Source: an uncultured Christensenella sp. | GTDB taxonomy: Bacteria > Bacillota > Clostridia > Christensenellales > Pumilibacteraceae | NCBI GenBank assembly: GCA_949948895.1 | Contig: CATLHE010000005.1 | Location: forward strand, 66,306-130,305 | Reading direction: 5' to 3' | Length of the DNA: 64,000 nucleotides | Part shown: piece by piece, positions 1 to 64,000 of the stretch | Layout of the letters: each line of letters starts with the position of its first letter | Numbering within the stretch: position 1 is the first letter of the stretch | The notes under the pieces: model-generated | What the model was told of the DNA's origin: nothing | Seen by the model: the letters and a program-made list of their open reading frames with translations, nothing else | Databases searched by the model: none | Position numbers and translations under genes: made by a program

Positions 1-644
1 GTTATGTCCTCGTCCGTTGAATAACCCGACGCTACCGCCGCCGAATTGATGAGCGCGCAGATATCCTCGCGTTCGTCGGTCTCTATCATGACGTGATCGG
101 TGTCTTCTTCGAGCTCGTTTATTTGGAGTACGGTATTTTTGACGAGCTCTTTTATTTGGGCGTCGTCGGCAGGCGATATGTTTTTGAGTGCGGACAAGTA
201 TGACACGAGTATATTATTCAGTCTGTTTACATGCCTTTCTTCATACCCGCAATCTTCGTCCTCTTTCATATAGTCTAGCATATTCGCCGCGATCGCATCG
301 ATTTGAGCGCCGAAATCCCCGCCGCCCGTTTTTTTTGTTTCGGGCGTTTTCGCTTTGTTTTCGCAAGTCGGGTCTACCGTTATTATAAAAGGATTGGACG
401 GGTCGATTATCGGCTTGGCAAAAAGAAACACGTCGTCCGTGCCCGCGGGAACGGCAAAGCGCATTGTTACGCCGCAGGTAGACAGTTCCACTTTAAACTC
501 CGTATCGGGCACGTCGACCGTTATGGATTTTCCGTTTTTGAGTTTGCCGCAGTCTTTTGATCTATCCGACGCGACGACCGACATCATGACTTTTAATGCG
601 CAGCCCACAAAGCTCCGCTTTCTGCGTACAGTTAATTTTCGCAT
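1..644 (-). CDS. Hypothetical protein, C-terminus beyond the left edge
   Basis: The frame is open from ATG 644 to the window edge (214 codons without a stop), so the gene is partial. GGGAGA lies about 7 nt upstream of the ATG and a promoter lies at 691-719. The N-terminus is basic (RKLTVRRKR) with no clear signal peptide. Residues 10-105 look beta-rich, a Lys/Thr/Pro/Gly linker follows (KTPETKKTGGGD), and from about 125 the chain is acidic and helical. I do not recognise a family. The neighbouring gene on the right also runs leftward but is probably a separate unit because this gene has its own promoter. That it is coding rests on the uninterrupted frame, the ribosome site and the promoter. 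Confidence 0.6.
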   Translation of the reverse strand, partial: MRKLTVRRKRSFVGCALKVMMSVVASDRSKDCGKLKNGKSITVDVPDTEFKVELSTCGVTMRFAVPAGTDDVFLFAKPIIDPSNPFIITVDPTCENKAKTPETKKTGGGDFGAQIDAIAANMLDYMKEDEDCGYEERHVNRLNNILVSYLSALKNISPADDAQIKELVKNTVLQINELEEDTDHVMIETDEREDICALINSAAVASGYSTDEDI

Positions 645-690
645 ATTTATTCTCCCATGGCAGAGTGTTTCCGCACTGTCTACTAAACAA

Positions 691-719
691 ATTATAGCAT
701 AGACGGGGACGAGTTTCAA
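691..719 (-). promoter_or_regulatory. Sigma-A type promoter for the left-edge gene
   Basis: Read on the minus strand: TTGAAA, a 17-nt spacer, then TATAAT. The -10 box ends 46 nt before the ATG at 644. Confidence 0.6.
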
Positions 720-733
720 GCTCTTATCGCGAC

Positions 734-1303
734 TTATTCGTACTTGCCCGCGTAAAGCTTTTTGGCGCGTTTTGTGTGTAGCTTTACAAACTCGGTCTTG
801 GCTTCGGTATACCCGTCGCGGTCGTGCTCAAACTGCTGCCATAACCGCAGTTTCAAGCTTTCGTACTCTTTTGCGACGGCGGGAAAGTCGATGAGATAAT
901 CCCTGAAATACAGTTCGTCGTTGTCGCCCGCAAACCGTAAATGCAGGTGATAGACTTTATCGGCAAAACCGTTTTCGGTGTATCCAAAGTTGAATGACGC
1001 TCGGCTCACCGACTCCGACATTTTTAAAAAACCTATGTTTTCTATGACGCGCGCGATCTTCGGCATGTCGCTGTCGGGCGCGATCTCCACGAGAATATCA
1101 ATGATGGGCTTTGCGAAAATATCGGGTACGGCGGTACTGCCTATATGACTTATGCGGACGGTATTATACTGCTTTAAGCGTTCCGTCAGCGTGTTTTGCA
1201 TGGCGGAGTAATGCTCCGCCCACTCGTCGTTATGGGGCGCAAGAACGATGGGGAATAATTGCCACAGTTCTTCCAAAGTCATTTCCGAAAGTCGTTTTTG
1301 CAT
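734..1303 (-). CDS. GrpB/UPF0157 family protein
   Basis: This 189-residue protein matches the GrpB (UPF0157) family, a nucleotidyltransferase-fold group. Family hallmarks seen are the motif RISHIGSTAVPDIFAKPIID, which carries the GS pair and the following acidic residue of nucleotidyltransferases, and the C-terminal stretch HLHLRF...RDYLIDFPAVAKEYESLK. The frame stays open upstream to about 1558, but ATG 1303 is chosen because AAAGGTGA sits just before it and the longer N-terminus is an Arg-rich shadow of the neighbouring gene. It is the last gene of a leftward series with the GNAT gene 26 nt upstream. GrpB proteins have no settled physiological role, so no substrate is assigned. Confidence 0.85.
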   Translation of the reverse strand: MQKRLSEMTLEELWQLFPIVLAPHNDEWAEHYSAMQNTLTERLKQYNTVRISHIGSTAVPDIFAKPIIDILVEIAPDSDMPKIARVIENIGFLKMSESVSRASFNFGYTENGFADKVYHLHLRFAGDNDELYFRDYLIDFPAVAKEYESLKLRLWQQFEHDRDGYTEAKTEFVKLHTKRAKKLYAGKYE

Positions 1304-1329
1304 AGGTTCACCTTTAATAAGCGGAGCGG

Positions 1330-2097
1330 CTATTTGATAAATTCGTTTGCTACGGCGTCGGGCTTTACCGTCAGCTCGACCCAAGCGGGGCGGAAGCCGC
1401 TTTTTACGGCGTTGCGCGCCGATCCGATATTCGACCAGGCGCAGCAGTAAAACGGAACTTTGCCGCGGTCGAGTATTTCGGCGGCGAGCCTGCTTGTCAA
1501 AACGCTCGCAACACCTTGCCGTCTTTTTTCGGGAATTACGTCCACGCCTATCTGCCACATGTTTTCACAGTCGGCGGAGCACGCCGCTAAGCCGATAAGA
1601 TCATTGCCTAGGTACGCGCCCACGCCCAATACGTCGAGCTCTTTTCTCTCGATGCATAATGCGTTGGACCACTGCGGTAAGTACAACCCCTCAAAATCGG
1701 ACGGGCGTAAGATCCGAAGTTCGTAATCGCAATTAGCCTCGGGGATAGCGTTTACGTCGGGAAGAAAGTACTCCGACATAGAGCATACTTGATTGCCGTG
1801 TTTTTTGAACGCCTCGTTCAGCACGTGCAGGTACGGCGTTTCAAAGCAGCGCATAGCGGGGTATTTGGCGATATATTTTTCGACGATCTCTTTGTATCGC
1901 AGGTCTATCGACGCGACGATATTGGCGCCGTAAGATATCAGATGGCACGCAAACGGCAGTTGAAGATACTTTCTCGCTTGGGCGGAATACTTCGATTCCG
2001 CTATAACGTTTTCGGACTTTGTAAAGTCGTCTGCTTTGCAGTTTGCGTCGACGGCAGACTGCTCCATAGCTATTTGCAGTATGGTTTTGTTTGTCAT
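1330..2097 (-). CDS. GNAT family N-acetyltransferase
   Basis: A 255-residue protein whose C-terminal half (about 125-245) is a GNAT acetyltransferase domain. The acetyl-CoA loop is seen as VIPEKRRQGVASVLTSRLA, preceded by the beta strand NMWQIGVDV and followed by CCAWSNIGSARNAVKSGFRP, the usual Asn/Ala-rich motif B. The N-terminal ~120 residues form an extra helical region (SKYSAQARKYLQLPFACHLI) seen in a subset of GNAT proteins. No strong ribosome site precedes ATG 2097, and translation may be coupled to the gene ending 21 nt upstream. The substrate cannot be told from sequence. Confidence 0.8.
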   Translation of the reverse strand: MTNKTILQIAMEQSAVDANCKADDFTKSENVIAESKYSAQARKYLQLPFACHLISYGANIVASIDLRYKEIVEKYIAKYPAMRCFETPYLHVLNEAFKKHGNQVCSMSEYFLPDVNAIPEANCDYELRILRPSDFEGLYLPQWSNALCIERKELDVLGVGAYLGNDLIGLAACSADCENMWQIGVDVIPEKRRQGVASVLTSRLAAEILDRGKVPFYCCAWSNIGSARNAVKSGFRPAWVELTVKPDAVANEFIK

Positions 2098-2118
2098 GAG
2101 TCGTTCGAATGTTAAATC

Positions 2119-2400
2119 TTATTTATATTTTTTAAAGCTGAACCAGCTGTGATATGTGTCGGCAAACAAACTGTATTTTCGTCCGCAATCGGGGCATTGT
2201 ATCTCAAAAGAAATTATATCGTCGATCCAACAGCCGTCTGGATTTTTGCATGAATCATAAATGGAATACATGCCGTCGACGATAGAAAATCCGTCGTTGT
2301 CTATTAATTCTTTTACATAGTCTTTGTACGGCATGAACAATCTCATATCTCCGCACCATTTAACAGTACCCAAGCGGTTACATTTCTTGCACTTTTTCAT
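2119..2400 (-). CDS. Small zinc-ribbon-like hypothetical protein
   Basis: A 93-residue cytoplasmic protein. It begins MKKCKKCNRLGTVKWCGD and later has IQCPDCGRKYSLF, so two CxxC pairs (C4/C7 and C71/C74 approximately) could form one zinc-binding knuckle. The middle is acidic and aromatic. ATG 2400 is preferred over the in-frame GTG 2412 because GGGGTG then sits at ribosome-site distance. It lies between a 42-residue small gene (18 nt upstream) and the GNAT gene (21 nt downstream), so the three are probably cotranscribed. Function is unknown. Confidence 0.6.
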   Translation of the reverse strand: MKKCKKCNRLGTVKWCGDMRLFMPYKDYVKELIDNDGFSIVDGMYSIYDSCKNPDGCWIDDIISFEIQCPDCGRKYSLFADTYHSWFSFKKYK

Positions 2401-2418
2401 ATGGCACCCCACGCTGAA

Positions 2419-2547
2419 TCATCGTATAGCGCTGCCGCCTATCACTTTGCGGCGCTTCATAAATGCGGTCTCTTCCGAAAAAGCGCCGTGCTGTTTGAGT
2501 TTTTTAACGATAGTTTTTCTTCTTATTAACGGGACGGGCGGGAACAT
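2419..2547 (-). CDS. Possible 42-residue basic protein
   Basis: On the minus strand ATG 2547 opens a 42-codon frame beginning MFPPVPLIRRKTIVKKLKQH and ending in TGA at 2419-2421, just ahead of the zinc-ribbon gene. The composition (Arg/Lys-rich helix, then GAFSEETAF) looks like real protein rather than a shadow, and the wording resembles the start of longer winged-helix-like small proteins, in which case this copy would be truncated. The ribosome site is weak. Taken as possible only. Confidence 0.4.
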   Translation of the reverse strand: MFPPVPLIRRKTIVKKLKQHGAFSEETAFMKRRKVIGGSAIR

Positions 2548-2696
2548 TTTATAGCTCGCTTAAATTATGTTTGAGCGATAGTCGGGCGGGTAAGTAGGCG
2601 GGTTTGAAATTCGATATGGTAATACACATAAAATCTGTTATTAATTATATGAATATTCAAATTTAATATTTTAAGTTTACAGTACGAAATGATAAT

Positions 2697-3590
2697 TTAG
2701 GTAACTATTTTGGATTTTAATTTATTGTAATTGATTATAGTGGAGCGTACAAAATTGGTCATAAATGTATCTTTAAAATGATGCGTATGTCCGTCATCAA
2801 CATAATGTTGTCTAATATAGGCGCCATTATCGAGTAAAAATAAAATAATATTATTCACAGAATCGTTTTCAAAGTCAAAGTATACATTGTCTAATGCTGA
2901 ACATAGGATTGGAGTTTTATCTGTGATATTATATCTTATACCGTATGCGCGTCTTTGTTTATCTTCTTCAATTTCTTTTGCTATTTTTGTGTCAAGTAAT
3001 TCAAGCGCATATTTATAAAATTCAATGTTTGTTGTGTTCTGTAAATCTCTAAATTCCAAAATTATAGGGTGTTTTCTAGTGGTTATCTGTTTGCGGCTTT
3101 TTGCATTTGCATTACTGAGACAAGTTACATCCGGTGAGATTTCGGTTTCTATATAAAAATCGTATTTTTCATTGATAGCCTTAAACAACTCTAAATTGCC
3201 GTGTTTTATAATTAATTCTAAATTGCATAGTATTTGAGTTTCCGAAATGTTGAATAATTCTAAAAAAAAGGCTTCATCTATATTTTCAATTTCATTGACA
3301 AAATTGTAAGCCTCTGTTCGATTGTGTATGATTGATTTCTGTTTTTGAATACTAGTTAAAGTATTATTATCTTCCGCGCTGGTGGCAATGCCTTCTAACA
3401 GAAAATTGATGCTAACGCTTAATAATTTTGCGAGTTGCTTAACTTCATTTAATGTGGGTTCAGATAGATTATTTTCCCAACGTTCTATGGTCTTATCTGA
3501 AACTCCCAGCTCCAGAGCAAGTGTTTGTTTACCGAATGATTTATTGTTTCGTATTAACGAAAGCCTTTCACCAAAAGATAGAGTTTGCAA
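2697..3590 (-). CDS. XRE-family regulator with long helical C-terminal domain
   Basis: Residues 5-65 are an XRE/Cro helix-turn-helix (FGERLSLIRNNKSFGKQTLA, then LGVSDKTIERWENN). Residues 70-297 are helical with ankyrin-like pieces such as IIKHGNLELFKAINEKYDF and IILFLLDNGAYIRQHYVDDG. The start is TTG 3590, taken because AGGAGG lies 9 nt upstream and no ATG is near. The gene is clearly more AT-rich than the housekeeping genes in the window, which suggests transfer. It stands alone: the flanking genes are separated by about 140-150 bp on each side. An extended -10 box (TGCTATAAT on the minus strand, about 3618-3626) precedes it. Targets are unknown. Confidence 0.75.
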   Translation of the reverse strand: MQTLSFGERLSLIRNNKSFGKQTLALELGVSDKTIERWENNLSEPTLNEVKQLAKLLSVSINFLLEGIATSAEDNNTLTSIQKQKSIIHNRTEAYNFVNEIENIDEAFFLELFNISETQILCNLELIIKHGNLELFKAINEKYDFYIETEISPDVTCLSNANAKSRKQITTRKHPIILEFRDLQNTTNIEFYKYALELLDTKIAKEIEEDKQRRAYGIRYNITDKTPILCSALDNVYFDFENDSVNNIILFLLDNGAYIRQHYVDDGHTHHFKDTFMTNFVRSTIINYNKLKSKIVT

Positions 3591-3730
3591 TATTAAATTC
3601 CTCCTATTAATATAAAAGTATTATAGCATAAAGTAATTAAAAATACTAATAGTTAAGTTTAATTCAGAGTATTTCTTTTATACAGAGTGTAATTGATTGT
3701 ATGCGGTACATAGTACGCATTGCCGCTGAA

Positions 3731-4084
3731 TTATATATTAATCCATGCATCACTCGAAAGCTCTACGTCGATCACGACGCCGTTTTTGATCTTTACTTTT
3801 GCTTCGGTGACAGTCGTTCTTGTAAACAGCATTTTATATTGCTTGTCTTGATACGTTACGATTTTCGCTGTGCTGTCGAACTCCGTTACTTCTTTGGGCT
3901 GACCGAACTCAGAGTACAGCTCGGCTTCGGACATTCCGATTTTGATTGCGTTCAGTTTGGATGCGCCTTTGTGTTTTTCGGCGGCGTTTTTATTGATGGA
4001 TTTAAGTATCACCGCAGCGATAGGGCATACTATGACTACAACGGCTATTGTAATGATGATAGTAAGGATCAGTGTATCGTCCAT
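3731..4084 (-). CDS. Membrane-anchored SmpA/BamE-like small protein
   Basis: A 117-residue protein with one N-terminal membrane helix (residues 5-28, LILTIIITIAVVVIVCPIAA) and an extracytoplasmic domain. The domain carries the helix-turn NAIKIGMSEAELYSEFGQPK followed by beta strands (AKIVTYQDKQYKMLF...KVKIKNGVVIDVEL), a pattern typical of the SmpA/OmlA/BamE fold widespread in Gram-positive lipoproteins. The ribosome site is CGAGG just before ATG 4084. No partner is evident. The fold is inferred from pattern only. Confidence 0.65.
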   Translation of the reverse strand: MDDTLILTIIITIAVVVIVCPIAAVILKSINKNAAEKHKGASKLNAIKIGMSEAELYSEFGQPKEVTEFDSTAKIVTYQDKQYKMLFTRTTVTEAKVKIKNGVVIDVELSSDAWINI

Positions 4085-4119
4085 TATTTACCTCGTTGAA
4101 TGATTAATTGTGACCGTGG

Positions 4120-4889
4120 CTATACCCATTTGGCATAGAGCGTCATGTTATCGGTCACTTGGTCGGTTTCGAAATTCCATTCGGTTTCGTAGTTTTCGTC
4201 GTACCACCCCGCAAAGGTGTAGCCTGCTTTTGTCGGCGGTTCGGGCGGTATAACGCATGTGTTGTTTTGCACGACGTAAGCGTGGGTCTTTTGCCGTCCG
4301 CCGTCGGCATTAAATTCAATCAGTTTTACTTCCTTGTCGGCGTCAACGCCCCAATCGTCATTCCACAAACTTGACCATCTTTCATAGTCGGTCAAAGATT
4401 GCAAATCGATATTAAACCTTATCAGCTTTCTGATAGTACGGTAACTGTAAAAAACAAATTGACCGGCGGCATCTATCAGTACGTCGGCGTTTATCTCCAA
4501 TTCTCCGCTAAGGTAGCTAAAAGCGTTTGTCAGAGTGCAAGAATGGTTGATAATTATTTTACCGACGTTTTCGCAGTTTATGCTGTAAACCTCGTCACCC
4601 CCTTCGAGCGGTCGAAAAATTCCCCCGATTTGTTTAACGGGCAAGCCGCCGAGCTTTTGCGGAATAACCAATTCGTCAACGGCTTTTTGGTCATCCGTCC
4701 GCCCTATAATCACTGCCGAAACTGCCTTTTTTTGTTGTCGGTCCAATCGCCGTATTTGTCGTAAAAAGCGTAATAAAAGCCTTTTTCTTCCCTTTTTACC
4801 TTCCACGGGTTTGTACAGCCGATAAATAAAAACGGCATGCAAGCGAGTATGCACACTAATGTGTATATTAAAAACTTTTTCGATTTCAT
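4120..4889 (-). pseudogene. InlB B-repeat lipoprotein broken by a frameshift at an A7 run
   Basis: The frame from ATG 4889 (ribosome site GAGGCG) encodes a signal peptide with lipobox FIGC and about 50 mature residues, then stops 4 codons after a run of seven A (T run 4727-4733 on the plus strand). The minus-one frame continues for about 200 residues and ends with a classic Listeria/Bacteroides InlB B repeat (GYTFAGWYDENYETEWNFET, then LYAKWV). One extra A would join both parts into one surface lipoprotein of about 256 residues. The sequence cannot tell apart mutation, a read error in the homopolymer, slippage-based expression or phase variation. InlB repeats are extracellular beta-grasp modules used in adhesion or wall association. 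Confidence 0.7.
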
Positions 4890-5040
4890 AAGGCGCCTCG
4901 CAATATTACCGACGATCACCGTAAGTGATTGCTTTACGGTAGTCTATTCGTGTAAATTGATTTTACCATAAACCGCGGCAAATTTCAATACCCTAAAACC
5001 ATAATTATGAATTTTAGCTGTGTTAAGTAAATAAATGAAG

Positions 5041-5075
5041 AAAAAGGACTACTCGAACATAACGGTTCGAATAGT
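5041..5075 (-). terminator. Intrinsic terminator after the TIR gene
   Basis: Arms ACTACTCGAAC (5048-5058) and GTTCGAATAGT (5065-5075) pair along 11 bp with one wobble. On the minus strand the hairpin is followed by CCTTTTTC. It sits 51 nt past the TIR gene stop. Confidence 0.65.
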
Positions 5076-5126
5076 TCTGTTGTGGTAGGGAAGTTTCTGC
5101 GTAAAACGAATATTATACATTAAAAT

Positions 5127-6029
5127 TCAAATTTTCGGAAGAAAGTTAATCAGTTGTTGCAGATTATCAAAGTCAATTATCTCGAATTGTCTCAGTAAGT
5201 AAGGTAAACTGTCTAAGTTATTACCGCAGTTTACCGTAGCTATATGACCGTTTTTTCGTCCCGAACGTATTTCATTGGCAAATGATGTCCATTCATATTT
5301 TACCCAACCCGAATTTATATTTTCAGGCGTCGTCGCAAGCACGACAATATGTTTAGCCTTATTTAATGCTTTATCAATTTCAAACGAAAAGTCTGTATTC
5401 GATAATGCAGGTAATGAAATTTCGGATAAAAACGTTGAGCGCCCCGAATCTATCAGCGTATCATAAATTTGCTTCGCTAATTTAAAATCACTGCTTTTAT
5501 GTGATATAAAAACATCGAAATCATCCGTTTTTGAAAATTCGTCTAAAACGTAATCGGGAATAAACTTGTTTTCTGCTTTTGCTTGCATTACTACGTCGTA
5601 AACACTGCTTAAGTTGTTTCCACCTAACCAATATTCATATTTATGCGTTTGAAGATCATACAAATGTATCCCTATGCCTTGTACTCCAAATATAAAAATA
5701 TTCGGGTGCTTGGCAGCGCGTAGTTCATGTTCTTCAAAGGATGATAAAATTCCTCCCAAAGTATCCGAATAAGAAACGTATCTGCACACGGTATTCGTCG
5801 GCTCAAACAGTTCACTGCAAACTCCGCGATATTTAAACGGAGCAGGCACTTTTTTGACATGCGAGAACCCTTTACAAATTTTTTCTAAATCTTCAATGTT
5901 ATAATGATACACTAAATCCATTATACAATCATTGAGCGATTTGTAGGACAATAAATATTTCCCGTCGGAATATAAATTTAAGCCCGATTGTGAATCTTGC
6001 AAGCGTAGTTCAATGCTTGATAATTTCAT
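5127..6029 (-). CDS. TIR-domain protein
   Basis: A 300-residue cytoplasmic protein. Residues 168-300 are a TIR domain: DDFDVFISHKSSDFKLAKQI (strand A and helix), LSEISLPALSNTDFSFEIDK, KHIVVLATTPENINSGWVKYE. The Trp-x-x-x-Glu arrangement (W242, E246) matches the place of the catalytic Glu in NADase TIR domains. The N-terminal 165 residues look like a separate sensing or effector domain with beta-rich stretches (IFIFGVQGIGIHLYDL) that I do not recognise. ATG 6029 is chosen for its GGGAGAA ribosome site; the frame stays open further upstream. The gene is AT-rich, lies 140 nt from the 3' end of tRNA-Val and has its own terminator, which fits acquired defence DNA. A defence role is inference from the family. 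Confidence 0.8.
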   Translation of the reverse strand: MKLSSIELRLQDSQSGLNLYSDGKYLLSYKSLNDCIMDLVYHYNIEDLEKICKGFSHVKKVPAPFKYRGVCSELFEPTNTVCRYVSYSDTLGGILSSFEEHELRAAKHPNIFIFGVQGIGIHLYDLQTHKYEYWLGGNNLSSVYDVVMQAKAENKFIPDYVLDEFSKTDDFDVFISHKSSDFKLAKQIYDTLIDSGRSTFLSEISLPALSNTDFSFEIDKALNKAKHIVVLATTPENINSGWVKYEWTSFANEIRSGRKNGHIATVNCGNNLDSLPYLLRQFEIIDFDNLQQLINFLPKI

Positions 6030-6120
6030 ACATATTCTCCCAGCTATATTTCGATAAAACCATTTTGCCAAACAATTGATCAAAAAGTTTGTTCTTATTA
6101 AATACTTAGATAAAAATAAA

Positions 6121-6166
6121 AGCAACCTAAACGCAACACTTAAATAGTAGCTCGTTTTAGGTTGCT
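6121..6166 (-). terminator. Terminator of the tRNA-Val transcript
   Basis: AGCAACCTAAA (6121-6131) and TTTAGGTTGCT (6156-6166) form a perfect 11-bp stem. On the minus strand it is followed by TTTATTTTTATC. It begins 3 nt past the tRNA CCA end. Confidence 0.7.
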
Positions 6167-6168
6167 AT

Positions 6169-6243
6169 TGGTGGGCAATGGGGGGTTCGAACCCTCGACT
6201 TCTACCATGTGAAGGTAGCACTCTCCCGCTGAGTTAATTGCCC
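6169..6243 (-). tRNA. tRNA-Val (anticodon CAC)
   Basis: On the minus strand GGGCAAT (6243-6237) pairs with ATTGCCC (6179-6173) as the acceptor stem, followed by discriminator A and an encoded CCA (6171-6169). The anticodon stem CTACC/GGTAG encloses loop TTCACAT, giving anticodon CAC (Val, GUG codons). The T-arm is GAGGG-TTCGAAC-CCCCC. It is a single tRNA followed at once by a terminator. Confidence 0.95.
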
Positions 6244-6871
6244 GTATATGTTTGTTTTTTGGCGGCGCTGTCGTGCGCTTGATTATTGTATCATGCAAGC
6301 GGGGAATATGTCAAGCAAATTCGTATTTTTGCGCGTTTGTATTTTTTGCGGAGCGCAGTGGCCTGCGCTCCCAACGAGGGGGGCGGTTGGTTTGGCGTTT
6401 ACGTTCTGCGGCGGTTCGCCTAGATCCTTCGGCTTCGCCTCAGGATGACAAGTTAATGCTGTGCCGTTCTTATTCGGGTGAAACATAAAATCATAACGCG
6501 AGTAAACACACGACAATCGTCAAACATTTGGTTTGCGCACGACAGAAATCCAAGCTGTGCTTGGCGGAGCGCAGTGGTCTGCGCTCCCTACGAGAGCGTG
6601 ACGGTTGGTTTGGCATTAACGGAGTGCGGCGGATCGCCTAGATTCTTCACTGCGTTCAGAATGACAAAGAACAATAATTGATGCTTAAACCGTAGGGGGT
6701 GATGACCTCGGCACGCCGTTGTATCTTGCAACGGAATTATTCGGGTGTAACAATTGACAAACCACCAATGCACACACGCGACATAAATCCAAACCGTGTT
6801 TGGTCGGGTGTTACTTAAAACAAACCACGTTTGCACATACACGACATACGCCAAGCCTTTGGCTTGTTGGC
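6244..6871. repeat. Non-coding mosaic of interspersed hairpin repeats (block 1)
   Basis: About 630 bp without a credible gene. It contains the GC-rich hairpin GGAGCGCAG...CTGCGCTCC at 6350-6371 and 6566-6587, the GCGGCGG-TTCGCC-TAGATCCTTC unit with its AGGATGACA end at 6406-6452 and a variant (ATTCT/AGAAT) at 6624-6667, and small palindromes at 6530-6543, 6550-6564 (CCAAGCTGTGCTTGG), 6789-6803 (CCAAACCGTGTTTGG) and 6851-6866. A CCTCGGCACGCCG fragment lies near 6706. Short frames here that spell CHPEAKPKDLGEPP-like peptides are translations of the repeat. Confidence 0.8.
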
Positions 6872-6900
6872 TTGACAAGATGTGACGATTGGTATATACT
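6872..6900 (+). promoter_or_regulatory. Sigma-A promoter for the 6952-8644 genes
   Basis: TTGACA at 6872-6877, 17-nt spacer, TATACT at 6895-6900. The -35 box lies at the very end of repeat block 1. Confidence 0.7.
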
Positions 6901-6951
6901 ATAAACTACCGATTTGCGGAGATGCGGCGAGCGTTCGCCGCGGTACGGATA

Positions 6952-7182
6952 ATGGGAGAACAGAACAAACACGGCGAGCGTCCCGTAGCTTATGAGGATG
7001 AGGAGAAAAAGCGCAGACTGATCAGGACTGTGTGTATTGTTCTTGCCTCGGTGTTCGCGCTTGCCGCCGTTGCCTGCGTCATAGCTTACGCGGTGCTGCG
7101 CTTGGACGTTCTTTTTATTCCCATTGCCGTTCTTGCCGTATTCGCAATGATAACTTTTACTTACGCGAGGATAAAGAGCTGA
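6952..7182 (+). CDS. Small two-helix membrane protein
   Basis: About 76 residues from ATG 6952: a charged cytoplasmic N-terminus (GEQNKHGERPVAYEDEEKKR) and two membrane helices (IRTVCIVLASVFALAAVACV and VLFIPIAVLAVFAMITF). The start is uncertain: ATG 6922 is in frame and neither has a strong ribosome site. The stop is 1 nt before the GTG start of the Sel1 gene, so the two are cotranscribed and probably coupled. The shared operon suggests a joint membrane role. I recognise no family. Confidence 0.6.
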   Translation: MGEQNKHGERPVAYEDEEKKRRLIRTVCIVLASVFALAAVACVIAYAVLRLDVLFIPIAVLAVFAMITFTYARIKS

Positions 7183-7183
7183 C

Positions 7184-8644
7184 GTGTTTGACAGGACGGT
7201 AAACATTATTTTCTATGTTAATCTTGCGATAATGTTTTGCGCGATCGTACAGACCGTTTGTATCATCGTGCTTTGCAGGAAGACCGTTTACCGCATGCAG
7301 CCCGGGCTGACCTCGGCGTTTATTTTCGGGTTCGCGTTTATCGCGTACATTATCCAGCTCGCGCTCTACGTCTTGGGCAACGGCTACGCGCCGTACTCGG
7401 TGTACGCGACGCTCGGGCTTTTCGGCTGCGGGTTTATCGCGTGCGCGGTATACTGCTTCATGCTCGGCAAACGCTCGGACAAGCACTTATGCCGTATGGC
7501 GGGCGCGCTCGCTATCGTTCCGCCGATAGGCACGGCGTTTATCATCGGACTGTCGTACAGGCTTCGCGGCGACACGCGCGCGCAGGGCATGGTGTTTAAC
7601 GGCTATACCTATACCATAGCCGCGCTCCGCGCGTTCTCGGTGCGGTACCGCGGCGAGTTCATTGACGCGGCGGGCGCGTCGAGTTTCGCGCCGCTCACGC
7701 CGCGCGAGGCGCGCAGGCATGTAAAGGGTCTTAAAAAAGCCGCGCGAAGAGCCAAGGACGGCGAGAGCCGGTTCAAGTACGGCGAAGCCGTCGCGCACTA
7801 CATGCCGCAAGACATGAAGCTAGCCGTAGCGGCTATGCAGAAAGCGGCGAAGCTCGAGCATGCGCCTGCGCTGTTTAACCTCGGGTACATGTACGAAACG
7901 GGCACATACTTCAAGAAAGACCCGAAGCGCGCGGTCGAATACTATAAACGCGCCGCGGCTCTCGGTGACAAGGACGCCGATCTCCGTATCGGCATTATCG
8001 AAGTGGGAAAGGGCAACGCCGACGCGGGCGCGGAAGTCTTTCGCGGCAGAATGAGCGTAGGCGACGATTCGGCGCAGTTCAACCTCGCGCTGTGTACCGA
8101 ACGCGGCGACGGCGTCGCGCGCGACGAGATAAAAGCGGTGGAGCTGTATGCGGGCTGCGCCAAGCGCGGTCTGTTTGCCGCGCAGCGTCGGTTGTTCGCG
8201 CTCGCGGCGGAAAGCGTCAACACCGCCGACCGCGACGCGGTCCTGCGCGAGATAGCCGCGCTCCAATTCGACGGCGAGTTCGCGCACATGATGCGCGGCG
8301 TTATCGCCGTTAAAGAAAAACGCGCGTCCGACGCCGCGGGTGAGTTTTTAAAAGCCGTGAAATGCGGCGGCGCATGGGAGGGTTTGGCGCGGCTGTTTGT
8401 CGGCACTCTTTACCTCGATTGCGGCAAGCTCGAAAAGGACAGAAAGAACGGCGCGGCGTATATCTATACGGCTATGGGAAAGACCCCGCTCGCGCGCGAG
8501 GTGTATCTGACAGTTCCGCATGCGCTCCGCGCCGATAAGGCGGAAGCGGCGCGTATGGACGAGTTCATGCGCCAGAACAAACCGCCGTTCGCGCCGCTCG
8601 ATAACGCCGCGGACGGTCGTGCCGATACGGCGGCGAGACCGTGA
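7184..8644 (+). CDS. Membrane protein with Sel1/TPR-like repeats
   Basis: A 486-residue protein from GTG 7184 (AAAGAG upstream; no ATG nearby). Residues 5-130 hold three to four membrane helices (NIIFYVNLAIMFCAIVQTVC; SAFIFGFAFIAYIIQLALYV; GLFGCGFIACAVYCFML). Residues 180-440 are a helical solenoid of Sel1-type repeats, clearest at ALFNLGYMYETGTYFKKDPK with RAVEYYKRAAALGDKDADLR, and AQFNLALCTERGDGVARDEI. Sel1 repeats mediate protein-protein contacts, so the cytoplasmic solenoid is probably a scaffold held at the membrane. Downstream spacing to the next rightward promoter is about 90 bp. The partner is unknown. Confidence 0.8.
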   Translation: MFDRTVNIIFYVNLAIMFCAIVQTVCIIVLCRKTVYRMQPGLTSAFIFGFAFIAYIIQLALYVLGNGYAPYSVYATLGLFGCGFIACAVYCFMLGKRSDKHLCRMAGALAIVPPIGTAFIIGLSYRLRGDTRAQGMVFNGYTYTIAALRAFSVRYRGEFIDAAGASSFAPLTPREARRHVKGLKKAARRAKDGESRFKYGEAVAHYMPQDMKLAVAAMQKAAKLEHAPALFNLGYMYETGTYFKKDPKRAVEYYKRAAALGDKDADLRIGIIEVGKGNADAGAEVFRGRMSVGDDSAQFNLALCTERGDGVARDEIKAVELYAGCAKRGLFAAQRRLFALAAESVNTADRDAVLREIAALQFDGEFAHMMRGVIAVKEKRASDAAGEFLKAVKCGGAWEGLARLFVGTLYLDCGKLEKDRKNGAAYIYTAMGKTPLAREVYLTVPHALRADKAEAARMDEFMRQNKPPFAPLDNAADGRADTAARP

Positions 8645-8737
8645 GCCGAAGCGTCGGCGTTTAATTATAATAAACGCCGTATGCACTTAATACGTAAAAG
8701 TTCGTCAAAAAATTTTTTAAAAACCATATAAATTTGC

Positions 8738-8766
8738 TTGACAATAATTTTCGGCTGTAATATAAT
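8738..8766 (+). promoter_or_regulatory. Perfect consensus promoter without a following gene
   Basis: TTGACA at 8738-8743, exactly 17 nt, TATAAT at 8761-8766. Nothing in the next 340 bp looks coding on this strand, and a terminator follows at 9063-9097. Confidence 0.75.
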
Positions 8767-8772
8767 CTAGGT

Positions 8773-9097
8773 ACTTTAAGCGTGACGCTGCTGTGCTAAG
8801 CGTTTGAAGTCTTAAATAGCTCATCATTTTCCCCCTTATCATAAAGCGGTGCGGTCGACCTAGTGTCGGCCGTTTCGCGTTTTTCGGCGGCGTAGCCATC
8901 ACGTGATACGGGCTACGTGCGGTAAGATCGCTCGGTCATGTACGTTTGTGTACACTCCCGTCGCGGTCTTCCCGCCTGTTGCCCGTCTGACGCGCGGCTA
9001 CGCTCCGAGGCGTGACGGGGGGGGGGGGTAACATACTATTTATTAAATATTGGTTGTCAAGCAAAAACCCGCTGCACGTGTGCGTGCAACGGGTTTT
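8773..9097 (+). ncRNA. Unassigned non-coding RNA candidate
   Basis: Region between a consensus promoter and a strong terminator. It holds several stable hairpins: AGCG-TGA-CGCT near 8779, GGTCGAC/GTCGGCC near 8857, CGTAGCC/GGCTACG (7 perfect bp) near 8891-8917 and TGTAC/GTACA near 8939. A run of 12 G lies at 9017-9028. I checked by eye for conserved motifs of RNase P RNA, SRP RNA and tmRNA and found none; 6S RNA or another structured RNA remains possible. It could also be a leader or remnant. Confidence 0.35.
9063..9097. terminator. Bidirectional terminator between the ncRNA candidate and tspO
   Basis: AAAACCCG (9064-9071) and CGGGTTTT (9090-9097) enclose an inner TGCACG/CGTGCA stem. There are T-rich ends on both strands, so it can end the rightward transcript and the leftward tspO transcript. 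Confidence 0.75.
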
Positions 9098-9109
9098 GTC
9101 GTATTGTTA

Positions 9110-9619
9110 TTACGCGAACGCCCAATAACCGAGATAGATCATCATGACCGTTGTTACTGCGAGCAGTATCGTCATGACGACGCCCGAGCTTATCGAGTGC
9201 TGGTACGACAGTATCGCCGTGCCGAGCGCGAGTCCGCCTGCGAGCGACGCGACTATATACGCGGCGACGGGCATTCCGTGGAACACGAAATAGGGCAGTA
9301 TCGCTTGTGCTATAAACAGCAACGCCCAGAACACCCACATCCAGGTGCGGACCATCTTGCTGCCTACGGTGTACGCGTTTTCGCGCAGAGCGAGGAACAG
9401 CGACAGCCCCATGTGTACGAATATTACGGGCGGGAGCGCGATCACCAGCCAATCGGGCACGGTAAACGGCGATTTTTGGATTCTTCCGACGCCGCCGAAT
9501 ATTCCCGAGCAGTACGCTATCGTCAGCCCTATCGCAAGGCTTACGATCATGCACGTCCAGAAAAGCGCGACGTTGGACATCCGTCTTTCTTCTCTTACAA
9601 TAACCGAGTTGTTTTCCAT
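9110..9619 (-). CDS. tspO: TspO/MBR family membrane protein
   Basis: About 169 residues with five membrane helices: LFWTCMIVSLAIGLTIAYCS, WLVIALPPVIFVHMGLSLFL, MVRTWMWVFWALLFIAQAIL, VAAYIVASLAGGLALGTAIL and VVMTILLAVTTVMMIYLGYW. Trp-rich helix 3 (WMWVFWALLF) and the final YLGYWAF fit the TspO/MBR family, which binds porphyrins and other tetrapyrroles or lipids. The exact start is unclear: ATG 9619 is used, but further in-frame starts lie upstream and none has a good ribosome site. It is a single gene ending in the bidirectional terminator. Confidence 0.7.
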   Translation of the reverse strand: MENNSVIVREERRMSNVALFWTCMIVSLAIGLTIAYCSGIFGGVGRIQKSPFTVPDWLVIALPPVIFVHMGLSLFLALRENAYTVGSKMVRTWMWVFWALLFIAQAILPYFVFHGMPVAAYIVASLAGGLALGTAILSYQHSISSGVVMTILLAVTTVMMIYLGYWAFA

Positions 9620-9809
9620 AGTGACGTTAGTATAAGCCGTATTCGCTATATTATGCATTCGGCGGATATTTGAATGAGTAAAGAACGGCAAAACGCGTAT
9701 TCGCGCGGTTGCTAATATTATAAATAAGAATTATCGCCGCATCGCGCTTCTTCATAAATGCTCGTTTCGATTATAAAACACCGTATAGAGCACGATTTTT
9801 ACAAAACGC

Positions 9810-9838
9810 TTGACATTAAGTATATCGCATGGTATATT
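9810..9838 (+). promoter_or_regulatory. Promoter of the TetR/ABC operon
   Basis: TTGACA at 9810-9815, 17-nt spacer, TATATT at 9833-9838. It is followed at once by the palindrome at 9840-9859. Confidence 0.7.
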
Positions 9839-9839
9839 A

Positions 9840-9859
9840 TAAATAACACATGTTATTTA
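9840..9859. promoter_or_regulatory. Palindromic operator, probably for the TetR regulator
   Basis: TAAATAACACATGTTATTTA is a palindrome with arms of 9 and a CA centre, covering the predicted transcription start. Its position suggests autoregulation by the TetR protein encoded 26 nt downstream. Confidence 0.65.
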
Positions 9860-9884
9860 ACGTTGCGAAATGATAGGGAGTGTT

Positions 9885-10442
9885 ATGCCGCCTAAGATAC
9901 GAACGGACAGGAAAGCCATACTCGACGGGGTGATGGAGATCATAGAAGAGCGCGGATACGACGCAGTGTCGGCGCGTTCGGTCGCGGACAGGCTGGGGAT
10001 ATCGACGCAGCCCATTTATCGCGAGTTCAAAAACATGGAAGAGATACGGCGTGCGGCGGTCGAGCGCGGGTACGGGATCTTTACCGAGTATATCGCGGGC
10101 GACGCGCTTCACCAAGCGGTGCGTTACGTTACGTTCGCGTCCGAGCACGGGCGGTTGTTCGATTTTCTTTTTCGCGGCAAGCGCAACGAGTACGGCGGGC
10201 TGGACGAGCTTTCGCACAGACTTTTGCCCGACACGGGCATTATAGACAAGCTGTGTGAAATAACGGGGCTTTCCGCCGAGCGGGTATACAGACTGCATCT
10301 TTTGCTTTGGATGGCGCTCCACGGGCTTGCGACGTTCGGCGCGGACAATAAGCTTGCTCTCGGCGACGGCGAGGTCGAGCAGTTTACGAAAGAACTTACC
10401 GGGGCGCTTACTATGTTTTATAAAGCGGAGGGCGACAAATGA
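9885..10442 (+). CDS. TetR/AcrR family transcriptional regulator
   Basis: A 185-residue regulator. Residues 8-55 are the TetR DNA-binding domain (RKAILDGVMEIIEERGYDAV, then SARSVADRLGISTQPIYREF); the rest is the helical ligand-binding/dimer domain. ATG 9885 is chosen over ATG 9870 because GGGAG precedes it. The stop overlaps the ATP-binding gene by 4 nt (ATGA), so it heads an operon with an ABC exporter, the usual layout of a drug- or toxin-responsive efflux locus. The palindrome at 9840-9859 is the likely operator. The ligand is unknown. Confidence 0.85.
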   Translation: MPPKIRTDRKAILDGVMEIIEERGYDAVSARSVADRLGISTQPIYREFKNMEEIRRAAVERGYGIFTEYIAGDALHQAVRYVTFASEHGRLFDFLFRGKRNEYGGLDELSHRLLPDTGIIDKLCEITGLSAERVYRLHLLLWMALHGLATFGADNKLALGDGEVEQFTKELTGALTMFYKAEGDK

Positions 10443-11188
10443 CGGCGTTGGAACTTAGCGGCGTTAGCAAGACTTTCAGATCGGGCGGGCGGAGCATACG
10501 CGCCGTTTCGGATGTGTCGTTCGCGGTGGCAGATGGCGAGGCGTTCGCTCTGCTCGGTATGAACGGCGCGGGAAAGTCCACAGCCATCAAGATGAGTACG
10601 GGACTGATCGCGCCCGACTGCGGGAAAATTTCCGTGTTCGGGCATGATACCGTAAAAGAGCCGACTGCGGCGAAGAGTCTTGTCGGGGTCAGTCCGCAGG
10701 AGACGGCGGTAGCGCCCATGCTGTCGGTGCGCGAAAACTTGGAGTTTATATCAATGGTGTACGGCGCGGATAAGCGCGCCGCAAAAGCCGCCGCTGCGGA
10801 GATGATGGATAGGCTCGGGATAGCCGATCGCGCCAAGGACCGTGCGGGCAAGCTGTCGGGCGGGCTCATGCGCAGGCTGTCCGTCGGTATGGCGCTCATA
10901 ACCGAGCCCAAGCTCGTGTTTTTGGACGAGCCGACGCTCGGGCTGGATGTGGTGGCGCGGCGCGAGCTGTGGCGGTATATACGCGAAGTGAAAAAGACGG
11001 CGTCCGTCGTTTTGACTACGCATTATCTCGAAGAGGCGGTCGCGCTGTGCGATCGCATTGCGATTATGGCGAACGGCAAGATAGCCGCGCTGGGCACGGC
11101 GGACGAGCTGATCGAAGCAAGCGGCGCGGATAATTTCGAGGACGCGTTTTTGATACTTTCGGGCGAGGGGGAATACGTCAATGACTAA
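10439..11188 (+). CDS. ABC-2 type exporter, ATP-binding protein
   Basis: A 249-residue ABC ATPase. Walker A is GMNGAGKST (residues 40-48), the signature is LSGGLMRRL, Walker B is LVFLDEPTLGLD and the switch His is in LTTHYLEEA. Length and the DrrA/CcmA-like layout indicate a two-component ABC-2 exporter with the permease encoded next. It overlaps tetR by 4 nt and the permease gene by 8 nt, implying tight translational coupling. Export of a drug, lipid or peptide is likely, but the substrate is unknown. Confidence 0.88.
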   Translation: MTALELSGVSKTFRSGGRSIRAVSDVSFAVADGEAFALLGMNGAGKSTAIKMSTGLIAPDCGKISVFGHDTVKEPTAAKSLVGVSPQETAVAPMLSVRENLEFISMVYGADKRAAKAAAAEMMDRLGIADRAKDRAGKLSGGLMRRLSVGMALITEPKLVFLDEPTLGLDVVARRELWRYIREVKKTASVVLTTHYLEEAVALCDRIAIMANGKIAALGTADELIEASGADNFEDAFLILSGEGEYVND

Positions 11189-11924
11189 GGCGGTCGTTTT
11201 TGCGAGGCGGAATATTCTGGAAATACTGCGTTCGCCCGTGAGTTGGGTATTCGGGCTCGCGCTCCCGATAGGCATATTTATCATCATGCAGGTGATAATA
11301 AAGAGCTTGGGCGCGGGCGCGGCGCAAGTGCCGATGTTCGGCGTGGAGCGGTTCACGGGCGGCGTGGTCATATTCGGCGCGGCGTTCTTGAGCCTGTTCG
11401 CGGCGCTGTTGATATCGGGCGATAGGTCGCAGAGTTTTCTCGCGCGGCTTTTGGCGTCGCCCATGAAAGCCGCCGATTATATCGTCGGGTATACGCTCGG
11501 CATACTGCCCATAGCGGGCGCTCAGGTCGTTATTACGTTTTGCGTCGCGCTGTGCTTCGGGCTTACTCTAAGCGTTAACGTTCTGCCCGCTGTTTTGTTT
11601 GCGGTGCTGTTGTCCGTGCTTTTCGTCGCCATAGGCGTGATATTCGGGAGCGTTTTGCCTGCTAAGTCTGCGCCGCCGTTGTGCTCGGTGGTTGTGCAGG
11701 TCGCGGCGTTGCTTTCGGGGATGTGGTTCGATCTCGACGCGATAGGCGGCGGGTTTGACGTGTTTTGTCACGTGCTGCCGTTTGCGCACGGGTACGATCT
11801 TATTCGGTACACGCTCGCGGGCGATTGGGGGAACGTGTGGCTGCCGTTTGTCGTAGTCGCTGTTTATACCATCGCGATATCCGTAGTTGCGGTATTGCTG
11901 TTCAGACGCCAAACTCGCGCCTGA
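11181..11924 (+). CDS. ABC-2 type exporter, permease
   Basis: A 247-residue membrane protein with about six helices (e.g. WVFGLALPIGIFIIMQVIIK, GGVVIFGAAFLSLFAALLIS, VLPAVLFAVLLSVLFVAIGV, VVVAVYTIAISVVAVLLF). The layout and the SRSFLARLLASP-like loop (QSFLARLLASPMKAADYIVG) are typical of ABC-2 permeases. It is the last gene of the TetR-ATPase-permease operon; a CCAAGC hairpin repeat starts 3 nt after its stop. Confidence 0.85.
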   Translation: MTKAVVFARRNILEILRSPVSWVFGLALPIGIFIIMQVIIKSLGAGAAQVPMFGVERFTGGVVIFGAAFLSLFAALLISGDRSQSFLARLLASPMKAADYIVGYTLGILPIAGAQVVITFCVALCFGLTLSVNVLPAVLFAVLLSVLFVAIGVIFGSVLPAKSAPPLCSVVVQVAALLSGMWFDLDAIGGGFDVFCHVLPFAHGYDLIRYTLAGDWGNVWLPFVVVAVYTIAISVVAVLLFRRQTRA

Positions 11925-12448
11925 CAACCAAGCACAGCTTGGATTTCTGTCGTGTGTTTACGGAAACGGTGATTTGAATTTACACCCGAATAATTGCAGA
12001 GTTATTTTGTCGGTTTGTCGTTTGTTGGGTGTGACAATCCTGCGGCGGTTCGCCTAGATTCTTCGCTTCGCTCAGAATGACAAGCCAAAGGCTTGGCGTA
12101 TGTCGTGTATTGGCGTGAATTATTGGTTTTGCACAACATCCGAGTAATAGCAAAAACAGAATATCCTGCTATTGTTACTTGTCATCCTGAGGCGAAGCCG
12201 AAGGATCTAGGGCGTAAGCCCGCACCAATCGCAGATTGGATATATGTCGTGTGTGGGCGTGGTAGGAGAAATGTAGGCGCACCCGAAAAAGTGTGTGGTG
12301 TGGGTGTGTTGTTTGTTTTGCGTGCCTAGTATGCGGCGGTTCGCCTGGATCCTTCGCTGGCGCTCAGGATGACAAGAAAGCCGTAATGAACTTTCAAATA
12401 ATCGTAGGGCTTAGGAGACGGCACGCCGCCGTATTATGTAGTATATAA
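11925..12448. repeat. Non-coding mosaic of interspersed hairpin repeats (block 2)
   Basis: About 520 bp without a gene. CCAAGCACAGCTTGG lies at 11928-11942, directly behind the permease stop. GCGGCGG-TTCGCC units lie at 12040-12083 (ATTCT/AGAAT version), 12180-12222 (inverted) and 12332-12376 (ATCCT/AGGAT). Further palindromes are CAAGCCAAAGGCTTG at 12081-12095 and CCAATCGCAGATTGG at 12225-12239. A CGTAGGGCTTAGG fragment with CGGCACGCCGCC lies near 12403-12430. Confidence 0.8.
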
Positions 12449-12658
12449 TTATACAAACCCGAAAAGGTCGTTGGGCGTTATGTCGAAGCGTTTACATAAA
12501 TAGATGATCTTTTCGTAATCGAGCTGGATTTTTCCCGTCTCGTAATCGCTGTAGTCCGACTGATACTTTTTAAGCTCGGCGGCAATTTGTACTTGCGTTA
12601 TGCCTTTTGTAACTCGCGCGAGTTTGAGATTTTCCCCCACCATTTTAGCAATATCCAT
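12449..12658 (-). CDS. Small XRE-family repressor
   Basis: A 69-residue stand-alone helix-turn-helix protein (ENLKLARVTKGITQVQIAAE, then KKYQSDYSDYETGKIQLDYE). ATG 12658 is preferred because GGAGAG lies 6-9 nt upstream. It is divergent from the membrane-protein gene at 12769. Two near-identical 19-bp palindromes lie between them, one inside that gene's promoter, so it most likely represses both. The size matches SinR/Cro-like regulators. Confidence 0.8.
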   Translation of the reverse strand: MDIAKMVGENLKLARVTKGITQVQIAAELKKYQSDYSDYETGKIQLDYEKIIYLCKRFDITPNDLFGFV

Positions 12659-12687
12659 ATCGATACTCTCCAAAGATTTTGCATAAT

Positions 12688-12706
12688 TATAGGGAATTTG
12701 CCTATA
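12688..12706. promoter_or_regulatory. Operator 1 of the XRE repressor
   Basis: TATAGGGAATTTGCCTATA, a 19-bp palindrome sharing the TATAGG-AAT-CTATA pattern with the site at 12719-12737. The centres are 31 bp apart, about three helical turns, so both sites lie on the same DNA face. Confidence 0.7.
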
Positions 12707-12712
12707 GAATAC

Positions 12713-12741
12713 TTGACTTATAGGAAATATTTCTATATTAT
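12713..12741 (+). promoter_or_regulatory. Promoter of the 12769 gene with operator 2 in its spacer
   Basis: TTGACT at 12713-12718 and TATTAT at 12736-12741 are separated by 17 nt. The spacer is filled by the palindrome TATAGGAAATATTTCTATA (12719-12737), which overlaps the -10 box, so repressor binding there would exclude RNA polymerase. Confidence 0.7.
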
Positions 12742-12768
12742 GAGCACGTAATCATGGAGGAAACTTAA

Positions 12769-13458
12769 ATGGATAAAGTAGAGCAAATCAAGAAGTGGGT
12801 AAAGGCTATATTAATTGTTTCGGTTATGGCGTCGGTTTTTTCGGTGTTTGTAATACAGTATTGGATAGTTCTCATAATAAATTTTGGCTGCATAATAGGA
12901 CTGATAATATTTGAGAAAGTGACTTGCACTTACGAGATGTCAAAAAAATTTGCTATATTGTTTTTTATTGTTATGCTCTTGATACTGCTCGGATTTATGA
13001 TAGCCGTAATGGTTTATCCGACAAAAATTTGCGGCGGCGTGTTTACAAATCCAAAAAGTGCAGACAGGTGGTTTTTCGATAGACTGCCTGATGAAGCGGC
13101 TCGTATCAAAAGATACAGAGTGGCAATGGGTATATTCTTTATTATTTTGTTGGTGTATAATTTAGTGATATTGGGAGTCATTATAGCCAGAAGAACTGTT
13201 TGTTTAAAGGGGTTGGACGGCTTTGTTGATGACGAAGTTCCGTTCATCCTTTTAAGCGTTCCGCTATACAGTGTCGGCGGCATTTTGGTGACTTGTATTC
13301 CGTGGGTCTCTTATATATTCATGATTATATGCGGCGGGTTCTATGCTCTAATACCGATACTGTTTGGGACGCTTGCAGTGAGTAGTGGCAGTTACGGCGG
13401 CGGCGGATCTGACAGCGGCTCGGCATCGTATACGATAATTATAACGCGCAACGACTGA
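12769..13458 (+). CDS. Multi-pass membrane protein under XRE control
   Basis: A 229-residue protein with about six membrane helices (AILIVSVMASVFSVFVIQYW; IVLIINFGCIIGLIIFEKV; FAILFFIVMLLILLGFMIAV; VAMGIFFIILLVYNLVILGV; FILLSVPLYSVGGILVTCIP; IFMIICGGFYALIPILFGTL) and a short Gly/Ser-rich tail. The ribosome site GGAGGA is good. No catalytic motif or known family is seen. The dedicated divergent repressor and double operator suggest tightly controlled expression, as for stress or immunity membrane proteins; that is inference. Confidence 0.75.
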   Translation: MDKVEQIKKWVKAILIVSVMASVFSVFVIQYWIVLIINFGCIIGLIIFEKVTCTYEMSKKFAILFFIVMLLILLGFMIAVMVYPTKICGGVFTNPKSADRWFFDRLPDEAARIKRYRVAMGIFFIILLVYNLVILGVIIARRTVCLKGLDGFVDDEVPFILLSVPLYSVGGILVTCIPWVSYIFMIICGGFYALIPILFGTLAVSSGSYGGGGSDSGSASYTIIITRND

Positions 13459-13517
13459 CGTATTTTTATCGACCGTCGGTGACAATTTAATGCCGGTCAA
13501 TTATTACAATCAAAAAC

Positions 13518-13546
13518 TTGACTTAGCGACGGGTGGGTATTATAAT
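13518..13546 (+). promoter_or_regulatory. Promoter of asnS
   Basis: TTGACT at 13518-13523, 17-nt spacer, perfect TATAAT at 13541-13546. The leader to ATG 13575 is about 22 nt, leaving no room for a T-box or other riboswitch. Confidence 0.75.
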
Positions 13547-13574
13547 TATTATATTACCAAGCGAGGTCAATATA

Positions 13575-14948
13575 ATGCAACGCGTAGAATTGAAGGATAT
13601 AACGAGCGGACTTGTCGGGACTACCGTCACGGTCTGCGGTTGGGTGCGCACGTCGCGCGACAGCAAGAACGTGGCGTTTGTCGAGCTCAACGACGGCAGC
13701 GAGCTCAACCACACGCAGATAGTCTTTGACAAGGCGGCGTTTGACGACAAAACGTTGTCGCCGCTACTCGCGCTCGGCGCGGCGTTGAAGGTGACGGGCA
13801 CGGTCGAGCGCGGCATGAAAGAAGAATCTGTAGAGATCCGTGCGACGGCGGCGGAACTGCTCGGCGCGAGCGATCCGTCGTACCCGCTCCAAAAAAAGCG
13901 GCATACCATGGAATACCTGCGCACGATACCGCATCTTCGCGTGCGCACCAATACGTTTAACGCCGTGTTCCGCGTCAGAAGCGAGCTGTCTTACGCCATT
14001 CACGAGTATTTTCATAAGAACGGGTACTATTACGTTCATTCGCCCATTATTACGGGCAGCGACTGCGAGGGCGCGGGCGAGGTGTTTAAAGTGACGACCG
14101 TCGGGTTCGATCCGTCGGTCAAGACCGAAGCGGACTACAACGCCAAAGACTTTTTCGGGCGTCCCGCGGGGCTTACCGTTTCCGGTCAGCTCGAGGGCGA
14201 GACCATGGCGATGGCGCTCGGCAAGATATACACATTCGGACCGACTTTCCGCGCCGAAAACAGCAATACCCCGCGCCATGCTGCGGAGTTTTGGCAGGTC
14301 GAGCCGGAAGTGGCGTTCTGCGATATTAACGACATTATCGAGATAGCCACGGACATGATAAAAAACATCATCGGGCATCTTTTGGCGGAGTGCCGCGCCG
14401 AGCTCGAGTTTTTCGACGCGCGGTTTGAAAAGGGGCTTATAGACAAACTCCGCAACGTGGTCGAAAGCGAGTTTGCGCGCGTGGACTATGCCGACGCAAT
14501 CGAGATACTCAAAAAGTCGGGCAAACAGTTCGTTTATCCCGTCGAGTGGGGGCTCGATCTTCAAACGGAACACGAGCGGTATCTCACCGACGAGTATTTC
14601 AAGCGCCCCGTCTTCGTGGTGAACTATCCCAAAAAGATCAAATCGTTCTATATGAAACAGAACCCCGACGGCAAGACGGTCGCCGCGACCGACCTGCTCG
14701 TTCCCGGCGTGGGCGAGATAATAGGCTGCTCGGAGCGCGAAAACGACTACGACAAGCTGCTTGCCGAAATACAGTCGCGCGGTATGAAACTGTCCGATTA
14801 CGAGGGGTATCTGGATCTTCGTAAGTACGGCAGCGTGCCGCACAGCGGGTTCGGGCTGGGATTAGAGCGCATACTCATGTACGTTACCGGCATGAGCAAT
14901 ATCCGCGACACTATCGAGTACCCGAGGACAAAAGACGAATTGAGATAA
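13575..14948 (+). CDS. asnS: Asparagine--tRNA ligase
   Basis: A 457-residue class IIb aminoacyl-tRNA synthetase that charges tRNA-Asn with asparagine in the cytoplasm. The N-terminal OB-fold anticodon-binding domain is seen at VTVCGWVRTSRDSKNVAFVE, motif 2 at FRAENSNTPRHAAEFWQVEP and motif 3 at GFGLGLERILMYVTGM. The length is usual for bacterial AsnRS, and the SNTPRHAAEFWQVEPE wording distinguishes it from AspRS. ATG 13575 follows GAGGT at proper distance; an upstream in-frame ATG (13533) would overlap the promoter. It is a single-gene transcript ended by the hairpin at 14959-14996. Confidence 0.95.
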   Translation: MQRVELKDITSGLVGTTVTVCGWVRTSRDSKNVAFVELNDGSELNHTQIVFDKAAFDDKTLSPLLALGAALKVTGTVERGMKEESVEIRATAAELLGASDPSYPLQKKRHTMEYLRTIPHLRVRTNTFNAVFRVRSELSYAIHEYFHKNGYYYVHSPIITGSDCEGAGEVFKVTTVGFDPSVKTEADYNAKDFFGRPAGLTVSGQLEGETMAMALGKIYTFGPTFRAENSNTPRHAAEFWQVEPEVAFCDINDIIEIATDMIKNIIGHLLAECRAELEFFDARFEKGLIDKLRNVVESEFARVDYADAIEILKKSGKQFVYPVEWGLDLQTEHERYLTDEYFKRPVFVVNYPKKIKSFYMKQNPDGKTVAATDLLVPGVGEIIGCSERENDYDKLLAEIQSRGMKLSDYEGYLDLRKYGSVPHSGFGLGLERILMYVTGMSNIRDTIEYPRTKDELR

Positions 14949-14958
14949 AAGTCAATGC

Positions 14959-14996
14959 AAAAGCCGCCGAGCATAGTAATTGCTCGACGGCTTTTT
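14959..14996. terminator. Terminator after asnS
   Basis: AAAAGCCG-C-CGAGCA pairs with TGCTCG-A-CGGCTTTTT around a TAGTAAT loop, with a T5 tail on the plus strand and a A4/T4 end on the minus strand. It may also serve the leftward lipoprotein gene ending at 15015. Confidence 0.8.
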
Positions 14997-15014
14997 GTGT
15001 GCAGTCAATCGAGT

Positions 15015-16268
15015 TTATATCGTAGCGTCGGGGAATAGGAAGTTTTCGGTGAATAAGCTTTTGTACCAATTCTTAGGCGCGTTTACGGCTTGACTAACGT
15101 AGGCGGTGGCGAAACACTCGTCGCCGTAATAAACGTTAATATACTTATCTTTAATCGCGCCGTCGCATGTGCCGAAGCGAAGCGTGATAGCTTTGCCGCG
15201 GGTATAGTCTGTCAGCGGCTTTACGTGAAGCGATATGCTTGCCGTTTTTGCATGAGTTCCGTCGGCGTTCGGCATATCGTAATAAGCGCCTATATTCGGG
15301 TCGTATATCATCATGTCGTACACGGCGCAGACTTTGGGCTCGTTTTGCAAATAGTAAAAGTTTGCCGAATAATTATACTTGCCCGTGCTCAGACGGTATA
15401 GCTCGTACTGGAAATCGAATAAGCAAAGGTTTGTTTTTTCGGTCGCGCCGTTGACGAATTGTTTTAGCTGATCGCCTTTGGCGTTGAGCTCGACGTGTTT
15501 GTAATCGTCGCGCGCCATTTCTTCGGCTGAGAAAGTTTCGGCTACAACGTCCGTTATAGTCGGTTCGGCGTCCGTCCAATAGTCGTTTGCGGTATCCGTG
15601 ATCGAATCGCCCCAAACGAGATTTTTGTTGAAATAGTTTTTATACCAATCGGAGCTTATTTCGATGTACGGATGAACGTAAGCGGTTGCAAAGCAATTAT
15701 CGCCGTTGTAGATATTGATAAACTTTTGTATGCCGCCGTTATCATCCGTATGCTTTCCGAAACGGTACGAAAAGCCCGCCTGCTCGTCATAGTTCGGGAG
15801 CGCCGCGCAGTTTAAGTTAATGTATACCGATTTGGAAAGAGCGTCGGCTGTCGGGTCGGAGCCGATTGCGGGCGAGGGCGGCAGTTCGGGGTCGCAAATG
15901 ATGTATTCGAAACTCGAATATGCGTTATCGCCCAAAAACTCGAATTTGACCGTATTTCCATGCGCTTTGAAGTTGTCGTTATGGCTGCCGTACGGCGGCG
16001 TTTGATAGCCGTAGTTCAGCAAAAACAGATCGTTTCCCGAAAGATCGGAAGCGTAAAAACTTTTTAGCTCGTCAAAGTCGGACGTTTTAAGTATATACTC
16101 TTCGCAGTCGCGACTCGGATAATTGTATATTGCTTCTTGAACTGCGGGTATGACGGGATCGCCGTCGCGCCAAACGTTATCGCCTTCGGATTTTCCGCAC
16201 GCGTTCATGGGCACAACCAACATAGACGAAACTATTAAACAAAGCGGAATACTTAATTTGCGTTTCAT
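15015..16268 (-). CDS. Lipoprotein with two copies of an unknown module
   Basis: A 417-residue lipoprotein: signal peptide KRKLSIPLCLIVSSMLVVPM with lipobox Cys in NACG (about residue 24). The mature chain has two homologous halves, each ending in the same wording: KFINIYNGDNCFATAYVHPY...WYKNYFNKNLVWGD and KYINVYYGDECFATAYVSQA...WYKSLFTENFLFP. The neighbouring lipoprotein has one further copy. The modules look beta-rich with conserved Cys, Trp and Tyr. I know of no named family. The ribosome site AAAGGAG is strong. It is cotranscribed behind the gene at 16313-17038 (44-nt gap). It is likely anchored outside the membrane. Confidence 0.75.
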   Translation of the reverse strand: MKRKLSIPLCLIVSSMLVVPMNACGKSEGDNVWRDGDPVIPAVQEAIYNYPSRDCEEYILKTSDFDELKSFYASDLSGNDLFLLNYGYQTPPYGSHNDNFKAHGNTVKFEFLGDNAYSSFEYIICDPELPPSPAIGSDPTADALSKSVYINLNCAALPNYDEQAGFSYRFGKHTDDNGGIQKFINIYNGDNCFATAYVHPYIEISSDWYKNYFNKNLVWGDSITDTANDYWTDAEPTITDVVAETFSAEEMARDDYKHVELNAKGDQLKQFVNGATEKTNLCLFDFQYELYRLSTGKYNYSANFYYLQNEPKVCAVYDMMIYDPNIGAYYDMPNADGTHAKTASISLHVKPLTDYTRGKAITLRFGTCDGAIKDKYINVYYGDECFATAYVSQAVNAPKNWYKSLFTENFLFPDATI

Positions 16269-16312
16269 AGTCGCTCCTTTATTTTAATGAGTGGGGATAA
16301 CGGGTAAAGATA

Positions 16313-17038
16313 TCAAGTATTTTCATAGCGTTCTCCCCAAATAAGGTTTTCGATAAAGAAATTTTCATACCAAGCTTGCGGGATGGCGACATACGGAGCG
16401 ATATATACGGTGGCAAAGCATTCGGTATCGTAGTAAATATTTATGAATTTCCGTTCGGACGAGTTTTCTTTGTGTAATCCAAACTCGAACGAAAAGTTTT
16501 TTTGTGGGCTGTAATTCGAGATGGGTTTTAAAAATACAGACATATCCAACGAATATGCGGCAAGCCCGTCAGGGGCATTAGTTTGCGAATGAAAAACCCC
16601 AAGCGAGTCGTCGATAACAGAGTAGCTGTATTTTAAAACGGGTATATCATCGGCGCTGTTTATGAAGAATATCGCCGTAGGCGCGTTAAAAGGCGGGTAT
16701 ATACTATCGGGCGCATATTTTTCGTAATCAAAAGGCAATGCAAAAAAATTTTGCTCGGCTAATTTATCGTGAAAGCTTGTTTTTAAACAGTCGTTGTAAT
16801 CGTATCCCATTAACCAACCGTGTTCGTCCGTATCGCTCTTTATTATAAAATAGTCGGGGCTTTCTGCCGTAATATTCGCATCGGAAATATATTTCAGCTC
16901 GGGAACGAGTTTCTCATCGTATTTGACGGGGTCGATAAAATCCTTCGGGTCGTTTGACGGTTCGGCGCACGCAAAAAAAGTAAAGGCAGTTGCGATCGCA
17001 ATAGCGGTAGACATGATCGCTTTAACAGACTTTATCAT
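16313..17038 (-). CDS. Lipoprotein, single-module paralogue of its neighbour
   Basis: A 241-residue lipoprotein: signal peptide IKSVKAIMSTAIAIATAFTF and lipobox FFAC. The C-terminal part (RKFINIYYDTECFATVYIAP, then WYENFFIENLIWGE) is clearly homologous to both halves of the 417-residue lipoprotein downstream, so the pair arose by duplication. ATG 17038 is selected because GGGAGGGGG lies directly upstream; the in-frame ATG at 17050 contains that site. It has its own consensus promoter at 17071-17099 and heads a two-gene operon. Function is unknown. Confidence 0.75.
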   Translation of the reverse strand: MIKSVKAIMSTAIAIATAFTFFACAEPSNDPKDFIDPVKYDEKLVPELKYISDANITAESPDYFIIKSDTDEHGWLMGYDYNDCLKTSFHDKLAEQNFFALPFDYEKYAPDSIYPPFNAPTAIFFINSADDIPVLKYSYSVIDDSLGVFHSQTNAPDGLAAYSLDMSVFLKPISNYSPQKNFSFEFGLHKENSSERKFINIYYDTECFATVYIAPYVAIPQAWYENFFIENLIWGERYENT

Positions 17039-17070
17039 ACCCCCTCCCATATTTTGATTTAATTATAAAT

Positions 17071-17099
17071 ATTATACATTATTTAACATATATAGTCAA
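17071..17099 (-). promoter_or_regulatory. Promoter of the two-lipoprotein operon
   Basis: On the minus strand TTGACT, 17 nt, perfect TATAAT (17076-17071). The surrounding 65 bp are strongly AT-rich. Confidence 0.75.
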
Positions 17100-17117
17100 T
17101 ATGCTTTTTAAAATCGT

Positions 17118-17531
17118 TTATGCGTTTTCCGACGGTTCTTCGGGTTCGGTCTCGGGTTCGGTCTCGGGGGCGTTTTCCGTTGCGGGCGGGTTCGTATCGG
17201 CAAGCGTCGCGGCGATCTCGCTTGCCGCGGTCAAGCCGACGGTGTTTGTCACGGGCACTGAGAACGATATGCCTTGACCTGCGGTCTTTAATCCCGCCGC
17301 CTGATACACGGCGTGCAATACGTTATCGCGTATTTCGGACGGCACGAGTATCATGACTATCTCTTTGTCGGGCTGCACTGTTATATGGAAAAACTCTTCC
17401 GCTTCCTTGCTCGCCGTGCCGCGGGCGTGCAGTACCGTGCCGCCTCGCGCGCCCTGTTCTTTTGCGGCTTCCATGACCGTGTCCGAAAACCCGGTGTTTA
17501 TTATGCAGAGTATGAGTTCGTATTCGGTCAT
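17118..17531 (-). CDS. P-II family protein with acidic tail
   Basis: A 137-residue P-II-like protein. The core (1-105) follows the PII fold: YELILCIINTGFSDTVMEAA, the glycine-rich loop GARGGTVLHARGTASKE, EIVMILVPSEIRDNVLHAVY, then GISFSVPVTNTVGL. The GRGT-like loop (HARGT) corresponds to the nucleotide-binding B-loop region. It lacks a GlnB/GlnK uridylylation T-loop and has a long acidic tail (ENAPETEPETEPEEPSENA). It overlaps the upstream PII gene by 4 nt and belongs to a DUF1538-PII-PII operon, so it probably regulates that membrane protein. Translation is coupled through ATGA. Confidence 0.8.
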   Translation of the reverse strand: MTEYELILCIINTGFSDTVMEAAKEQGARGGTVLHARGTASKEAEEFFHITVQPDKEIVMILVPSEIRDNVLHAVYQAAGLKTAGQGISFSVPVTNTVGLTAASEIAATLADTNPPATENAPETEPETEPEEPSENA

Positions 17532-18082
17532 TTCGCGTTCTCCTTGCCGTCTTTTACCGCTTTGCGGTTATTGCTCAAAAATCCGTATATAAGCGTGCCT
17601 ATAACGCCCGTCATGGGCACGGTGTAGGCTATGCCTTTGCCGTTTTTTATCGTTTTGAATTTCTCGTCGAGCGTCGCGAACGCGTCCTGTATTTTGTCGC
17701 TTCGTATCACGCCGATGAGTAGGGTCTTGTCCGTCTCGGTAAAGCCGAGCATGGCGAGCATGCCTGCGTCCGCCGTGCCGCGCGCGGGAACTATAAGCTC
17801 CACGTTCACGTCAAACGAGTACATGAGGTCAGCGTAGTATTCGGTCTTATTGCGGTTGACTATCAAAAACAGCAGTTCGGTGCGGTTTTCTTTTATGGCA
17901 TTTTTGCCCGCCGCTTTTTTGGCGCGTTCCGTCTTTATCCTGTCGCTTGCCGCTTTGACGGTATCTGCGAGTTTTTTCCTGTTCTGTCCCGCGCGCGCCG
18001 CCACAGTCTCGAGTTTTTGTTTTATTTTCTTGCGCGGCGCGGGGCTGTCGTTCGGGTCGAGTTCGGGTTTGTCTTTTTTCAT
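17528..18082 (-). CDS. P-II-like protein with basic N-terminal extension
   Basis: A 184-residue protein. Residues 1-70 are a Lys/Arg-rich helical extension (KKIKQKLETVAARAGQNRKK; SDRIKTERAKKAAGKNAIKE). Residues 70-184 form a PII-like domain: ELLFLIVNRNKTEYYADLMY, VELIVPARGTADAGMLAMLG, KTLLIGVIRSDKIQDAFATL, GIAYTVPMTGVIGTLIYGFL. The PARGT motif matches HARGT of the neighbouring PII protein. Its stop overlaps the next gene by 4 nt, and its start lies 1 nt past the DUF1538 stop. The basic extension could contact the acidic tail of its partner or the membrane; that is inference. Confidence 0.75.
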   Translation of the reverse strand: MKKDKPELDPNDSPAPRKKIKQKLETVAARAGQNRKKLADTVKAASDRIKTERAKKAAGKNAIKENRTELLFLIVNRNKTEYYADLMYSFDVNVELIVPARGTADAGMLAMLGFTETDKTLLIGVIRSDKIQDAFATLDEKFKTIKNGKGIAYTVPMTGVIGTLIYGFLSNNRKAVKDGKENAK

Positions 18083-18083
18083 T

Positions 18084-19616
18084 TCAGCTCTCCCAATCGA
18101 AGTTGATTATCTGCTCGTCGTCGGCGGAGAGTATGCGCTTCATGACGATACGGTTTCTCGCTTTGGCTTTTACCACGGCTTGGAAGCCAAGCGCCTGAAT
18201 GGTTATGAGCGGGATCATCGCGACGAGCGCGACTACGCCGAACGCCAAGCTCAGTATGTGCTCTTCCGCTATGACCGAGCACGCGCCGATAGCGAGCGGA
18301 AGTATAAAGCCCGAGGTGAGGGGACCGCTTGCCACGCCGCCCGAGTCGAACGCGATGGCTGTGTACAGTTTGGGTACGAAAAACGACAGTCCTATCGATA
18401 TGGCGTAGCCGGGGATCAGATAGTACAGTACGGAAAAGTCGTATATGATGCGCAGCATGGAAAGCGCTATCGCGAGCCCAACGCCTATGCAGAGCGCTAT
18501 CAGCATGGAACGCTTTTTGATCGCGCCGCCCGTGACTTCTTCGACTTGACGGTTGAGAACGTGTATCGCGGGTTCCGCCAAGACCACGACCATGCCGAGT
18601 ATAAGTCCGAACACGGTAATGAGTATCTCGTTTGACGCGAGCTCTTTGCCGAGCTTCATGCCTATGGGCATAAAGCCGACCTTGACGGCGGTAAGGAATA
18701 TTACCAAGCCGAAAAAGGTGTACGTTATGCCGATTATTATCTGAATGATCTTGGCTTTTGGAAGCTTGAGCACGAATATCTGAAGCACGACGAAGAACGC
18801 GACGATGAGCGCGAGCGCCAAAGCCACTTCCTTGCACGTGTCTCCGAACAGGTGCCAGAAGTTACCGAGTTCGGACTCGACGGTATACGTCGGTGGCGGA
18901 ATACTTAAGTTACCATTGGATGTGAGCGACAGCACGAGCACGGCGAGTATAGGTCCCACCGAGCACAGCGCGACGAGCCCGAAGCTGTTTTCGTTGCTGT
19001 TTTTGCCGCCTATGGTGGTAGCTATGCCTACGCCGAGCGCCATGATAAACGGCACGGTGATAGGTCCCGTCGTAACGCCGCCCGAGTCGAACGCCATGGC
19101 GAGAAAGTTACCCTTGCCGCTGTTTATGAGAAGCGCGCAGATCATAAAGAGCAGCATGTAAAAGAACATCAGTATTGACGACAGATCGCGCCGCGTGATT
19201 ATCTTGATAACGGCAAGCACCAAAAACATTCCCACGCCCGCGCCGACGGTGGCTATAAGTGTGATATTGTTTATTCCTGCCTGCTTGATTTGCTCGGCGA
19301 GCACGGTGAGATCGGGCTCGGCTATGGTGATGAACAGTCCCATCAAAAAGCAAACGATGAGAAGCACAATTATCTTTTTGGACTTGGTAAGACCTGCGCC
19401 CACATGTTCGCCCATGGGCGTCATGGCAAGGTCGGCGCCGAGATTGAAAAGCGCTATGCCTATCACGAGAAAAACGGCGGCGACGGCAAACGCCGTTATC
19501 TCCGTTCCCGTAAAGTTTACGAGCGGAGTTGCGGAGAGTATGAGCACTATCGCCGCGACGGGCAGTACCGATATGAACGCTTCGCGTAGTTTTATAAGTA
19601 TGCTTTTAAACGCCAT
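18084..19616 (-). CDS. DUF1538 family membrane transporter-like protein
   Basis: About 510 residues with some 12-14 membrane helices and a clear internal duplication. The motif pairs are MTPMGEHVG / FMPIGMKLG, AEPDLTVLAEQ / AEPAIHVLNRQ and AFDSGGVTTGPITVPF / AFDSGGVASGPLTSGF, one of each per half, as in the DUF1538 family. Such duplicated halves usually form an inverted transporter or channel. Genes of this family are known to sit beside PII genes, and here two PII genes follow at once, so its activity is probably gated by nucleotide- or metabolite-sensing PII proteins. The start is uncertain: ATG 19616 is used but ATGs at 19634 and 19646 are in frame and no ribosome site stands out. Confidence 0.85.
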   Translation of the reverse strand: MAFKSILIKLREAFISVLPVAAIVLILSATPLVNFTGTEITAFAVAAVFLVIGIALFNLGADLAMTPMGEHVGAGLTKSKKIIVLLIVCFLMGLFITIAEPDLTVLAEQIKQAGINNITLIATVGAGVGMFLVLAVIKIITRRDLSSILMFFYMLLFMICALLINSGKGNFLAMAFDSGGVTTGPITVPFIMALGVGIATTIGGKNSNENSFGLVALCSVGPILAVLVLSLTSNGNLSIPPPTYTVESELGNFWHLFGDTCKEVALALALIVAFFVVLQIFVLKLPKAKIIQIIIGITYTFFGLVIFLTAVKVGFMPIGMKLGKELASNEILITVFGLILGMVVVLAEPAIHVLNRQVEEVTGGAIKKRSMLIALCIGVGLAIALSMLRIIYDFSVLYYLIPGYAISIGLSFFVPKLYTAIAFDSGGVASGPLTSGFILPLAIGACSVIAEEHILSLAFGVVALVAMIPLITIQALGFQAVVKAKARNRIVMKRILSADDEQIINFDWES

Positions 19617-19670
19617 GTAATTTAAGTTTAACATATATGTATTCATTTTGCAATAGATAGACGACGGCAT

Positions 19671-20448
19671 ACGTAAATTTTACCGTCGATTGCGCCGAAG
19701 CATTTGCAAATACCGCGAATATCCCGAAACACCGCTACCCGATGCCAACCCCAAGCGAACACATTTGTAGGGGCAAATTGCGTGTTATAGTGCGTCAAAG
19801 CCCTTACATAGCCGACCCGAGGCTTATGTTGCGGGCTTTTACAGCCAAATGCTGCGCGATGTCTTGCTATCGTTCTTACTTTATAATTATGAGATGATTG
19901 CGAATAATCAGCCTATGGCTGCTCCCTAAAAATGCGAGCTTTTAAGACAGCGCTTTTCGAGCTATTTGTTGACTTGTCGAGTGAGTCGTAGCCTCGGAGC
20001 TACGGCGAGCGAGAGAAGGCAAGAAAGAGCCGAAAAGGCGCGTCTTAAAAGTGTTCTGTTGGGGTTGGTATCGGGTACGGAGCAAAAGCTGTTACGGTAT
20101 TTTAACGTGCGCCGACTGCGCGTGAATATCGTCAAACGGCGGGAAAATCCCCGAAAAACGCGATTATCCCCGAGCGTAAGCGATAACCCGCACGGAGGGG
20201 GAGAACTCCCCGAAATCAAAAGGGTACTCCCGATTTTTGAAAAGCTTTTATGTTGACTTTACCTTTTTTAAGGTGCTAGGATTAATTATAAACAAATAAA
20301 TACAAAATTCGACAATAGGAGATAATGGGTGACAAAAAACGAAAACGCGCGGTTTTTTAAAAAAATTTGCAAATTCTTTAGATTCAAGTTCAGGCACATC
20401 ATAACAAAAGCCCGTTTAAATGCTGTAAACTCAATTTAGGGTTTACAG
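19671..20448. other. Non-coding structured stretch
   Basis: About 780 bp without a convincing gene. Two distant arms pair imperfectly: CTTTTAAGACAGCGCTTTTC (from 19939) and its near-complement ending GTCTTAAAAG (20028-20051). Inside is a perfect CGTAGC/GCTACG hairpin (19988-20005). The stretch CAGCCAAATGCTGCGCGA (near 19842) recurs exactly within the repeat element at 22109-22500. A TTGACT box at 20253-20258 with TAGGAT 18 nt later could be the promoter of the XRE gene. CTGTAAACTC/GGGTTTACAG (20423-20448) is an inverted repeat just before the XRE reading frame. Confidence 0.4.
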
Positions 20449-20504
20449 ATGAGTGAAATTGTCGAACAATTCAAGCGCACAAAGAACTAATAGAGCAAAA
20501 AGAG

Positions 20505-20894
20505 ATGGGGATAGGCGAGCTGGCGACGGAGCTGAATACTTCTCGATTTGTTTTACATAAGTGGCTGTCGAGCGCCAAAGATATGCGGTTGGATTCGTTG
20601 GTCAAGCTCGCGGACTACTTTGATTGTTCTATCGAATATCTGTGCGGCAGAACGGAAGTCTATCTCGGCTACGCTCCGAAAAAAGAGTTGCCCAATTTTG
20701 CCGCGCGCCTTAAGCGTGTAGCAGCCGAGTGCGGCTTATCTCTGTATAGGCTTTTCAAAGATACCAAGATCATGACGACGCAGTATCATCAATGGAAATA
20801 CCATACGCAACCTATGCTCAACAATCTCGACCGTTTATCCGAGTATTTCGGCGTTACCATCGATTACCTTATAGGCAGAGACAGGCTCGATTGA
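20505..20894 (+). CDS. Double XRE-type helix-turn-helix regulator, probable 5' frameshift
   Basis: As read from ATG 20505 the product is 129 residues with two HTH domains: MGIGELATELNTSRFVLHKW (residues 1-50) and AECGLSLYRLFKDTKIMTTQ (70-125), each followed by similar LADYFDCSIEYLCGR / LSEYFGVTIDYLIGR wording. Upstream codons in the same frame still read as protein (IQAHKELIEQKE), but the natural start MSEIVEQFK from ATG 20449 is one frame away, so a single lost base near 20470 would explain the layout. With the frameshift repaired the protein would be about 148 residues. It precedes an ECF sigma factor gene by 31 nt and is likely in the same operon. Confidence 0.75.
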   Translation: MGIGELATELNTSRFVLHKWLSSAKDMRLDSLVKLADYFDCSIEYLCGRTEVYLGYAPKKELPNFAARLKRVAAECGLSLYRLFKDTKIMTTQYHQWKYHTQPMLNNLDRLSEYFGVTIDYLIGRDRLD

Positions 20895-20925
20895 GTTCTG
20901 TAATAATTTTTTTCATGGAGGAAGT

Positions 20926-21447
20926 ATGACAAAGGACAAAGTAAACGACTTGATACAAGATGTGAGAGCCGGGAACAGATCGGCTTTCGGCAAACTGTAC
21001 AACGAGTACTATCCCAAAATGTTTTACGTCGCGATGGGCGTTACGCACAATCGCGAAGACGCATGCGACGCGGTTCAGCAGGCGTTTATCAAATTTTGGA
21101 AGTACGTTATCGAGAGCGATCGTCCGTACCTCGATTATCCCAATGCGTATTTGTATACCGTAACACGCCGTTGCGCGTTTGACGTCGTTCAAAAGAACAT
21201 GGAATTCAAATCCGTCGGTTCGATGGAAACGCTGGCGACCGTGGACGCCGACGACGGCGATATGTCTCAAACGGATTTTAAGCTGGCTGTCGAAAAGTTT
21301 AAAGAGCCCGAGAAGACGATAGCCGAGCAGTTCTTTTTGTTTGACATGAAAATAAAAGAGATCGCCGATAAAGTGGGCGAACCCGTCGGTACGGTAAAGT
21401 GGCGGATAAGCGAGATAAGAAAAAACTTACAAAATATCCTTAAATAA
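20926..21447 (+). CDS. ECF-type RNA polymerase sigma factor
   Basis: A 173-residue sigma-70 family protein of the extracytoplasmic-function type. Region 2 is at residues 15-85 (GNRSAFGKLYNEYYPKMFYV, EDACDAVQQAFIKFWKYV, DYPNAYLYTVTRRCAFDVVQ) and region 4 at 125-173 (IAEQFFLFDMKIKEIADKVG, EPVGTVKWRISEIRKNLQNI). Regions 1 and 3 are absent. The ribosome site GGAGGA is strong. No anti-sigma factor with a membrane helix is present; the following small soluble protein occupies that place and might regulate it. Core polymerase is the partner. The regulon is unknown. Confidence 0.85.
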   Translation: MTKDKVNDLIQDVRAGNRSAFGKLYNEYYPKMFYVAMGVTHNREDACDAVQQAFIKFWKYVIESDRPYLDYPNAYLYTVTRRCAFDVVQKNMEFKSVGSMETLATVDADDGDMSQTDFKLAVEKFKEPEKTIAEQFFLFDMKIKEIADKVGEPVGTVKWRISEIRKNLQNILK

Positions 21448-21512
21448 GCCAACCTTTTGCATAATTCGAGCGGTCTCAATATATAAACGCTTACAAAAGG
21501 AGTGTAACGACT

Positions 21513-21824
21513 ATGGCGGACTTTATGGAGGACGAGTTCGTTCATGAGCTGTTGTTGATGCTATACTTTACGAAATACAGAGACAACTACCTTAACGGCA
21601 AGACGATCAAAGGAATAGATCGGTTCGTCGATATGTGCCGCGCCAAAGATATGCTGGATCATTCTCAGACTACGTTCGTCGTAGAAAACTATTACGATAT
21701 CAAGAACGGTATATCCAAAAGCGAAAGACGGTCTCAGGTCGGTTTGAGCGACGCCGCATTATATAGATTCAGAATAAAGATCATAAACAGCTTGATAGAC
21801 TTTTTGAATCAGGAAGATAAATAG
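21513..21824 (+). CDS. Small soluble protein downstream of the ECF sigma factor
   Basis: A 103-residue, largely helical protein with no signal peptide. The last 45 residues (ISKSERRSQVGLSDAALYRF, then RIKIINSLIDFLNQ) look like a helix-turn-helix similar to sigma region 4. The ribosome site AAAGGAG is 10 nt before ATG 21513. It lies 65 nt after the sigma gene on the same strand. It could be a partner or modulator of the sigma factor, or a part of a split sigma-like system; no family is recognised. A weak hairpin with T6 follows near 21848-21868. Confidence 0.65.
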   Translation: MADFMEDEFVHELLLMLYFTKYRDNYLNGKTIKGIDRFVDMCRAKDMLDHSQTTFVVENYYDIKNGISKSERRSQVGLSDAALYRFRIKIINSLIDFLNQEDK

Positions 21825-22047
21825 CAGATCGGTATCGAATGCGACAGAGCGTATAGCCGCTGTTTTTTATGCGTGCTCCATGGCGGGCACAAATTTTGCG
21901 TGCGCTTTTTCGGGAATTAACAAAACGAATACCTTCGCAGAAAATGCGGGGGTATTTTAATACGAAAAGCTTCGGCGGGGCAAAAATCAATGTGCATAAG
22001 TCCGATCGAAAAAATCGGGATAACGCGAAAAAACGGGCGAAATACGC

Positions 22048-22073
22048 TTGACATCGGGGGGGGGGGGTATACT
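22048..22073 (+). promoter_or_regulatory. Promoter with a 12-G spacer tract
   Basis: TTGACA at 22048-22053 and TATACT at 22068-22073 flank TC plus twelve G. The spacer is 14 nt, 3 short of the optimum; 15 G would restore 17. A poly-G run between -35 and -10 is the classic layout of slipped-strand phase variation. The next gene in this direction is the lipoprotein at 22532, with repeat element B (22109-22500) in its leader. Confidence 0.6.
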
Positions 22074-22108
22074 TATCAAGTACTTTGCGGGAAGCTCGAA
22101 ATTGTGCA

Positions 22109-22500
22109 TAGGCGGTCAGGACTCGAACCCGCGAGGTTTTGGCGGCACAGCCACAGGCTGATTTAATGCGAGCTAGCGACTCTTATAGAGTTAAAAGTTA
22201 TTTAGCTCTATCGGTAGCCGCTCGAACGTAGCGCATGGGCTACGCCCATCGCGTCTTTCACCGCTATTATTTGCTTCTATGCCGCCAAAACCGCAAAGCG
22301 CCGTAGCAGAGCTGATTTAGCTCGGGTCAAGGAAGGCGAGCGCAGCCACAGGCTGTTTCGCTTTGCGTGTTTCTTCTATTAAGGTGAGGACATATGCAAA
22401 GCGTCGCGCAGCATTTGGCTGCTACTGCGAGCGAAGCTTGACGCCGAAACGGGCAAAATCAGCCCGCTACGACTCACGGAGCTCGAATCTCGACCGCCTA
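22109..22500. repeat. Interspersed element copy B with acceptor/T-arm-like inverted ends
   Basis: A 392-bp element. Its left end TAGGCGGTCAGGACTCGAAC and right end (CTCGAATCTCGACCGCCTA) are inverted repeats; GGCGGTC/GACCGCC resembles a 7-bp acceptor stem, and GGGTTCGAGTCC on the minus strand resembles a T-arm. Inverted relative to copy A (31951-32234), it shares long blocks with it, e.g. GTAGCGGGCTGATTTTGCCC, GGTTTTGGCGGCATAGAAGC and GCGTAGCCCATGCGCTACG. It has an extra ~110 bp and no reading frame, so it looks like a non-autonomous mobile or structured RNA element. Confidence 0.7.
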
Positions 22501-22531
22501 ACCCGAAAAAATGAGTACATAGGAGAAGAAG

Positions 22532-23779
22532 ATGAAAAAGAAAAAAACAGCTGTTGCACTTGTCGCCGCCGTGTCGGTAGCCTGCTCGTTTGCGCTTGCC
22601 GCTTGCGGCAACGACGATAGCGGTTCGCCGAAAGAGCCAAACGATCCCAATAAGCCGTCGTACACTGTCGATACATACTCGGGCGTGGCGTCGAGCGCGC
22701 AGTACGACGACGAGGCGACTGCGGCGCGCGCGTTTTTCGACGCGGAGCTCATGGGCGAGTACGTAAGTTATAAAGTTCTGTCGCCGCTCGCCAAAGACAA
22801 GCTCGACGCATTGGAGCTTGCGGACGCCGCCGACGTGCAGTCTGCGTCCGTAATAGAGATAAGCTACAAAAACAATATACTCGACAATATGTATTATACG
22901 TCTTCCGTGCGCGCGGACGAAGCGTCGGATACGAGCACGCACAAAGCGTATTCCATCAAGTACAAGGACGGCAAATACAAGTATTATTCGCCGCTCCCCG
23001 AAGTGGGCGAATCGCTCACGTATAGCTACGTAGAGTCGCTATTGGACGCGGATAAGTATAAAAACTGCACCCTTGCCGTTTCGACCGAGGAAGAGGATTT
23101 TTACGATCACAGAGACGAAGCCACCGGCGATTGGGTATACGAGCCTATTTTCGATAAAACAGCAATTACGGTCAAGATAGGCAGCGCCGCGATAGAGGAA
23201 GTCGCTTCTAATAAGAGATATGATAACACCGATAAAAATAACAGAGTGGAAATATCCGCGGCTGAAGATACGACCTATATCGTCATGCGCGACGGGGTTT
23301 CGTACAGAGCGATAAAGGGCGTGGAACAAGACGCAGGCGAAGAGGAAGCGTTTTATGCGTTTGTCGATACTTTTCTGGACGGTCAGGACGAGAGCTGGGA
23401 CGAGGTAGTGAGCTACACGTTGAGCGGTTATACGGGAATGAGAATAATATCCGACGTGTTCACATGCGTGACGAAAACGGCGACCGGTTTTGCCGTGGAC
23501 AGCGAAGTTTTGGCAATGATGGCGGACGGCGAGCCCGACGAGATATACTGGACTTTCGACGTTAAAGACGGGCGCATAGTCAAGAGCGAGCAGTATTACG
23601 ATTACAGCGGTACGGATGAGACCGACGACATCAGCATGAAACAGACCGCGACTTTGTCCGAGTTCGGTACGACGCAAGTACCGACAGTGCCCGCAGATTA
23701 TCTCGCTATGATAGATGAGTACATACAAGATAATCAGCCGCCCGTAGGCGATATGCCCGATATAAACAAATTGTTATAG
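22532..23779 (+). CDS. Hypothetical lipoprotein
   Basis: A 415-residue lipoprotein: signal peptide with basic start (KKKKTAVALVAAVSVACSFA) and lipobox LAAC, followed by a Ser/Pro/Asn linker (GNDDSGSPKEPNDPNKPSYT). The mature part is acidic and beta-rich with many Asp/Glu/Tyr. It resembles the anonymous DUF-type lipoproteins common in this lineage. I recognise no catalytic motif. The ribosome site AGGAGAAGAAG is good. It is a single gene ended by the hairpin at 23821-23854. Its only visible rightward promoter is the poly-G one at 22048-22073, so expression may switch on and off; that is inference. Confidence 0.75.
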   Translation: MKKKKTAVALVAAVSVACSFALAACGNDDSGSPKEPNDPNKPSYTVDTYSGVASSAQYDDEATAARAFFDAELMGEYVSYKVLSPLAKDKLDALELADAADVQSASVIEISYKNNILDNMYYTSSVRADEASDTSTHKAYSIKYKDGKYKYYSPLPEVGESLTYSYVESLLDADKYKNCTLAVSTEEEDFYDHRDEATGDWVYEPIFDKTAITVKIGSAAIEEVASNKRYDNTDKNNRVEISAAEDTTYIVMRDGVSYRAIKGVEQDAGEEEAFYAFVDTFLDGQDESWDEVVSYTLSGYTGMRIISDVFTCVTKTATGFAVDSEVLAMMADGEPDEIYWTFDVKDGRIVKSEQYYDYSGTDETDDISMKQTATLSEFGTTQVPTVPADYLAMIDEYIQDNQPPVGDMPDINKLL

Positions 23780-23820
23780 TGTCCGTCGAACAAGCTGGGT
23801 TTTACAAATAACAGCAAGCA

Positions 23821-23854
23821 AAAACTCCCGCGAAAAAGTCGCGGGAGTTTTTGT
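23821..23854. terminator. Bidirectional terminator
   Basis: AAAAACTCCCGCG and CGCGGGAGTTTTT pair perfectly over 13 bp around AAAAAGT. A and T runs on both sides serve the lipoprotein gene on the left and the leftward XRE gene on the right. Confidence 0.85.
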
Positions 23855-23869
23855 ATGGTATCATGCGCT

Positions 23870-24292
23870 CTATTCTTTGTCGGGCTCGACGCTTTCGTCG
23901 CCGACGCCCACCCAAGCGTCGATGGTCTCTTTGAGTAAGGTTTGCATTTTGGGCGAGAGCTTTTTGTACGACGCTATCACGCCCTGCTCGTCTTTGGTAA
24001 GAACGACGCTAGCGGCTTTTGCGCGTTCGAGAGGTTTGCCGTCGCTGTCGGTGATAGTCGCTTTGGCTTCCGCAAAAAATCCGTCCGTGCCTATGAGATA
24101 GTCTATCGGGCAATCGAAATATTCGGCGAGCTTGACTATGTAGCCGATCTTGGGTTCGGCTTGTCCGTTTTCCCACTTGCATACTGCCGCATCGCTCACG
24201 CCTATGGCGCGCGCCAACTCCACCATCGAAACGTCGGCTTCTTCGCGCAGCTCCCTGAGTCTCGCGGCAAACCGTAAATACTTCTTAGCCAT
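23870..24292 (-). CDS. XRE-family regulator
   Basis: A 140-residue regulator with the HTH at residues 8-62 (LRELREEADVSMVELARAIG, VSDAAVCKWENGQAEPKIGY), the usual LAEYFDCPIDYLIG end, then a helical C-terminal domain (TKDEQGVIASYKKLSPKMQT). The ribosome site AAAGGAG lies rather far (14 nt) from ATG 24292. It is divergent from the giant BspA-like lipoprotein gene, and TTAGT-type palindromic motifs lie in the shared intergenic region, so it probably controls that gene and itself. Confidence 0.8.
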   Translation of the reverse strand: MAKKYLRFAARLRELREEADVSMVELARAIGVSDAAVCKWENGQAEPKIGYIVKLAEYFDCPIDYLIGTDGFFAEAKATITDSDGKPLERAKAASVVLTKDEQGVIASYKKLSPKMQTLLKETIDAWVGVGDESVEPDKE

Positions 24293-24344
24293 ACCGTAAC
24301 GGCGCTCCTTTCGTATAGTATACTAACTTTTTTTAATAAAATCC

Positions 24345-24373
24345 TTGACACTTACTTAAATTAGTGATAAAGT
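24345..24373 (+). promoter_or_regulatory. Promoter of the BspA-like gene
   Basis: TTGACA at 24345-24350, 17-nt spacer, TAAAGT at 24368-24373. The spacer carries a TTAGTGA motif also present downstream. Confidence 0.65.
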
Positions 24374-24379
24374 AAACTA

Positions 24380-24399
24380 TTACTAATAAAAGTTAGTGA
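24380..24399. promoter_or_regulatory. Putative operator of the divergent XRE regulator
   Basis: TTACTAATAAAAGTTAGTGA is a near-palindrome (TTACTAA/TTAGTGA) at the predicted transcription start. Related half-sites are ATTAGTGAT in the promoter spacer and ACTAACTTT near 24322 on the regulator side. Confidence 0.5.
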
Positions 24400-24410
24400 G
24401 GGAGGACAAT

Positions 24411-27400
24411 ATGAAAAAGTATATGAAAGCGGCGCTGGTTGCGGCGGCGGCTTTGTGCGCGTCGCTCGGCATGGCGGCTTGCGGAAACGGAAAGGGCGAC
24501 GGCGACGGCGGCTCGCACAGGCATAAGATAGCCGCCGAATGGAGTTACGACGAGTACTATCACTATCATGATGCGGACTGCGGTTCTGTCAATCATCGCG
24601 AGGACGTTGCGCCGCATGAGGGCGACGAGTGTTTTTGCGGTTATGACGCCGACGGCGGCAAAGAAGATCCGCCCGATCTCGGCGGAGAGAGCGCGTTCGG
24701 CGCCAAGCTTACGAGCTCGGGGCGTCTGACTTTTTCGGACATAGAGGGCGCGTGCAAGTATGTTTTGTCCGTGACTTATCCCGGCGAGAGCGCGGCGGAA
24801 AAATACGATATAAAGCGCGGCAAGGCGAGCGTCGATCTCAATAAGCTCCGCCCTGCGGGTTTTCCGTCGGGCAAGGCGAGCGTCGAGCTTACCGCTTACG
24901 AGCTTTATAGCGAGGAGATAGGCGGGGAGACGGTCGAGCAGGAAATACCGATGGACGTCAAAGAGAGCTTTCGTATCGTCAAGCTCGACGGCAAGTACGA
25001 GATGCGTCTGCTCGCGTACAGTGACGAGTTTGTCAAGCTCGACGGGTTCACTCATTCGACGGAGGACGACGCGGATATTTATACATACGAAAAAGCGCTC
25101 ACCGACAACAAGCCGACGAGCTTTAACGTGTCTGACTATGCCGTTGCGGCGAGCGGCTGTGAGATCAAATTTTACAAGACCGAGACGGGCAGAGACAACG
25201 ACGATCCCGCGGCGGTGCTCGATAGGTTCTCGCTCAATACCGTAAAGATCAATGCCGGCAAGAACATGTTTTACGCGCGCGCGGCGAGCACGGGCGGTCA
25301 GGTAAAAGACTACGATCTTTGCGTTTACGGGCTGGCGAGCTTGACCGTCAAGCGTTATGATCTTTCGTTTACAACGGACGCCGACGGGCTTCGCACTTTT
25401 ACGCAGCAAAAGATAGGCGAAGATATATCGGTCGTCGAGCGCGATATACTCACGAAGGAAGCGCTTTACGACGGGGTAGAGAGCGATAAGCTCGCGCGCG
25501 ATTCGCGCTATAATATAATAGAAAAATCCGATCTCGTCGTATCGGCCGATGCCGCCGACAACTACTACGACCTGTATCTTTATTTTTACGATGGCGAGAC
25601 GGTGCGCGCCGATAAAGCGGAGTACGACGAAGTTTCCGCCGTTTTCGACGTTACCGACGGCAGTTACGGCATATCTTTAAGAGCAAACGCCGATGCGAAG
25701 GACGCTGTGACCGTGCCCTATCTCGTATGCGGCAAGCGCGTTATAAGCGCCGAGTTCGGCAGTGATTTTCAACAAAACACAGCTATCACCGAAGTGCGGT
25801 TTGCCGAGGGCTTTACCGCGTTTGTCGGAAAGTTTTCCAACTGCTTGGGCGTGACCGATATTTATCTTCCGTCTACCATAACGTACATGAACGATTTTGC
25901 TTTCGGCGGCGAGCCGCTCATAGGTATCAAGAGCATACCCGACAGCGCGACTATCAACTGCGCGTTTTCGGCGGCGCACGCCGATAGTTTTGCGTCCAAG
26001 TGGAACTATGTAAAGGGCACGGTAAGCACGCGTTACGTTACAAAATACGACGCCGAGCCCGAGGGAGGCGGCACGGTGACGCCGGGCGCGAGCGCGGGGC
26101 TTAAATACCGTTTGAACAACGGCGAGCTTACGGTGGTCGAATATGTCGGTTCTCAGTTTAATGGCGTTATTCCCGATACTGCGGAGTACGAGGGTCAAAC
26201 GTATCCCGTTACCGCCATCGAGTCGTTTACGATGAACTCGGTATTGGAGCGCGGCGAGTTCGATAACTTGGTGATAGGCAAAAACATAAGGACTATTGCA
26301 ATCGATGCGTTTGACGATTGGAGCAGACGCAAAAGACCGAAGAGCATAACCGTTGCCGACGGGAACACGGCGTTTACGGTCATGGACGGTGTGCTTTATA
26401 CCGCCGACAAAACGCGCGTCGTCTTTACCGCGAACGGCAACGTTTTCTTGCTCGATACTGTCACGAGCATAGATCAAGCGGCGTTCGGCAACGGATACAA
26501 CGACGACGACCGTCGGGAGCGCATGAAGCTGTATTTGAAAGCCGCGTCCAAGGACGGCATTGCTTTCGATTTTAGCGGCGTTAGCAGCGATAATTTGATA
26601 TTGGGCGCGTACAAAGCAACGGTCGGCAATTTCGGGTTTGTGGTGTACACACAAGGGGACGGCTGGCGCTACGGTTTAGAGGATAAGCCGTTTGCCGAGA
26701 TAATCGCATACGGCGGCAACGGCGGCAAAGTCGTGATACCCGCCGAGGTGGACGGCGTGCCCGTATCGGTCATAGCCGATTCGTTCTTGACCGTGCCGAC
26801 GGAGGAATACGGCTTGTTCGTCGATCACGAAGTTACCGATATTTCCGTGCCGTTCTCTTTGCTCGACTATTACGAAAATCGCGGGTTTAAAGCTTTATTC
26901 GGGCTTAACGGCGGTATGGACAGCGTAACGCGCCTTACACTCACGGGCGATGCGGACAGCATGTCGAGCGGGTATCGGCTTACCGAAAATCTCGGGCTAT
27001 TGACGGAGCTTGTCGATATTACGATAGACGGCGCAGGTAAATTCATAGCGAAAGATAAGATCGTATATCAGCGTGCGTCGGGCAAGAGCGGCGACGGCGA
27101 GCTCGAGATCTTATATATACTGCCGACGATATCCGGCGCCGTTACCATTGCCGACGGCGTGACCATGTTGGACGGTTACGGCAAGTACACGAGCTTTTCC
27201 GGCAAGGCTATCACGAGCGTCGTTATCCCCGCGAGCGTTAAAAGCATATTCGGCAGTTTCGGCGACTGCGCGTCGCTCGTTTCGGTCACGCTTTCCGAAG
27301 GACTGGAAGAAATAGGTTACGGCGCGTTCAAAAACTGCTCGGCGCTTGCAAAAGTGACTATACCGTCCACTGTGACTAAAATCGATTCGAATGCGTTTTG

Positions 27401-27650
27401 GGGCTGTATATCGCTGTCGGAAGTCAACCTGACAAATATAGAGGCAAACACGCTCGTAAGAGACAATTACGGGAATTGCGCGTTTTCGTACTGTTATAAA
27501 CTCAAAACGGTAAACTTCGCGGGCACGAAAGCGCAGTTCGGGGCAGTCCAAGAAGCGATCATCAATAACGGTTCGTACGGCGTGTTCTCGCGAAGCTACG
27601 TAACGACTGTCAAGTGCTCGGACGGCGATTATAAAGTACAAACGACGTAA
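24411..27650 (+). CDS. Large BspA-like leucine-rich-repeat lipoprotein
   Basis: A 1079-residue surface lipoprotein. Residues 1-25 are a signal peptide with lipobox MAAC; a His-rich stretch follows (HRHKIAAEW...HYHDADCGSVNHRED). Residues 100-430 look beta-sandwich-like. BspA-type LRR_5 repeats occur at about 440-520 (NTAITEVRFAEGFTAF...SNCLGVTDIYLPSTITYMND), 610-690 and 920-1050 (AITSVVIPASVKSIFGSFGD; EEIGYGAFKNCSALAKVTIP; KIDSNAFWGCISLSEVNLTN). Such proteins bind host or dietary polymers or mediate adhesion. ATG 24411 is fixed by GGGAGG directly upstream. It is a single gene, probably controlled by the divergent XRE protein, and ends at the GAAA-loop terminator at 27693. Confidence 0.85.
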   Translation: MKKYMKAALVAAAALCASLGMAACGNGKGDGDGGSHRHKIAAEWSYDEYYHYHDADCGSVNHREDVAPHEGDECFCGYDADGGKEDPPDLGGESAFGAKLTSSGRLTFSDIEGACKYVLSVTYPGESAAEKYDIKRGKASVDLNKLRPAGFPSGKASVELTAYELYSEEIGGETVEQEIPMDVKESFRIVKLDGKYEMRLLAYSDEFVKLDGFTHSTEDDADIYTYEKALTDNKPTSFNVSDYAVAASGCEIKFYKTETGRDNDDPAAVLDRFSLNTVKINAGKNMFYARAASTGGQVKDYDLCVYGLASLTVKRYDLSFTTDADGLRTFTQQKIGEDISVVERDILTKEALYDGVESDKLARDSRYNIIEKSDLVVSADAADNYYDLYLYFYDGETVRADKAEYDEVSAVFDVTDGSYGISLRANADAKDAVTVPYLVCGKRVISAEFGSDFQQNTAITEVRFAEGFTAFVGKFSNCLGVTDIYLPSTITYMNDFAFGGEPLIGIKSIPDSATINCAFSAAHADSFASKWNYVKGTVSTRYVTKYDAEPEGGGTVTPGASAGLKYRLNNGELTVVEYVGSQFNGVIPDTAEYEGQTYPVTAIESFTMNSVLERGEFDNLVIGKNIRTIAIDAFDDWSRRKRPKSITVADGNTAFTVMDGVLYTADKTRVVFTANGNVFLLDTVTSIDQAAFGNGYNDDDRRERMKLYLKAASKDGIAFDFSGVSSDNLILGAYKATVGNFGFVVYTQGDGWRYGLEDKPFAEIIAYGGNGGKVVIPAEVDGVPVSVIADSFLTVPTEEYGLFVDHEVTDISVPFSLLDYYENRGFKALFGLNGGMDSVTRLTLTGDADSMSSGYRLTENLGLLTELVDITIDGAGKFIAKDKIVYQRASGKSGDGELEILYILPTISGAVTIADGVTMLDGYGKYTSFSGKAITSVVIPASVKSIFGSFGDCASLVSVTLSEGLEEIGYGAFKNCSALAKVTIPSTVTKIDSNAFWGCISLSEVNLTNIEANTLVRDNYGNCAFSYCYKLKTVNFAGTKAQFGAVQEAIINNGSYGVFSRSYVTTVKCSDGDYKVQTT

Positions 27651-27692
27651 AGGTTTTTTATCGTCTCGTTACTCATTATAGGCTGATAGCGG

Positions 27693-27714
27693 AAACGGAC
27701 GAAAGTCCGTTTTT
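27693..27714 (+). terminator. Terminator after the BspA-like gene
   Basis: AAACGGAC and GTCCGTTTTT form an 8-bp stem capped by a GAAA tetraloop and followed by T5. A second hairpin (GCTTG/CAAGC) follows at about 27719-27741. Confidence 0.8.
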
Positions 27715-27852
27715 GCGTGCTTGAAAAATTTTTTCGCAAGCCGCTCAAAGTGCGGAAAAAGCGCGCATTTTTCGTTGACTTTGATTTTGTTTCGGCGTAT
27801 AATCGGTACTTAAAGATTTGTTTATATTATGCAAAAAACCACGTTGATTCGC

Positions 27853-27882
27853 TTGACAAAAAACGGCGGGGGGGGGTACAAT
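27853..27882 (+). promoter_or_regulatory. Promoter with a 9-G spacer tract, upstream of an ABC exporter operon
   Basis: TTGACA at 27853-27858 and TACAAT at 27877-27882, spacer 18 nt. Nine of the spacer bases are an unbroken G run (27868-27876) next to the -10 box. Loss or gain of one or two G would move the spacing to 16-20 nt and change promoter strength. A 52-codon frame starts at ATG 27886 and stops just before the ABC gene; it may be a leader or chance. Confidence 0.65.
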
Positions 27883-28046
27883 ATTATGGAATATAATAAG
27901 GTCTCGTCGCCCGCGGACTGTATGCTGTGTGCGGAAGCGATATACGGGCGCGAAGTCGGTACGAGCTTATATGCAGCGTTATGCCGCCTACGGTTTTGCG
28001 GTTATATTGACTTTTTACATATAAATACTACTTTTCGAGGTTGACT

Positions 28047-29123
28047 ATGATACAACTCATCAACGTAGAAAAACACTTTAAAAAGCCCGTTCGCGGCAAG
28101 GGCGTTTGGGGAATGGTCAAGACGCTGTTTTCGCGAAAGTATACGCTCGTCAAGGCTGTGGACGGCGTTTCGTTTGATATAGCCGACGGCGAGGCAGTCG
28201 GGTATATCGGCGCGAACGGCGCGGGTAAGTCCACCACCATCAAGATGATGAGCGGCATACTCACGCCGTCGTCGGGCGAGATACTCATAGACGGGAAGCG
28301 GCCGTACAAGAGCAAGGAGCGAAACGCCGTGCTCAAAAATATAGGCGTTGTGTTCGGGCAAAAGACACAGCTTTGGAACGACCTGCCGCTCACCGAGACT
28401 TACGACTTGTTAAAGGGCATATATGACATCGATGGCGACGAGTACAAAAAGCGCTTGGGCGATCTGGTCGAGCTGCTCGATATGAAGGAGTTTCTTTCCG
28501 CGCCCGTGCGCACGCTGTCGCTCGGACAGCGCATGAGAGCCGATCTTGCCGCGGCTATGCTGCACAATCCCAAGACGCTGTTTTTGGACGAGCCGACGAT
28601 AGGGCTCGACGTTTTGGTCAAGCGCAACCTTATCGCGGCGATCAAGTCCATACGCGCCAAGTACAACACGACGCTGCTTCTCACGACGCACGCCATGAGC
28701 GACATCGAGCAGCTTTGCGACAGAGTGATCGTTTTGGACAAGGGTAAAATTTTATTTGACGGCACGACGGACGGCGTTAAACACATGTTCGGCGATAAGC
28801 GCAATATTACCGTTATGCTCAAAGCTCCCGCGACGCCCGACGCGCTCTTGCGGTTTGGTTTTGCTTTTCCCGAGGCTTCGGACGATCTCATGCAGGTCAA
28901 GTTTACCGTCGACGCCGAAAAACAGCACGTAAACGAGTTTTTGCAGGACGTTCTGGGCGCGTTCCGCGTGGAGGACGTCAAGATTGTCGAGACCGATATT
29001 GAAGAGGTCGTGCGTAAAATTTACGAGGACGGTGTGACCGACAATGCGAGCGGCGACGCCGAGACCGCGCGCGTCGTAGACAATGCGGGCAATGACGGCG
29101 CGACCGTTGAGGACGGCGAGTGA
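28047..29123 (+). CDS. ABC exporter ATP-binding protein (ABC-2 type)
   Basis: A 358-residue ATPase. Walker A is GANGAGKSTTIKMM, the Q-loop is in GVVFGQKTQLWNDL, the signature is LSLGQRMRADL, Walker B is TLFLDEPTIGLDV and the switch is LTTHAMSDIEQL. The insertion after the first strands (VRGKGVWGMVKTLFSRKYTL) and the GQKTQLWNDLP motif are typical of the subgroup that works with two PF06182-type permeases. The C-terminal ~110 residues form an extra domain with an acidic tail. ATG 28047 is preferred over TTG 28041 because GAGG precedes it. It is the first gene of a three-gene operon likely driven by the poly-G promoter. Confidence 0.88.
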   Translation: MIQLINVEKHFKKPVRGKGVWGMVKTLFSRKYTLVKAVDGVSFDIADGEAVGYIGANGAGKSTTIKMMSGILTPSSGEILIDGKRPYKSKERNAVLKNIGVVFGQKTQLWNDLPLTETYDLLKGIYDIDGDEYKKRLGDLVELLDMKEFLSAPVRTLSLGQRMRADLAAAMLHNPKTLFLDEPTIGLDVLVKRNLIAAIKSIRAKYNTTLLLTTHAMSDIEQLCDRVIVLDKGKILFDGTTDGVKHMFGDKRNITVMLKAPATPDALLRFGFAFPEASDDLMQVKFTVDAEKQHVNEFLQDVLGAFRVEDVKIVETDIEEVVRKIYEDGVTDNASGDAETARVVDNAGNDGATVEDGE

Positions 29124-29947
29124 TGAAAGCTTTCAGAAAACTTAAGATATACTCGGCGTTTACGAAAGCGAATTTTTTGTTGGCGTTTGCGTATCGCGGT
29201 TCGGTGTTTTTGTGGCTGCTCGGCGGACTTTTGACCGCGGTCATGTCGGGACTTTTGTGGTGGGCGGTGTTCTCGTTCGGCGGGAGCGACGCGATAGGCG
29301 GGTTCAGTTATCCGCAGATGCTGTTGTACACGGTTCTCTCCGCCGTGTGCGCCGAGGTCATATATTGCGGCACTGCCGACGAGATAGCACGCGACGTCAG
29401 GAACGGCATGATCGGCATGCGGCTCAGTAAGCCCATAAGCTATCAGGGCATGCAGGCGGCGTCCGCAGTGGGGAATTTTTCGGGCAAGCTGGTCATAGTC
29501 GGTATACCCATGATGACGATCGGCACGCTCGTCGCCGTGTTCGGGTTCGGGCTGGACGGGATACAGTGGTACAACGTTCTTTTGTTTATACCGACGCTGT
29601 TTTTGGGCATGATGCTCAATAATGCGCTCGGGTTCATGTTTGGACAGATCGCGTTCAAGACGCAGGCGATGTGGGGCGTGCTGTCTATGACCGACCTGTT
29701 TATTTCGTTTCTGTCGGGCGCGGTCGTGCCTCTGTCGCTGTTCCCGTCCTGGGCGCAGAACATTCTCGCGTATACGCCGTTCCCGTCGGTCATGAGTTTG
29801 CCCGTGCGGTTGTTTTTGGGCATGAACAGTTGGGAGCAGACGCTTATCGGGCTGTGCTCGTCGGTGTTCTGGATAGTCGTGCTCAATGTTTTGGGCGCGC
29901 TGTGGTACAAGCGGTCGGTGCGGCACGTTGTGGTTTTCGGAGGCTGA
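29123..29947 (+). CDS. ABC-2 family permease A
   Basis: A 274-residue membrane protein of the PF06182 type with six helices (SVFLWLLGGLLTAVMSGLLW; MLLYTVLSAVCAEVIYCGTA; GIPMMTIGTLVAVFGFGLDG; VLLFIPTLFLGMMLNNALGF; VLSMTDLFISFLSGAVVPLS; LCSSVFWIVVLNVLGALWYK). The motif AVVPLSLFPSWAQNILAYTP with FPSVMSLP is characteristic. The start is either GTG 29120 or ATG 29123; both overlap the ATPase stop, so translation is coupled. It probably pairs with the next permease as a heterodimer. Confidence 0.85.
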   Translation: MKAFRKLKIYSAFTKANFLLAFAYRGSVFLWLLGGLLTAVMSGLLWWAVFSFGGSDAIGGFSYPQMLLYTVLSAVCAEVIYCGTADEIARDVRNGMIGMRLSKPISYQGMQAASAVGNFSGKLVIVGIPMMTIGTLVAVFGFGLDGIQWYNVLLFIPTLFLGMMLNNALGFMFGQIAFKTQAMWGVLSMTDLFISFLSGAVVPLSLFPSWAQNILAYTPFPSVMSLPVRLFLGMNSWEQTLIGLCSSVFWIVVLNVLGALWYKRSVRHVVVFGG

Positions 29948-29948
29948 T

Positions 29949-30740
29949 ATGTTGAAAGAGTTGAGACTTTATCCCAAGTATGTGGCGATGTCCGTTAAGA
30001 GCTCGCTGTCGTACAAGACGGACGCGATATTGCAGATTATCAGTTTTGCCGTTACCGAGGCGGTGTCGCTCGCGACTATATATTTGATCGTAGGGGCGGT
30101 GCCGTCGGTGGGGATATGGACGTTTGAAGCGCTCGCGGTGCTGTTCGGGTTCACGCTCATACCCAAGGCGATCGATCATATGTTTTTTGACGATCTGTGG
30201 ATACTGGCGTACTGGGCGGTGCGTTTGGGCGAGCTCGATCCGTACCTGACCAAGCCCATCAATCCGCTGTTTCAGTTTTTGGCGAAAACGTTTAAGTGGG
30301 CGGGCGCTGGCGAGCTTGTAGTCGGTGTCGTTATCATGTGTATATTCGCGCCGCAGTGCGCCATTGTCTGGACGGCGAGCAATACCATTGCCATAATCGT
30401 GTGCGCGCTGCTCGGGATGTTTGTGTTTACGGGGATCAAGCTGTTGTTCGCGTCGCTCGCGTTCTGGGTCAAGAGCAGCGGTGTGATTCTCAACACCGTA
30501 TATAATTTTTGCAATTATGCCAAGTACCCCGTCAGATATATGGGCAAGGCGTTCATGTCGATCATGTTCTACGTCGTGCCGTTCGGGTTGTTTTTGTACT
30601 ATCCCGTCGAGCTGTTGATAACGGGCGGCAATGTTTGGTGGGCGGCGCTGTGGAGCTCTATCGCCGCCGTTGTTTTGATAACGCTCGGGCTGTTCGTTTG
30701 GCATAGGGGTATCAGGCGTTACGAGAGTATAGGCAACTAA
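29949..30740 (+). CDS. ABC-2 family permease B
   Basis: A 263-residue PF06182-type permease with about six helices (IISFAVTEAVSLATIYLIVG; FEALAVLFGFTLIPKAIDHM; WAGAGELVVGVVIMCIFAPQ; IAIIVCALLGMFVFTGIKLL; MSIMFYVVPFGLFLYYPVEL; LWSSIAAVVLITLGLFVWHR). The phrase YWAVRLGELDPYLTKPINPL is the family hallmark also seen in its partner as MRLSKPISY. ATG 29949 follows GGAGG. With the two genes before it, it makes a complete exporter; the substrate is unknown. CCAAGC hairpin repeats begin immediately after the stop. Confidence 0.85.
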   Translation: MLKELRLYPKYVAMSVKSSLSYKTDAILQIISFAVTEAVSLATIYLIVGAVPSVGIWTFEALAVLFGFTLIPKAIDHMFFDDLWILAYWAVRLGELDPYLTKPINPLFQFLAKTFKWAGAGELVVGVVIMCIFAPQCAIVWTASNTIAIIVCALLGMFVFTGIKLLFASLAFWVKSSGVILNTVYNFCNYAKYPVRYMGKAFMSIMFYVVPFGLFLYYPVELLITGGNVWWAALWSSIAAVVLITLGLFVWHRGIRRYESIGN

Positions 30741-31002
30741 CCAAGCACAGCTTGGATGTCTGTCGTGCCAAGCGCAGCTTGGATGTATGTCGTGTGTTTA
30801 CGTGGGTGATTGGTTTTGCGTTACACCCGACCAAGCACAGCTTGGGTTTCTGTCGTGTGTTTGCATGGGTGATTGGTTTTACGTTACACCCGACCAAATA
30901 CGTTACAAAATACAACGGCGGACATGGGGCTGCCCGCCATACGATTGTTTGAAAGGTCATTATCATTTTGCTGTCGTTCTAATATAACGCGTGCGCACGA
31001 CT
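30741..31002. repeat. Tandem 63-bp repeat and hairpin mosaic (block 3)
   Basis: A partial unit (30741-30767) is followed by two full 63-bp units at 30768-30830 and 30831-30893, each opening with a CCAAGC-GCTTGG hairpin and closing with GTTACACCCGA. A third opens as CCAAATACG at 30894. The units are about 90 percent alike by eye. GGCGGACA/TGCCCGCC follows at 30917-30938. No reading frame is credible. Confidence 0.85.
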
Positions 31003-31863
31003 TTACTTCATGCGGTTTATCATATGCTCGGCGTACAGTCCCGCTACGTTTATGCTTGTCGCGGCTTCAAATGCGTCAAAAAACGCGTTGGAGTTTACTT
31101 CGCACAGCAGAGGTTCGTCGTCCAACAGAAAATCGATGCCGCAGTAGTCGAGACCTATCTCGCGCGCCGCCGTTTCCGCGGCGCGTTTTATATTTTCGGG
31201 GACCTGCGCTTTTTCGGCTTTGCCGCCCAAGCCCACATTGGATCTGAAATCGGCGTTCGAGCGGCGTATGATGCCGCCTACGGTCTTGCCGTTTATTACT
31301 ATCACGCGCATGTCGCGCGATGCGGAACTCGCTATGAATTTTTGGAACAGATGCGGTTCGAGCTTGACCGATTCCGCGAGCGCGCGCAGCTCGTCGCGCG
31401 TGTCGGCTTTGAACACTCCGTACCCCTGCGAGCCGTACGAGCGTTTCACGACGACGGGGTAGCCGAGCGCGGATTCTATCCTGTCGAGTGTCGCGTCCGA
31501 TACCGGCACAGTTTTGTCGTAGCACAATAGCCCGGGGAGGGTGTCGGGCATTTTGACTTTGCCCGCGAGCGCGATGTGCGTCAGCATTTTGTCGTCGCAT
31601 ATCTCGATGGATTTTGCGCTGTTAAAGAGCTTGACGCCGCGCGCTTCCAATAATTCCGCTACGTACTTATCCTTGTCGAGGTATACGCAAAAATCGCAGT
31701 CGGTCGAACCGACCGCGCCGCCGCTCCCGACGGAAAAGATAAAGCCGTCGTTGCGCGATACCGTTACGTTTACGCCGCGCGCCGTGAGCTCGTCGCGCAG
31801 TCTTGTTACTTGGCGGGTGTACGGCGTGGGCGCGTAGGCGTTGACAAGAATAAGAGCGTTCAT
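31003..31863 (-). CDS. RimK-like ATP-grasp ligase
   Basis: A 286-residue ATP-grasp enzyme of the RimK/LysX/glutathione-synthase type that forms peptide or amide bonds through an acyl-phosphate. Seen are the N-terminal domain (MNALILVNAYAPTPYTRQVT), the ATP-binding stretch YPVVVKRSYGSQGYGVFKA, LFQKFIASSASRDMRVIVIN and the metal-binding end GLDYCGIDFLLDDEPLLCEV with NSNAFFDAFE. ATG 31863 has GAGGAG upstream. It stands alone without a visible carrier protein or substrate gene, so the product could be anything from a modified ribosomal protein to a cofactor tail. The repeat block lies directly downstream. Confidence 0.82.
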   Translation of the reverse strand: MNALILVNAYAPTPYTRQVTRLRDELTARGVNVTVSRNDGFIFSVGSGGAVGSTDCDFCVYLDKDKYVAELLEARGVKLFNSAKSIEICDDKMLTHIALAGKVKMPDTLPGLLCYDKTVPVSDATLDRIESALGYPVVVKRSYGSQGYGVFKADTRDELRALAESVKLEPHLFQKFIASSASRDMRVIVINGKTVGGIIRRSNADFRSNVGLGGKAEKAQVPENIKRAAETAAREIGLDYCGIDFLLDDEPLLCEVNSNAFFDAFEAATSINVAGLYAEHMINRMK

Positions 31864-31950
31864 GCTGTTTCTCCTCGGAATTATTCGCTCGGGCGGCGGG
31901 TGCCGCGCGTTAAAACATAAAGCGCCCCAAAGGACGTTTTTGGGTTGGTT

Positions 31951-32234
31951 TAGGCAGGCGGGACTCGAACGCCGTGAGCCGTAGCGGGCTGATTTTGCCC
32001 GTTTCGGCGTCAGCCTTCGCTCGTAGTACTTCAAGTACAACTTCGCTCGCCTTCCTTGAACCGAGCTAAAATCAGCTCCGCTACGGCGCTTTGCGGTTTT
32101 GGCGGCATAGAAGCAAATAATAGCGGAGAAAGACGCGAAGGGCGTAGCCCATGCGCTACGTTCGAACGGCTTTCGCCGTTAGTATGCAGTTTATATGCCG
32201 CCAAAACCTCGCGGGTCCGAGTCCCGTCTGCCTA
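31951..32234. repeat. Interspersed element copy A with acceptor/T-arm-like inverted ends
   Basis: A 284-bp element with inverted ends TAGGCAGGCGGGACTCGAAC and GTCCGAGTCCCGTCTGCCTA. GGCAGGC/GTCTGCC mimics an acceptor stem and GGGTCCGAGTCCC a T-arm; the stem differs from that of copy B (GGCGGTC) yet still pairs. It shares several blocks of 15-60 bp with copy B (22109-22500, opposite orientation). Its last bases supply the TAG stop of the lipoprotein gene at 32232, showing it has inserted at or in that gene's end. Confidence 0.7.
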
Positions 32235-33257
32235 GGCTTTTTCAAACGCAAGCGAAGTCAGCGTGTATTCGGTGATGCGTACTTGGTGCGTGCCCGTGTA
32301 TTCGGCATAGGTTATTTTTACGGGCACTTTTTTGTGCGTTTTGCCGTCGGACTTGATGTCTTTGCTCGAATAGTATACGCAGTACGGCGGTCCGTGCTTG
32401 TCCGCGCTTATATTGATATTGACGCGATAGCAGGGCAGTTCGTAAAAGTCCGATACGGGCTCGTCCGCCTGCGTTGTTTCTTGTTCCTCGTTCTTTTCTT
32501 CGTCTTTGCCATCGTCTTTTTCTTCTTCGGTCACGACGAGCGGTTCTATCCATTTGCCGAGCTTGACGTTTTTAAACTCGTCGTCCGCGCTTGCGAGCAT
32601 GGTGTAGTTGGTGAGTTCGCCGCTCAGGAACGAGTCGAAAATATTGCAGAGATAGAAATTGGTTTTCGAGCCTTTGCCGATCTTGGTGGCGCGCGCGAGG
32701 TATATCATCATCTCGTTATCGCAGAACGTGCTTTGCGGAATGTTCATTGTTTTGGTCTTGCCGTTCATATCGCGCGTGGCTTTGTGCTCGCCGAAGTAGT
32801 CGGCGGACACCGTGTACGAATTGTTTTTTGCGCCGTCGCGGTCTGCGAGCGTTACCGTTTTAGTCATTTTACTGCTCGCAAGACTGTCGTTGTGGAACTC
32901 GACTTTGCTCGTGATTGTGTCGGTCTTGCCGCGATTGGCTTCCGCAGCTTGGGCGTTGTACGTTACGGAAAAATCCATGCCGAGCTCGGAAAATATCGCC
33001 GCGCCCGCCGCGCGCGTGTTTTCTTGGAGAACGTAGGATAGCGCGCCGTCCGCTATGAGTATGCGCTTGTCGTCGCTCGCGCCGTTTGACGTGTCGTATA
33101 CGGCGACGGAATAGTCGAGCTTTTCGTACGATGCCGCGCCGTCGTGCCACGGGCGGTCGGTATCGAAAGTGACGGTAGTGGGCTGATTGCACGCGGTAAG
33201 CGACAATGCGAGCGCCGCCGCAGTGATTATTCCTATCGATTTTTTAATGGCTTTCAT
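32232..33257 (-). CDS. Hypothetical lipoprotein
   Basis: A 341-residue lipoprotein: signal peptide KAIKKSIGIITAAALALSLT with lipobox LTAC. The mature part opens NQPTTVTFDTDRPWHDGAAS and is beta-rich; an acidic Glu/Asp/Lys linker (TEEEKDDGKDEEKNEEQETT) separates a C-terminal beta domain (CYRVNINISADKHGPPYCVY; VKITYAEYTGTHQVRITEYT). Similar proteins with this CYRVNI/Y-S-S-KDIKSDGK wording seem to form a lineage-specific family, but I cannot name it. The stop TAG is part of repeat element A, so the original C-terminus may have been altered. The gene reads alone. Confidence 0.72.
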   Translation of the reverse strand: MKAIKKSIGIITAAALALSLTACNQPTTVTFDTDRPWHDGAASYEKLDYSVAVYDTSNGASDDKRILIADGALSYVLQENTRAAGAAIFSELGMDFSVTYNAQAAEANRGKTDTITSKVEFHNDSLASSKMTKTVTLADRDGAKNNSYTVSADYFGEHKATRDMNGKTKTMNIPQSTFCDNEMMIYLARATKIGKGSKTNFYLCNIFDSFLSGELTNYTMLASADDEFKNVKLGKWIEPLVVTEEEKDDGKDEEKNEEQETTQADEPVSDFYELPCYRVNINISADKHGPPYCVYYSSKDIKSDGKTHKKVPVKITYAEYTGTHQVRITEYTLTSLAFEKA

Positions 33258-33299
33258 GCGAACATTCTATCACACACAGCCGCAAAAATCAACTGAATT

Positions 33300-33491
33300 C
33301 CAAGCCTAATGTTTTGTTTGCGGAGCGACGACTCGGCGCTTCATAAGAAAGGGTAGCGATTGGTTGGGCGTTTACGCATTAAAAGATAGATGAGAAATTT
33401 AAATCGAAGATAGAGAACGTAAAAGTAAAACAAAAGGGCGTATAATCTCGCTTAAAGTTTTCTTGCCTACTTCTTTTTCAAAAGAAGTAGG
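33300..33491. repeat. Repeat relic and long hairpin upstream of addB
   Basis: GGAGCGACGACTCGGCGCTTC (about 33321) and GATTGGTTGGGCGTTTACG are a worn copy of the hairpin mosaic. CCTACTTCTTTT/AAAAGAAGTAGG (33466-33491) is a 12-bp stem directly before the addB -35 box; it may act as a terminator or attenuator. Confidence 0.5.
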
Positions 33492-33520
33492 TTGATTTTG
33501 CGGCGCGGATTTGGTATAAT
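33492..33520 (+). promoter_or_regulatory. Promoter of addBA
   Basis: TTGATT at 33492-33497, 17-nt spacer, perfect TATAAT at 33515-33520. The addB ATG is 7 nt past the -10 box, at the expected transcription start, so the mRNA is predicted to be leaderless. Confidence 0.65.
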
Positions 33521-33526
33521 CGAGGT

Positions 33527-36301
33527 ATGAGCATAACTCACGAAAGATACAAGAGTTTTCCCGCGGCGCTCGACGCGCTGGCAAACGCGGTAAGACCGAG
33601 CGCGTTCGCGCCCGACGAATACACGATAGTGCTCACGCCCGACAGGTACACGCTCGAAACGGAGAAAGCGCTGTTCAAGGGCGCGGGCAGTCTCAATACC
33701 GAAGTGCTCACGCTGTCAAGGCTCGCGCGCCGCGTGCTCGGCGCGGGCAAGATATTAACGCGCGAGGGCGGAGTCATGCTTGTGGCGAAAGCGGTGGCGG
33801 AAGTATCCAAAGACCTGGTGTACTACAAGCACGCGACGCGGTACACCGACTTCGCGCGCGAAGTATACGACACGCTCCTTCAAATGTCGTCGTCCTGCGC
33901 GGACGCCGCCGCGCTCTCCAAAACGTCCGCGGGCATGACCGCGGAAAAGCTCGCAGACCTCGCGATAATAAGCGCACGCTACGAAGAACTCAAAGCCGAT
34001 GCGAGCGACTCGCCCGGCCGCCTGAAAGACCTGATGTCCGCCTGTGCCGAAAGCGCGCTCGTGAAAGGCGCGCACATATACGCCATAGGCTACAAGGACG
34101 CGACAAAACTCAACCGCGACGTGTTCGAAGCGCTCGCAAAAGCGTCGCGGTCGTTCACGTACTACGACGCCGACCCGCCGACGCCGCGCTCTATGCTATC
34201 CGTCATGTCCGCACCCGACGCGGTCGCGCAGTACAAGCGCATCGCCGCGGACATAAAAGAATACGTGCGCAAGGGCGGAAGGTACGGCGACGTAGCCGTG
34301 ATCGACGCCAAAGGCAGTCGCGCCCTGCCGCGCATACTCGGTGAGTACGGGATAAAATACTACACCGAAAGCGCTACGTCGCTGTTCGACACTCCGCCGC
34401 TCGCCGCGCTCTACGCGCTGTACCGCCTGAAAACGGGCAGCGACGCGGCGACGGCTTCTGCTTTTGCCAAGAACCCGTTTTCGGGCTGTGACCGCGAGGA
34501 CGCAGAGCGCCTTGACGCTGAACTGACCGCGCGCGGGTCCGACTTCCTGTCCGCGGACTATACGCCCGACACCGACGGCGCAAAGCGCGCGCTCGAACGC
34601 GTCCGCGCCGCATGCAACGCGTTCCGCGCGCAAAAAACGTTTGTGGCCGCAGTCGAGCAAGCAATGACCGAACTCGGTTTTGCGCAAAACCCGCACCGCC
34701 TGTACGAATCGGTTACCGATCTTATCGAGCCGATAAATCGCCTTACCGAACTATTGCGACGGTACGGCTCGGGCATGTTCGAGTCGGACGCGTCGATGTT
34801 TTTTTCGGCGGCGCGCGCGGTGTCGGTCAGCTCGCTGCCGGGGTATACCGACACGGTCAGCGTGTGCGAAGTCGGCTCGCTCCGCATGACCAAATGCAAA
34901 AGACTGTACGTGCCCGACTTTAATGAGGGCGTGTTGCCCAAGACCGTCACGGACACGGGCCTGCTGTCGGACGCGGAGATCGCGGAGCTCGACGGCGCAG
35001 TCGAGCCGACGGTGCGCGAAAAGAACAAGCGCGACCGCGAAGAACTGCTCGCCGTAATATCCAATGCCGACGAAGCGCTGTGCGCGTACGTAAACGGCGG
35101 CGGCGCGCGCGAAGCGGCGTTCATATACGAATGCGCAGACAGAATAGAAAAGTACGACCTTAACGCCGAGCTCGCCATGCTCAAAGCGACGGACAGCGCC
35201 GAGGTCATAGCACGGCACGCATGCACCGAAAGCGCGGCGAAAGAAATAGCCGCTCGCGGCATGACCAAGCACGGCGCAGCCGTTGCCGCGGCAGTCCAAA
35301 CGACTTCGCGGACGGCACCGCCGTTCTCGCCGTACGTGGAGCTTACGCGAAAATCGCTCTCGGTCAGCGAGCTCAAACACTATTTCGACTGCCCGTACAA
35401 ACGGTTCTTGACCGACTCGATAGGTCTGAAAGAAAAGCGCAGAGCGGGCGCGTCCGCCGCAGATTTCGGCATAATCATGCACGAATTCATGCGGCGATGG
35501 GTGGTGAAAGAGCCGCTTGACGCGAGCCGCGACGCGGTAGCCGACATAGTCAACGCGGTGCTGGACGACGCGGGAATGTTTACGGGCGAGAGCGGCAAGC
35601 CCGACCGCCGCCGTATCATATCCGACGCCGCCGACTTTGCCGCGGTAAACAAAAACATAATAGAAGCGGGCAGGTACAGACCGAACGCGGATCGCCTCGA
35701 AACGCCGTTCGGCGGGAACATCGCGCTCGGCAAAGCCAAGCTCCCGTTCGTTGGCGTTATCGACCGCGTGGATCATAGCGGCAACGACGCGCGTATCATC
35801 GACTATAAAACGGGCAGTACCGAGTTCGAAGTAAAGCGCTGTCTCGACGGGCGCGACTTACAGCTCCCGCTGTATACCGCCGCGCTCCGCGCGGGCGGCG
35901 AGCACGTTACGGGCGCGTTTTACGTTTCGCTCAGACCCGCGTACGCCGCCGATGATGCGTGCGTTTCGGGCTGTATGGTCAAGGACGTGAACATAGCGCT
36001 CGACTACGACGCTGGGCTTATCGACGGCGAACGCTCGGCGGTAATGCCGCTGAGACTGACCGTGAGGGACGGCGTGCCCACCGGCTTTCGCGGCGGCGGC
36101 AACAAACTGATGGAACAATCCGATTTCGACGGGTTCGTATCGGGCTGTGTCGCGACGGCGGGGCTCGCCGCCGACGAGATATTATCGGGGTATATAGAAA
36201 AGACCCCGACGGAACGCGCGTGCGCTTGGTGCAAGTACGGCGCGCTGTGCCGCGACAAGAAACCGCGCGACGGGTACGAGGGCGAGGAGGACGGCAAATG
36301 A
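33527..36301 (+). CDS. addB: ATP-dependent helicase/nuclease subunit B
   Basis: A 924-residue AddB subunit of the AddAB helicase-nuclease that resects double-strand breaks and loads RecA. The N-terminal UvrD-like region lacks a usable Walker A (YTIVLTPDRYTLETEKALF). The C-terminal nuclease is clear: iron-sulfur cysteine and start CPYKRFLTDS, GIIMHEFMRRW, then ARIIDYKTGSTEFEVKRCLD with LQLPLYTAAL, and the last three cluster cysteines in ERACAWCKYGALC. It is shorter than Bacillus AddB (about 1160). The stop overlaps addA by 4 nt. Confidence 0.9.
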   Translation: MSITHERYKSFPAALDALANAVRPSAFAPDEYTIVLTPDRYTLETEKALFKGAGSLNTEVLTLSRLARRVLGAGKILTREGGVMLVAKAVAEVSKDLVYYKHATRYTDFAREVYDTLLQMSSSCADAAALSKTSAGMTAEKLADLAIISARYEELKADASDSPGRLKDLMSACAESALVKGAHIYAIGYKDATKLNRDVFEALAKASRSFTYYDADPPTPRSMLSVMSAPDAVAQYKRIAADIKEYVRKGGRYGDVAVIDAKGSRALPRILGEYGIKYYTESATSLFDTPPLAALYALYRLKTGSDAATASAFAKNPFSGCDREDAERLDAELTARGSDFLSADYTPDTDGAKRALERVRAACNAFRAQKTFVAAVEQAMTELGFAQNPHRLYESVTDLIEPINRLTELLRRYGSGMFESDASMFFSAARAVSVSSLPGYTDTVSVCEVGSLRMTKCKRLYVPDFNEGVLPKTVTDTGLLSDAEIAELDGAVEPTVREKNKRDREELLAVISNADEALCAYVNGGGAREAAFIYECADRIEKYDLNAELAMLKATDSAEVIARHACTESAAKEIAARGMTKHGAAVAAAVQTTSRTAPPFSPYVELTRKSLSVSELKHYFDCPYKRFLTDSIGLKEKRRAGASAADFGIIMHEFMRRWVVKEPLDASRDAVADIVNAVLDDAGMFTGESGKPDRRRIISDAADFAAVNKNIIEAGRYRPNADRLETPFGGNIALGKAKLPFVGVIDRVDHSGNDARIIDYKTGSTEFEVKRCLDGRDLQLPLYTAALRAGGEHVTGAFYVSLRPAYAADDACVSGCMVKDVNIALDYDAGLIDGERSAVMPLRLTVRDGVPTGFRGGGNKLMEQSDFDGFVSGCVATAGLAADEILSGYIEKTPTERACAWCKYGALCRDKKPRDGYEGEEDGK

Positions 36302-39300
36302 AGATCGTGTTTTCCGCCAATCAGAAAAAAGCGATAGAAACGCCGGGGCACGTGATAGTCTCGGCGGGCGCGGGCAGCGGCAAGACCGCGGTCATGATAG
36401 AGCGCATAGTGAACAAGCTCGCAAACGGCAGTAAGCTCGACGAAATGCTCATTGTCACGTTCACACGCGCGGCGGCGGCGGACATGCGCGCCAAGCTCGC
36501 GCTGAGGCTTACTGAGCTCAAGCGCGGCGGCGACGCAAGATCGGCGCGCATGGCGACTGAAGCGCTGTATGCTCTGCCCGTTTGCAATATCGGCACGCTC
36601 CACAGCTTTTGTCAGCGGCTCATTCGCACGTACTTTTATGCGGCGGAGATAGACCCCGCGTCAAACGTTTTGGACGAGAGCGACGCCGCGAAGTACAAGC
36701 TCATGAGCATAGCTTCCGCAGTACGCGAGGCGAGAGAACACCCGACACTCGAGTTCGAAGCGGTCGAGGCAGCGCTGTCTTCGAGGCGTTCGGACGACGG
36801 ACTCATCCAAGCGGTGCGAACGGTAGTTGAGTTTGCGCTGTCGCTGTCCGAGCCCGACGCGTTCTTGGACGGAACGCGCCCCGACTCGTATTACTTTGGC
36901 GCGCTCGACGCGGCGATCGAGACCGAGCGCGACGCGCTCGCGGCGGAAGCCGAGCTTTTGCTTGCGGACGTGACGGCGGCGGGCTTTACCAAAATATATC
37001 AAGCCGCGTCCGATCTCGTTCCGTACCTCGACGGGCTTATAGACGACGTAACGAAAACGCGCGTGACCGCCACGGGCGGCGCGACCGACCTACTCAACGA
37101 CAGACTGAAAGAGCTCAAAGCCGCGTGCAAGGCGCATAGAGAAAAAGCGGCGGAGTACGCCCGCGCCAAAACTGTGGACAGCGCGCCGTATGCCGAGGTT
37201 TTGTGCGCGCTCGCAAAGACGGCGCTCATAAAGTACGCCGCGGTAAAATCGGCGCTCGGCCGTATCGATTATTCCGATCTCGAGCACGGCGCGTTAAAAG
37301 TCCTGCGCGACGAAAAATGCGTGAGCGAGATATCGTCGCGGCTCAAGTACGTGTTTATCGACGAGTACCAAGACGTCAATCCCCTCCAAGCCGAAATAGC
37401 GTACAGCCTCAAATCGGGCGCGGGCGCGGAGATGTTTTTGGTCGGGGATATCAAGCAGTCCATATACGCGTTCCGCCGTTGCGACCCCAAGTATTTCAAG
37501 GACGCAATGACCGACCCCGAATATACGAAAGTCGCGCTCAACGACAATTACCGCTCGTCGCGCGCCGTCGTGGAGTTTATAAACAAAGTGTTTACGGGCG
37601 TTATGCGCGATGATTTCGGCGGCGCGGATTACGACGACAATAAGCTCGTGTACGGCAAAAAATCCCGTGACGAAGGCTTTGCCGAGTTTGTGCTCGTTGA
37701 AGATGACGAGCGCGATAAACCCGATAGCGGCGCATCCGAAACCGCGGGATCAAATGCGGCGACCGAAGGCGATAGCGAGAAATACGACTATTCGATAGAC
37801 GGCGTCGCGCCTACGTACTCGGTGGTCGAGTCCGCCGCGGCAAGCGTTTCTGCGCCCGATCCTCAGGCGCGGTTCATAGTGGACAGCATACTCGAATACG
37901 TGGACGGCGGAAGCGACGCCGCGCCGCGCACGTTCGGCTCTGTCGCGGTGCTGCTGCGCTCGGGGCGCACCGCGTTCTGCGACGAGCTCGTAGCGTACAT
38001 GCGTGCTTGCGGCGTGCCGTGCCGTTTGGGCAGGAACAGCGCGATAGGCGACTATCCCGAAGCCGCGGCGCTGCTCAATATCCTCAGATACATAGATAAC
38101 CGTTTCGACGATATCGCGCTGTATACGGCGTTGCGCTCGCCTATGGGCGGGTTTTCGGACGCCGAGCTTCTCGCCGTTGCCGAAGAGGGCGAGGCGGCGG
38201 CAAAGCGTAACGGCGTTGCGCCCGAGTACGGCGCACAGCGCAAGTCGTACTGTTTTCGTCAGAAAGTCGATAGCTACGACGGCGCGCTCAAAGACAGGAT
38301 AGACGCGTTTAAAAAACTGCGCGAGACTTTTACCGAGTATGCCGCCGATCACGACGCCGCCGACGTTATCGGCGCGGTCACGTCGGGTATCGACTACTTC
38401 GGGCACGTGTTCGAGATGGGCGGCAACGCCGCGGTTATAGACGCGATGATAGAGGACGCGGCGGCGCGAAAGCTCGATCTCTGCTCGTACCTGTCGGCGG
38501 TGAACGAGAGCACGGAGCTAGCCGTAGCCGACGGCGGCGACGCGGTCACTGTTTCTACAGTGCACGCGTCTAAGGGACTCGAGTACGACTACGTTATCGT
38601 GGCGGATATAGGTCACGGATTCATGATGAGAGAAGCGAGCGCGCCGTACATAGTGACGGGCGACGGCGTTGCGGTAAAGTATCCCGACGAAAAGGCGCGT
38701 AAGCTCGTGCCGAGCGCGCCATGGCTGGCGGCGAGCGCCGCCCTGCCGCCGCATATCCGCGAGGAAGAGCTTAGACTGTTTTACGTCGCGCTAACGCGCG
38801 CAAAACAACGACTGACGGTGTGCGGCAAGAGCGGCGTCAGGCAAAGACCCATAGCGTCGGCGTCATGCGAGTATGACTATATGCAAAACGTATTGCCACG
38901 CGTAGTGACTGCTGGCTCGAGGATACAAGAGCCCGTGAGCGAGCCGCGACCCATAGACGCGCGCATTACCGCCGCCGTAAAAGCGGCGTGCGAGACCGAG
39001 TACGCTTATCCGTCGCTCGCTGTAAAAACGTGCGTAACGGCGCTCGGCGAGAGCGGAGTGGAAGCGGTATTCGCCGTCACGGACGACGACAAAGCGGCAT
39101 TGTACGACAACGCCGACGAAACGCCGACGGGCGTGCCCGTATACGCGGTGACTGCCGACGAACGTGCGGCGGGGAGCGCGTCGCCCTCTTCTTCCGCGGA
39201 CGCTAAACTGCGCGGCACTGCGTACCACCGCGCTATGGAGCTGTGCGACTTCGCCCGTCCCGACGCGGAAGCGATAAAAGCCGAGTGCGAGAATTTCGAG

Positions 39301-39702
39301 CTCGTGGACTTCGATAAAATAGTAAAAGCGGCAGAGTGCATGAGTAAGCTTGCGGCGGGTGCTTGCGTGTTCAGGGAGCGCCCGTTCATAGTCGATCTGC
39401 CGCTGTGCGAGATATCGGGCGGTTCCGTTCCGCTCGTGTCCGACGGGTCGGCGGCGCGCGGCGACAGCGTTCTGCTCCAAGGCGTTATCGATCTTTTGAT
39501 AGTGCGAGACGGCGAAGCGATCATAGTCGATTATAAAACGTCGTCGCCCGAAACGCTCGGTTGTTCCGCTTATAGGACACAGCTCGCGCTGTATAAAAAA
39601 GCTGTCGAGAAAGCGACGGCGGGGTCGAAAACGCCGCTAAGCGTGACAAAGACTTATTTGTATTCGTTTGTATTGGGCAAAGCGATAGAAGTCATACTAT
39701 GA
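36298..39702 (+). CDS. addA: ATP-dependent helicase/nuclease subunit A
   Basis: A 1134-residue AddA subunit with UvrD-type helicase and RecB-type nuclease. Walker A is AGAGSGKTAVMIERIV (about residues 20-35), motif Ia LIVTFTRAAAADMRAKL, Walker B VFIDEYQDVNPLQ, motif III FLVGDIKQSIYAFRRCDPKY, motif V VSTVHASKGLEYDYVIVADI and motif VI FYVALTRAKQRL. The C-terminal nuclease shows GVIDLLIVRDGEAIIVDYKT with YRTQLALYKKAVE. ATG 36298 is in the 4-nt overlap with the addB stop; the frame is open upstream but lies over the addB nuclease. A low-complexity insert at about 470-530 is unusual. Confidence 0.93.
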   Translation: MKIVFSANQKKAIETPGHVIVSAGAGSGKTAVMIERIVNKLANGSKLDEMLIVTFTRAAAADMRAKLALRLTELKRGGDARSARMATEALYALPVCNIGTLHSFCQRLIRTYFYAAEIDPASNVLDESDAAKYKLMSIASAVREAREHPTLEFEAVEAALSSRRSDDGLIQAVRTVVEFALSLSEPDAFLDGTRPDSYYFGALDAAIETERDALAAEAELLLADVTAAGFTKIYQAASDLVPYLDGLIDDVTKTRVTATGGATDLLNDRLKELKAACKAHREKAAEYARAKTVDSAPYAEVLCALAKTALIKYAAVKSALGRIDYSDLEHGALKVLRDEKCVSEISSRLKYVFIDEYQDVNPLQAEIAYSLKSGAGAEMFLVGDIKQSIYAFRRCDPKYFKDAMTDPEYTKVALNDNYRSSRAVVEFINKVFTGVMRDDFGGADYDDNKLVYGKKSRDEGFAEFVLVEDDERDKPDSGASETAGSNAATEGDSEKYDYSIDGVAPTYSVVESAAASVSAPDPQARFIVDSILEYVDGGSDAAPRTFGSVAVLLRSGRTAFCDELVAYMRACGVPCRLGRNSAIGDYPEAAALLNILRYIDNRFDDIALYTALRSPMGGFSDAELLAVAEEGEAAAKRNGVAPEYGAQRKSYCFRQKVDSYDGALKDRIDAFKKLRETFTEYAADHDAADVIGAVTSGIDYFGHVFEMGGNAAVIDAMIEDAAARKLDLCSYLSAVNESTELAVADGGDAVTVSTVHASKGLEYDYVIVADIGHGFMMREASAPYIVTGDGVAVKYPDEKARKLVPSAPWLAASAALPPHIREEELRLFYVALTRAKQRLTVCGKSGVRQRPIASASCEYDYMQNVLPRVVTAGSRIQEPVSEPRPIDARITAAVKAACETEYAYPSLAVKTCVTALGESGVEAVFAVTDDDKAALYDNADETPTGVPVYAVTADERAAGSASPSSSADAKLRGTAYHRAMELCDFARPDAEAIKAECENFELVDFDKIVKAAECMSKLAAGACVFRERPFIVDLPLCEISGGSVPLVSDGSAARGDSVLLQGVIDLLIVRDGEAIIVDYKTSSPETLGCSAYRTQLALYKKAVEKATAGSKTPLSVTKTYLYSFVLGKAIEVIL

Positions 39703-40054
39703 GTAACGACGGCTCAAACGGAACGCCGCGACGGGGCGTTGAGGCGGATCGTGGCGGTCGGGCGGGGTATTTTGTCGGAATTTATATAAAAAAATATAAA
39801 ATAACCGAAAAACTTTTGAAAAATTATAGATTTTTTGCGTATAGTGTGATATAATGTGAACTACAATTACGTGTAGCGGTCCGATTTTCCGTAATGCGTT
39901 CAGACGAGCCGATCCCGTAACATATTGAAAAACTTACGGATGAGCGGTGTTTTTGCGTTTATGCGTTTGCGGCGCGGTAATATAAAGCGCGTCGGACAGA
40001 TAAAATATAGTGGGTAACACTATCGTCGTGTGGTAATCGGCGGGAGGAGTAATA
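39703..40054. other. Intergenic stretch before the coiled-coil membrane protein
   Basis: 350 bp without a gene. It has an AT-rich part with TATAAT at 39850-39855 and a poor -35 (TAGATT, 17 nt upstream) that probably drives the 40055 gene, leaving a leader near 200 nt. I see no riboswitch signature or strong terminator in that leader. Confidence 0.4.
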
Positions 40055-41299
40055 ATGCTTAAATCGTTAAACGAATTATTTATCAAAACGCTCAAGCTGT
40101 CGCCCGAGCTGTGGCTGTACATTCTGATAGCCATTGTCGGCGCGGCGTTTTTGATAACGCTTTTGATAGGGCTGTTTGCGGGCGAATTCAAAAAGATCAA
40201 GTCGCTCATGAAGAGCGCGATCGCGCATCCTCAAACGGCTGTCGCCGTCATGCAGAAAATGCCCGTCGGCATAAAAAAGCAGTATAAGCGCGCTCGGCTC
40301 GGCGGCGTTGAACCGTCCATGTTCGTCACCGAGGATATGTGCGTCGAAACGCCGTACAAGCGTTCTTTGATAGCCAAGCTTTGGATAGTGACTTTTGTCG
40401 CAACGGTCGTTTGCGCCGCGTTGGCGTATGTGGTAACGCCACTCGCGTTCCAGACCCTTAAACCGACGGAAGCCGCGGAAGCATTTAATATAAACGCGGT
40501 ATCGCTTTTGCCCGTGACCGTGCTTTTGATCGGCGGACTTCTCACGCTTATAGGTGCGCTCGTATCGAGAGGCGTGCACGTCGGCGCGGTCAAGACGTAC
40601 GCTAAATTTGTTACCGCTATCGACGGCGGCGACAATCATGGCGCAGCGCAACAGCCCGCTCGTCAAGAGCACCCCGTAGTCGCGCCCGCGTTTGATAATA
40701 ACGACGGACAGCAGACAGTCGCGTTCGCCGCGCAGGAACAGCAAGCCGAACCCGTAGTCGAACAGTACGGCGCGTACTCCGACGACGACTTCGGCGCCGA
40801 GCCCGTTGCGGAAGCCGAGCCCGTGTTTGCCGCGGAGCCCGTGGCTATGGAAGCGCAGACCGAGAGCGAAGAAGAGTTGCGCCAAAGGGCGCGCGAAGAA
40901 GCGTTGATGCGCGCACGCGCGGAGCAGGAAGCTCAAGCGAGAGCCGCGGAAGCCCAAGCTCAGGCTCAAGCCCGTGCTGCCGCGGAAGCTCAAGCTCAGG
41001 CGCAGGCTCGCGCCGCCGCGGAAGCGAAAGCGAGGGCGGAAGCTCAGGCGCGCGCTTCGCAGGCAAGCGCCGCAAAAGCTCAGGCTCAGCCTTCGGGATC
41101 GTCGTCGGCGGACGATATAATAGCGCGCATCGAGCAGATAGACCGCGAAGGCGCGCCGAGAGAGACCATGCGCGAAGTGGCTACGCTTCTTCAAAAAGAG
41201 CGCGCCAAGCCCGAGAATAAGACGCCCGAACAGCAGAAAAAGCTCAACGAGGCGCTCAGTAAGCTCCTTAAGGCGATGACCGCGGCTAGCCGTAAGTAA
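40055..41299 (+). CDS. Membrane protein with Ala/Gln/Arg-rich coiled coil
   Basis: A 414-residue protein. Three membrane helices lie in the first half (YILIAIVGAAFLITLLIGLF at about 22-42, LWIVTFVATVVCAALAYVVT at 110-130, LLPVTVLLIGGLLTLIGALV at 150-170). An acidic linker (200-265) follows, then a long coiled coil of repeated Ala-Gln/Arg-Ala-Glu units (RAEQEAQARAAEAQAQAQAR and copies, about 265-345), and a helical end (ADDIIARIEQIDREGAPRET, QKKLNEALSKLLKAM). The repeat is internally duplicated at DNA level, so its length may vary between strains. The ribosome site GGGAGGAG is strong. Function is unknown; a membrane-tethered scaffold is plausible. Confidence 0.75.
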   Translation: MLKSLNELFIKTLKLSPELWLYILIAIVGAAFLITLLIGLFAGEFKKIKSLMKSAIAHPQTAVAVMQKMPVGIKKQYKRARLGGVEPSMFVTEDMCVETPYKRSLIAKLWIVTFVATVVCAALAYVVTPLAFQTLKPTEAAEAFNINAVSLLPVTVLLIGGLLTLIGALVSRGVHVGAVKTYAKFVTAIDGGDNHGAAQQPARQEHPVVAPAFDNNDGQQTVAFAAQEQQAEPVVEQYGAYSDDDFGAEPVAEAEPVFAAEPVAMEAQTESEEELRQRAREEALMRARAEQEAQARAAEAQAQAQARAAAEAQAQAQARAAAEAKARAEAQARASQASAAKAQAQPSGSSSADDIIARIEQIDREGAPRETMREVATLLQKERAKPENKTPEQQKKLNEALSKLLKAMTAASRK

Positions 41300-41318
41300 T
41301 AAGTAAAGCATTGATTGT

Positions 41319-41348
41319 AAACGCACGTTTTATTACGTGCGTTTTTTT
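41319..41348 (+). terminator. Terminator after the coiled-coil protein
   Basis: AAACGCACGT and ACGTGCGTTT pair perfectly around TTTATT... and run into T7. Confidence 0.85.
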
Positions 41349-41955
41349 CGGTATTAATCGTTACAGTTTATTTATCGTCATGCTATATGAACGTTTGAAA
41401 GTTCGTTACCGTTCTGTTGTCATTCCGAGCTTGCGAGGAATCTAGGCGAACCGCCACACACAAGACACGTAAAACAAACAACAACCCATAAACGTCACCG
41501 CATTTATTCGGGTGCAGCAACAAAAAAATCGCAAAGCGTAAGGCATGCGGCGGGCATGGGTCTGCCCGCCCTACGGGATGGTTGCAAGTGATTTGGCTTT
41601 GTTGTTCTGCGGCGGATCGCCTAAATCCTTCGGCTTCGCCTCAGGATGACAAGCCAAAGGCTTGGCGTCTGTCGTGTGTTTGCTTTGGTGATTTGTTTTA
41701 GGTTACACCCGACCAAGCACAGCTTGGATTTATGTTGTGTGTTTACATGTGTGATTTATTTTACGAAGCACCCGAATAAGGGCGTGGCATAATAATATAT
41801 ATTCGTAGGGAGCGACGACCTCGGCGCTCCGCCAAGCACAGCTTGGATTTTGTCGTGTGTGGGCTTTGGTGATAATTAAAGGTTGCGCCCGAATAATGAC
41901 GGCTCATATTGTTAGCGGGATATTCTGTATCAACCGTTGCGGTTTATTTATTTTC
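41349..41955. repeat. Non-coding mosaic of interspersed hairpin repeats (block 4)
   Basis: About 600 bp without a gene. An inverted GCGGCGG unit with the third stem version ATTCC/GGAAT lies at 41418-41454, and an ATCCT/AGGAT unit at 41607-41652. GGCGGGCA/TGCCCGCC lies at 41549-41570. Palindromes are at 41650-41664, 41713-41727 (CCAAGCACAGCTTGG) and 41832-41846. A GGAGCGACGACCTCGGCGCTC fragment is at about 41808. Confidence 0.8.
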
Positions 41956-41985
41956 TTGACAATGCGGCGCGTTGCGGTGTAATAT
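41956..41985 (+). promoter_or_regulatory. Promoter of the leaderless GNAT gene
   Basis: TTGACA at 41956-41961, 18-nt spacer, TAATAT at 41980-41985. ATG 41992 is 7 nt past the -10 box, i.e. at the transcription start. Confidence 0.6.
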
Positions 41986-41991
41986 CTAGGC

Positions 41992-42690
41992 ATGGAACTG
42001 ATCGATAAAAAAGACAATGCGGTGCTTCGCGCCGTTATTCGCGACGAACTCGATTTTTTAGGCGCGGAGCTCATCGTGTCCGACGAGCGCGGTGCGATAG
42101 TCAAGCTCGGCGGAACGTATACGTGCGCGTTTGACAGCGCGGAAAATTTTACGGAGTATGCCAAAAAATACGGCGTTAGCGGCGAGGTGTGCGTTATGGG
42201 CGCGCCGCGCGGGTTTACAGAAGAAACGGGCGCGGAGTCAAACGTTCATAAAACGTTTGCCTATCTCGAATCGCTCCCGCCCGCGTTTGACCGAAGCGCG
42301 TGCATAAGGCGGCTCGCGCCGTCGTTGGCGGGACTGCTGTCGCAATCGTATCACAACGGTTACGGCGGGTACGGCGAGGATAAAATGCGCGCTATATTAA
42401 AGCGCGGAAGCGTTTTCGGGCTGTTCGAGGACAGTAAGCTCGCGGGGTTCATAGGCGAGCACGAAGAGGGCGGCATGGGCATGCTCACCGTGTTCGAGCC
42501 GTTCCGTCGACGCGGTCACGCAGTTACTCTCGAGAAGTTTTTGATAGGGTATATCATGTCGTTCGGGCTGGTGCCTACATGCGACGTTGATATTACAAAC
42601 TCGGCGTCGCTTGCCCTTCAAGAAAAACTCGGGCTCGTCGCCGCGCCGGGCTATACGTATTGGATAATGGACTATCAAAGCGGTAAATAA
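41992..42690 (+). CDS. GNAT family N-acetyltransferase
   Basis: A 232-residue protein with an FR47-type GNAT domain in the C-terminal half (about 100-225). Seen are SQSYHNGYGGYGEDKMRAIL, the beta strand GSVFGLFEDSKLAGFIGEHE, the acetyl-CoA loop FEPFRRRGHAVTLEKFLIGY and VDITNSASLALQEKLGLVAA. Residues 1-95 form a separate N-terminal domain as in many FR47-like proteins. Substrate unknown. There is no ribosome site before ATG 41992, consistent with a leaderless mRNA. ilvC follows with its own promoter starting 2 nt after the stop. Confidence 0.8.
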   Translation: MELIDKKDNAVLRAVIRDELDFLGAELIVSDERGAIVKLGGTYTCAFDSAENFTEYAKKYGVSGEVCVMGAPRGFTEETGAESNVHKTFAYLESLPPAFDRSACIRRLAPSLAGLLSQSYHNGYGGYGEDKMRAILKRGSVFGLFEDSKLAGFIGEHEEGGMGMLTVFEPFRRRGHAVTLEKFLIGYIMSFGLVPTCDVDITNSASLALQEKLGLVAAPGYTYWIMDYQSGK

Positions 42691-42691
42691 G

Positions 42692-42720
42692 TTGACTTTT
42701 ACGGGGCGTGGTGATATACT
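42692..42720 (+). promoter_or_regulatory. Promoter of ilvC
   Basis: TTGACT at 42692-42697, 17-nt spacer, TATACT at 42715-42720. The leader is only about 23 nt, so there is no room for a T-box or attenuator. Confidence 0.7.
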
Positions 42721-42749
42721 TAGAATCAATAAATTTCGGGAGAAATAAC

Positions 42750-43757
42750 ATGGCAAAAATATTTTACAGCGGCGATTGCAATCTCGACTATCTCAAAAAG
42801 AAAACGGTCGCTATCATAGGCTACGGCAGTCAGGGCCACGCGCATGCACTCAACTTCAAGGAAAGCGGCGTCAAGGTCGTAGTAGGGCTTTATAAAGGCT
42901 CCAAGTCGTGGGCGCGCGCGGAAAAGGCAGGCCTCGACGTAATGACGGCGGGCGAAGCGGCGAAAGCGGCGGACGTTATCATGATACTCACGCCCGACGA
43001 AAAACAAGCCAAGATATATCGCGAGGATATCTTGCCCAACCTCAAGGCGGGCAAAGCATTGGCGTTTGCGCACGGGTTCAATATCCACTTTAAACAGATA
43101 GTGCCGCCCGACAATATCGACGTGTTTATGGTCGCGCCCAAAGCGCCCGGGCATACCGTTCGCAGCGAGTATGTCGAGGGCAAGGGCACGCCCTGTCTTT
43201 TTGCCGTATATCAAGACGTTTCGGGGCACTGCCAAGATATCGCGCTCGCTTACGCCGCGGGTATAGGCGGGAGCCGCGCGGGCGTATTGGAAACAACGTT
43301 CAAGTGCGAGACGGAGACCGATCTTTTCGGTGAGCAGTGCGTTTTGTGCGGCGGCGTTACGGCGCTCATGAAAGCGGGGTTCGAGACGCTCGTCGAAGCG
43401 GGGTACGATCCGCAAAACGCTTACTTCGAATGTATTCACGAGCTCAAGCTTATAGTCGATCTTATCTATAAAGGCGGGTTCGGGTTTATGCGGTATTCCG
43501 TTTCGGACACCGCCGAGTACGGCGACTATACCGTAGGCGAAAGGCTCATAGACGATACGGTCAAAGCCAAGATGAAAGGCGTGCTCAAAGAGATACAAAC
43601 GGGCGATTTCGCGTCGCGTTGGATAGCCGAAAACAATAACGGCAGGGCGTACTTCAACGCCCGCCGCGCACTCGAGGCCGAGCACCCGCTCGAAAAAGTG
43701 GGCGCGGAACTGCGCAAAATGTACTCGTGGTCTGACGACGATAAATATAAAGACTAG
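42750..43757 (+). CDS. ilvC: Ketol-acid reductoisomerase
   Basis: A 335-residue class I enzyme of branched-chain amino acid synthesis; it isomerises and reduces acetolactate or acetohydroxybutyrate with NAD(P)H and Mg. The Rossmann motif is [15 protein letters not shown], the cofactor loop [14 protein letters not shown], the active-site stretch [15 protein letters not shown], and the metal ligands lie in [16 protein letters not shown] and [19 protein letters not shown] 42750 has GGGAGA upstream. Notably no ilvB, ilvN, ilvD or leu genes adjoin it, so it is an isolated gene with its own promoter and terminator. Confidence 0.95.
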
Positions 43758-43780
43758 TAAATAAGCCGTGATATAAAACC

Positions 43781-43810
43781 AAAGACCGCGCCGCCGTGCG
43801 CGGTCTTTTT
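43781..43810 (+). terminator. Terminator after ilvC
   Basis: AAAGACCGCGC and GCGCGGTCTTTTT pair around CGCCGT, followed by T5. Confidence 0.8.
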
Positions 43811-43877
43811 GCGTGGGAGCGACGGCTTGTTGCTCCATACGGTATAAAATCCGCGCTCGCGGGCAATAACCTTTTGC

Positions 43878-44444
43878 ATGGTTACTTATTGTTTGGGTTC
43901 GGCGCGGCAGAAGCGCGAGTATTTTAAAGAAGCGGCAAACGCGGTCATTCTCGATAACGTGGAAGTGCTGTTTTGCGCGAGTGAGGACGGGCGCAACTAT
44001 TTCGCGTTCGGAGACGTGCCGTTCGGCGGGTTTACGGTTGAAGAATACGTCCGCTATAAGTGCGCGACGGTGCGTACCGCGCCGAGCGCGGCAATGATAA
44101 AGTCGTTCGGGCTTAATCCCGATAAGCTCGTCAAACGGCTGTCGCCCGCGCAAATGCGCATACTGTCCTTTCTCGCCCAAACGGGCGGGCGCACGGAAAA
44201 AGCGGTGGTGGTCAATCTCGACGGAGCAAGGTACACGAGGAAAAACGCCGCCGCGCTCAAACGCCTTCTTGCCGAAACGGGCGAGGCGTACGTATGCGTG
44301 ACCGATAAAAGATTTATGCGCATAGCTGAGAGCGACAGCAAGACTCTGAGGTTCGGCAAGCAAGTGAAAGCGGGACGCCCGAATTTTTACGCCGCAAAAG
44401 CCCTGGCGAAAAAACTCGGCGCGAGAAAAGTCGCGGTGTTTTAG
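43878..44444 (+). CDS. Unknown protein resembling a degenerate ABC ATPase half
   Basis: A 188-residue soluble protein. No Walker A motif is present, but the order LSPAQMRILSFLAQTGGRTE, AVVVNLDGARYTRKNAAALK, RLLAETGEAYVCVTDKRFM copies the signature, Walker B and switch order of an ABC ATPase (LSxGQ, hhhhDEP, hhxxTHD) with the catalytic Glu and His replaced. It may be a regulatory relic of such a protein; that is inference from pattern only. No good ribosome site precedes ATG 43878, so the start could be later. It lies between the ilvC terminator and the promoter of the protease gene. Confidence 0.6.
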   Translation: MVTYCLGSARQKREYFKEAANAVILDNVEVLFCASEDGRNYFAFGDVPFGGFTVEEYVRYKCATVRTAPSAAMIKSFGLNPDKLVKRLSPAQMRILSFLAQTGGRTEKAVVVNLDGARYTRKNAAALKRLLAETGEAYVCVTDKRFMRIAESDSKTLRFGKQVKAGRPNFYAAKALAKKLGARKVAVF

Positions 44445-44507
44445 TCTGTCGGGTTGGATATAATTCGGCAGATATAAACATCTGTCACAAATCGATTTTT
44501 TACCCCC

Positions 44508-44536
44508 TTGACATTATGAATCATTAATGATATAAT
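44508..44536 (+). promoter_or_regulatory. Perfect consensus promoter of the protease locus
   Basis: TTGACA at 44508-44513, 17-nt spacer, TATAAT at 44531-44536. A short palindrome ATCATTAATGAT lies in the spacer and could bind a regulator. Confidence 0.8.
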
Positions 44537-44594
44537 GCATATATAACAGTATAATTTTTGTTGCCTGCAATTTGTTTTTCAAAGGGGGAAGCGT

Positions 44595-45986
44595 ATGAAA
44601 ACCAAAACTGCAAGATATGCGCTTATGACGATGACGGCGGGGTTGGCATTTTCCGTAGTGTTTGCGGCAGCGTGCGTAAACTCTACGGGCGACGGTGTAT
44701 ATTCCGTACGCGCGGAAAGCGAGTGTGCGTTGCCCATCGAAACAAAACTCGATTGCGACAGCGAGGCGGCGCGCGTAGCGGCGGATCTTATCGAAATCGT
44801 AAGCGGATATAACGATACGGAAGAATCGGACAGCGAGTGGTCCGCTAGTAGCATAGAATATTACGCGCCCGCGTATATCGTGGAAGATGAAGAGTACGGC
44901 GTTTATTTCGACTTTGACGGGGATAACGGTTATGCCGTCATAAAGCCCGATAAGACTATATACGGATTAAACACGCGAGGCGATCTTGCCAATTTAAGAG
45001 AGTCGGACGTTGATTTGTATTACAGCTATATAGACGGGTTTATGTTTAAGGCGGCTGACGGCGAGCTCTTGCAGTTTGTAATGCCCGAATATGATAATAG
45101 CGATTATGTATCAGGTAATACGGGAACTGTCGTATATCCCGGTCAAAGTGAGGCGGGCGACGGGAAGATTAATCCGGCATACATAGATCAGTATGTTATA
45201 AAACGTTATCCGCTTGATTTTTACGAAAAGCGCAACCTTAATATGAGCATCGGCTATAATTGTGTAACGCAATATGAAACTAGTTATTATGTTAAGTGTT
45301 ATGCCGATTCCAATAAAAAACCAAGTGGTTGGACAGTGTCTGAAGGTAACTGTGTATTACACGCTATGTATAACGTTATGAGGAGTTGGGATAAAGCTGC
45401 ATACGTGAGTTTGGACAGTACAAAGACGCACGATCTAAGAACAAACATAAAACAAGATCCGTACTATATGGTGTTTAGTAACAGCACTTTTTTGCGCGAA
45501 AAAGATCCCGTTGACGACAAGCACACATACTATAAATGGGAGACTAATAGCGATAACTATTTGCAGTATATGCCGAAGCTTTACAGCGAAATCCGCGATT
45601 TTGCTTTGAAGAGAAACTATACCGTAGACGGATATTATTTTAAATATATACCCGAAACTATGGAGTATGTGGCAAATGTAACGCATGATAACGATATCAC
45701 GGTGAAGAGGACGACAAAGCCGTCGGACGTGTTTAACAGTATAAACAAACATCGCAGTTGCGTAATGGGTATCAATGACAGCAGCACGTACGGAAATCAT
45801 GCCGTGGCGGTCATGGGATATTATTCATATTATAAAGAAGTATACGTAAGCAAAGATTATACCAACAAAGTTTATCATTACTTTTATCTAATAGACGACG
45901 GATGGAGGGGTGACTTGCAGGTTTTTGATCCTAACACATCCGCGAATCCCAGTCTGGAATTTTTTTATCTTTTGTCGAGGTGTTAA
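44595..45986 (+). CDS. Exported papain-like cysteine peptidase
   Basis: A 463-residue exported protein: signal peptide with a lipobox-like AAAC (Cys27), a propeptide-like N-terminal half (SIEYYAPAYIVEDEEYGVYF resembles the pro-domain of C10/streptopain enzymes) and a catalytic half. Candidate residues are Cys253 in SEGNCVLHAMYNVMRSW, His402 in TYGNHAVAVMGYYSY and Asp434/435 in YFYLIDDGW, the order and wording of C39/C10-type papain folds. The ribosome site GGGGGAAG is good. The stop abuts the ATG of the first of three lipoproteins, so they form one operon. It probably acts on the cell surface; the target is unknown. Confidence 0.8.
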   Translation: MKTKTARYALMTMTAGLAFSVVFAAACVNSTGDGVYSVRAESECALPIETKLDCDSEAARVAADLIEIVSGYNDTEESDSEWSASSIEYYAPAYIVEDEEYGVYFDFDGDNGYAVIKPDKTIYGLNTRGDLANLRESDVDLYYSYIDGFMFKAADGELLQFVMPEYDNSDYVSGNTGTVVYPGQSEAGDGKINPAYIDQYVIKRYPLDFYEKRNLNMSIGYNCVTQYETSYYVKCYADSNKKPSGWTVSEGNCVLHAMYNVMRSWDKAAYVSLDSTKTHDLRTNIKQDPYYMVFSNSTFLREKDPVDDKHTYYKWETNSDNYLQYMPKLYSEIRDFALKRNYTVDGYYFKYIPETMEYVANVTHDNDITVKRTTKPSDVFNSINKHRSCVMGINDSSTYGNHAVAVMGYYSYYKEVYVSKDYTNKVYHYFYLIDDGWRGDLQVFDPNTSANPSLEFFYLLSRC

Positions 45987-46433
45987 ATGAAAAGAATCAT
46001 TTGTGTAATAATGGCAGCATTCATAGCATGTTGCTGTTTCGCTTGCACGGATAACGACGGTAAAAATTCAAGCACTCCGGCATGTCGGGGTATGGAAATA
46101 TATTTATATGATTCATTAGATAAACGAGAAAGGGTAGCCGGATTCAGTTGTTCTTTGGACGTAGATAAAGAATATATGCTCTATATTCTCGTTGGAACAA
46201 ACACATACAGGGGAGACGTACCAGAAAACATGCTCGTTGTGTTGGAATATGACGAAAGCAAACTTATGATGACCGAGCTTGATAGGAGTTACTATAGTAT
46301 ACGATGCTTGGATGAAGGTGAACACGATTTAAAAATAACGACACATTATAAGAAATTATATGGCGAGGCAAATCCTAATAGGTCGAGTATATTTATGTCA
46401 TGGGATTACAAAGTGCGCGGTGTTCGTAATTAG
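45987..46433 (+). CDS. Tandem lipoprotein copy 1
   Basis: A 148-residue lipoprotein: signal RIICVIMAAFIACC with several Cys and lipobox FACT. The mature domain (about 120 residues) is beta-rich: MEIYLYDSLDKRERVAGFSC, SLDVDKEYMLYILVG, VPENMLVVLEYDESKLMMTE, YYSIRCLDEGEHDLKITTHY, SSIFMSWDYKVRGVRN. The ending looks like an immunoglobulin-like strand pair. It starts directly after the protease stop, with GAGGTG as ribosome site. It is about 85 percent like copies 2 and 3 by eye. A chagasin-like inhibitor or substrate of the protease is a possible role, but unproven. Confidence 0.8.
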   Translation: MKRIICVIMAAFIACCCFACTDNDGKNSSTPACRGMEIYLYDSLDKRERVAGFSCSLDVDKEYMLYILVGTNTYRGDVPENMLVVLEYDESKLMMTELDRSYYSIRCLDEGEHDLKITTHYKKLYGEANPNRSSIFMSWDYKVRGVRN

Positions 46434-46452
46434 GGCGTTGCCGAGGTGTTAA

Positions 46453-46902
46453 ATGAAAAGAATGATTTGTGTAATAATGGCGGCGTTTATTGCATGTTGC
46501 TGTTTCGCTTGTACGGATAACGACGGTAAAAATTCAAGCACCCCGGCGTATCGGGGTATGGACCTATATTTATATGATTCATTGGAGAAAAGAGAAAGGA
46601 TAAGCGGGCATGTTTTTTCATTAGACGTAGATAAAGAATATATGCTCTATATTTCCGTTGCAACAAGCCCCACATACAGGGTAGACGTGCCCGAATATAT
46701 GCTCGTCGTGTTGGAATATGACGAAAGCAAATTGATGATGACCGAGCTTGATAGGAGTTACTATAGTATACGATGCTTAGAGGAAGGCGAACACGATTTA
46801 AAAATAACGACACATTATAAAAAATTATATTACGAGGCAAATCCTAATAGGTCGAGTATATTTATGTCATGGGATTACAAAATATGCGGTGTCTGTAATT
46901 AG
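46453..46902 (+). CDS. Tandem lipoprotein copy 2
   Basis: A 149-residue paralogue of the preceding gene, with the same signal peptide, lipobox FACT and domain. Differences cluster in short patches (DLYLYDSLEKRERISGHVFS; VATSPTYRVDVPEYMLVVLE), while DVDKEYMLYI and YDESKLMMTELDRSYYSIRC are kept, which fits recent duplication followed by divergence of exposed loops. The last residues (KICGVCN) bring in two extra cysteines. The 19-nt spacer before it carries the same GCGTTGCCGAGGTG sequence that follows copy 3. Confidence 0.8.
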   Translation: MKRMICVIMAAFIACCCFACTDNDGKNSSTPAYRGMDLYLYDSLEKRERISGHVFSLDVDKEYMLYISVATSPTYRVDVPEYMLVVLEYDESKLMMTELDRSYYSIRCLEEGEHDLKITTHYKKLYYEANPNRSSIFMSWDYKICGVCN

Positions 46903-46940
46903 ACGGATCAATATCGAGTATCTTTTACCGAGGTGCTGAA

Positions 46941-47387
46941 ATGAAAAGAACTATTAGTGTAATAATGGCGGTATTTATTTCCTGTTTCTGTTTCGCTTGT
47001 ACGGATAACGACGGTAAAAATCCCAGTACGCCCCAGCACGTGGGCATGGGCGTGTATTTATATGATTCCTTAGAACAAAGGGAGCGGATAACCGGATTTG
47101 GTTTTTCATTGGACGTAGATAAAGAATACATGCTTTATATTACTGTTATAACAAACCACTATAATGGAGACGTACCAGAAAACATGTTCGTCGTGTTAGA
47201 ATATGACGAAAGTAAATTGATGATGACCGAACTTGAAAAAAGTTATTACAGCATACGGTGCTTGGAGGAAGGTGAACACGATTTAAAAATGACGATACAT
47301 TATAAAAAATTGTATGATGAAACAAATCCTAATTTGTCGAGTATATTTATGTCATGGGATTACAAAGTGCGTGGTGTTCGTAATTAG
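46941..47387 (+). CDS. Tandem lipoprotein copy 3
   Basis: A 148-residue paralogue of copies 1 and 2. The signal peptide has diverged most (RTISVIMAVFISCFCFACTD), the core is kept (DVDKEYMLYITVITNHYNGD, VPENMFVVLEYDESKLMMTE). The DNA after its stop repeats the spacer that follows copy 1 (GTAATTAGGGCGTTGCCGAG), marking the end of the duplicated unit. It is the last lipoprotein before the radical SAM gene, 85 nt downstream. Confidence 0.8.
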   Translation: MKRTISVIMAVFISCFCFACTDNDGKNPSTPQHVGMGVYLYDSLEQRERITGFGFSLDVDKEYMLYITVITNHYNGDVPENMFVVLEYDESKLMMTELEKSYYSIRCLEEGEHDLKMTIHYKKLYDETNPNLSSIFMSWDYKVRGVRN

Positions 47388-47472
47388 GGCGTTGCCGAGG
47401 TGCGGCAGCTAAAATAAAATCGAGGTACACGAGATAAATAAAGCGGATAAATTAAATGATAAAAATACTTGC

Positions 47473-48771
47473 GTGAGCAAGATGCGAGAAAACGTCGCGT
47501 TTTCGCCTGCTTATGTGCGTACTGTCACGATGTGCGTGCATTTGAGTTCTTCTTGCAATCTGCGCTGTAAGTACTGTTTTTCCGATCACAAAGGCGACGA
47601 TCTTACTATAGACGAGATCAAGCGGTTTATCGATATAGTCACCGTTATCTATCCGCGCGCTGACAGATACATAGTCGATATGTCGGGCTCGGGCGAACCG
47701 CTGTTGCGCTTAGCCGATATAGTTACGATTGCCGATTACTGCAAAACATTGAGCGACCGTTTTGTGCGCGAATTTTTGCCGACGTTTGTTACAAACGGAA
47801 CATTGCTCGATAAGCAAACGGTAAAGCGGCTTCAAGACGCCGGCGTAATATTCGGAGTCAGTATCGACGGGACAAGAGCCATACACGATAAAAACAGAGT
47901 TTTTTGCGACGGGCGCGGCAGTTACGATACGGTCATGCGCAATGTGGAAAATATAGAGCACCGTGAATATTTGGGCGCGGCTGTAACGTACGGCGACGGT
48001 GATTTATTAACAACGTTTGAGTCGGTAGTCGGGCTTTTTCCGACCGTCAGTATGAAGCCGATGCGTTATATCGATAAGTCGATAGACTCCGACCGCGTAT
48101 GTAAAGAATATGATAAGCTTGTAGAATTTTTATATTCCGCGCACGTTAAAAACGACACGCCGTATATCTTTTCGCTTTTGCGCGGCGATGATTATTTCGG
48201 TAAGTTTTTAAAGCGCGTCGTTCTCGGTGTTGCCGTATACGGGCGCTGCGATGCGGGGATAGGTCGTTTCGCGCTTTGTTCGGACAGAAAAATATACTGC
48301 TGTCCCGCAGGTCTCGGTAAGCCCGAATGTGAAATGGGCGATCTCGATACCGGCATACGTTTAAGCCGTGTGGAAAAAATGTGGCGGTCGCAAATCAATG
48401 AAGTCTGTTGCGACTGTCGCGCGCGTTTTGTGTGCGGCGGAGAATGTAAGATAGTCTCGCACAATAAGTACGGCAGGTTAGACGGGATCGATCCCGTTAT
48501 GTGTAGAATAAAGCGCCATTTATACGATCTTGCCGTCATCTATCGCGATCGCCTTAAAGCGGAAGCCCCCGAACTGTACGGCGAGCTCGTTGACGAAATC
48601 AAAAAAACGGAATCGTACTACTTGCCCGATAACGATCTTATAGCGGCGGTAACGCTATCGCATGGCGCGTACACTTTTACCGAGTTAAAGGCGATAAAGG
48701 ACAGTTCGCCCGATGAGTTTTACCGCATTTTCAATGCATTACATAAAAATTCATGCGAGCTTTGCAGTTGA
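47473..48771 (+). CDS. Radical SAM/SPASM domain enzyme
   Basis: A 432-residue peptide/protein-modifying type radical SAM enzyme. The 4Fe-4S/SAM motif is CNLRCKYC (Cys28, 32, 35), followed by DMSGSGEPLLR and TFVTNGTLLD, typical of the fold. The SPASM end shows auxiliary-cluster cysteines: CDAGIGRFALC, YCCPAGLGKPEC and the C-x2-C-x5-C-x3-C pattern in CCDCRARFVCGGEC with a last C in DPVMCRIKRH. The C-terminal tail ends KNSCELCS. The start is GTG 47473 or ATG 47482; neither has a clear ribosome site. Such enzymes modify peptides (thioethers, sulfatase formylglycine). Its position after the protease and lipoproteins suggests that these are its substrates or that it matures an unseen peptide. Confidence 0.85.
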   Translation: MSKMRENVAFSPAYVRTVTMCVHLSSSCNLRCKYCFSDHKGDDLTIDEIKRFIDIVTVIYPRADRYIVDMSGSGEPLLRLADIVTIADYCKTLSDRFVREFLPTFVTNGTLLDKQTVKRLQDAGVIFGVSIDGTRAIHDKNRVFCDGRGSYDTVMRNVENIEHREYLGAAVTYGDGDLLTTFESVVGLFPTVSMKPMRYIDKSIDSDRVCKEYDKLVEFLYSAHVKNDTPYIFSLLRGDDYFGKFLKRVVLGVAVYGRCDAGIGRFALCSDRKIYCCPAGLGKPECEMGDLDTGIRLSRVEKMWRSQINEVCCDCRARFVCGGECKIVSHNKYGRLDGIDPVMCRIKRHLYDLAVIYRDRLKAEAPELYGELVDEIKKTESYYLPDNDLIAAVTLSHGAYTFTELKAIKDSSPDEFYRIFNALHKNSCELCS

Positions 48772-50991
<2,220 letters not shown>

Positions 50992-51102
50992 TCTCGGGCG
51001 ATATACATCGAGCGAACGACGGACTTTCGCGGCTCGTTACAGCGACAATAAAAAATAGTGACAACTAATATCACCAACAAGTAAAAATACGGCGGTAAAA
51101 AA

Positions 51103-53652
51103 ATGGCAAGAAGAATTACACGCACGCCCGGCGGCGGCAAAGACAGTCAGGGCAAAGATTACGTAGACAATACCAAGATAATATCGACGCAGGTCGTGGA
51201 CGAGATGAAGCAGTGCTTTATCGCGTACGCCATGGCGGTCAACGTTTCGCGCGCCATACCCGACGTTCGCGACGGCTTGAAGCCCGTTCACCGCAGGATA
51301 GTTTATGCGATGGGCGAGCTCGGACTGCGCTCCGACAAACCGTACCGCAAGTGCGCGCGCGTAGTCGGCGACGTTTTGGGTAAATACCACCCGCACGGCG
51401 ATTCGTCGGTGTACGACGCGCTCGTTCGGTTCGCGCAGGACTTTTCCATGCGCTATCCGTTGGTGGACGGTCACGGTAACTTCGGTTCGGTCGACGGCGA
51501 TCCTCCCGCGGCTATGCGTTATACCGAAGCCAGGCTTGCCAAGATAGCGGACGAACTGCTTCGCGATATCGATAAAGAGACGGTCGATTGGACGAACAAC
51601 TTCGACGATTCGTTGCAAGAGCCGACGGTGCTTCCTTCGCGCTTCCCCAACCTTTTGGTCAACGGTTCGGACGGTATCGCCGTCGGTATGGCTACCAATA
51701 TCCCGCCGCACAACCTCGGCGAGGTGATAGACGCTATCGATGCGCTTATAGAAAATCCCGAAATCACCATTGACGAGCTCATGCGCTTTTTGCCCGCGCC
51801 CGATTATCCCACGGGCGGCTTGATAATGGGCAGAGCAAACATCAAGCGCGCGTACAAGACGGGTCGCGGCGGCGTCGTTATCCGCGCCAAAGCCGAGATA
51901 GAAGAGTATCCCGTTCGCGAGGGCTCCGACCTCATGCGTCAGCGCATTGTGGTCACCGAGCTTCCGTACCAAGTCAATAAGGAAAAGCTTATTGTCCAGA
52001 TCGCCGACCTTGTCAAGGACAAGCGTATCGAGGGCATAGCTGATATTAAAGAAGAGTCCGACCGCGACGGTATGCGTATCGTCATCGAAGTCAAGCGCGA
52101 TGCGCAAGCCCAAGTCGTACTCAACATGCTGTACAAGCATACCAATCTTCAGACTTCGCAGGGCATAACGTTCCTCGCGCTTGCCGACGGCGAGCCGAAG
52201 ATACTCAACCTTAAAGAGATGCTCCAATACTATTTGTTGCATCAAGAGGACGTTATCGTAAGGCGCACCAAGCACGACCTTGCGGCGGCGCAAGAACGCG
52301 CGCACATAGTCGAAGGCCTTGTCAAAGCTCAAGCCAATATAGACAAAGTTATCAAGATAATCAAGCAGAGCCGCGATAACGTGGAAGCCGCGGAACGGCT
52401 CATGGCGGAGTTCTATCTTTCGGACAAGCAAGCCAACGCCATTCTCGAAATGAAGCTCAGAAGGCTCACGAGTCTCGAGATAGACGCGCTACAAGCCGAG
52501 CTCCAATCGCTTACCGAAAAAATAGCTGACTACAAGAGCATACTCGCCAATCCTAAGCGCATTACCGATATTATCCGCGACGAGCTCAATACCGTCAAGG
52601 AAGAATACGGCAATCCGAGAAGGTCGGAGCTTGTCATAGACTTCGACGAGATAGATATAGGAGATCTTATCGACCGCGAGGACGTCGTCATTTCCATGAC
52701 GCACTACGGTTATATCAAGCGTCTTCCTACGACCGAGTACAAAGCTCAGCACCGCGGTGGCAAGGGCATTACCGCGCACCGTCCCAAGGAAGAGGACTTT
52801 GTCGAGAAGATGTTTGTCACCTGCACGCACGACACGCTTTTGTACTTTACCAATTACGGAAGAGTGTACGGCGCAAAGGCGTACGAAGTGCCCGAAGCGG
52901 AGCGTACCGCAAGGGGGCGCGCGATAATCAATCTTTTGCAGCTGAGCGAGGGCGAAAAAGTGAGCGCGGTCATTCCCATCAAGGACGACGAGTACAAGGG
53001 CAATCTCGTTATGTCGACCAAGCGCGGTATGATCAAAAAGACGGCGCTCAGCGAGTTCAGACAGATAAGAAAAGTGGGCAAGGTCGCTATTAAGCTGAAC
53101 GAGGGCGACGAGCTCATTTCCGTTCAGCAGTCTTGCGGTATCGACGAAATACTCATCGCGTCGCAGAGCGGTAAATGCATTCGCTTCTCGGAAGAGAACG
53201 TCAGGCTCATGGGCAGAGACACGCAGGGCGTTCGCGCCATGCGCCTCGACGAGGACGACAACGTGGTCGATATGTCGATAGTCCGTCCCGACTGCGACGT
53301 GCTCACGGTCAGCGAAAACGGCTACGGCAAACGCGTGGATATCGACGAGTTCCGCTTGCAGTCTCGCGCAGGTAAGGGCATAAAGGCGGGTACGTTCAAC
53401 CAAAAGACCGGACGGCTCGTCAATATGAAGCTCGTCGATCCCGAGGAAGACGTCATGGTCATTTCCGACAACGGCACGATAATAAGAATGGTCGTCAAGG
53501 AAATATCCAAGATAAGCCGCGACACGCAGGGCGTGAGAATGATGCGCGTCAAGAACCAAGGTCAGGTCGTCTGCGTCGCCACCGCGCCGCACCAAGAGAT
53601 AATCGAGGACGAAGGCGCCGAGGGCGCGCCCTCGGACGGCGGCGAAGAATAA
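51103..53652 (+). CDS. gyrA: DNA gyrase subunit A
   Basis: An 849-residue breakage-reunion subunit. The active-site Tyr is in [15 protein letters not shown], the quinolone-determining stretch is [20 protein letters not shown] with Ser and Asp at the positions equivalent to E. coli 83 and 87 (wild-type-like), and the C-terminal beta-propeller carries the GyrA box QHRGGKG, which separates gyrase from topoisomerase IV ParC. A short acidic tail ([15 protein letters not shown]) ends the protein. It is probably cotranscribed with gyrB. The terminator at 53672-53703 follows. Confidence 0.96.
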
Positions 53653-53671
53653 AACCAATGTAGATTAAGAC

Positions 53672-53703
53672 AAAAAAGAGCTTTCTTAATGAAGGCTCTT
53701 TTT
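53672..53703 (+). terminator. Terminator after gyrA
   Basis: AAAAAGAGC and GCTCTTTTT with inner TTC/GAA pairing; T-rich tail. Confidence 0.8.
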
Positions 53704-53768
53704 GTTTGTAGGTAAGATTTATAGAAGAGACTGACATGAGAATAATATTCCGATCTTATCGGTAAGTA

Positions 53769-53797
53769 TTGACATTTTGCGCGTCGCGTGGTATTTT
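53769..53797 (+). promoter_or_regulatory. Promoter of the split STAND gene
   Basis: TTGACA at 53769-53774, 17-nt spacer, TATTTT at 53792-53797. The ribosome site GAGGAAG lies before ATG 53825. Confidence 0.7.
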
Positions 53798-53824
53798 ATG
53801 ATAAACAAATAGAGGAAGAACGTT

Positions 53825-54997
53825 ATGAGAGAGTATAAACTGCTTATAAGCCATGTTGGAAAAGACGAAGAACTCGCGATGAAGATAGTCCGCGCACTCG
53901 ACGGGCGAGTTTTTGAGTGCGACGGCGAGGAGAGCTTTACCGTAAAGCCTATTTATATGGAGAGCAAGACCGACGGCTGTCACGGCGATTTTATGGAGTG
54001 GTCGGCGAAAGCGGTAAAACGCGCGGACGGAGTGCTTGCCATAGTCACGCATAACACGGCGGAAACGAAAACGGCGGACGACGGCACGGAAGCGAACGTT
54101 AAAGTCGTGTATGACGAGATATCGTACGCGCGGCAAAAGTTAAAGGATATTGTATTATTCTTCGAGAGCGGCTTGGTTTTGGACGACGGCTTCGAACTGA
54201 TCATACAAAACATGAAGCGCGTGTACATGTGGGGCGAAATACCCGACGCGATAGAAGACGCCATAAACGACGTGGCACTTCACGCGCGGCGCAGGTTCGG
54301 CGGAAACCCGCTATTGGAATATGCGGGAAAAATAGCGGTCAAGCTCGTGCGGGCAAAGATACCTGATACATCTGAATACATAGGAAGAAGTGATAAGATA
54401 GAAGAGATAGACGATAACTTTGCGGCGGGTAAAAAGGTTGTGTGCATTACGGGCTTCGGCGGTATAGGCAAGACCACGCTCGCCAAAATGTATGCCAAGG
54501 CGCACGCGGACGAGCCTGTCGCTATTTACTACTGCGCGGGCGAAGAGGGCACGCTCAAAAACGCTATAGTCGGTCTCGGAGTGGAGTACGACGACCCAGA
54601 GTACGGGAGTATGACCTTTGATCAAAAGTACGCGCTCCGCATAAAACAGCTTCAAAATTTAGAGGTCAAGACGCTCGTTATAATAGACAACTTTAATGCA
54701 GACTTCGGAGCAGTGGCAAATCGTGAAACGCTTACCGACCTTGCGGCTTTGGATAAATGCAGGGTAATAATATCGTCGTGGCGAAAAGTGGATCGTAACG
54801 ACGTCGGACTTGTGGACGTTGGGAGGCTCTCCGATGACGAACTTAAAGAGCTGTTTTATCGTGACTCGCATTGCGAACGCACGGAAAAGAACAACGGGCT
54901 GATTGACAAGCTTATAGAGCGCACAAACGGTCACACCATGACGATGGAGCTCGCGGCAAAAGCGGTAGGTATCGACGAGAACGGCGTGAGCTTGTAA
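53825..54997 (+). CDS. TIR-like plus NB-ARC/STAND NTPase, N-terminal part of a split gene
   Basis: 390 residues. Residues 1-140 resemble a TIR-type effector (YKLLISHVGKDEELAMKIVR; ADGVLAIVTHNTAETKTADD; DEISYARQKLKDIVLFFESG). Residues 185-385 are a STAND/NB-ARC ATPase with Walker A GFGGIGKTT (210-218), Walker B TLVIIDNF (283-290) and sensor RVIISSWR. The frame ends at TAA 54995-54997, but the same frame continues without another stop for about 475 codons, so the gene was one TIR-STAND-TPR protein and a CAA-to-TAA change is the simplest cause. STAND proteins of this layout act as anti-phage sensors; here the role is inferred. Without readthrough the sensor part is lost. Confidence 0.8.
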   Translation: MREYKLLISHVGKDEELAMKIVRALDGRVFECDGEESFTVKPIYMESKTDGCHGDFMEWSAKAVKRADGVLAIVTHNTAETKTADDGTEANVKVVYDEISYARQKLKDIVLFFESGLVLDDGFELIIQNMKRVYMWGEIPDAIEDAINDVALHARRRFGGNPLLEYAGKIAVKLVRAKIPDTSEYIGRSDKIEEIDDNFAAGKKVVCITGFGGIGKTTLAKMYAKAHADEPVAIYYCAGEEGTLKNAIVGLGVEYDDPEYGSMTFDQKYALRIKQLQNLEVKTLVIIDNFNADFGAVANRETLTDLAALDKCRVIISSWRKVDRNDVGLVDVGRLSDDELKELFYRDSHCERTEKNNGLIDKLIERTNGHTMTMELAAKAVGIDENGVSL

Positions 54998-55015
54998 GAG
55001 ATAGTAGACGGGTTT

Positions 55016-56422
55016 TTGAGCGCCGACGCGGTGACGGCGGTAGGCGACCGTCACGACGGCTACGACGAGTACGACACGATTTACGCGCACCTAAGAAAAC
55101 TATTCGATTTGTCCGGCGTGAGTCAGGAACAGCAAATTCTTTTGGGTGCGCTCAGCTTTGCGTGCCGTCGCGGTCTCGGCGTGGAAGAAATAAAAAAGAA
55201 CATAGAATACGCGCCCAAAGACCTCATACGACTTTGCTCTTTGGGATACATAATAAAGTCTGAAAGCACTCCTCCTATGTATTCGTTGCATCCGCTTATG
55301 AGCGAATTAGCGATTAAAGATTTTGTAAAAGACCCCGCGCCGTTTGAGAAAGTGATTAATTATATAGTTTATGAAAAATCGCAAATGTCGGGTAATGATA
55401 CAGTCGATGATCTTGAAATGAGATTCGATTATGCGGAGCATATTTATAAGCGATTGTTACAATTGAGCGTGAGCTATTCGTCGGTTACAAGAGCGCTATT
55501 GGTAAGCTGTAATAGCCTTGGTGATATAGTGCAAGCACAAGGCGATTTGAAAAATGCGGAGAAATATTATAAGCAAAGTTACGAATTAGCGGAACAGATA
55601 GTTAAAGAAATAGGAACAATAGATTTGCGCAATAACTTTGCTGTGAGTTGTGAACGGTTAGGAGTTTTAGCCTTCATTAGAAGTGATTTTATGGCTGCGT
55701 TAAGATTTTATAAACAATGTTATGATATAAGAGAGCAGCTTGTAAATGAAACAGGAACGATAACATTTCGTAGGAATATGGCTGCAAGTTGTGAACAACT
55801 AGGGCATATAGCGCAAGTAAAAGGTGATCTAGTTAGTGCGGAATTATATTATAAACAGGGTTATAATATGCGAGAACGAATCGACGAAGAAATAGGAACG
55901 GTAGATTCGAAGGGCGGTTTAGCATATTGTTGTTGTTTGCTTGGAGAGATAGCGTTAATAAAAGATGATTATGAGACTGCAAAGTATTATTTCAAACAAG
56001 GTTATGAAATATCCAAATATTTAGTCGGCGAAATGGGCGTATTAAGTATGAGAGGAATTCTAGCGGTTAGTTGTAACGCGATAGGAAATATTGCGATTAT
56101 AGAAGATGAAATGTATACTGCTGAGTTATATTGTAAGAAAGGGTACGATTTGACTCAGCATCTTGTTGAACAACATGGGGTAGGGGCGTGGGATGCATTT
56201 ATCGGCGCTTGCGTAAATATGTATTTTATAATAGACGATGAGGGTAGTAGCCCATCTATGCTATTGAAAGCTTTTGATATGGCACAAGGATTATATGATA
56301 AAGGCATGGATGTCAATGGTAGATATAAACTCGTATTAAATGAATTGGAAGAACATTATCATGAAAACGGCGATGAAGAAAACGCACAAAAGATGAGAGA
56401 TGTTTTGGCGACGCTTGAATAG
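55016..56422 (+). CDS. TPR sensor part of the split STAND gene
   Basis: This 468-residue segment, in frame with the preceding one and separated from it only by the TAA at 54995, carries the winged-helix-like end of the STAND module (LLGALSFACRRGLGVEEIKK; LCSLGYIIKSESTPPMYSLH) and at least six TPR/Kinesin-light-chain-like repeats (NSLGDIVQAQGDLKNAEKYY; CEQLGHIAQVKGDLVSAELY; CCLLGEIALIKDDYETAKYY). TTG 55016 has no ribosome site, so independent translation is doubtful. The codon usage changes from GC-rich to AT-rich at about 55250, which suggests the sensor half was swapped by recombination. TPRs would recognise the trigger. Confidence 0.75.
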   Translation: MSADAVTAVGDRHDGYDEYDTIYAHLRKLFDLSGVSQEQQILLGALSFACRRGLGVEEIKKNIEYAPKDLIRLCSLGYIIKSESTPPMYSLHPLMSELAIKDFVKDPAPFEKVINYIVYEKSQMSGNDTVDDLEMRFDYAEHIYKRLLQLSVSYSSVTRALLVSCNSLGDIVQAQGDLKNAEKYYKQSYELAEQIVKEIGTIDLRNNFAVSCERLGVLAFIRSDFMAALRFYKQCYDIREQLVNETGTITFRRNMAASCEQLGHIAQVKGDLVSAELYYKQGYNMRERIDEEIGTVDSKGGLAYCCCLLGEIALIKDDYETAKYYFKQGYEISKYLVGEMGVLSMRGILAVSCNAIGNIAIIEDEMYTAELYCKKGYDLTQHLVEQHGVGAWDAFIGACVNMYFIIDDEGSSPSMLLKAFDMAQGLYDKGMDVNGRYKLVLNELEEHYHENGDEENAQKMRDVLATLE

Positions 56423-56462
56423 GCGCGTTGAGGTTCGATAAACATTTATTGTTTCACACAAA

Positions 56463-56487
56463 AAAACGACCGAGACTCGGTCGTTTT
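56463..56487. terminator. Bidirectional terminator
   Basis: AAAACGACCGAG and CTCGGTCGTTTT form a perfect 12-bp stem with a one-base loop (a tighter stem with a larger loop is more likely). A and T runs flank both sides, serving the STAND gene and the leftward gene at 56512. Confidence 0.8.
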
Positions 56488-56511
56488 GGAGCGTTTAGTG
56501 ATAATAGATTT

Positions 56512-57597
56512 TTATTTAATAAGTCCTAGTGACCTGGCGTATTCATATATTTTCTTCTTATAATTTTCGTAATTGCTTTCTTGCAAGTATTTTTTACCGT
56601 CAAATGTCAACCATAGAGTTCCGCTTTTATCGTCGCGATAACGCGTGTAATACGCTTCGCCACCGTGATATCCTATGGGTGAGAATAGGGATTCTATGAA
56701 TCTCTGTTCCTTAATATCATGATCGCAAGTTCTAGCATATTTCATGAGGGCGTCATAATAGTTTTGGAGTTCGTAATCGCGGTTTTTGGAAATTTCTTTA
56801 AGTCGTTTGTTTCCGGAGAGAAATGCTCCGCAATCGAGCTTGCGTTTGTAATCTCGTTTTAAGAAATTATTAGCCAAAAATTCTATCAATCGCTCTATCA
56901 TACTGCTGATAAATACTACGGCGAGAACTATACCGAATTGGAATGCCGTAAGATATTTTATTATTTTCTTTTCCGGAAAGTTATTCGTAAATGCAATAAA
57001 TCCGAAAATGAAAAAAGCGATTATCGATATAAAGGCTATAAATGAAAATGCTTCCCAAGAACCGTGGTTGCCGCTTGATTCGCCGCCCGGAACGAAAAAT
57101 GAAAAATAATCGACGCCCGCGCCCGCGGAATATATGGCAATCGATATCCAAATGAGAGCAAACGATATATAGGAAAGTATAACAAACAAGACGGAACGGT
57201 TTTTCTTTTCCTTATGCGGTTTTCTTTCGTCCGCACTCATGTCGTTGATCACGGGCGGAGTTTGACTTGCGCTGTTTTGAATAGCGGAAGATTGATATCG
57301 CTTGATAATTTCCGAGTCGGGTCGTTCGTTTACCGTAGAGTTTTTTTGTGTATTGTTTTGAACGACGGAAGTTTTATATGATTCGGCAAATTGTGAATCG
57401 TGTGGTTTAGTTATCGTCTTTGATTCCGTAGGAATAGTCAGGTCGTTTGTTTTGTCGGTATTGCTTTTTTGTTTTTTGATTTTTCGTAAATCGATAATTA
57501 TAGCAATTATGAGTATAGGAGCGACTAATAGAGTAGCAATTAAAAAAATTGTCAAACCGATATTTGCAGAAATAAAATACGTGATAACTTTGTACAT
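56512..57597 (-). CDS. Membrane protein with divergent XRE regulator
   Basis: A 361-residue protein. An N-terminal helix (FISANIGLTIFLIATLLVAP and ILIIAIIIDL) is followed by a long polar Ser/Thr/Asn/Lys linker (40-135), two to three further helices (VLFVILSYISFALIWISIAI; FSFIAFISIIAFFIFGFIAF; FGIVLAVVFISSMIERLIEF) and a cytoplasmic C-terminal domain (DYELQNYYDALMKYARTCDH; GTLWLTFDGKKYLQESNYEN). ATG 57597 has AGAGG upstream. No known family. It is divergent from a small XRE gene with a palindrome between them, so regulation by that protein is likely. AT-rich. Confidence 0.7.
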   Translation of the reverse strand: MYKVITYFISANIGLTIFLIATLLVAPILIIAIIIDLRKIKKQKSNTDKTNDLTIPTESKTITKPHDSQFAESYKTSVVQNNTQKNSTVNERPDSEIIKRYQSSAIQNSASQTPPVINDMSADERKPHKEKKNRSVLFVILSYISFALIWISIAIYSAGAGVDYFSFFVPGGESSGNHGSWEAFSFIAFISIIAFFIFGFIAFTNNFPEKKIIKYLTAFQFGIVLAVVFISSMIERLIEFLANNFLKRDYKRKLDCGAFLSGNKRLKEISKNRDYELQNYYDALMKYARTCDHDIKEQRFIESLFSPIGYHGGEAYYTRYRDDKSGTLWLTFDGKKYLQESNYENYKKKIYEYARSLGLIK

Positions 57598-57622
57598 AAA
57601 GAACCTCTTTTGTAATGGTATC

Positions 57623-57636
57623 ACAATTATAATTGT
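57623..57636. promoter_or_regulatory. Palindromic operator between divergent genes
   Basis: ACAATTATAATTGT is a perfect 14-bp palindrome lying 26 nt from one start codon and 41 nt from the other; it is the likely XRE binding site. Confidence 0.55.
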
Positions 57637-57676
57637 ATGTCAAATAATTTAACAAGAATATTTGTATACTACTGAC

Positions 57677-57886
57677 ATGAAAAACTGTTTTTCGGAAAAT
57701 CTGAAACAGTTGCGAACGTTGAAAAAATTGTCGCAAGCAAAACTCGCGCAGCTTTTAAGCGTCACGCAACAATGCGTCAGTGAATGGGAATTGGGTAAGA
57801 CCGAGCCTACTTTGTCATATTTAGTAAAGCTTGCGGATATTTTCGAGATATCGTTAGATTTATTGTGTGGAAGAGAGGAGTGGTAA
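57677..57886 (+). CDS. Small XRE-family repressor
   Basis: A 69-residue stand-alone HTH protein: FSENLKQLRTLKKLSQAKLA, QLLSVTQQCVSEWELGKTEP, LVKLADIFEISLDLLCGREE. The -10 box TATACT (57665-57670) ends 7 nt before ATG 57677, so the transcript is predicted leaderless. TTG 57662 is an alternative start but overlaps the -10. Its target is probably the divergent membrane-protein gene and itself. A terminator follows at 57918-57949. Confidence 0.8.
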   Translation: MKNCFSENLKQLRTLKKLSQAKLAQLLSVTQQCVSEWELGKTEPTLSYLVKLADIFEISLDLLCGREEW

Positions 57887-57917
57887 AAAGTTAATGATTT
57901 AAATAACATATTATAAT

Positions 57918-57949
57918 AAAAAACGGCCGAATTGTTCGGTCGTTTTTTT
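57918..57949. terminator. Terminator after the XRE gene
   Basis: AAAACGGCCGAA and TTCGGTCGTTTT pair around TTG with one G-U, followed by T7. It may also stop the leftward YjzC-like transcript. Confidence 0.8.
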
Positions 57950-57974
57950 GTGTAGTATAGAGCGGTCGACAATG

Positions 57975-58127
57975 TCAGTCGATTTCGAAATGGCTGCCGC
58001 CGTGTTGCGTGGGAGGCATTCTGTTGCCCTTTTTAACGCGTACAGTGCCGACAGTCCTGCCGTTAGAGCCGATTATTTTGTACTCTCCGGTCTTGGGGGC
58101 GATCTTGCCCGACGTCAACTTGTTCAT
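57975..58127 (-). CDS. YjzC-like 50-residue protein
   Basis: A 50-codon gene. ATG 58127 follows a perfect AAGGAGG at 7 nt, and the product starts MNKLTSGKIAPKTGEYKIIG and continues SNGRTVGTVRVKKGNRMPPT to a TGA at 57975-57977. The TSGxxAPxTGxY opening and the V-x-KGxxxPPT ending match the short YjzC-type proteins widespread in Bacillota and related phyla, whose function is unknown. It stands alone between the XRE terminator and repeat block 5. Confidence 0.8.
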   Translation of the reverse strand: MNKLTSGKIAPKTGEYKIIGSNGRTVGTVRVKKGNRMPPTQHGGSHFEID

Positions 58128-58141
58128 GTTATCCCTCCTTA

Positions 58142-58679
58142 GCGTTATTATGTCGCAATTTGTCGAATAGTATACGCAGGATAATTTAGGGCGGCGTTTT
58201 CGGTGGTTTAGCGTTTACGCTATGCGGCGGTTCGCCTAGATTCTTCGCCTGCGGCTCAGAATGACAAGCCAGAGGCTTGGCGTGCGTCGTGTGTTTGCTT
58301 AGGTGGTGATTTTGTGTTATATCGAATAAGAATCAAACAGAATATCCCATTATCGATACCTGTCATCCTGAGGCATCGCCGAAGGATCTAGGGCGTAAGC
58401 CCGCATAATTATTGTAACGCCATTTTTCGGGCGTAACGTAAATCGTTTGCATACGTACACACACGATAGGCATCCAAGCTGTGCTTGGCGACGCGCCATA
58501 CGGGAGAGTGACGATTGGTTTAACGTTTACGCTATGCGGCGGTTCGCCTAGATTCTTCGCCTGCGGCTCAGAATGACAAGTTGATGGCGTATACGCACTT
58601 TTTCGGGTGTTACGCAAAACATATTACCCACGCAAATACACGACAGACGCCAAGCCTTTGGCTTGCACACGACAGAAAT
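58142..58679. repeat. Non-coding mosaic of interspersed hairpin repeats (block 5)
   Basis: About 540 bp. GCGGCGG-TTCGCC units with ATTCT/AGAAT stems lie at 58219-58264 and 58533-58578 and are identical over some 45 bp; an inverted ATCCT/AGGAT unit lies at 58362-58402. Palindromes are at 58265-58279 (CAAGCCAGAGGCTTG), 58474-58488 and 58651-58665. Only repeat-derived frames exist. Confidence 0.8.
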
Positions 58680-58694
58680 CCAAGCTGTGCTTGG
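58680..58694. repeat. CCAAGC hairpin abutting a stop codon
   Basis: CCAAGCTGTGCTTGG lies directly after the TAA (58695-58697, minus strand) of the 58695-59153 gene with no gap, as also seen at 30738-30755. Confidence 0.8.
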
Positions 58695-59153
58695 TTAGTT
58701 GTGGAGGAAGCGGCGCATTTCGTCGATGTTCTTTTGCTGGACCCAGAGCAGTTTGTAGCCGATATTTTTAAGATCGTCGTCGATATCCGAAAAATCGGAG
58801 AGCTTGCTCGTGCACTCGGTCACGCCCTTGGTCGTGCCGTCGATTATCATCTTGGCTATCTCGCTGTCTGCGGTGTCCTCGCCGATCTTGATATCGATCA
58901 TGAACTCCGCCATCATCTGCGGGATCTTGCCTACGGGCTTGGGCTCGGCATCGCGCGCTTCGAGCTTGCGCGTCACCTGTGCGCACACATTGGAATAATC
59001 GAAAATATCCTTTTCGACCGCTTCTCTGAGCTCGCCCGCGCCGATATTATTATTGACGTGTTCGAGCGTGTCGCGACCCATTTGCGCCGCTTGGTGTAGC
59101 TGTTTCAAAAACTCGACTTCGCGAGCGAGTATGGTCTGTTGTTCTTTGTTCAT
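58695..59153 (-). CDS. Helical hypothetical protein
   Basis: A 152-residue soluble, all-helical, acidic protein (LAREVEFLKQLHQAAQMGRD; ELREAVEKDIFDYSNVCAQV; IAKMIIDGTTKGVTECTSKL; DLKNIGYKLLWVQQKNIDEM). The layout resembles a helical bundle, and there is no metal-ligand pattern of ferritins. GAGGTGA precedes ATG 59153. It follows spmB on the same strand by 76 nt and may belong to that transcript. I do not recognise a family. Confidence 0.7.
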   Translation of the reverse strand: MNKEQQTILAREVEFLKQLHQAAQMGRDTLEHVNNNIGAGELREAVEKDIFDYSNVCAQVTRKLEARDAEPKPVGKIPQMMAEFMIDIKIGEDTADSEIAKMIIDGTTKGVTECTSKLSDFSDIDDDLKNIGYKLLWVQQKNIDEMRRFLHN

Positions 59154-59229
59154 AATTTCACCTCGACGCTAGTTTGCGTAAGCGGCAGAGGTTTTAAACG
59201 CAAACCGTTCGGGGTTCTAAAATTTAGCG

Positions 59230-59736
59230 CTAGAAAAATCGCAAAAGAAAGCACCCGACGATACAGCCCGTGTACGTCGCGACGAGCGCGACGGGTATGG
59301 CGTAGCGCAGGCGTTTCACTTTGGACTGCGAGAAATATATCGTCGCGATATAGAACACCGTTTCGCTCGACCCGTAAATGACCGACGCGCACCTGCCTAT
59401 ATAACTGTCCGCGCCGTACTGCGTGTATATCCCGTCGAGCACGGCGAGCGAGCCCGCGCCCGACACCGGACGAAGGAACAACAGCTCCGCGAGTTCCTTG
59501 GGCAGCCCCGCCTTATTGAGTACAGGCGCGAGCGCATCGGCGAGCATAGCGGACGCGCCCGACACACGGAACGCCTCGACCGCGACCATGACCGCGAGCA
59601 GGTACGGGAACACGCTTATGGTAAGATCGACGGCTTGGCGCGCGCCGCCTATGAACCCGCCGTAAGGATCGCGCTTTTTTATAAACGACGCTAAAAGTAC
59701 CAATAAAAAAAGTATGGGGATTATGTACGCGCTCAC
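59230..59736 (-). CDS. spmB: Spore maturation protein B
   Basis: A 168-residue membrane protein of the nucleoside-recognition (Gate) group. Seen are KKRDPYGGFIGGARQAVDLT, FPYLLAVMVAVEAFRVSGAS, LFLRPVSGAGSLAVLDGIYT and RCASVIYGSSETVFYIATIY, matching SpmB closely. SpmA and SpmB are needed for spore core dehydration in endospore formers. The start overlaps the spmA stop by 4 nt (ATGA). The pair implies that the organism, or its ancestor, forms spores. Confidence 0.9.
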   Translation of the reverse strand: MSAYIIPILFLLVLLASFIKKRDPYGGFIGGARQAVDLTISVFPYLLAVMVAVEAFRVSGASAMLADALAPVLNKAGLPKELAELLFLRPVSGAGSLAVLDGIYTQYGADSYIGRCASVIYGSSETVFYIATIYFSQSKVKRLRYAIPVALVATYTGCIVGCFLLRFF

Positions 59737-60461
59737 CGCTTCGCCTCCGTTGCGGCGGGCTCAGCCGCTACGGTAATTCCGCGCTTGCTGTGCCGCTGTG
59801 CTTTACCGTGCGAGCTTTTGCGTAGCGCGCGTTTACGGCGGGGCTCGCGGCTCTCGGTATCTTCGAACAGCGCGGGCGCGGTCGTCGGCTCGGCGGGCTT
59901 TTTGCGGTCGAATATCTTGGAGCAGATCTTGACACCGATTATCCCGATGAGAGTAGACAGCACGGTGGCGATGAGCGACGGGAACAAAAAGTCGGACGGA
60001 TTAGCCGAGCCCGCCGTTGCGCGCATGCCTATGACGGTAGTGGGCAGGAGCTGTAGGCTCGTTGCGGATATAACGGTCAGCATGATCATGTCCGTCGTTG
60101 CGCGCGTGCCGCCCGTATCCATGCGCTTGATGGCGTTTATCGCCATGGGCGTGGCGGCGTTGCCAAGCCCCAACAGGTTGGCGGAAACGTTCATCGTTAT
60201 GTACTTGCGCGTTTCCGTATCGCTCGACGGGAACAGGCGTTTAATGACGGGGCGGAGCAGGCGTTCAAGTCCGCGCGACAGCCCCAAGCGCTCGATGAGC
60301 GCGAAAAAGCCCAACCAGAACGCGTATAGCGCCATCAGGTTGAGCGACAGTTCCACGGCGCTGTGCGCGCCCGTTATCATTGCATTGACCGACGCCGCGG
60401 GGTCGGTGAACAGCGTCAGTCCAAGCGACGCTACGAGCATTATGAGCCAGATGATAGCCAT
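59733..60461 (-). CDS. spmA: Spore maturation protein A with basic C-terminal extension
   Basis: A 242-residue membrane protein. Residues 1-195 match SpmA: AVELSLNLMALYAFWLGFFA, RLLRPVIKRLFPSSDTETRK, ITMNVSANLLGLGNAATPMA, SATSLQLLPTTVIGMRATAG, then FLFPSLIATVLSTLIGIIGV. Usual SpmA ends near 195; here some 45 further residues are Lys/Arg-rich (EPRRKRALRKSSHGKAQRHS) and cytoplasmic. ATG 60461 has AGGG upstream. The extension is odd and may bind nucleic acid or the membrane; that is inference. Confidence 0.9.
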   Translation of the reverse strand: MAIIWLIMLVASLGLTLFTDPAASVNAMITGAHSAVELSLNLMALYAFWLGFFALIERLGLSRGLERLLRPVIKRLFPSSDTETRKYITMNVSANLLGLGNAATPMAINAIKRMDTGGTRATTDMIMLTVISATSLQLLPTTVIGMRATAGSANPSDFLFPSLIATVLSTLIGIIGVKICSKIFDRKKPAEPTTAPALFEDTESREPRRKRALRKSSHGKAQRHSKRGITVAAEPAATEAKR

Positions 60462-60872
60462 GCCCTATGTATATGTCGGACAAACCCGATAATTGTCGTA
60501 GTATTGAAAAACTTTATACAAGCCAATTATTCGGGAGGAACGAAAAATAAATCATTTACGCAAACACACGAAAGACGTCAAGACGTTGGCTTGCGGGACG
60601 CAGAGGGCTGCGTCCCCTACGGGAGCGTGACGATTGGTTTAGCATTTTTGATATGCGGCGGTTCGCCTAGATCCTTCGGCTTCGCCTCAGGATGACAATA
60701 AAAAATATGCGCCGCCTTTATTCGGGCAGTACGCATAATAATTACATAAGTACACACACGACAGAAATCCAAGCTATGCTTGGTCGGGTGTAGCGCAAAA
60801 TAAATAGCAAACGCAAACACACGACAGGCGTCCAACATTTGGTTGGCACACAACAAAATCGATCTGTGATCG
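60462..60872. repeat. Non-coding mosaic of interspersed hairpin repeats (block 6)
   Basis: About 410 bp. GGGACGCAG/CTGCGTCCC lies at 60595-60616, a GCGGCGG unit (ATCCT/AGGAT) at 60652-60697, CCAAGCTATGCTTGG at 60769-60783 and CCAACATTTGGTTGG at 60832-60846. GATC-TGT-GATC lies at 60861-60871. Confidence 0.8.
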
Positions 60873-60876
60873 CAAG

Positions 60877-61701
60877 CTATGCTTGGTTTAGCACTGCGTC
60901 GAGGTTGCCCGAATCGGAAACGGTAAAGCCGTCGAGCCCGAGCACGTTGATAAGCGCGCCGAGTATTATCGCGCCGTATGCCACGGTGTCTGCGCGCTTG
61001 GCGCAAAGCGGGCGCAGCGTTTTTAAGTGCTTGCTCATGAGCATGGGCAGTACGCCGTCCAAGTCCTTTGCGCTTATTAGCATGCCGTTTATCTTGGTTT
61101 TGTCGTAAACGTTGAGGTTGAGTATAGCGGCCGCGATAGTACACGCGCTCCCGCCGATAGCGACGAGCGGGTACGTCGGTTTTTGTTTGTACTTAGAGAC
61201 GAGCGCGGGCGCGTCGTTTATAAGCGCGCGGTAATCGCCGCGATAGCGGTTTTTGAGCACGACTACGCCCAAAGGCAGGCTTTCGGCATACTCTGGCGTG
61301 ACGCCGTCCTTCGACGATATCAGCTCCATGCTCCCGCCGCCGAGATCGCACACCGTGACCGCGCCTTCGGGCTTTACCGCGCCCATAAGCGCGAGCCGCG
61401 CTTCCTCGTCGCCCGAGAGTACGCGTATTTTCAATCCGCATTGTTTTTCCGCCAACGCAACGAATTCGCCGCCGTCGGACGCTTTTCTCACCGCTTCGGT
61501 AGCGAACGCAGTAACGCGCTCGCAACCCGCCGTCAGTTCGCGGAACTCGAGGAGCGCTTTTATGGTGTCGGCTACGCCAGTAGGCGAGAGCTTGCCGCTT
61601 TTCTCGAGCCCGTCGGCGAGCTTGGTTATGCGCGACAGTGCGAGCCCGTCGGAGCGGGCGAGCCGTATGGAATTGGAGCCTATGTCTATTGCCGCTTTCA
61701 T
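60877..61701 (-). CDS. Ppx/GppA family phosphatase
   Basis: A 274-residue protein of the ASKHA fold: phosphate-binding start KAAIDIGSNSIRLARSDGLA, the second loop VTAFATEAVRKASDGGEFVA and the third, VTVCDLGGGSMELISSKDGV. It is a short single-domain member (exopolyphosphatase or pppGpp phosphohydrolase type) without the C-terminal HD domain of full-length GppA. AGAGG precedes ATG 61701. The TAG stop lies inside a CAAGCTATGCTTG hairpin of repeat block 6, so the last residues (VLNQA) are repeat-encoded. It follows divIC by 44 nt in a leftward series. Confidence 0.85.
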   Translation of the reverse strand: MKAAIDIGSNSIRLARSDGLALSRITKLADGLEKSGKLSPTGVADTIKALLEFRELTAGCERVTAFATEAVRKASDGGEFVALAEKQCGLKIRVLSGDEEARLALMGAVKPEGAVTVCDLGGGSMELISSKDGVTPEYAESLPLGVVVLKNRYRGDYRALINDAPALVSKYKQKPTYPLVAIGGSACTIAAAILNLNVYDKTKINGMLISAKDLDGVLPMLMSKHLKTLRPLCAKRADTVAYGAIILGALINVLGLDGFTVSDSGNLDAVLNQA

Positions 61702-61745
61702 TTTGCCTCTTTAAACAAATACCCGCGATAGCCGCGGGCACAGTG

Positions 61746-62027
61746 TTATTCGACCTCTATGATTATTTCGTCGCGATAGATCATATCGAGATATTCGCGC
61801 GCGTAGTTTTCTATAAACTCGGGCGTTTCGATATAATCGAGCATCTTGCCGTTTTCGTCTATCACGTTGTCGAGCTTGTTCGACTGTTCTTGCAAGCGTT
61901 CCTTGCGGTCGTTTACCGCGGACAGCTTGACAAGGTTGACGATGAGCGCGATTATGAGCAGAACGAAAAGCACGGCGAGCGCGGACACTACTATCTTTAT
62001 TATTGTTTGGTTTGATGATTTTGTCAT
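61746..62027 (-). CDS. DivIC/FtsB-type septum formation protein
   Basis: A 93-residue bitopic membrane protein: short cytoplasmic start, membrane helix IIKIVVSALAVLFVLLIIAL (residues 9-29), then a coiled coil (VNDRKERLQEQSNKLDNVID) and the closing motif YIETPEFIENYAREYLDMIY that is typical of DivIC/FtsB-like proteins. These form a complex with FtsL and FtsQ/DivIB at the division septum. It lies between ridA and ppx, an arrangement (divIC near ppx) seen in other clostridia. Confidence 0.85.
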   Translation of the reverse strand: MTKSSNQTIIKIVVSALAVLFVLLIIALIVNLVKLSAVNDRKERLQEQSNKLDNVIDENGKMLDYIETPEFIENYAREYLDMIYRDEIIIEVE

Positions 62028-62061
62028 AGCTCTGTCAGTTTAACACCTATCCGTTAATTTG

Positions 62062-62448
62062 TCAAGCCCGACGCAGCTTTGCGACGATCTCTATCTCGAC
62101 GCCTGCGTTTTTGGGTAGCTTTGCCACTTGCACGCAACTGCGCGCGGGGTACGGCTCTTTGAAGTATTCGGCGTATACGCCGTTGACCGTGGCAAAGTCG
62201 CCTATATCGGTCAGGAACACCGTCGTCTTGACGACGTCCGAATAATCGAGCCTCGCTTCGGATAATACCGCGCCTATGTTTATCATGACGCGTCGGGTCT
62301 GTTCCGCAATGCCCGCGTCGATAAGATTGCCCGTCTCGGGATCGATGGGGATCTGTCCCGAGGCGTAGAGCGTATCGCCTATAACTATCGCTTGCGAGTA
62401 CGGACCTATCGCCGCCGGCGCGCCCTGCGTACTAATAACTTTTTGCAT
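62062..62448 (-). CDS. ridA: RidA family reactive-intermediate deaminase
   Basis: A 128-residue trimeric enamine/imine deaminase that hydrolyses reactive 2-aminoacrylate from threonine or serine dehydratases. Family marks are GAPAAIGPYSQAIVIGDTLY, SGQIPIDPETGNLI, RRVMINIGAVL, YFKEPYPARSCVQVAKLP with the catalytic Arg, and VEIEIVAKL. ATG 62448 follows CGGAGA; the frame is open to 62472. It sits 20 nt after gltX and 34 nt before divIC, so probably one transcript. Confidence 0.93.
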   Translation of the reverse strand: MQKVISTQGAPAAIGPYSQAIVIGDTLYASGQIPIDPETGNLIDAGIAEQTRRVMINIGAVLSEARLDYSDVVKTTVFLTDIGDFATVNGVYAEYFKEPYPARSCVQVAKLPKNAGVEIEIVAKLRRA

Positions 62449-62468
62449 GCTGTCTCCGTTATTATAAG

Positions 62469-63917
62469 TCAAAGCGCGGACTTGACTTTTTCGAGGCGTT
62501 CAAGCGCCGCGGGTTTGCCGAACAGCTTGACCATTTCTTCGCCGCCGCCCGGCGTTGCCGCCGCGCCCGTGAGCGCGATACGGTATATCCAAAGCACCTG
62601 ACCTTTTTTGAGTCCTTTTGCTTCGGCTAGCGCATTGAGCTTTTCGCCGAGGTCGGTCGTCGCAGATTTGGTTATCTCGATACAGTCGTCCATTATCGAC
62701 TTTGCCATTGCCGCGTCGGTCTTCCATTTCTTGTTTTCGAAAAGCGCGAGGTCGAACGGCGTTTTCGCGGTCGTATCGAACGCGGTGAGGAACGCGGCTT
62801 TTTCTTTTATATCGGAGAGTATTTCCACTCGCGGCTGTAATAATTCGGAAAGGTATTCAAGGTCGCACGCGCATTTGTCTATGCCGTACTCGGCGTAAAA
62901 GGGAAGCGCTGCGGCGTGAAATTCTTGTTGCGGCATTTCTTTGATATACAATGAATTGAGCCAGCGCATTTTTGTCTCGTCGAAGATGGACGAAGATTTT
63001 TGCAAGCCGTCGATGGAGAACAGCTCGACGAGTTCGGACATGGACAGCTTTTCGCGGTTGTCTTTGGGGTTCCAACCGAGGAGCGCGATATAGTTGACTA
63101 TAGCATGGGGCAAAAAGCCCTTGCGTAAAAAGTCCTCGAAACCCGCGTCGCCGTCGCGCTTGCTCAGTTTGTGCGTCGCGTCGCGCATGATCGGCTGTAA
63201 GTGCACGTATACGGGGCGTTCCCAACCGAACGCATCGTACAGAAGATTGTACTTAGGCGTAGACATCAGATACTCGACGCCGCGTATGCAGTGCGTTATG
63301 CCCATGAGATGATCGTCTATGACGTTTGCGAAGTTGTAAGTGGGCATGCCGTCCGTCTTGATGAGTATATTGTCTTCCAAGTCCTTGAAATCTACCGTTA
63401 TATCGCCGAACACTTCGTCATGGTACGTGCTAGTGCCGTGCTCGGGAATGTTTTGACGGATAACGTACGGCTCGCCGCGCGCTATGCGCTCGTCGATCTC
63501 CTTTTTCGACATGTTAAGGCAGTGCTTGTCGTACTTGGTCGCGCCGTTCGCATGGAGTTCTTCAAGCCGCTCTTTGGTGCAAAAGCAGTAGTATGCGCCG
63601 CCGCGCGCTACGAGCTCGTGCGCGTATTTGAGATATATCTCTTTGCGCTCGGACTGAACGTACGGACCGAAGTCGCCGCCGACTATGGGACCTTCGTCGT
63701 AGTCCATTCCCGCTTTTTGCATTGCGGAAATTATGATATCCACCGCGCCTTTGACCTCGCGCGTGCGGTCGGTGTCTTCTATTCTTAGTATGAATTTACC
63801 GCCGTGCTTTCGCGCGAAAAGATACGCGTACAGCGCGGTGCGAAGCCCGCCTATATGCAAGTATCCCGTGGGGCTGGGCGCAAACCTCGTGCGCACCGTC
63901 GTGTCTTTGCCGTTCAT
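62469..63917 (-). CDS. gltX: Glutamate--tRNA ligase
   Basis: A 482-residue class I synthetase. The HIGH motif is in RFAPSPTGYLHIGGLRTALY, KMSKS in HKLSKRDGDAGFEDFLRKGF. The central zinc-type region reads YYCFCTKERLEELHANGATK. The C-terminal helical anticodon domain ends WIYRIALTGAAATPGGGEEM. Length is usual for bacterial GluRS; one cannot tell the discriminating from non-discriminating form by eye, although asnS is present. GGGAG precedes ATG 63917. It heads the gltX-ridA-divIC-ppx series. Confidence 0.95.
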   Translation of the reverse strand: MNGKDTTVRTRFAPSPTGYLHIGGLRTALYAYLFARKHGGKFILRIEDTDRTREVKGAVDIIISAMQKAGMDYDEGPIVGGDFGPYVQSERKEIYLKYAHELVARGGAYYCFCTKERLEELHANGATKYDKHCLNMSKKEIDERIARGEPYVIRQNIPEHGTSTYHDEVFGDITVDFKDLEDNILIKTDGMPTYNFANVIDDHLMGITHCIRGVEYLMSTPKYNLLYDAFGWERPVYVHLQPIMRDATHKLSKRDGDAGFEDFLRKGFLPHAIVNYIALLGWNPKDNREKLSMSELVELFSIDGLQKSSSIFDETKMRWLNSLYIKEMPQQEFHAAALPFYAEYGIDKCACDLEYLSELLQPRVEILSDIKEKAAFLTAFDTTAKTPFDLALFENKKWKTDAAMAKSIMDDCIEITKSATTDLGEKLNALAEAKGLKKGQVLWIYRIALTGAAATPGGGEEMVKLFGKPAALERLEKVKSAL

Positions 63918-63929
63918 GTCGCTACTCCC

Positions 63930-63959
63930 TTGACAAATCTCGATTTCAAGTTGTATAAT
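63930..63959 (+). promoter_or_regulatory. Rightward consensus promoter leaving the window
   Basis: TTGACA at 63930-63935, 18-nt spacer, TATAAT at 63954-63959, on the plus strand and within the gltX leader. It points to an unseen gene or RNA starting near the right edge. Confidence 0.65.
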
Positions 63960-64000
63960 TCAAAGGTAGTATAAATCTTTTGCGCCTAAAACGCAAGCGA

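What the first reader, a model, noticed from the sequence alone, without database searches (positions are those of the whole stretch)
44595..48771. Exported cysteine protease, three tandem lipoproteins and a radical SAM/SPASM enzyme in one locus
A perfect promoter is followed by a papain-like exported protease, three lipoprotein paralogues and a peptide-modifying-type radical SAM enzyme, all on one strand with small gaps. The mix of surface protease, diversifying surface proteins and a modifying enzyme is not a layout I recognise. Possible readings: the lipoproteins inhibit, or are cut by, the protease; or the radical SAM enzyme modifies Cys/Ser in the protease or lipoproteins before export, as in sulfatase maturation.
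Basis: partly seen in the sequence, partly recalled or inferred. Interest (0 to 1): 0.72.

Follow-up and report, generated by a model that had tools for sequence, protein, structure and literature searches.

The report
Enzyme paired with cysteine-tailed exported proteins
The protease, lipoprotein and radical-enzyme locus is real and belongs to a wider, apparently undescribed group in which a radical enzyme sits beside an exported-type protein whose very last residue is a cysteine, so the enzyme probably modifies that cysteine before export.

Summary
The five genes are present as described. The radical SAM/SPASM enzyme belongs to a clade that reaches no curated maturase cut-off shown. In 32 of 40 loci a protein ending in C-terminal Cys lies within 3.5 kb; 24 of the 32 loci examined after the idea arose fit. 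ORFs further away in the same loci end in Cys in 3 of 150 cases; neighbours of other radical SAM maturases in 3 of 419. The 35 Cys-ended proteins collected fall in 18 BLAST clusters (papain-like, trypsin-like, MACPF, DUF6973, unknown) yet share a tail: hydrophobic-[Pro/Ser]-x-Cys-stop. Papain-like homologues in genomes without the enzyme do not end in Cys (0 of 6) but keep the downstream lipoprotein (6 of 6). Best reading: the enzyme modifies the C-terminal Cys of exported effectors; the lipoproteins are inhibitors that go with the protease. Chemistry and final role are unproven. Ten open-access literature searches listed no description. Limits: genomic evidence only; within the papain-like family the contrast is one evolutionary change; structure prediction was off.

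The parts
44508..44536 (+). consensus sigma-70-type promoter-like site TTGACA-17-TATAAT
   Evidence: 12 of 12 positions; consensus match only
44595..45986 (+). exported-type papain-like (C39_2/C10-like) protein, 463 aa; likely target of the radical SAM enzyme
   Evidence: hydrophobic N-terminus, score 2.5
45351..45353 (+). codon of presumed catalytic Cys253 (GNC)
   Evidence: alignments; Tyr in the G019 copy
45798..45800 (+). codon of presumed catalytic His402
   Evidence: invariant
45972..45983 (+). codons of the C-terminal tail Leu-Ser-Arg-Cys, proposed recognition and modification site
45987..46433 (+). lipoprotein 1, 148 aa, proposed protease inhibitor
   Evidence: position kept in relatives
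46453..46902 (+). lipoprotein 2, 149 aa
46941..47387 (+). lipoprotein 3, 148 aa
47473..48771 (+). radical SAM/SPASM enzyme, 432 aa (start uncertain)
47554..47577 (+). CX3CX2C radical SAM cluster motif (CNLRCKYC)
48406..48447 (+). SPASM motif CX2CX5CX3C region (CCDCRARFVCGGEC)

Best explanation
The locus is one member of a dispersed group of systems made of a secreted effector-type protein that ends in hydrophobic-[Pro/Ser]-x-Cys-COOH, a dedicated radical SAM/SPASM enzyme and, often, small lipoproteins. The enzyme most likely acts in the cytosol on the C-terminal Cys of the unfolded preprotein before Sec export. Shown: the linkage, the shared tail, and its absence from papain-like homologues in genomes lacking the enzyme. 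Inferred: that this Cys is the substrate. Inferred more weakly: the chemistry. I expect sulphur chemistry at the terminal Cys: a C-terminal thioether ring or cap first (0.4, given the site, because the nearest curated families are largely thioether formers), oxidation or decarboxylation of the Cys itself second (0.35, because the Cys and its terminal position are the only constant substrate features). The lipoproteins most likely inhibit the secreted protease at the producer's surface and travel with the protease whether or not the enzyme is present.
For: Cys-ended neighbour in 30 of 36 loci and 2 of 4 later ones, 32 of 40. For ORFs of 100 aa or more, 35 of 236 within 3.5 kb of the enzyme end in Cys against 3 of 150 further away, and 3 of 419 near other radical SAM maturases; 3 of 71 such control loci have one. 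The partners differ in family: 18 BLAST clusters among 35, with MACPF, trypsin-like, C39_2 and DUF6973 named by Pfam. Tail consensus over 33 distinct tails: Pro/Ser at -3 in 24 (others 36 of 394), hydrophobic (L,W,V,I,F,P,Y,M) at -4 in 30 (others 137 of 394). Papain-like cluster: 12 of 12 uncut members from genomes with the enzyme end in Cys, one on a different contig from the enzyme; 0 of 6 without. The tail is kept in the G019 copy that lost the catalytic Cys. No conserved small precursor ORF beside the enzyme in 7 loci scanned.
Against: No biochemistry. Partners were picked for ending in Cys. Eight of 40 loci do not fit: four are cut by contig ends (L169, L173, L182, L216); L209 has full context and no Cys neighbour; L214 and L233 form a subclade with ABC-transporter neighbours; L235 has only a Cys-ended ABC-transporter-like ORF, which I do not count, and lies outside the clade. 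Weak positives: L167 (other strand, beyond two regulators), L181 (86 aa), L213 (106 aa), L053 (enzyme gene broken). An exported-type start is clear in 26 of the 30 positive loci and in L234 but not L232. On the papain-like tree the Cys/no-Cys contrast needs one change only. A homologue lacking the catalytic half in G019, which has the enzyme, does not end in Cys (L049). PapB-like acceptors (Asp/Glu) are not constant: 13 of 33 tails.
Confidence: 0.72

Rival explanations
1. The enzyme modifies another part of the exported protein, and the C-terminal Cys is only a docking handle, a metal ligand or a disulphide partner.
For: Many partners have several other Cys (up to 11), and radical SAM enzymes often recognise one site and modify another (recalled).
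Against: The partners share no other obvious feature: they fall in 18 BLAST clusters and the common signal is in the last four residues.
Confidence: 0.15
2. The lipoproteins are receptors or substrates of the protease rather than its inhibitors.
For: Tandem copies that differ (three here at 80-86% identity, four in L042) could be diversifying targets.
Against: The gene directly downstream of the protease, kept in 6 of 6 homologues without the close enzyme, is the layout of known protease-inhibitor pairs (PMC2873492, passages).
Confidence: 0.3
3. The radical SAM enzyme is a peptide (RiPP) or sulfatase-type maturase that sits here by chance and acts on something elsewhere in the genome.
For: Its nearest curated models are RiPP maturases; a whole-genome precursor search was not made.
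Against: The linkage to Cys-ended proteins recurs across many species, no conserved small ORF lies beside it, and curated cut-offs are far from met (134.9 against 340 for PapB).
Confidence: 0.08
4. C-terminal Cys is a chance or lineage habit of low-GC exported proteins.
For: Most loci come from Bacilli-type genomes.
Against: Background is about 1% (9 of 891, three of them partners; 3 of 150 further away in the same loci), and homologues without the enzyme lack it.
Confidence: 0.03

Closest known systems
PapB-type ranthipeptide maturases (NF047865)
   Same: best-scoring curated model for the window enzyme and four further members; matched by all 14 members of A6; radical SAM plus SPASM domain
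   Different: score far below cut-off (134.9 against 340); PapB links Cys to Asp/Glu in CX3D/E motifs of a peptide (PMC9413430, passages), here the Cys is the last residue of a large exported-type protein and acidic residues are not constant
SCIFF and ScfB-like maturases (TIGR03974, NF040492)
   Same: related enzyme sequence
   Different: below cut-offs (108.5 against 425; 117.2 against 855); no conserved small Cys-rich ORF beside the enzyme
Anaerobic sulfatase maturases (TIGR03942)
   Same: concept of a radical SAM enzyme oxidising a Cys of an exported protein before export (recalled)
   Different: 66.2 against a cut-off of 349; many unrelated partner families and a C-terminal site
Staphopain-staphostatin, SpeB-Spi and Bfp-Bfi pairs
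   Same: papain-like exported protease with a small protein encoded directly beside it; some Bfi are predicted lipoproteins (PMC2873492, passages)
   Different: no radical SAM enzyme in the passages read; the lipoproteins tested here reach no Pfam cut-off
C-terminal sorting-tag systems (LPXTG/sortase, PEP-CTERM/exosortase; recalled)
   Same: short C-terminal tag shared by unrelated exported proteins and read by one enzyme family
   Different: no helix and basic tail after the motif, Cys is the last residue; the enzyme is a radical SAM protein, not a transpeptidase

Membership tests
Radical SAM/SPASM superfamily | CX3CX2C motif, PF04055 above cut-off, SPASM cysteines | tested here: met
   SPASM domain model TIGR04085 above its cut-off for L171 and L210
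PapB family | NF047865 equivalog cut-off | tested here: not met
   134.9 against 340 for the window; 106.1 to 163 for four others
PapB family | short precursor with CX3D/E motifs | tested here: not met
   no conserved small ORF in 7 loci scanned; only ORFs with a simple ribosome-site pattern were seen
SCIFF maturases | TIGR03974 cut-off and adjacent SCIFF peptide | tested here: not met
   108.5 against 425; no such ORF
Anaerobic sulfatase maturases | TIGR03942 cut-off | tested here: not met
   66.2 against 349.45
Papain-like (C39_2/C10) peptidases | catalytic Cys and His; Pfam cut-off | tested here: inconclusive
   Cys and His invariant in the 14-row A7, Tyr for Cys in L044; Pfam E 0.01 or better in 3 (C39_2) and 1 (C10) of 14 members; window protein below cut-off; activity untested
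Protease-inhibitor pairs of staphostatin type | small protein encoded directly beside the protease | tested here: met
Protease-inhibitor pairs of staphostatin type | staphostatin fold and inhibition | not testable with these tools
   structure prediction switched off
LPXTG or PEP-CTERM-type sorting tags | motif followed by a membrane helix and basic residues | tested here: not met
   Cys is the last residue in the collected partners (by selection), read

The most novel reading that the evidence does not exclude
A previously undescribed, transferable C-terminal tag (hydrophobic-[Pro/Ser]-x-Cys) marks secreted antagonists, proteases and pore-forming-type proteins alike. A dedicated radical SAM enzyme converts the terminal Cys into a reactive or ring-closed end that couples the effector to the cell surface or to its target, while lipoproteins protect the producer: a sortase-like logic run by radical chemistry.
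Probability: 0.3. Interest if true: 0.95.

Novelty: categorically new. Interest (0 to 1): 0.86.

Why it matters
Radical SAM/SPASM maturases are known mainly for short peptides or for single enzyme families (recalled). Here one enzyme clade follows a short C-terminal tail across partners in 18 BLAST clusters, which predicts a new protein modification and a new kind of protein tag. It gives a function prediction for an uncurated enzyme clade and for many uncharacterised exported-type proteins of uncultured Bacillota, and it can be tested directly by mass spectrometry. If the modified tail couples to something, it could also become a labelling tool.

Tried and rejected
Rejected: a short RiPP precursor beside the enzyme (none conserved among the ORFs scanned); membership in PapB, SCIFF or sulfatase-maturase families; the lipoproteins as the enzyme's substrates (they follow the protease without the enzyme).

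Led nowhere: solved-structure searches with the papain-like profiles and with L175, L212 and L176 gave nothing convincing. Ten literature searches (open-access PMC only; one search listed 15 of 25 papers) listed nothing describing the system. I saw listings with the starts of abstracts, and passages of PMC9413430, PMC2873492 and PMC10352776. Lipoprotein matches between species are weak and may rest partly on signal peptides.

Corrections and dropped rows: a Fisher test used 13 where the count is 12; one search repeats it (p 5.4e-5, ignoring relatedness). The binomial values ignore relatedness and are not used. The figure 2 of 332 leaves out every near Cys-ended ORF by construction; one search gives the fairer near/far split. 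By the mechanical rule L235 would count as positive (33 of 40); I count it as a miss because the ORF looks like an ABC-transporter piece. Six of 77 control loci were dropped because no ORF reached the enzyme profile. The 24 weaker enzyme matches were not examined for neighbours. The G433 protease copy is cut by a contig end and the second copy in L170 is split; neither is among the 35. My note gave Ala for the lost catalytic Cys of L044; the alignment shows Tyr.
Full report
WHAT IS IN THE WINDOW. The scan shows no + strand terminator-like site in the 85 bases before the enzyme gene. The 463-aa protein has a hydrophobic N-terminus and a weak C39_2 match. The three small proteins are lipoprotein-type paralogues, 80-86% identical, with close relatives in 1 of 101 genomes searched, this one. 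The last gene encodes a radical SAM/SPASM enzyme.

CONSERVATION IN THE GENUS. The enzyme is strongly matched in 5 of 101 relatives, all in the genus, 5 of the 20 genus genomes held. In these five a papain-like exported-type protein (by alignment and by eye) lies near it. Lipoprotein-type genes follow that protein in the window, G003, G016 and G019 and, in G007, after both copies of the protease-like protein, the second on another contig (by eye). In the relatives the enzyme comes first and the protease next; in the window it is last. All six protease-like proteins of these five genomes, including two very different ones in G007, end in RC: LSRC, VARC, LSRC, LPRC, LSRC, LPRC. In G019 the catalytic Cys is Tyr, yet the tail is kept.

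WIDER FAMILY. The genome-contig scan gave three closer relatives (37, 37 and 45% in the best segment) before a drop to 29%. The three, from Erysipelotrichaceae, Bacilli and Tenericutes MAGs, each have a neighbour ending in Cys: PPYC (DUF6973), WPSC (papain-like) and PSSC (another papain-like type, beside a broken enzyme gene). With these eight loci in hand I examined every further hit at the thresholds used: 14 of 224 genomes of one Bacilli family, 4 of 18 and 7 of 34 of two others, and 12 of 395 across the class, three of them new genomes.

COUNT. Of 36 loci, 30 have a Cys-ended ORF of 80 aa or more within 3.5 kb of the enzyme; of 4 later loci, 2 do by my count: 32 of 40, and 24 of the 32 seen after the idea was formed. 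Misses: L169, L173, L182, L216 (cut by contig ends); L209 (full context; the same genome has two copies with Cys-ended neighbours, L210 and L211); L214 and L233 (one subclade, ABC-transporter neighbours); L235 (outside the clade; its only Cys-ended neighbour looks like an ABC-transporter piece, and a mechanical count would make it 33 of 40). Weak positives: L167, L181, L213, L053. Background (ORFs of 100 aa or more): 35 of 236 near the enzyme end in Cys, 3 of 150 further away; near other radical SAM maturases 3 of 419, far 2 of 298. Three of 71 control loci have such a neighbour. A hydrophobic, exported-type start is found in the partners of 26 of the 30 positive loci.

THE TAIL. The 35 Cys-ended proteins gathered (two of them not beside the enzyme, L046 and L191) form 18 BLAST clusters. 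Remote kinship is hidden by that count: L051 and L180 are both DUF6973, and several clusters are papain-like. Pfam names C39_2 (L171), MACPF (L212, E 6e-10), trypsin-like (L210) and DUF6973. Over 33 distinct tails, -3 is Pro or Ser in 24 (36 of 394 other ORFs) and -4 is hydrophobic, Pro included, in 30 (137 of 394). A motif at the exact C-terminus of unrelated proteins is what the recognition site of one enzyme looks like.

CONTROLS. Papain-like homologues occur in five genomes of the window's order (G089, G097, G132, G314, G379, 7 of 396 with matches) whose best enzyme matches are weak (E 6e-18 to 2e-33), and in one Bacilli genome (G540) without an enzyme match at 1e-40. None of these six ends in Cys; all six are followed by one or two lipoprotein-type genes (by eye). 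The 12 uncut members of the cluster from genomes with the enzyme end in Cys, one of them on another contig (L191). Against: two homologues without the catalytic half do not end in Cys, in G012 (without the close enzyme) and in G019 (with it). On a tree of this family the contrast needs one change only, so it is one event; the stronger argument is recurrence in unrelated families.

ENZYME CLADE. A tree of 37 enzymes and 6 controls puts 36 in one clade (support 95/87, midpoint root), 34 of them at 100/98; L235 groups with the controls. Among the models shown, no member tested reaches a maturase cut-off (only the 25 best are listed per protein).

MECHANISM. Shown: linkage, tail consensus, absence of the tail without the enzyme. 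Inferred: the enzyme modifies the terminal Cys before export. The nearest curated models are PapB, ScfB-like, nif11, SCIFF and QhpD maturases, largely thioether formers (names from NCBIfam; chemistry partly recalled). PapB joins Cys to the side chain of Asp (PMC9413430, passages); here no acidic residue is constant (13 of 33 tails), so the acceptor must differ or the Cys itself is oxidised or decarboxylated. Given the site, I put thioether at 0.4 and Cys oxidation or decarboxylation at 0.35. Proteases and a MACPF protein look like secreted antagonists; that role is inference. Lipoprotein-type neighbours were found by regex in 15 of 36 loci (not counting L167, where the match is the partner itself; it misses L044 and L045, which have them by eye), so they are frequent, not universal. 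For the protease they fit inhibitors, as in staphopain-staphostatin and Bfp-Bfi pairs (PMC2873492, passages).

NOVELTY. Ten searches of open-access papers listed no description; subscription papers and preprints were not covered. I call it categorically new because I know of no system that pairs a radical SAM enzyme with a transferable C-terminal tag on unrelated exported proteins. A cautious reader may prefer 'new variant' of radical SAM protein maturation until the product is known.

Noticed in passing
L043:7436-8708, L044:5196-6494, L048:4482-5755, L049:9058-10305, L052:5313-6462, L167:5396-6578: Sigma-factor-like gene followed by an anti-sigma-like membrane protein next to several of these loci (Pfam sigma-70 regions for L043 and L052; the others by eye), suggesting regulated expression.
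   Followed up: partly
L048:5840-6607 and L049:8375-8977: Homologues of only the N-terminal part of the papain-like protein, without the catalytic half, beside sigma/anti-sigma-like genes.
   Followed up: no
L044:7945-9300: The protease-like protein has Tyr in place of the catalytic Cys but keeps the C-terminal LPRC tail, so it may be a pseudoprotease.
   Followed up: partly
L214:657-5486 and L233:2347-7987: A subclade of the enzyme sits beside ABC-transporter genes and 260-300 aa proteins with no Cys-ended partner: possibly a different substrate.
   Followed up: no
L210:3353-7937: One enzyme gene is flanked by a papain-like and a trypsin-like protein, both ending WPTC.
   Followed up: yes
L212:1672-3270: A MACPF (perforin-type) protein ending YSMC overlaps the end of the enzyme gene.
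   Followed up: partly
L053:2167-3919, L181:5316-6625, L219:5180-6611: The enzyme gene is in pieces (frameshift, deletion or assembly error). Described only.
   Followed up: no
L173:1902-3884: A subtilisin-like protein (Pfam S8) not ending in Cys lies next to an enzyme gene on a 4-kb contig.
   Followed up: no
window 53825-54997: ORF with a TIR-like start and a GFGGIGKTT nucleotide-binding stretch, reminiscent of STAND-type NTPases (read by eye).
   Followed up: no
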